Assembly (NCBI GenBank): GCA_021157815.1
Contig: JAGGVT010000215.1
Span: 1-13,013, forward strand
Direction: 5' to 3'
DNA length: 13,013 bases
Source of the DNA: a bacterium
GTDB taxonomy: Bacteria; JAJVIF01; JAGGVT01
In this document: piece after piece, positions 1 through 13,013 of the stretch
How positions within the stretch are numbered: the stretch's first letter is position 1
Layout of the letters: each line of letters begins with the position of its first letter
The notes under the pieces: model-generated
What the model saw: only the letters and a program-made list of their open reading frames with translations
What the model was told of the DNA's origin: nothing
Databases searched by the model: none
Made by a program: the position numbers and the translations under genes

Positions 1-47
1 CATTTCACCCACAAATCACAAAAAGACGTGATGTGTGGGCGGCACCC
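1..47 (+). repeat. Structured hairpin repeat, copy 1
   Basis: A conserved left flank (CATTTCACCCA) and right flank (TGGGCGGCACCC) enclose a stem of 12 positions with one A.G mismatch at stem position 7 and an 8-nt loop (AAAAAGAC). Bases 3-44 are identical over 42 nt to the reverse complement of 11346-11387. The same flanks enclose a different stem at 11403-11444. It is REP-like in form. The copy may continue beyond the left window edge. No gene for a REP-associated transposase is visible in the window. Confidence 0.8.
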
Positions 48-311
48 GAGGTTTATAAATTCGATCTCTTGTTGTTTTACTACACTCAAATAAAAACACA
101 GCCGAATTTAAAGTCGTTTCTTTTCCAGTGAACGTATCATATTGCCCTGAGCCACAAAAACAGAAAGCATATAAATGACGAAAGTCGAGTTGAAAGCTGG
201 CATGTAGTGAATACTACAGAATCTGAGCTTTTACTTTTTGAAAGCGCTCCTATACAATGTTCGATTAAATCTGATTGAATAACTAATTTCAGAATTATAC
301 GGATGGTTGAC
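48..311. other. Intergenic spacer upstream of the aspartic protease gene
   Basis: AT-rich spacer with no gene I can support. It holds a small perfect hairpin at 203-218 (TGTAGT, 4-nt loop, ACTACA). A TACAAT hexamer at about 255-260 could serve as a -10 element for the downstream gene, but I see no good matching -35, so I do not call a promoter. Confidence 0.4.
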
Positions 312-1508
312 ATGAACAAATTCAAAAATATTATTTTCATACTGCTGATTACAATCGCGTCGATTGCATTTTCCCCGACACTCGCAAGCGCGGATGTCAA
401 CAGGGTTGATTTTAATAATTTTCTTGGAATAATCTTGTTCGAGGGTGAAATAAACGGTGTTGAGGGCATTTTCCTTCTGGACACCGGCGCAGACACATCC
501 ATTATCAATACAAAAGTAGCTGAAAGAATCGGGCTTGAGAAGAAAAAGAGTCCGCTGGCTTTGCTCGGTGCTGGTTTGATAGATCAATATAAAGTTGAGG
601 AATTCGGATTCGGCGAGTGGTATTTCGATGATGTCCTGGTTACCGGATTCGACCTGTCAATCATTGAAAACCAACTCGGAATCGATTTGATGGCGATTCT
701 CGGCGGTGATTTTCTTCATAAATACTATCTGACAGTTGATTACCAGGAGAGTTACTTCGTTGTTTCAGATAAGCCGCCGTCTCTTCGTCCTGACGCGATA
801 GCAACGCCAATTTACGTTCTGAATAAAATGGTGTTCCTCAATGCCCGTCCCATGGACTCGGATGAGCAGTTAGTTTTCCTTGTTGATACCGGCGCGACAA
901 GCACGATTTACTTCAAACATCGACTGGCGAATAAATTCCCCGACTATGAAAACTGGGCATGCTCAGCCGGATGGGAGGAGGTGACTATTCTTGGGAAAAG
1001 AAATGCTGATATGTACCTCATGCCGCAATTCCATATCGGTGACGCGGGAATTGAATCGATGGTCACAACCGTTATAGATGCCGGCATTATTGGATTGGGA
1101 CTTAATCTTATGACCGGCAAACCTGTACATGGCGTTGTCGGCTGGACTTTCCTGCGGTATTTCCGAGTTACTTTCGATTATCCGAACCAGCGCCTGATAC
1201 TCGAACCGTACGAACATTTCAAGGACAGATGGCCTCACCTGTTCGATTCAGTCGGATTCATGATTGCTTATGAGGATAACGCTCCCTTTGTCGATCATGT
1301 TCTCCCCGACACACCCGCGATGGATGCCGGCATTCAGGAAGGAGATAAATTACTCACGATTGATGGAATCGATGTTACCAGCTTTGACGCGCTCGTGATA
1401 TCTGAAATGGTGATGGGCGAAGTTGGCAGCGAGATTTCATTTGTATTTGATAGAAATGGGAATAAAATCAGGGTTACAGTAAAGCGGGTGAATCTATTTA
1501 AGGAATAA
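312..1508 (+). CDS. Exported aspartic protease: two retropepsin-like halves plus PDZ domain
   Basis: Probable periplasmic or surface aspartic endopeptidase. Residues 1-27 form a signal peptide (hydrophobic IIFILLITIASIAF, cleavage near LASA). Two retropepsin-like halves follow. The first has DTGA at D57 with a later LGGDFL motif near 130. The second has DTGA at D192 with VVGWTFLR near 275. Each half thus has the catalytic Asp and the hydrophobic-Gly motif, so one chain can supply both catalytic aspartates. Residues about 315-392 look like a PDZ domain (DTPAMDAGIQEGDKLLTIDG), which would bind peptide C-termini. I prefer the ATG at 312: GGATGG (301-306) lies 5 nt upstream of it, whereas the ATG at 303 has no Shine-Dalgarno. 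Tandem aspartyl protease/PDZ proteins are a known type; the substrate cannot be told. The gene stands alone on this strand. Confidence 0.87.
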   Translation: MNKFKNIIFILLITIASIAFSPTLASADVNRVDFNNFLGIILFEGEINGVEGIFLLDTGADTSIINTKVAERIGLEKKKSPLALLGAGLIDQYKVEEFGFGEWYFDDVLVTGFDLSIIENQLGIDLMAILGGDFLHKYYLTVDYQESYFVVSDKPPSLRPDAIATPIYVLNKMVFLNARPMDSDEQLVFLVDTGATSTIYFKHRLANKFPDYENWACSAGWEEVTILGKRNADMYLMPQFHIGDAGIESMVTTVIDAGIIGLGLNLMTGKPVHGVVGWTFLRYFRVTFDYPNQRLILEPYEHFKDRWPHLFDSVGFMIAYEDNAPFVDHVLPDTPAMDAGIQEGDKLLTIDGIDVTSFDALVISEMVMGEVGSEISFVFDRNGNKIRVTVKRVNLFKE

Positions 1509-1790
1509 AGGAATTTCTCCTTGCGCCAACTCATTTTATAAGCGTTGATACTCTATTATACATAATATAGGACTTGATATGGGCTGGCACGGTGGCTGGC
1601 ACCAAACCCCACCAAACCCAATTATGAATCATCTATCGTCAATATACATCAGTATACACACGTTCTACAAAAAAGGGGGCAGTCTCCTTTTAAGATGCCC
1701 TATTTTACTGGCTACACAGGCATCTTTTACTTATTAAAACGCTCCCCCGATTGTCTCTTGGATTGCTGGATTTCGAGGGGAACTAACCAA
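1509..1790. other. Convergent intergenic region with short repeats
   Basis: Spacer between the converging protease gene and TPR-protein gene. It contains a 9-bp direct repeat GGCTGGCAC (1582-1590 and 1594-1602), then a 9-bp direct repeat ACCAAACCC (1601-1609 and 1611-1619), and the hairpin at 1671-1691. These look like decayed REP-type sequence. No gene is supported here. Confidence 0.5.
1671..1691 (-). terminator. Probable intrinsic terminator of the TPR-protein gene (REP-like hairpin)
   Basis: The arms AAAAGGGG (1671-1678) and CTCCTTTT (1684-1691) form an 8-pair stem with one G.T pair and a 5-nt loop. Read on the minus strand, the stem runs into six T residues about 100 nt past the TPR-gene stop. 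The sequence AAAAAAGGGGRCAGTC also occurs at 3109-3123, so the terminator is at the same time a copy of a dispersed repeat motif. Confidence 0.55.
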
Positions 1791-3035
1791 TCACTCCTCT
1801 ACATTCTCGACCACAAACCACGTGTTCCGCTCTCTATGCCACGTGTATGTGTACAAATTATCCTCTTTCAGGATTATCTCATCCTCGGTTAGTTTGATTA
1901 TTGTAACCATAACATTGGTTTTAGGCATCTTGCGAGTCTGGCCCTCGCGACCGACTGACTTGCCGCTTTGATAGATATTCAGCATCGTAAGTGTGAATTT
2001 TATCTCACCGTTTTTGCCAAGGTATTTCGAGATTTTAAACGGCTTGACTGTCGGTTTTTGTTTGAAAGACTTGATATGTCTCCATGGGGGCTTTTTTGCG
2101 GATGATGAACTGCCATCATCCGGAAGCGGCTCAATATCAAGGTCGTCAGGAATAGACGGGAGTTCATCCGTGGGTATTACGGGAAGATCATCAAACTCCT
2201 CAACGGGTTTCTCCTCTTCATCCGTTTTCGCTACAACACCGGGTTTCATTCCAAGTTTCGGATATATTCCATTGTAATATTCAACAAGCATTGGAATCTT
2301 GTCTTTCAAATTCATTATCGCTGTGTATGATTTGGTTCCCGCATCGCGATTGCTGTCCAGCGCGTGAGCGTACGCCAGCCCGACATTCGATGCCACCACA
2401 AAATCATCGCTGGCTTCTCTCGCCCGGGCGAAATGGGTTATCGCGGCAAAACATCCGCTTTGGTCGGCAAGGTCGAGAGTGGATAAATCCTTTTTCAGCG
2501 TTATGTCGAGTTCAAGCACGGAACTCATTTCCTCGATAATGCTGATTTTTGACACGATAGGCATTGCTGTATCCTGGACTATCGCATCTATGGTGTAAAG
2601 AAATCCAAGCGCGAGTTCAGCGCCGGCGACATGGCCTTTCTCAATAATCTCTTTATTAAACAAATCCTCCGCGCCGCTGAAATCCATTTGAAGCATTTGG
2701 ACCAGTCCGGCACGGTAATTGAGCCCTTTCATGCCTGGGGAGATAATTTTCGCTTGCCCGAGATTCGTCAACGCCTGCGCGTAGTTTTTCTCGGCAATCA
2801 ACTGCTCCGACTGCTTAACCAGATTCATGGCATCGTTGTAGGGTTTAAGAAAGAAAAAGTATCCCGATGCCAGAAGCACGATAATGACAACACCGGCAAT
2901 CCCGATGTACATCATCTTTTTACGCTGCTCCTCCTGCAGATGCTCATCCAGTTCGTGCTGCCTTTGAGCTTTTCTATCCATTGGGGTCAACGGTTTTTCC
3001 GGTTGTGTGTTTTTATCTGGCTTCTTTCCGAACAT
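1791..3035 (-). CDS. Membrane-anchored TPR-like protein of unknown function
   Basis: I do not recognise a named family. The 414-residue protein has a charged cytoplasmic N-terminus (about 1-42, Lys/Gln/Glu-rich), one membrane segment (about 43-63) and then alpha-helical TPR-like repeats (about 69-150, e.g. SEQLIAEKNYAQALTNLGQA). An acidic proline-rich linker follows (about 265-315, with DDLPVIPTDELPSIP). The C-terminal domain of about 80 residues is probably beta-rich (GEIKFTLTMLNIYQSG to the end). The predicted topology puts everything after the anchor outside the cytoplasm. I prefer the ATG at 3035 over the one at 3041 because AGG lies 7 nt upstream of it. The layout suggests a scaffold or envelope-complex subunit, but that is inference. 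The gene appears monocistronic. Confidence 0.8.
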   Translation of the reverse strand: MFGKKPDKNTQPEKPLTPMDRKAQRQHELDEHLQEEQRKKMMYIGIAGVVIIVLLASGYFFFLKPYNDAMNLVKQSEQLIAEKNYAQALTNLGQAKIISPGMKGLNYRAGLVQMLQMDFSGAEDLFNKEIIEKGHVAGAELALGFLYTIDAIVQDTAMPIVSKISIIEEMSSVLELDITLKKDLSTLDLADQSGCFAAITHFARAREASDDFVVASNVGLAYAHALDSNRDAGTKSYTAIMNLKDKIPMLVEYYNGIYPKLGMKPGVVAKTDEEEKPVEEFDDLPVIPTDELPSIPDDLDIEPLPDDGSSSSAKKPPWRHIKSFKQKPTVKPFKISKYLGKNGEIKFTLTMLNIYQSGKSVGREGQTRKMPKTNVMVTIIKLTEDEIILKEDNLYTYTWHRERNTWFVVENVEE

Positions 3036-3106
3036 AATCATACCTGTCGCTTTTAACTGCTTTTATATTAAGCGCTTCAATAAATTGTGCGGGTTATTTG
3101 CACCCC

Positions 3107-3222
3107 GTAAAAAAGGGGACAGTCCACATGATGCTTCAAATCTGATGTTATCAATATACTATGCTGTAACCCCTTATTTATACTGTGTTTATTCACTTTG
3201 TTTAAACAGTCCCCTTTTTTAC
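3107..3222. repeat. Inverted-repeat-bounded REP-like element
   Basis: A 14-bp perfect inverted repeat, GTAAAAAAGGGGAC (3107-3120) and its complement (3209-3222), bounds 88 nt with no convincing coding capacity. The left arm continues into CAGTCC, matching the motif at 1671-1691. Such AAAAGGGGACAGTC repeats resemble sequences flanking REP-associated transposases, but none is present here, so it would be a non-autonomous or decayed copy. It lies in the 296-nt spacer between the TPR-protein and lipoprotein genes. I see nothing else in that spacer. Confidence 0.65.
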
Positions 3223-3331
3223 TCAATCTAAACTCAACCCACATAATTTATAGAAGAGCCTTATATTATAAATAGACAACCTGGCACGATGAAAGTGGCA
3301 ATATCGCTTTTACTATTAATCAAAGTTCAGT

Positions 3332-3808
3332 CTATTTCCCCAGTGCACCCCCCAGACTCTCCAGACCTTTCCCCAGTCCACCCAGTCTCTTCATCATTTC
3401 TATTGCATCCTCATCAGAGAAGTCCGATTCAGTTCTGTCGATTTTCCATTTCCCTTCTGCTCGAATAAGCACTGTTTTTCTGGACTCCTGGCCTATGACC
3501 CAGATTTTCACAGTATCTCCCTCCTGGCTGGATTGGAATTTGGATGCCTCCGGCATCTCAGTCATTTTTTTCATCATTGACTTTACGGCATTGAACTCCT
3601 TATCGATGAAATTCTGTGTGCAGTATCCTTTAGCGCCATCAAAATCCTGGTTGATTATATCCATGGTAAAATTAAAGATAACTTCCATAGGGTCGCTCGG
3701 GTACGGTTTGGAGCATCCTGCCACGGCAAAAATCGCGATTCCCATTAGAACAAGCATAGCGGATGCGGTTAATATCCTGAATGAGTTCCATTTTGATGTT
3801 TTTTTCAA
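3332..3808 (-). CDS. Small outer-membrane lipoprotein (DUF4878/NTF2-like pattern)
   Basis: The 158-residue protein has a type II signal peptide: positive N-terminus, hydrophobic segment (about 13-30) and lipobox VAGC with the lipidated Cys at 32. Ser at +2 favours the outer membrane. Residues about 40-130 fit the NTF2-like/DUF4878 layout: a helix around PMEVIFNFTMDIINQDFDGAKGYC, then strands including TVKIWVIG, KTVLIRAEG and KWKIDRTE. The C-terminus is glycine-rich. The start is TTG at 3808, supported by GGGGAG (3816-3821) at 7-nt spacing; there is no in-frame ATG nearby. The stop is TAG. Function is unknown: such domains often accompany transport or envelope systems. The family assignment is tentative; the lipoprotein call is firm. 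Confidence 0.82.
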   Translation of the reverse strand: MKKTSKWNSFRILTASAMLVLMGIAIFAVAGCSKPYPSDPMEVIFNFTMDIINQDFDGAKGYCTQNFIDKEFNAVKSMMKKMTEMPEASKFQSSQEGDTVKIWVIGQESRKTVLIRAEGKWKIDRTESDFSDEDAIEMMKRLGGLGKGLESLGGALGK

Positions 3809-3862
3809 TGTCTAACTCCCCGATTGTTTTTGCAATATAACAGCACAATTAAGATAACCCGC

Positions 3863-3882
3863 ATTATACACTTTGGCAAGTG
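3863..3882 (-). promoter_or_regulatory. Possible promoter/operator of the small lipoprotein gene
   Basis: On the minus strand a perfect TATAAT hexamer lies at 3868-3863, about 42 nt upstream of the Shine-Dalgarno. Directly upstream is a small inverted repeat (CACTT, TGGC, AAGTG; 3869-3882) that could be an operator. No good -35 is seen, so the call is weak. Confidence 0.3.
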
Positions 3883-4017
3883 CCATTATGAATATAGCAG
3901 TAGGAGCGTCGCATGGAGGCTGTTTTTAAATTTCCCAAACAGCAAAAAAAACGTCATTCCTAAAACCCATCCCTACATTCAACGCACCTGAATCATGGTG
4001 TATTTTTAAACTTAAGC

Positions 4018-4046
4018 TTAACAGCTTTCGCCTGCTCTGATAAACT
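4018..4046 (+). promoter_or_regulatory. Candidate sigma-70 promoter of the Hfq/LSm-like gene
   Basis: TTAACA (4018-4023), a 17-nt spacer and TAAACT (4041-4046) match the -35/-10 layout at optimal spacing. Transcription would begin near 4053, giving a short leader before the Shine-Dalgarno AGGAAGG (4076-4082). Confidence 0.4.
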
Positions 4047-4091
4047 ATATGCCAGTCAATTGAATGAAAATCCGTAGGAAGGATGTGCACC

Positions 4092-4271
4092 ATGATAAAG
4101 GAATTCGCTGAATTCAAATCGGAGGACAAGGCAATAAAAATGTATTTCACCAATGGCCAGGATATCTCAGGCAAGATTCTTGAAATCAGCCCTGAGCTTG
4201 TTATCATCGATCATGGTGGTGTTAAAACAGTTGTCCAGACCCACCATATACTTTATTTCCACGAGGCATAA
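4092..4271 (+). CDS. 59-residue Hfq/LSm-like small protein (candidate)
   Basis: The start at 4092 is chosen because AGGAAGG ends 9 nt upstream of it; the ATG at 4083 directly abuts that Shine-Dalgarno. The core (about 14-54) has the pattern of an Sm fold. A strand IKMYFTNG leads into QDISGKILEIS (compare Sm1: x-N-G then G five residues on), then ELVIIDHGG and TVVQTHHILYF, which resembles the Hfq Sm2 region around YKHAI. If real, it would be a minimal RNA-binding hexamer-former without the usual Hfq N-terminal QDPFLN helix or a C-terminal tail. Typical Hfq is longer, at about 70-100 residues. Alternatively it is another small beta-barrel protein. A terminator hairpin starts almost at its stop codon. 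The CDS is well supported; the LSm assignment is by pattern only. Confidence 0.7.
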   Translation: MIKEFAEFKSEDKAIKMYFTNGQDISGKILEISPELVIIDHGGVKTVVQTHHILYFHEA

Positions 4272-4274
4272 AAA

Positions 4275-4294
4275 AAGCCGGAGAAACCCGGCTT
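4275..4294. terminator. Bidirectional hairpin terminator
   Basis: The 7-bp perfect stem AAGCCGG / CCGGCTT has a 6-nt loop. On the plus strand it overlaps the end of the 4092 gene but the following bases are only weakly T-rich. On the minus strand it runs into seven T residues, making a good intrinsic terminator for minus-strand transcripts from the remnant and from the 4468-8986 operon. Confidence 0.75.
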
Positions 4295-4328
4295 ATGATT
4301 TATCTTCAGTTATGTGCATTTAACGCAT

Positions 4329-4457
4329 CTATCCGCGCCTTGAAACGACACGCGGTGTGCCATCCCTGTCCTCAAGCCAGCCGATAACGACATCGCATCC
4401 GTTTGTTGTTGGCGTGATTTCAACATGGCCACGGATATACTTCCCTAGATAATGTGG
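4329..4457 (-). pseudogene. Probable 3' remnant of a lost gene
   Basis: A minus-strand frame of 42 codons without a start codon, preceded in frame by TAG (4460-4458) and ending in TAG (4331-4329), reads like real protein: VEITPTTNGCDVVIGW and LEDRDGTPRVVSRRG. A good minus-strand terminator begins 35 nt past its stop, as expected for a former gene end. Its codons look more GC-rich than those of the adjacent operon. The likely explanation is that the 5' part was lost when the neighbouring segment arrived or rearranged. I do not recognise the family. It could be a chance frame. Confidence 0.4.
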
Positions 4458-4467
4458 CTAAAAAGAG

Positions 4468-5562
4468 CTATTCAACATCGATATAAAAAACCCCAGGACC
4501 TTCGTCGGGAGTTGCGAAAATCCTGCAGTTATAGATCGGATCATCGATTGGTACGACATCAATAAGCCAAAGATCAGGTGAATTTAGTCCGATTAATCGA
4601 TATGGATAACCGGAAACATTCACATCGATCTGCATCACAATGTTCGAAGGCTTATCATAGGTTGGCAGACCAGAGTCCGGGTCATATTCACGAGGAACTT
4701 CAAGAGCGTATAGCTTCTCATTAATAGGGTCAAAAGTTAGCTCAAGCAAACCTTTTAAATCCATATAAATTTCATCAGTTATCTGATCAGTCTGCATATC
4801 AACGACAATTAACGATGGATCATTTTGACTTGGAACGCTAGTACCAATATAAAGACTTCCATCGGTTCCTGAAACGAGAGAATCTGGGAATATATCTACC
4901 TCAATTGGTGATTGCGCAGTCAACACTCCCGAAGTATTGAAAACCCCAATGTTATAGAAGAAAGAATAATCTGGTTCTTCCGTTTGAAATGTTTCATTAC
5001 TAAGAACATATAGTTTAGTGCCATCCGGTGAAAATACAAGGTCATACGAAAAACTGCCAAATTCAACTTCACTATTAAAGGTAAAATCAGAAAGAGACAC
5101 TTTGGTTACTTTATGTGTAACCCTTTGACTTAGCCCATGTGAAATGTACGCATAGTTTTCTGAGTCATCAACTATAAATGAAAGAGGTGCGTGCTCAATC
5201 TGATACTCATTCAATGTTATACCAGTATCATAATCGATTTTTCTAAGAACTCCATCCTCGGTCATTTCATCGTTATCAACATCCCCGACTAAAACAAGTA
5301 AAGAACTCCCGCCATCTAACGGAATGACTTTCCTTATAAGGCCACCAATTGTAAAGGTCTTTTCCAGCGCCAGACTAAGAGGATTAAAAACATTTAGTTG
5401 AAAAAAATGTTCACCTGTACAACTGATAAAAAGCTGAGAAGTTTCATCACTATATTGAACATCATAAGATTCATAACCACATATGTTTATAGAACCTTCC
5501 ACTGCATATGCGTTACTGGAAAAAATAATAATTAGAATAACCATCAAAATGATATTTTTCAT
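4468..5562 (-). CDS. Secreted beta-propeller (YVTN/NHL-like) protein
   Basis: The 364-residue protein has a Sec signal peptide (1-20, cleavage after SNAYA). Recurrent blade-like units follow, each with a hydrophobic strand and an aspartate/glycine turn: DVQYSDETSQLFIS, FIVDDSENYAYISHG, DLVFSPDGTKLYVLSN, SLVSGTDGSLYIGT and ELTFDPINEKLYALE. This is the YVTN/NHL type of repeat, suggesting an extracellular propeller that binds protein or carbohydrate. No catalytic motif is evident. The start is firm: AAGGAGAT (5567-5574) precedes the ATG at 6 nt from its GGAG core. The gene begins 19 nt after the large lipoprotein gene ends, so the two are very likely co-transcribed and may act together at the cell surface. 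The stop is TAG, showing that TAG does terminate genes here. Confidence 0.8.
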   Translation of the reverse strand: MKNIILMVILIIIFSSNAYAVEGSINICGYESYDVQYSDETSQLFISCTGEHFFQLNVFNPLSLALEKTFTIGGLIRKVIPLDGGSSLLVLVGDVDNDEMTEDGVLRKIDYDTGITLNEYQIEHAPLSFIVDDSENYAYISHGLSQRVTHKVTKVSLSDFTFNSEVEFGSFSYDLVFSPDGTKLYVLSNETFQTEEPDYSFFYNIGVFNTSGVLTAQSPIEVDIFPDSLVSGTDGSLYIGTSVPSQNDPSLIVVDMQTDQITDEIYMDLKGLLELTFDPINEKLYALEVPREYDPDSGLPTYDKPSNIVMQIDVNVSGYPYRLIGLNSPDLWLIDVVPIDDPIYNCRIFATPDEGPGVFYIDVE

Positions 5563-5581
5563 CTCGATCTCCTTAATTTCT

Positions 5582-8383
5582 TTAATTTAATAATGGATGC
5601 CTAAATATTTTAAATCTTTGCTTTTTATTTTTTACACCAGGTGTCGAACCATCTGTCGTTTCCACTGTCCAATAGAAATAGCCATCATTTGGTGGTGGAG
5701 GTGGTACGAAATCAACAGCTCTGTGGTTAAAGGCCTCGGCCTTATAGGCATCCCTTCGATGATTTAAAAAGCACCAAACTGATGCCTCTAACCATGCAGC
5801 GACATTAAGATCCTTCGAATATGAGTTTTCTCCATCTGCGTAATAGTTATTATAGAAGTAGACGTAATCTCCTGATTCATAAGTTCCTGCGCCATATTTT
5901 ATAAACAATCTTTTTAAAATCTTTCCATGTCGTTGCGAAAAAGTTCCCCAAGAGTGAGTTTTGCCTTGCCCACCGCAAACAGAGCGGATATAACCAGTAT
6001 CGCTGTCAATTATATTTCGCCAATTTTTTATTGTGCCCCATTGCCCATTACCATTTAGCCCATTACATGTATTTAATACTAACCATCGTGTTTCAAGATT
6101 CTCGTGCCACCAAAAATCATTGTAATGCCCCCACCCATCACCAGATGTACTATAATCTGACCAATATGTAACCCCTCCCCATGAAAAAGAACGCAGAGAC
6201 CCATTCCAATTGTACGCAACGTGTGATTTTGCATTTTCTTGCCAACTGAACGCTCGGGGATTATATATCTCAGGCTGTTTAAATGGCAAAGCACGGTATG
6301 CATCATTAATAAATGCTTGCCCATGACTATTTATATATACCAGATCAGCAGTGCTTTGAACTGGAACTTCGCATTTTTCCGGTTGCCCAGTCGCAATGTA
6401 AATGGTGGATTCTATAATTTTTCCGGTTACAACCTCTATACCACCATTAGTAATGAATTCATCGTATGAATACCATCGCTTTTCATCCGGATTTATTGTT
6501 GAACATCCTACACCACGCCTTGTACCATAATCGGCACAGAAATACTCAGCATGAGCAGGAGAAGTAGGATCACTTGGGACTGCAGGATCCGTAAAAAGTG
6601 GATCATCTCCTTCCGCAATTGCAAAATCAAACTTTTGATTATTATTTAACATAAAATCCGAATGACTAACATATAGTATTCCGCATTCTGATGAAGAAGG
6701 ATCACCATCTGACACTTCAAGCCTTGCATGATAGTAAAGAGGGCAAATAGATTGTGGATTAAACACAAGATCAAGGTTAGTAAATCCACCATAAAGCTCA
6801 GCAAGTATAGGATCACCTTCGCGTATCATATGAAGTTGCATTGTTATCTTGTCTGTCTCACCACTACTAGATGGGAATTGAGTTTCAGAACTTGAAAATT
6901 CAACATCAATAGTATCTGAAGGATTCGGATGCCCATTTGATTCTAAAAGCAGGAAGAAATCCAGATAAACTTTTCCATTATTTGGGCTATCAATACTTCT
7001 ATTATAAATAAATGTTGTATCTGTATCTTGATTCAAACCTGAGCCATCATAATGCACCATTTTCCAATTAGGATCTGACAGGTTAGGGTTACTTGAAAGA
7101 ACATCATATGGATTATCATTCACAAAACCGGCTTTTGCCGTGTTGGTGTCGAATCCTAATAAATCCATTACATTACTGCTACGTCTCCAGTTTCCCTTGT
7201 ATGTTAAGAATGTTGGATCATAAGAAGCATCCTCAATTCTCACTCTCAAGTCATAGAAACCACCTTGATTTTTATAATCATTTAGAATTTCAGATAGATT
7301 CCAAAAAACCACAGCACCCTCGGAGGCTTTCCAATCCTCCCCAATTCTGCCAGGTTCTATATCCGTTCCTGGTTTAGGGTATGCAGGATCGGCCCAGGCA
7401 TTAGCCTCAATTGAACCGCCAAAATCACCTGCCCATGGCATATAATCAAGCAAGATGCCGATGTATTGATCACCTCCTCGATAAATATCCATAAAAGTAT
7501 CTCCCATACCTGTTATACCATCAAGACAACAATGATTATAATCAATAAAACCGTGTCTATTATTTGGAATTGGATCTTTAACCTGAGCGACAATGAAAAG
7601 GTCGCAAGGATTTAATAGATTAAAAGTTCCCAGGAAATCATCCAAAGCAGGTCTATCCAAACTGGAAATTCTTTTAGTTGATGAACCTAATGGTTCATTT
7701 TTGGCTGGAATACCATCAAGCCATCCTCCCGAACCTCCCACAAAATCAGGTATTTCCCACCCATATTTAATTACAGGTTCATGAACAAACACTGGGTTTA
7801 GATAATCAAAAGCAGTCCCACCAAGCTGCAAATCAATACTTCCAAGCCAGATATTGAAAGGATCACACATACCCCAAAAGTCTAAACCAAAATCATGAGA
7901 ATAACTTTCAGGTAAAGAAATGGTTTGGATACCTTCAATGAGTGGATGCCACCACAAATCTTCATGTTCTGGTGTACCACCTACCAAATCATCACATTCC
8001 TGATAAAGAGACAAATTCGGATCCCTGTTCGCTATTGGTGTTCTCGAACAAAGCCATTGTACGTCAATGCAATCATGTCTGTGTAAAGTAAATGCGAAAG
8101 CTGCTCTCTCGAGTTCCTTTGGGTCATGCACATTTCTGGCAAGCCCATCTTTATCATTAACCCATGCCATTGTTGGGGGATTTGTGTCACAGTTTTGGCA
8201 AAGCGTACTTTTAGCATTTCTTTCGTCTACTAAATTTGAGTAGGTAGCAGGTCCGTTCTTGTCAGTAAAAACTATGGAAAATGGTTTTGGACTCTCGAAA
8301 GATCCGTGTCGAATTGGATCTATTTTTAGTTTCACCAGCATATTCCCGGATATTTTCAATATATCATCATCTGAAATAATTGA
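5582..8383 (-). CDS. Downstream part of the large lipoprotein, with C-terminal caspase-like HG...C domain
   Basis: This is in the same frame as the lipoprotein at 8384-8986, with only TAG 8384-8386 between. The first sense codons after TAG read SIISDDDI, then a TTG codon at 8359 that is the first possible start. Neither that TTG nor the ATG at 8341 has a Shine-Dalgarno. There is no signal peptide. Numbering from the TTG, residues 1-40 complete the Ig-like domain begun upstream. The long middle has aromatic- and Cys-containing modules of unknown type. Residues about 645-870 carry LVYINSHG (H679) and RWLVLNTC (C765), each a hydrophobic strand ending in a catalytic-type His-Gly or Cys, as in clan CD peptidases. 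Later LNVAAWLEASVW also fits a DUF6345-like domain. A proline run precedes a tail strand (YFYWTVETTDG). Either the gene is broken or TAG is read through. Confidence 0.72.
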   Translation of the reverse strand, partial: SIISDDDILKISGNMLVKLKIDPIRHGSFESPKPFSIVFTDKNGPATYSNLVDERNAKSTLCQNCDTNPPTMAWVNDKDGLARNVHDPKELERAAFAFTLHRHDCIDVQWLCSRTPIANRDPNLSLYQECDDLVGGTPEHEDLWWHPLIEGIQTISLPESYSHDFGLDFWGMCDPFNIWLGSIDLQLGGTAFDYLNPVFVHEPVIKYGWEIPDFVGGSGGWLDGIPAKNEPLGSSTKRISSLDRPALDDFLGTFNLLNPCDLFIVAQVKDPIPNNRHGFIDYNHCCLDGITGMGDTFMDIYRGGDQYIGILLDYMPWAGDFGGSIEANAWADPAYPKPGTDIEPGRIGEDWKASEGAVVFWNLSEILNDYKNQGGFYDLRVRIEDASYDPTFLTYKGNWRRSSNVMDLLGFDTNTAKAGFVNDNPYDVLSSNPNLSDPNWKMVHYDGSGLNQDTDTTFIYNRSIDSPNNGKVYLDFFLLLESNGHPNPSDTIDVEFSSSETQFPSSSGETDKITMQLHMIREGDPILAELYGGFTNLDLVFNPQSICPLYYHARLEVSDGDPSSSECGILYVSHSDFMLNNNQKFDFAIAEGDDPLFTDPAVPSDPTSPAHAEYFCADYGTRRGVGCSTINPDEKRWYSYDEFITNGGIEVVTGKIIESTIYIATGQPEKCEVPVQSTADLVYINSHGQAFINDAYRALPFKQPEIYNPRAFSWQENAKSHVAYNWNGSLRSFSWGGVTYWSDYSTSGDGWGHYNDFWWHENLETRWLVLNTCNGLNGNGQWGTIKNWRNIIDSDTGYIRSVCGGQGKTHSWGTFSQRHGKILKRLFIKYGAGTYESGDYVYFYNNYYADGENSYSKDLNVAAWLEASVWCFLNHRRDAYKAEAFNHRAVDFVPPPPPNDGYFYWTVETTDGSTPGVKNKKQRFKIFRHPLLN

Positions 8384-8386
8384 CTA
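8384..8386 (-). other. In-frame TAG within the large lipoprotein gene
   Basis: The minus strand reads ...WSLNG, TAG, SIISDDDI... with both sides in one frame (8384 minus 5582 is 2802, divisible by 3). The Ig-like domain starting near TPPEIERVLWHKNENAITVWF needs strands from both sides (after the TAG: MLVKLKIDP and FSIVFTDKNG). The immediate 3' context is UAG-U. It may be a nonsense mutation, a sequencing error, or a readthrough or suppression site. Confidence 0.85.
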
Positions 8387-8986
8387 CCCGTTAAGTGACC
8401 AGCGCGATGTATCTTTAAGAACAGATGGTTCAACCTTTCGATCAAACCAAACAGTTATTGCATTTTCATTCTTATGCCAAAGGACCCTTTCAATTTCAGG
8501 AGGAGTGGTTAAAACAGTGAAATCCCAACCATAATTCCTAAATAGCCCATCTTTACTATGAAAAATAATCTCGACATGATGATTTCCATCTCCCAAGGGA
8601 TAAGGAGCTGCAAAACTGATCTGTTTTGCGGAAAGATTGAGGGAGCACTCAAAGCGTTCCTCATCCACTGTAGCATAGAAGTCTGTGTTTGAAACTGGAA
8701 GATTAGTTTCGATATGAGCACTGAATACAGGTAAATTATTCGTAAGAATTGGTGGTGACAACTCTGAAGCAAAATACTCCGCTGGTCCTGTCTTGGATAT
8801 CTTAAAAACATACTTTTGATGACAGTCACCTAACTTGAAATTGCTATCATTAGCACCTTTTTCATTTGTATATGCGCTCTCGCCTGGCAATAATGGAGTG
8901 AGGGGTGAATGTTTTGATTGGCAACTAATTATTACTGCAAAAACAGCGACAACTAAAAATAATGACAGTGTCTTTAGTTTAAACAT
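8384..8986 (-). CDS. N-terminal part of the large Ig-like surface lipoprotein, ended by an in-frame TAG
   Basis: The 200-codon segment begins with a lipoprotein signal peptide: MFKLK, hydrophobic stretch 7-20, lipobox IISC with Cys at 22. It is therefore membrane-anchored outside the cytoplasm, and Gln at +2 favours the outer membrane. Residues about 65-150 form an Ig-like module ending in the typical YPLGDGNHHVEIIF...GWDFTV pattern. From about 152 an SbsA/Big_5-like Ig domain starts (PPEIERVLWHKNENAITVWFD) but is cut after about 48 residues by TAG. Its missing strands are found in frame just downstream. The start ATG has GAGG (8995-8998) at 8-nt spacing. It is the first gene of the operon with the downstream segment and the propeller gene. 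As it stands the product would be a short lipoprotein with an incomplete domain. Confidence 0.75.
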   Translation of the reverse strand: MFKLKTLSLFLVVAVFAVIISCQSKHSPLTPLLPGESAYTNEKGANDSNFKLGDCHQKYVFKISKTGPAEYFASELSPPILTNNLPVFSAHIETNLPVSNTDFYATVDEERFECSLNLSAKQISFAAPYPLGDGNHHVEIIFHSKDGLFRNYGWDFTVLTTPPEIERVLWHKNENAITVWFDRKVEPSVLKDTSRWSLNG

Positions 8987-9035
8987 GAAATTAGCCTCGT
9001 AAATTACTATGATGAAACATTAATTAGATTTAATA

Positions 9036-9044
9036 ATTATACCA
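9036..9044 (-). promoter_or_regulatory. Extended -10 promoter of the lipoprotein/propeller operon
   Basis: On the minus strand, TGGTATAAT (9044-9036) is a perfect extended -10 (TGN plus TATAAT), about 40 nt upstream of the operon's Shine-Dalgarno. The -35 region at 17-nt spacing is poor, as is common with extended -10 promoters. Confidence 0.5.
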
Positions 9045-9094
9045 TGATTTTCTCAATTTAAGTAGGGTGAAATGTGATTTTTTGTCAATGTGTC

Positions 9095-9139
9095 AGCCAC
9101 CGAAAATAGTAAAATCAATTTACATGATGGTTGGTGGCT
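9095..9139. repeat. Long-loop inverted repeat between the operon and mntP
   Basis: AGCCACC (9095-9101) and GGTGGCT (9133-9139) form a perfect 7-bp stem with a 31-nt loop. It lies upstream of the operon promoter and downstream of mntP. Its role is not clear. Confidence 0.35.
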
Positions 9140-9143
9140 TGTA

Positions 9144-9170
9144 ATTCCCCTTACAAGGTTATAAGGGAAT
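9144..9170 (-). terminator. Hairpin downstream of mntP, possible terminator
   Basis: ATTCCCCTTA (9144-9153) pairs with TAAGGGAAT (9162-9170), with one bulged C and an 8-nt loop. It starts 10 nt after the mntP stop on the minus strand, but no T-run follows. It may terminate weakly or only protect the transcript end. Confidence 0.4.
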
Positions 9171-9180
9171 AATCGATTTA

Positions 9181-9741
9181 TCACATTATGTGGTCAAGGA
9201 GAATTTTGAATCCGATGATAATTAAAATCAATCCGCCGATTATCTCCATCCGTTTACCGAATCGCGCACCAAGCCTGCCACCAATTGAGATTCCGATTAA
9301 TGTAAAAGCTGTTATCACAATGCCGATTACATAAACCGGACACCAAATTGAAATCTCCATAAGAGCAAAACTCAACCCAACCCCCAGCGCATCAAGGCTG
9401 GTTGCAAAGGACAGTATGAGCAATGTAGCTCCTTTCGTTGGGTCATTCGTCAAACCCTCATTATTTTTATTCTTGACTGATTGATAAATCATCTTTGAAC
9501 CAATGAAACAGAGCAGGCAGAAAACAAGCCAGTGATCCCAGGTGGATATCAGTTTTTCCAGATTTAATCCGACAAACCATCCTGTTATCACCATGATTAT
9601 GTGAAATAACGCGAAATGAAATGCCATGCGAAAAGCCTGTCGCACGGACACTTTCACCAGTGCGACGCCAGTGGCAATTGCCACGGCAAATGAATCCATC
9701 GCAAGCCCAACAGCAAGCGCTATCAGCACAAACATGTTCAT
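9181..9741 (-). CDS. mntP: Manganese efflux pump MntP
   Basis: Exports Mn2+ across the inner membrane to prevent manganese toxicity. The 186-residue protein has six hydrophobic segments. It has the two family signatures, AMDSFAVAIATG in helix 1 and SFATSLDALGVGLSFA in helix 4, plus GGRLGARFGKRMEIIGGLILIIIGFKIL at the end. Starting at the ATG at 9741, the acidic residues fall at D16 and D117, matching the essential aspartates near positions 16 and 118 of E. coli MntP. I therefore prefer this start to the ATG nine codons upstream (9768). No clear Shine-Dalgarno precedes either. The gene is divergent from the sigma factor gene. I looked for the yybP-ykoY manganese riboswitch in the roughly 130-nt leader and did not find it. 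Confidence 0.92.
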   Translation of the reverse strand: MNMFVLIALAVGLAMDSFAVAIATGVALVKVSVRQAFRMAFHFALFHIIMVITGWFVGLNLEKLISTWDHWLVFCLLCFIGSKMIYQSVKNKNNEGLTNDPTKGATLLILSFATSLDALGVGLSFALMEISIWCPVYVIGIVITAFTLIGISIGGRLGARFGKRMEIIGGLILIIIGFKILLDHIM

Positions 9742-9789
9742 TACATGGTAAACTATACATAAAAGCATGATGTTCTGGTAAATAATTAC

Positions 9790-9806
9790 ATATTTTTTAA
9801 AAATAT
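9790..9806. repeat. AT-only palindrome in the mntP/sigma divergent region
   Basis: The 17-nt sequence is a perfect palindrome around a central base (ATATTTTT, T, AAAAATAT). It could be a regulator site or simply AT-rich promoter DNA for either divergent gene. Confidence 0.35.
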
Positions 9807-9816
9807 CGCCAAGCTT

Positions 9817-9844
9817 TTCACAGCTGTACGGTCAAAACTACAGT
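9817..9844 (+). promoter_or_regulatory. Candidate promoter of the ECF sigma gene
   Basis: TTCACA (9817-9822), a 16-nt spacer and TACAGT (9839-9844) are a reasonable sigma-70 match. An ECF-type autoregulated promoter cannot be recognised without the cognate consensus. Confidence 0.3.
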
Positions 9845-9886
9845 GAACAAATATTGATTCTGTAAATCTTGAATTTTAGGAATACG

Positions 9887-10414
9887 ATGAATCTCAGGAT
9901 AGAAAAAGAATCGCAGACAATGGGCAGTGCATGGGTCGATAATTACTATGACCGCATCTATCCCGTTATCCTGAGAATGGTCGCAAATGAGGAGATAGCA
10001 AAGGACCTGACGCAGGAGGCGTTTCTGAGAGCGTGGGAAAAGCGCAAATCATTCCGAGGGGACTCGAATGTCGGAACGTGGCTGTATAGAATCGCGGTGA
10101 ATATCACGCTAACCTACATCGGGAAAAACAAGCGCTATTCAACACTGGAGATTGAGGAATCATTGATTCCAGCGAGGGGAGAGGGAATCCAACGTAAAAC
10201 CGAGAAAAAAGGCGAAAGCGGGATTATAAAAGAAGCGATTTTAAAACTGCCGCCGACGTATCGAATGGCGCTGATTATGCACTACTACAATGGCATGAAA
10301 CTGAGCGAGATTGCCAGCGTTAGTGGAATCAGCAGGGGAACCGCGGCGTGGCGCCTATTCAAGGCGCGAAAGATGATAGCGGGAAATCTGCGCGCTGAGG
10401 GTATAAACACATAA
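9887..10414 (+). CDS. ECF-type RNA polymerase sigma factor
   Basis: Directs RNA polymerase to a stress or envelope regulon. The 175-residue protein has region 2 at about 17-82 (YYDRIYPVILRMVANEEIAKDL, then TQEAFLRAWEKRKSFRGDS and VGTWLYRIAVN) and region 4 at about 113-165 (AILKLPPTYRMALIMHYYNG, then LSEIASVSGISRGTAAWRLFKARKM). The linker between them is short and charged, as in ECF factors. No region 1 or 3 is present. I chose the ATG at 9887, which has AGGA (9878-9881) 5 nt upstream; the TTG at 9869 is an upstream in-frame alternative. The next gene on the same strand encodes a one-pass membrane protein that is the likely anti-sigma factor. The ECF subgroup cannot be assigned by eye. Confidence 0.92.
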   Translation: MNLRIEKESQTMGSAWVDNYYDRIYPVILRMVANEEIAKDLTQEAFLRAWEKRKSFRGDSNVGTWLYRIAVNITLTYIGKNKRYSTLEIEESLIPARGEGIQRKTEKKGESGIIKEAILKLPPTYRMALIMHYYNGMKLSEIASVSGISRGTAAWRLFKARKMIAGNLRAEGINT

Positions 10415-10451
10415 TTTGATAATTTAATTTTTTACCGCTGGAATTGACGCT

Positions 10452-10496
10452 ATGACGAAATGGATACGACTTGGCAATGGCGCCTTTGAGGGATAA
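10452..10496 (+). other. Possible 14-codon leader ORF
   Basis: ATG to TAA encodes MTKWIRLGNGAFEG in the sigma/anti-sigma gap. Its ribosome site is weak (GGAA). It may be chance and is recorded only because the gap holds other leader-like structure. Confidence 0.15.
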
Positions 10497-10522
10497 ATAA
10501 ACAGAATTTGAATAACAATCTT

Positions 10523-10564
10523 AAGAGGTGAAAATCCCAAATGCTTTTTGGGATTGAACAATGA
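10523..10564 (+). promoter_or_regulatory. Translation initiation structure of the anti-sigma gene: distant SD, hairpin, 7-codon leader
   Basis: A strong Shine-Dalgarno (AAGAGGTG, 10523-10530) is 30 nt from the anti-sigma ATG (10561), too far to act directly. Between them a perfect 9-bp hairpin (AATCCCAAA 10533-10541, loop TGCTT, TTTGGGATT 10547-10555) would fold the SD to about 7 unpaired nt from the ATG. Alternatively the SD serves the ATG at 10541, which encodes MLFGIEQ and stops at TGA 10562-10564, overlapping the anti-sigma start as ATGA. That is a classic translational-coupling arrangement. Confidence 0.55.
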
Positions 10565-11184
10565 CAGAAGAACGTGACAAATTAAGAAAACTGCTAAAAA
10601 GGAACTGGCGCGTGGATATCGATGAGGGCCACAAATCTGCTCTCAGATATAAAATGACTGAGCTTCAGGAAATTGAAGATTCCGATGAGCAGTTTGAGTA
10701 CGCCGATGGCCATTGGACGACCAAAGATGATCGGGTAGCGACTCGAACAGTTATCCGAACAGACTGGCGGCCGGTATGGGTCGCCACATTCATTCTTCTT
10801 GCAGTCGTCATAATCCTCCTGCCACATGAAAATATCTCAGGGGAAAAATCGAATCTTGATGCTCAAAGCGCATCGCCGCAGGAATTGTTAATTCGTGGAT
10901 TCGCTCCGAGTGGGTCGCGTATTCTGAACAAAAGCGAGGAGCAGTATATTAATGTTGATAAATCACGGATTGAAAAACGATTCGTTTACATGATAGGCGA
11001 TCTTACATTTGAATCAAAACAGGAACTCACTGCTGACAAGATCCGCGATATTTTCATGGATCTTGGAGGAAAGGAAATTGACCCGTCAAAAATATCCACG
11101 CTTGAGGTGATGGTTCCCGATGATTATTATCTTGAAACGCGCGAGGGAAATATTATCTATTACGGCGTAACTCGTGTGGATTAA
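10561..11184 (+). CDS. Probable anti-sigma factor, one-pass membrane protein
   Basis: No named family is recognised. The role is inferred from position after the ECF sigma gene and from topology. The 207-residue protein has a charged cytoplasmic N-domain (1-70, helices such as RDKLRKLLKRNW and HKSALRYKMTELQEIED), one membrane segment (about 71-87, PVWVATFILLAVVIILL) and an extracytoplasmic domain of about 120 residues with mixed strand/helix pattern (RFVYMIGDLTFESK, TADKIRDIFMDLGG, ISTLEVMVPDDYY). It has no cysteine, so it is not a zinc-binding (ZAS, HxxxCxxC) anti-sigma factor. The outer domain may sense a periplasmic signal or be a target of regulated proteolysis. Translation probably depends on the leader structure at 10523-10564. 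Confidence 0.75.
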   Translation: MTEERDKLRKLLKRNWRVDIDEGHKSALRYKMTELQEIEDSDEQFEYADGHWTTKDDRVATRTVIRTDWRPVWVATFILLAVVIILLPHENISGEKSNLDAQSASPQELLIRGFAPSGSRILNKSEEQYINVDKSRIEKRFVYMIGDLTFESKQELTADKIRDIFMDLGGKEIDPSKISTLEVMVPDDYYLETREGNIIYYGVTRVD

Positions 11185-11282
11185 TCTGAAACCGTTCGTA
11201 AGAGCACTACGATAAATCGTGGTGTTATCCAATACATGTTGAAACATTTACATAGACGATATCGGCTTTAGCCTTTCACCGA

Positions 11283-11311
11283 TAACACCATGCTTTAGCA
11301 TGGTGCTTTTT
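11283..11311 (+). terminator. Left terminal hairpin, terminator of the sigma/anti-sigma operon
   Basis: CACCATGCT (11286-11294) and AGCATGGTG (11297-11305) form an 8-pair stem with a TTTA loop, followed by CTTTTT. The stop of the anti-sigma gene lies about 100 nt upstream. It has the form of an intrinsic terminator on the plus strand. Confidence 0.65.
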
Positions 11312-11345
11312 ATATGTAGTGCTTTCTACACACATTACGAGCGGA

Positions 11346-11387
11346 TGCCGCCCACACATCACGTCTTTTTGTGATTTGTGGGTGAAA
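11346..11387 (-). repeat. Structured hairpin repeat, copy 2
   Basis: The reverse complement is identical over 42 nt to 3-44: 12 stem positions with one A.G mismatch at position 7 and an AAAAAGAC loop. The flanks just outside differ slightly from copies 1 and 3 (CG instead of CA on one side, ATCC instead of ACCC on the other). Confidence 0.8.
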
Positions 11388-11402
11388 CGTTCAAGTTCGC
11401 AG

Positions 11403-11444
11403 CATTTCACCCATAAAGCCGAGACGGCTGTATGGGCGGCACCC
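11403..11444 (+). repeat. Structured hairpin repeat, copy 3 (covarying stem)
   Basis: It has the same flanks as copy 1 (CATTTCACCCA and TGGGCGGCACCC) but a different stem: CCCATAAAGCC, loop GAGAC, GGCTGTATGGG. Ten of 11 positions pair. Compared with copies 1 and 2, stem pairs change C-G to T-A, T-A to G-C and A-T to C-G, while the A.G mismatch stays at position 7. Confidence 0.75.
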
Positions 11445-11470
11445 AGCTTTATTAAAAAATACGATATAAC

Positions 11471-11499
11471 AAAAAGCACCATGCTAAAGCATGGTGTTA
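11471..11499 (-). terminator. Right terminal hairpin, terminator of thi4
   Basis: This is the exact reverse complement of the left terminal hairpin. On the minus strand the stem is followed by CTTTTT, 32 nt after the thi4 stop codon, and has the form of an intrinsic terminator. The downstream plus-strand sequence is also T-rich, so it may work both ways. Confidence 0.65.
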
Positions 11500-11530
11500 T
11501 TTTATTTTTTGATTTGCAGTAGATAGGTTA

Positions 11531-12313
11531 TTACGACTTCAATCTCTGCGCAATCTCCTTCGCCGCCTTCACGCCGGAGAGAATCATGCCGCCGAAAACA
11601 GGGCCCATTCTTGGAGCGCCGAATATCGCGTTTGCAGCCATTCCAACCGCCCAGACGTTCGGGAAGAACTCCTTCGTATTTTCAATTACGGTTATCTCAC
11701 CGCTGGATGCGTCCATGGAACCCTCTCCGACAACTCCACCTGTAGCGGTATTCAGTTTAAATCCCGATTTCTTTTCAATCAGGCGAGCGATTTCACACGG
11801 ATGCCCTGACGCTTCCACGAGCACTTTCGCGTACATTGTAATCGGGTCAACATGCAGTCCCGCCATTTCAACAGGCGACCAGTTCAGCACAAGTCCGGCA
11901 ATCGATTTGCCGCCAATCGCGACATCCTCCGCGATCATCAGATTGAAAATCCTGGTTCCCGCGAGTGTCGCTTTTGATGCGATTGTTGTTACAGCGACAA
12001 CTGCGTCAGCGGTGTAGTAGCCGGGTTCATCGAATTCGACATACGGAATCCCCAGCTCATCCAGAACCCAAAGGCAGTCATTGCCCACAACGATTTCGTT
12101 CATCATGATTCCCCCTCCCCACATTCCACCGCCGATGGACAGATTTCGCTCGAACATGCTGACCTTGAAACCCTCTTTCGCAAGGTAATAGGCGCAGATT
12201 AATCCCGCCGGTCCCGTGCCGACAATGGCGACATCGCTTTCGAGACAGTCATTCAGTTTCTCGGTGAATCGTTTGAGAATCGCGCGGCTGATTGTTACAT
12301 CATTCCATTTCAT
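11531..12313 (-). CDS. thi4: Thi4 thiamine thiazole synthase, His-type (sulfide-dependent)
   Basis: Makes the thiazole precursor of thiamine (ADP-thiazole) from NAD and glycine with a sulfur source. The 260-residue length is typical. An FAD/NAD-type Rossmann motif occupies 32-37 (GTGPAG), followed by MFERN (acidic E55 at the end of strand 2), GGGMWGGGIM (about 61-70) and the C-terminal AVGMAANAIFGAPRMGPVFGGMILSG signature. In NWSPVEMAGLHVDP, His154 stands where eukaryotic Thi4 has the sulfur-donating Cys. Archaeal Thi4 with His is known to use free sulfide catalytically, so the same is inferred here. I start at the ATG at 12313, which has GGGAGA (12322-12327) 8 nt upstream; the more upstream ATG at 12340 lacks one. 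No other thiamine gene is adjacent, and I found no TPP riboswitch. Confidence 0.93.
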   Translation of the reverse strand: MKWNDVTISRAILKRFTEKLNDCLESDVAIVGTGPAGLICAYYLAKEGFKVSMFERNLSIGGGMWGGGIMMNEIVVGNDCLWVLDELGIPYVEFDEPGYYTADAVVAVTTIASKATLAGTRIFNLMIAEDVAIGGKSIAGLVLNWSPVEMAGLHVDPITMYAKVLVEASGHPCEIARLIEKKSGFKLNTATGGVVGEGSMDASSGEITVIENTKEFFPNVWAVGMAANAIFGAPRMGPVFGGMILSGVKAAKEIAQRLKS

Positions 12314-12347
12314 ATTGAAAATCTCCCGTCGTTTTAACAAAGGTTCA

Positions 12348-12375
12348 AGGAACGAAAAAACAGGATTGCGTTCCT
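12348..12375 (-). other. Leader hairpin upstream of thi4
   Basis: AGGAACG (12348-12354) and CGTTCCT (12369-12375) form a 7-bp stem with a 14-nt loop in the predicted thi4 leader. It does not show the conserved TPP-riboswitch sequences. It could be structural or regulatory. Confidence 0.35.
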
Positions 12376-12390
12376 CGTTTAGAGCATGAA

Positions 12391-12419
12391 ATCACAACAC
12401 AATTGGCCGGGTTTGTCAA
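12391..12419 (-). promoter_or_regulatory. Candidate sigma-70 promoter of thi4
   Basis: The minus strand reads TTGACA (12419-12414), a 17-nt spacer and TGTGAT (12396-12391): a perfect -35 at optimal spacing and a 4/6 -10. Transcription would start near 12384, giving a leader of about 70 nt. The promoter lies 16 nt from the REP-like element at 12436-12580. Confidence 0.5.
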
Positions 12420-12435
12420 TAATGGCTGGCAACCT

Positions 12436-12580
12436 GAATTTAATTGGGTCAGACACTTTTTTTGTAATAATGCATATTCTGCTGATAATCATGCGTTTGC
12501 GCCGCTAATTTGCCGTCTTAAAAGTTGGCTAATCAGCATCAATACGGGTTAAATAAAAGGTGTCTGACCCAATTAAATTC
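12436..12580. repeat. REP-like element with 21-bp perfect inverted repeats (GGGTCAGACAC core)
   Basis: The arms at 12436-12456 and 12560-12580 are exact inverted 21-mers containing AATTGGGTCAGACAC, each followed inward by a T-run or its complement. The interior of about 100 nt has no gene. The GGGTCAGACAC motif is familiar from repeats near REP-associated tyrosine transposases, but none is present. The right arm ends one base before the HAD gene's stop codon, so it would lie in the 3' end of that transcript. Confidence 0.7.
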
Positions 12581-12581
12581 C

Positions 12582-13013
12582 CTATTCCAATATTTCCAGC
12601 GCCGATTTTAAATTCACATCCCCGCCAACAATGAACCACTGCATACCGGCTTTTTTGGGGCCTTCGGCGTCGAATCGGGGGCGGTCGCCGATGTATAGTG
12701 CCTCATCGGGTTTCAGGCTGAGAGCGTTTAACGCCTTTTGGAATATTTTCGGGTTCGGTTTGGAGCAGCGTTCATCCGATGATGTCAGCACGATTTCGAA
12801 ATAATCCTCAATGCCAACCTTGCGCATCAGCTTGCGTATCTGCACCTCATTATACGCCGTGTTCGAGATAAGCCCGATTCTGTAATCGTTGTCTCTGAGG
12901 TGGTTGAGCAATTCGAGAGCGCCGTCAAATATGGCGGTGTCGTTATATTCACATTCGAAAATCGCTTTTGAATATTCCGGCGCGATTCGGCTGGCTTGTT
13001 CCTCGCTTAAGCC
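12582..13013 (-). CDS. HAD-superfamily hydrolase, 5' end beyond the window
   Basis: Probable phosphatase of the HAD (haloacid dehalogenase-like) superfamily. The frame is open to the window edge, so 143 C-terminal residues are visible and the start codon and nucleophile motif I (DxDxT/V) are outside. Visible in order: the cap/core junction AIFDGALELLNHLRDN, motif II in IGLISNT, motif III lysine in SSDERCSKPNPKIF, and motif IV in LYIGDRPRFDAEGPKKAGM with the Mg-binding Asp pair. The SKPNPKIF context is typical of the phosphoglycolate phosphatase/pyrophosphatase-like branch; the substrate cannot be told. The gene ends in TAG at the edge of the REP-like element. Confidence 0.88.
   Translation of the reverse strand, partial: GLSEEQASRIAPEYSKAIFECEYNDTAIFDGALELLNHLRDNDYRIGLISNTAYNEVQIRKLMRKVGIEDYFEIVLTSSDERCSKPNPKIFQKALNALSLKPDEALYIGDRPRFDAEGPKKAGMQWFIVGGDVNLKSALEILE

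Follow-up and report, generated by a model that had tools for sequence, protein, structure and literature searches.

The window, the whole 13,013-nucleotide stretch of DNA analyzed here, is contig C208 of a 3.2 Mb draft genome that comprises 221 contigs and is 91% complete. On its minus strand, a reading frame of 1,135 codons extends from an ATG at 8986 to a TAA at 5582 (codon 1135). Translation of 8986..5582 agrees with an earlier note on this DNA in that the frame has a single internal stop, a TAG at 8386-8384 (codon 201). The split gene and the gene that follows it are composed of the following features.

8387..8986, minus strand: 5′ part of the split gene, 200 codons, with the signal and lipobox, a linker, a first Ig-like domain, and the first half of a second
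8384..8386, minus strand: in-frame TAG, codon 201, seen on translation; paralogues C23, C194, and C109 have sense residues here
5582..8383, minus strand: 3′ part, in the frame of the 5′ part, 933 codons plus TAA, homologous to C88, C23, and C161
4468..5562, minus strand: intact downstream partner gene, 364 amino acids, with a signal-peptide-like N terminus and the Shine-Dalgarno (SD) sequence AAGGAG; it recurs by family members

The N terminus encoded by the 5′ part (MFKLK...VVAVFAVIISC-QSKHS) was judged by eye to be a lipoprotein signal. A stretch of 933 open codons has a chance probability of ∼1.5e-29 at the sequence's own composition, and the other two frames of this part on the same strand receive strongly negative coding scores in a hexamer model trained on the host genome, which marks the downstream part as genuine coding sequence. 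The length of 925 codons given for it previously holds if counting begins at a TTG, the earliest start-type codon in frame, but the open frame after the stop has 933.

Potential restart codons are present beyond the stop: an in-frame TTG, ATG, and GTG lie 8–16 codons past the TAG, as would be needed if the locus held two separate genes, the second translated by reinitiation. The anti-SD energies of these starts, at 8359, 8341, and 8335, are 0.4, −1.1, and −4.3 kcal/mol, compared with −9.2 kcal/mol for the next gene and −5.9 kcal/mol for the lipoprotein start. Their SD sequences are thus weak or absent, and no signal sequence is visible by eye, as the earlier note had it. Separate translation of the downstream part is unlikely because a good SD and a signal sequence are both lacking and because the product would start partway through an Ig-like domain, whereas C23 and C194, which are full-length paralogues, each have an N-terminal lipoprotein signal. 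The two-gene arrangement is accordingly considered extremely improbable.

The pair of frames in the window is also unusual within its genome. In a survey of stop usage and split genes covering about 629 kb and 445 gene-like frames, 29 adjacent same-frame pairs were found and inspected by eye. An SD-like match precedes the start after the stop in 21 of the 29, presumably including C89 through a chance match. In seven others, an ATG lies shortly past the stop or, in L090, there is a second signal sequence. The pair in the window alone has no SD-bearing start, early ATG, or second signal. No other clear split was seen among the 445 frames by this same-frame pair test, which is mechanical and of unknown sensitivity for split genes.

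The split gene belongs to a paralogous family of the host genome. Paralogues C23, C194, and C109 are single frames of 1,209, 1,066, and 1,070 codons (stop to stop), respectively, and further family loci are located at contig ends (C88, C161, C106/C48, C89, C13, and C174). C37, which has a long frame, shares the signal and linker region with the family. The 5′ part of the split gene is 38% identical to C194 and 34% identical to C23. Over the downstream part, identity to the paralogues is merely 33–38%, and the ancestral codon at the stop site is therefore not certain. The signal-plus-linker segment is near-identical among members whose mature parts differ (e.g. C23, C194, C37, and C13); at the N termini of L011, L010, L117, and L070, this export segment reads TPPxILVIPLLFSMLFVQCSKGSDTIMPIxPSGDY. 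Such conservation of the export segment next to differing mature parts points to domain shuffling. Neither half of the split gene nor the partner gene matches a significant Pfam or NCBIfam family, and naming domains by Pfam, NCBIfam, and PDB sequence gave no meaningful match. No relative outside the host genome was found among 385 genomes searched with a profile, in two genome-contig scans, or in plasmids; these searches covered four genomes of the host phylum, and records very near the genome itself were possibly left out of the scans. The family is lineage-restricted and evolves through duplication, domain shuffling, truncation, and loss.

C109 and C194 have N-terminal Ig-like domains in common but unlike C termini: that of C109 contains HELSHGFG, which resembles a zinc-protease motif, and that of C194 has a weak amidase-like match. 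In the C-terminal part of the split gene (5900-6400 of the window), DLVYINSHG ... RWLVLNTCNG recalls, by eye, the His/Cys pair of clan CD peptidases. C88 lacks the His of this clan CD-like pattern and has LIEADG there.

The three paralogues that cover the stop site are uninterrupted across it. In the N-terminal alignment, the window gene reads SRWSLNG-stop-SIISDDDILK, and the aligned stretches are SRWRFNAEQDILRE in C23, SRWLFNAEQNILRE in C194, and SNWKLNGSSDLIEK in C109. The alignment of homologues at this position, which the earlier note had proposed, places Glu (C23), Glu (C194), and Ser (C109) in the TAG column. An AlphaFold model of the C23 N terminus (mean pLDDT of 60, mostly 70–90 over residues 66–256) contains two Ig-like domains, residues ∼62–165 and ∼166–256, and a Foldseek search with this model returned mostly Ig-domain proteins at modest TM-scores. 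The TAG column corresponds to about residue 205 of C23, which in the model lies in a loop of the second Ig-like domain with strands on both sides, consistent with the placement of the stop inside an Ig-like domain by the first reading of the sequence. Because the paralogues are continuous and the stop falls within a modeled domain, the family protein is a single continuous chain that the stop interrupts within a domain. For the downstream part, a model of 925 residues reached a pLDDT of only 31.8 and was left out of the analysis.

A further reading is that UAG is decoded as an amino acid throughout the organism, by reassignment or as pyrrolysine. As in genes with pyrrolysine-decoded UAG, a TAG lies in frame within a long frame, and nothing beyond this in-frame TAG speaks for such decoding. 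In contrast to those systems, TAG is widely used as a terminator here. The earlier note had argued against global reassignment from three other genes ending in TAG at 3332, 4468, and 12582; TAG is confirmed as the stop at these positions, and across the 629 kb sample it terminates 125 of 423 gene-like frames (about 30%). Release factor RF1 is present, with a score of 470 bits, above the cut-off. The search for pylT/pylS and amber suppressor tRNAs that had been suggested along with this count of TAG-ended genes yielded for PylS only a sub-cut-off match, and the same profile also matches in 13 of 14 control genomes. A tRNA with a CUA anticodon was not found among 41 covariance-model matches, by a pattern search, or with ARAGORN, which was applied to all tRNA loci as well as 40 sampled contigs, in a genome of which ∼9% is missing, Thr and Tyr tRNAs are not seen, and 34 first-look candidates are unscored. 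For the 91% of the genome that was available, UAG suppression or reassignment was thus rejected, and a reassigned or pyrrolysine-encoding UAG is nearly refuted.

Functional readthrough is a distinct case, in which some ribosomes would decode the TAG with a near-cognate tRNA and both a short and a long surface protein would be made. The wholly preserved downstream frame is consistent with this, and it has been proposed that bacterial genes with isolated in-frame stops are frequently read through (Belinky et al. 2021, PMC7918605). The split gene resembles those proposed cases in that its stop stands alone and the frame shows no other damage. The published cases, however, are based on dN/dS measurements and on orthologues that share the stop, whereas the stop described here occurs in one sequence only. 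It is conserved in no paralogue, all three that cover the site having a sense codon. The RNA 3′ of the TAG (117 nt) folds no better than its shuffles (z = −0.02), and a regulatory hairpin after the stop was rejected on this basis. The tRNA and RF1 results above likewise disfavor readthrough, as does the other split paralogue, C89, which has a different stop codon in a different place. Readthrough of the TAG is therefore decidedly unlikely, and the earlier suggestion that UAG is suppressed or read through finds no support in these results.

The same note had offered phase variation as an option. No tandem repeat is present in 5400-9200, where only weak scattered repeats occur, and no slippage tract lies near the stop; phase variation, which would call for a repeat tract or invertible element at the switch, was rejected. 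A related idea, that the family stops (TAG in the window gene and TAA in C89) are read through at a low level or toggled by reversion, with long forms in a minority of molecules or cells, is very doubtful. If readthrough were true, it would provide a family-wide way to make surface proteins rare.

The window gene is not the only damaged member of the family. In C89 (about 6110-7277), 217 codons are followed by a single in-frame TAA, beyond which the gene continues in the same frame to the contig end; the protein encoded by this interrupted gene is shorter, the middle part being absent. The stops of the window gene and C89 share neither codon, place, nor context, and this speaks against a common recoding device. 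C161 has an early stop and runs into a partner gene seemingly without a signal sequence. C106 and C48 jointly represent a family fragment that lacks both ends, and they have 127 bases in common; the overlap, directly behind the partner gene, is an assembly break in a repeat-like region.

The C106/C48 break is one reason to consider that the TAG is itself a consensus or assembly artefact, the gene being intact in the population and the TAG arising from an assembly error or from a minor strain in the bin. The genome is a 221-contig draft with several family loci at contig ends, and the 1,133 codons of the split gene show no further damage. The nearer contig end, however, is ∼4.6 kb from the stop, C161 and C106/C48 are damaged by truncation rather than by single-base errors, and the genome contains no near-identical twin of C208 that could have been mixed in. 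At the DNA level, other matches extend over only 57 and 41 bases; gene conversion from a near-identical donor copy was rejected for the same reason. An artefact is unlikely overall.

The explanation that we favor, at a probability of roughly 0.77, is that the split gene is a recent pseudogene or segregating nonsense allele, one member of a surface-lipoprotein family in birth-and-death decay. In this scheme, a substitution would have given the TAG at codon 201, and translation would normally stop there, yielding at most a 200-residue lipoprotein cut in the second Ig-like domain, with the 933-codon remainder not made. Loss of one copy would be tolerated because the family turns over by duplication, shuffling, truncation, and loss. 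Of the options raised beforehand, a recent nonsense mutation (or assembly error) is the one that fits the intact paralogues crossing the site and the broken state of other members. We infer both the loss of function of the split gene and the recency of its mutation. The absence of further stops in 1,133 codons limits neutral divergence to about 0.018–0.020 per site (95%) if selection ceased, a bound that does not separate a pseudogene from readthrough, since a gene under selection through readthrough would look alike. In the sets searched, no other strain or species yielded an orthologue from which loss of selection could be measured as dN/dS.

Against the nonsense reading, 933 codons without other damage also fit a gene that is still made by readthrough, and Belinky et al. 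(2021, PMC7918605) caution that pseudogenes are poorly marked by a lone in-frame stop when no other decay is seen. It is mainly this caution that keeps the pseudogene or nonsense-allele explanation from a higher probability. The locus is otherwise like nonsense pseudogenes in multigene families of bacterial surface proteins, with a single stop in one copy, intact paralogues, and other copies truncated. It differs from them in that this protein family matches nothing in Pfam or NCBIfam and, in the sets searched, has no relatives beyond its own genome. A striking long frame with one stop can thus be placed by means of intact and broken paralogues of the same genome; the interest of the case is modest and lies in the visible birth-and-death turnover of a family of surface lipoproteins that is lineage-restricted.

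There is some variability in the placement of the partner gene with respect to the lipoprotein gene. A signal-bearing partner gene is located 3′ of the lipoprotein gene in the window and in C88, and probably in C23. In C106, the partner gene sits upstream of the family fragment, and the C161 fragment is followed by a different gene, of the LVIVD/propeller type. Elsewhere in the window, 11531-12340 encodes a Thi4-family thiazole synthase with the stretch HVDP, at what we take to be the place where suicidal Thi4 enzymes have their sacrificial Cys; this enzyme is possibly of the sulfide-using type.
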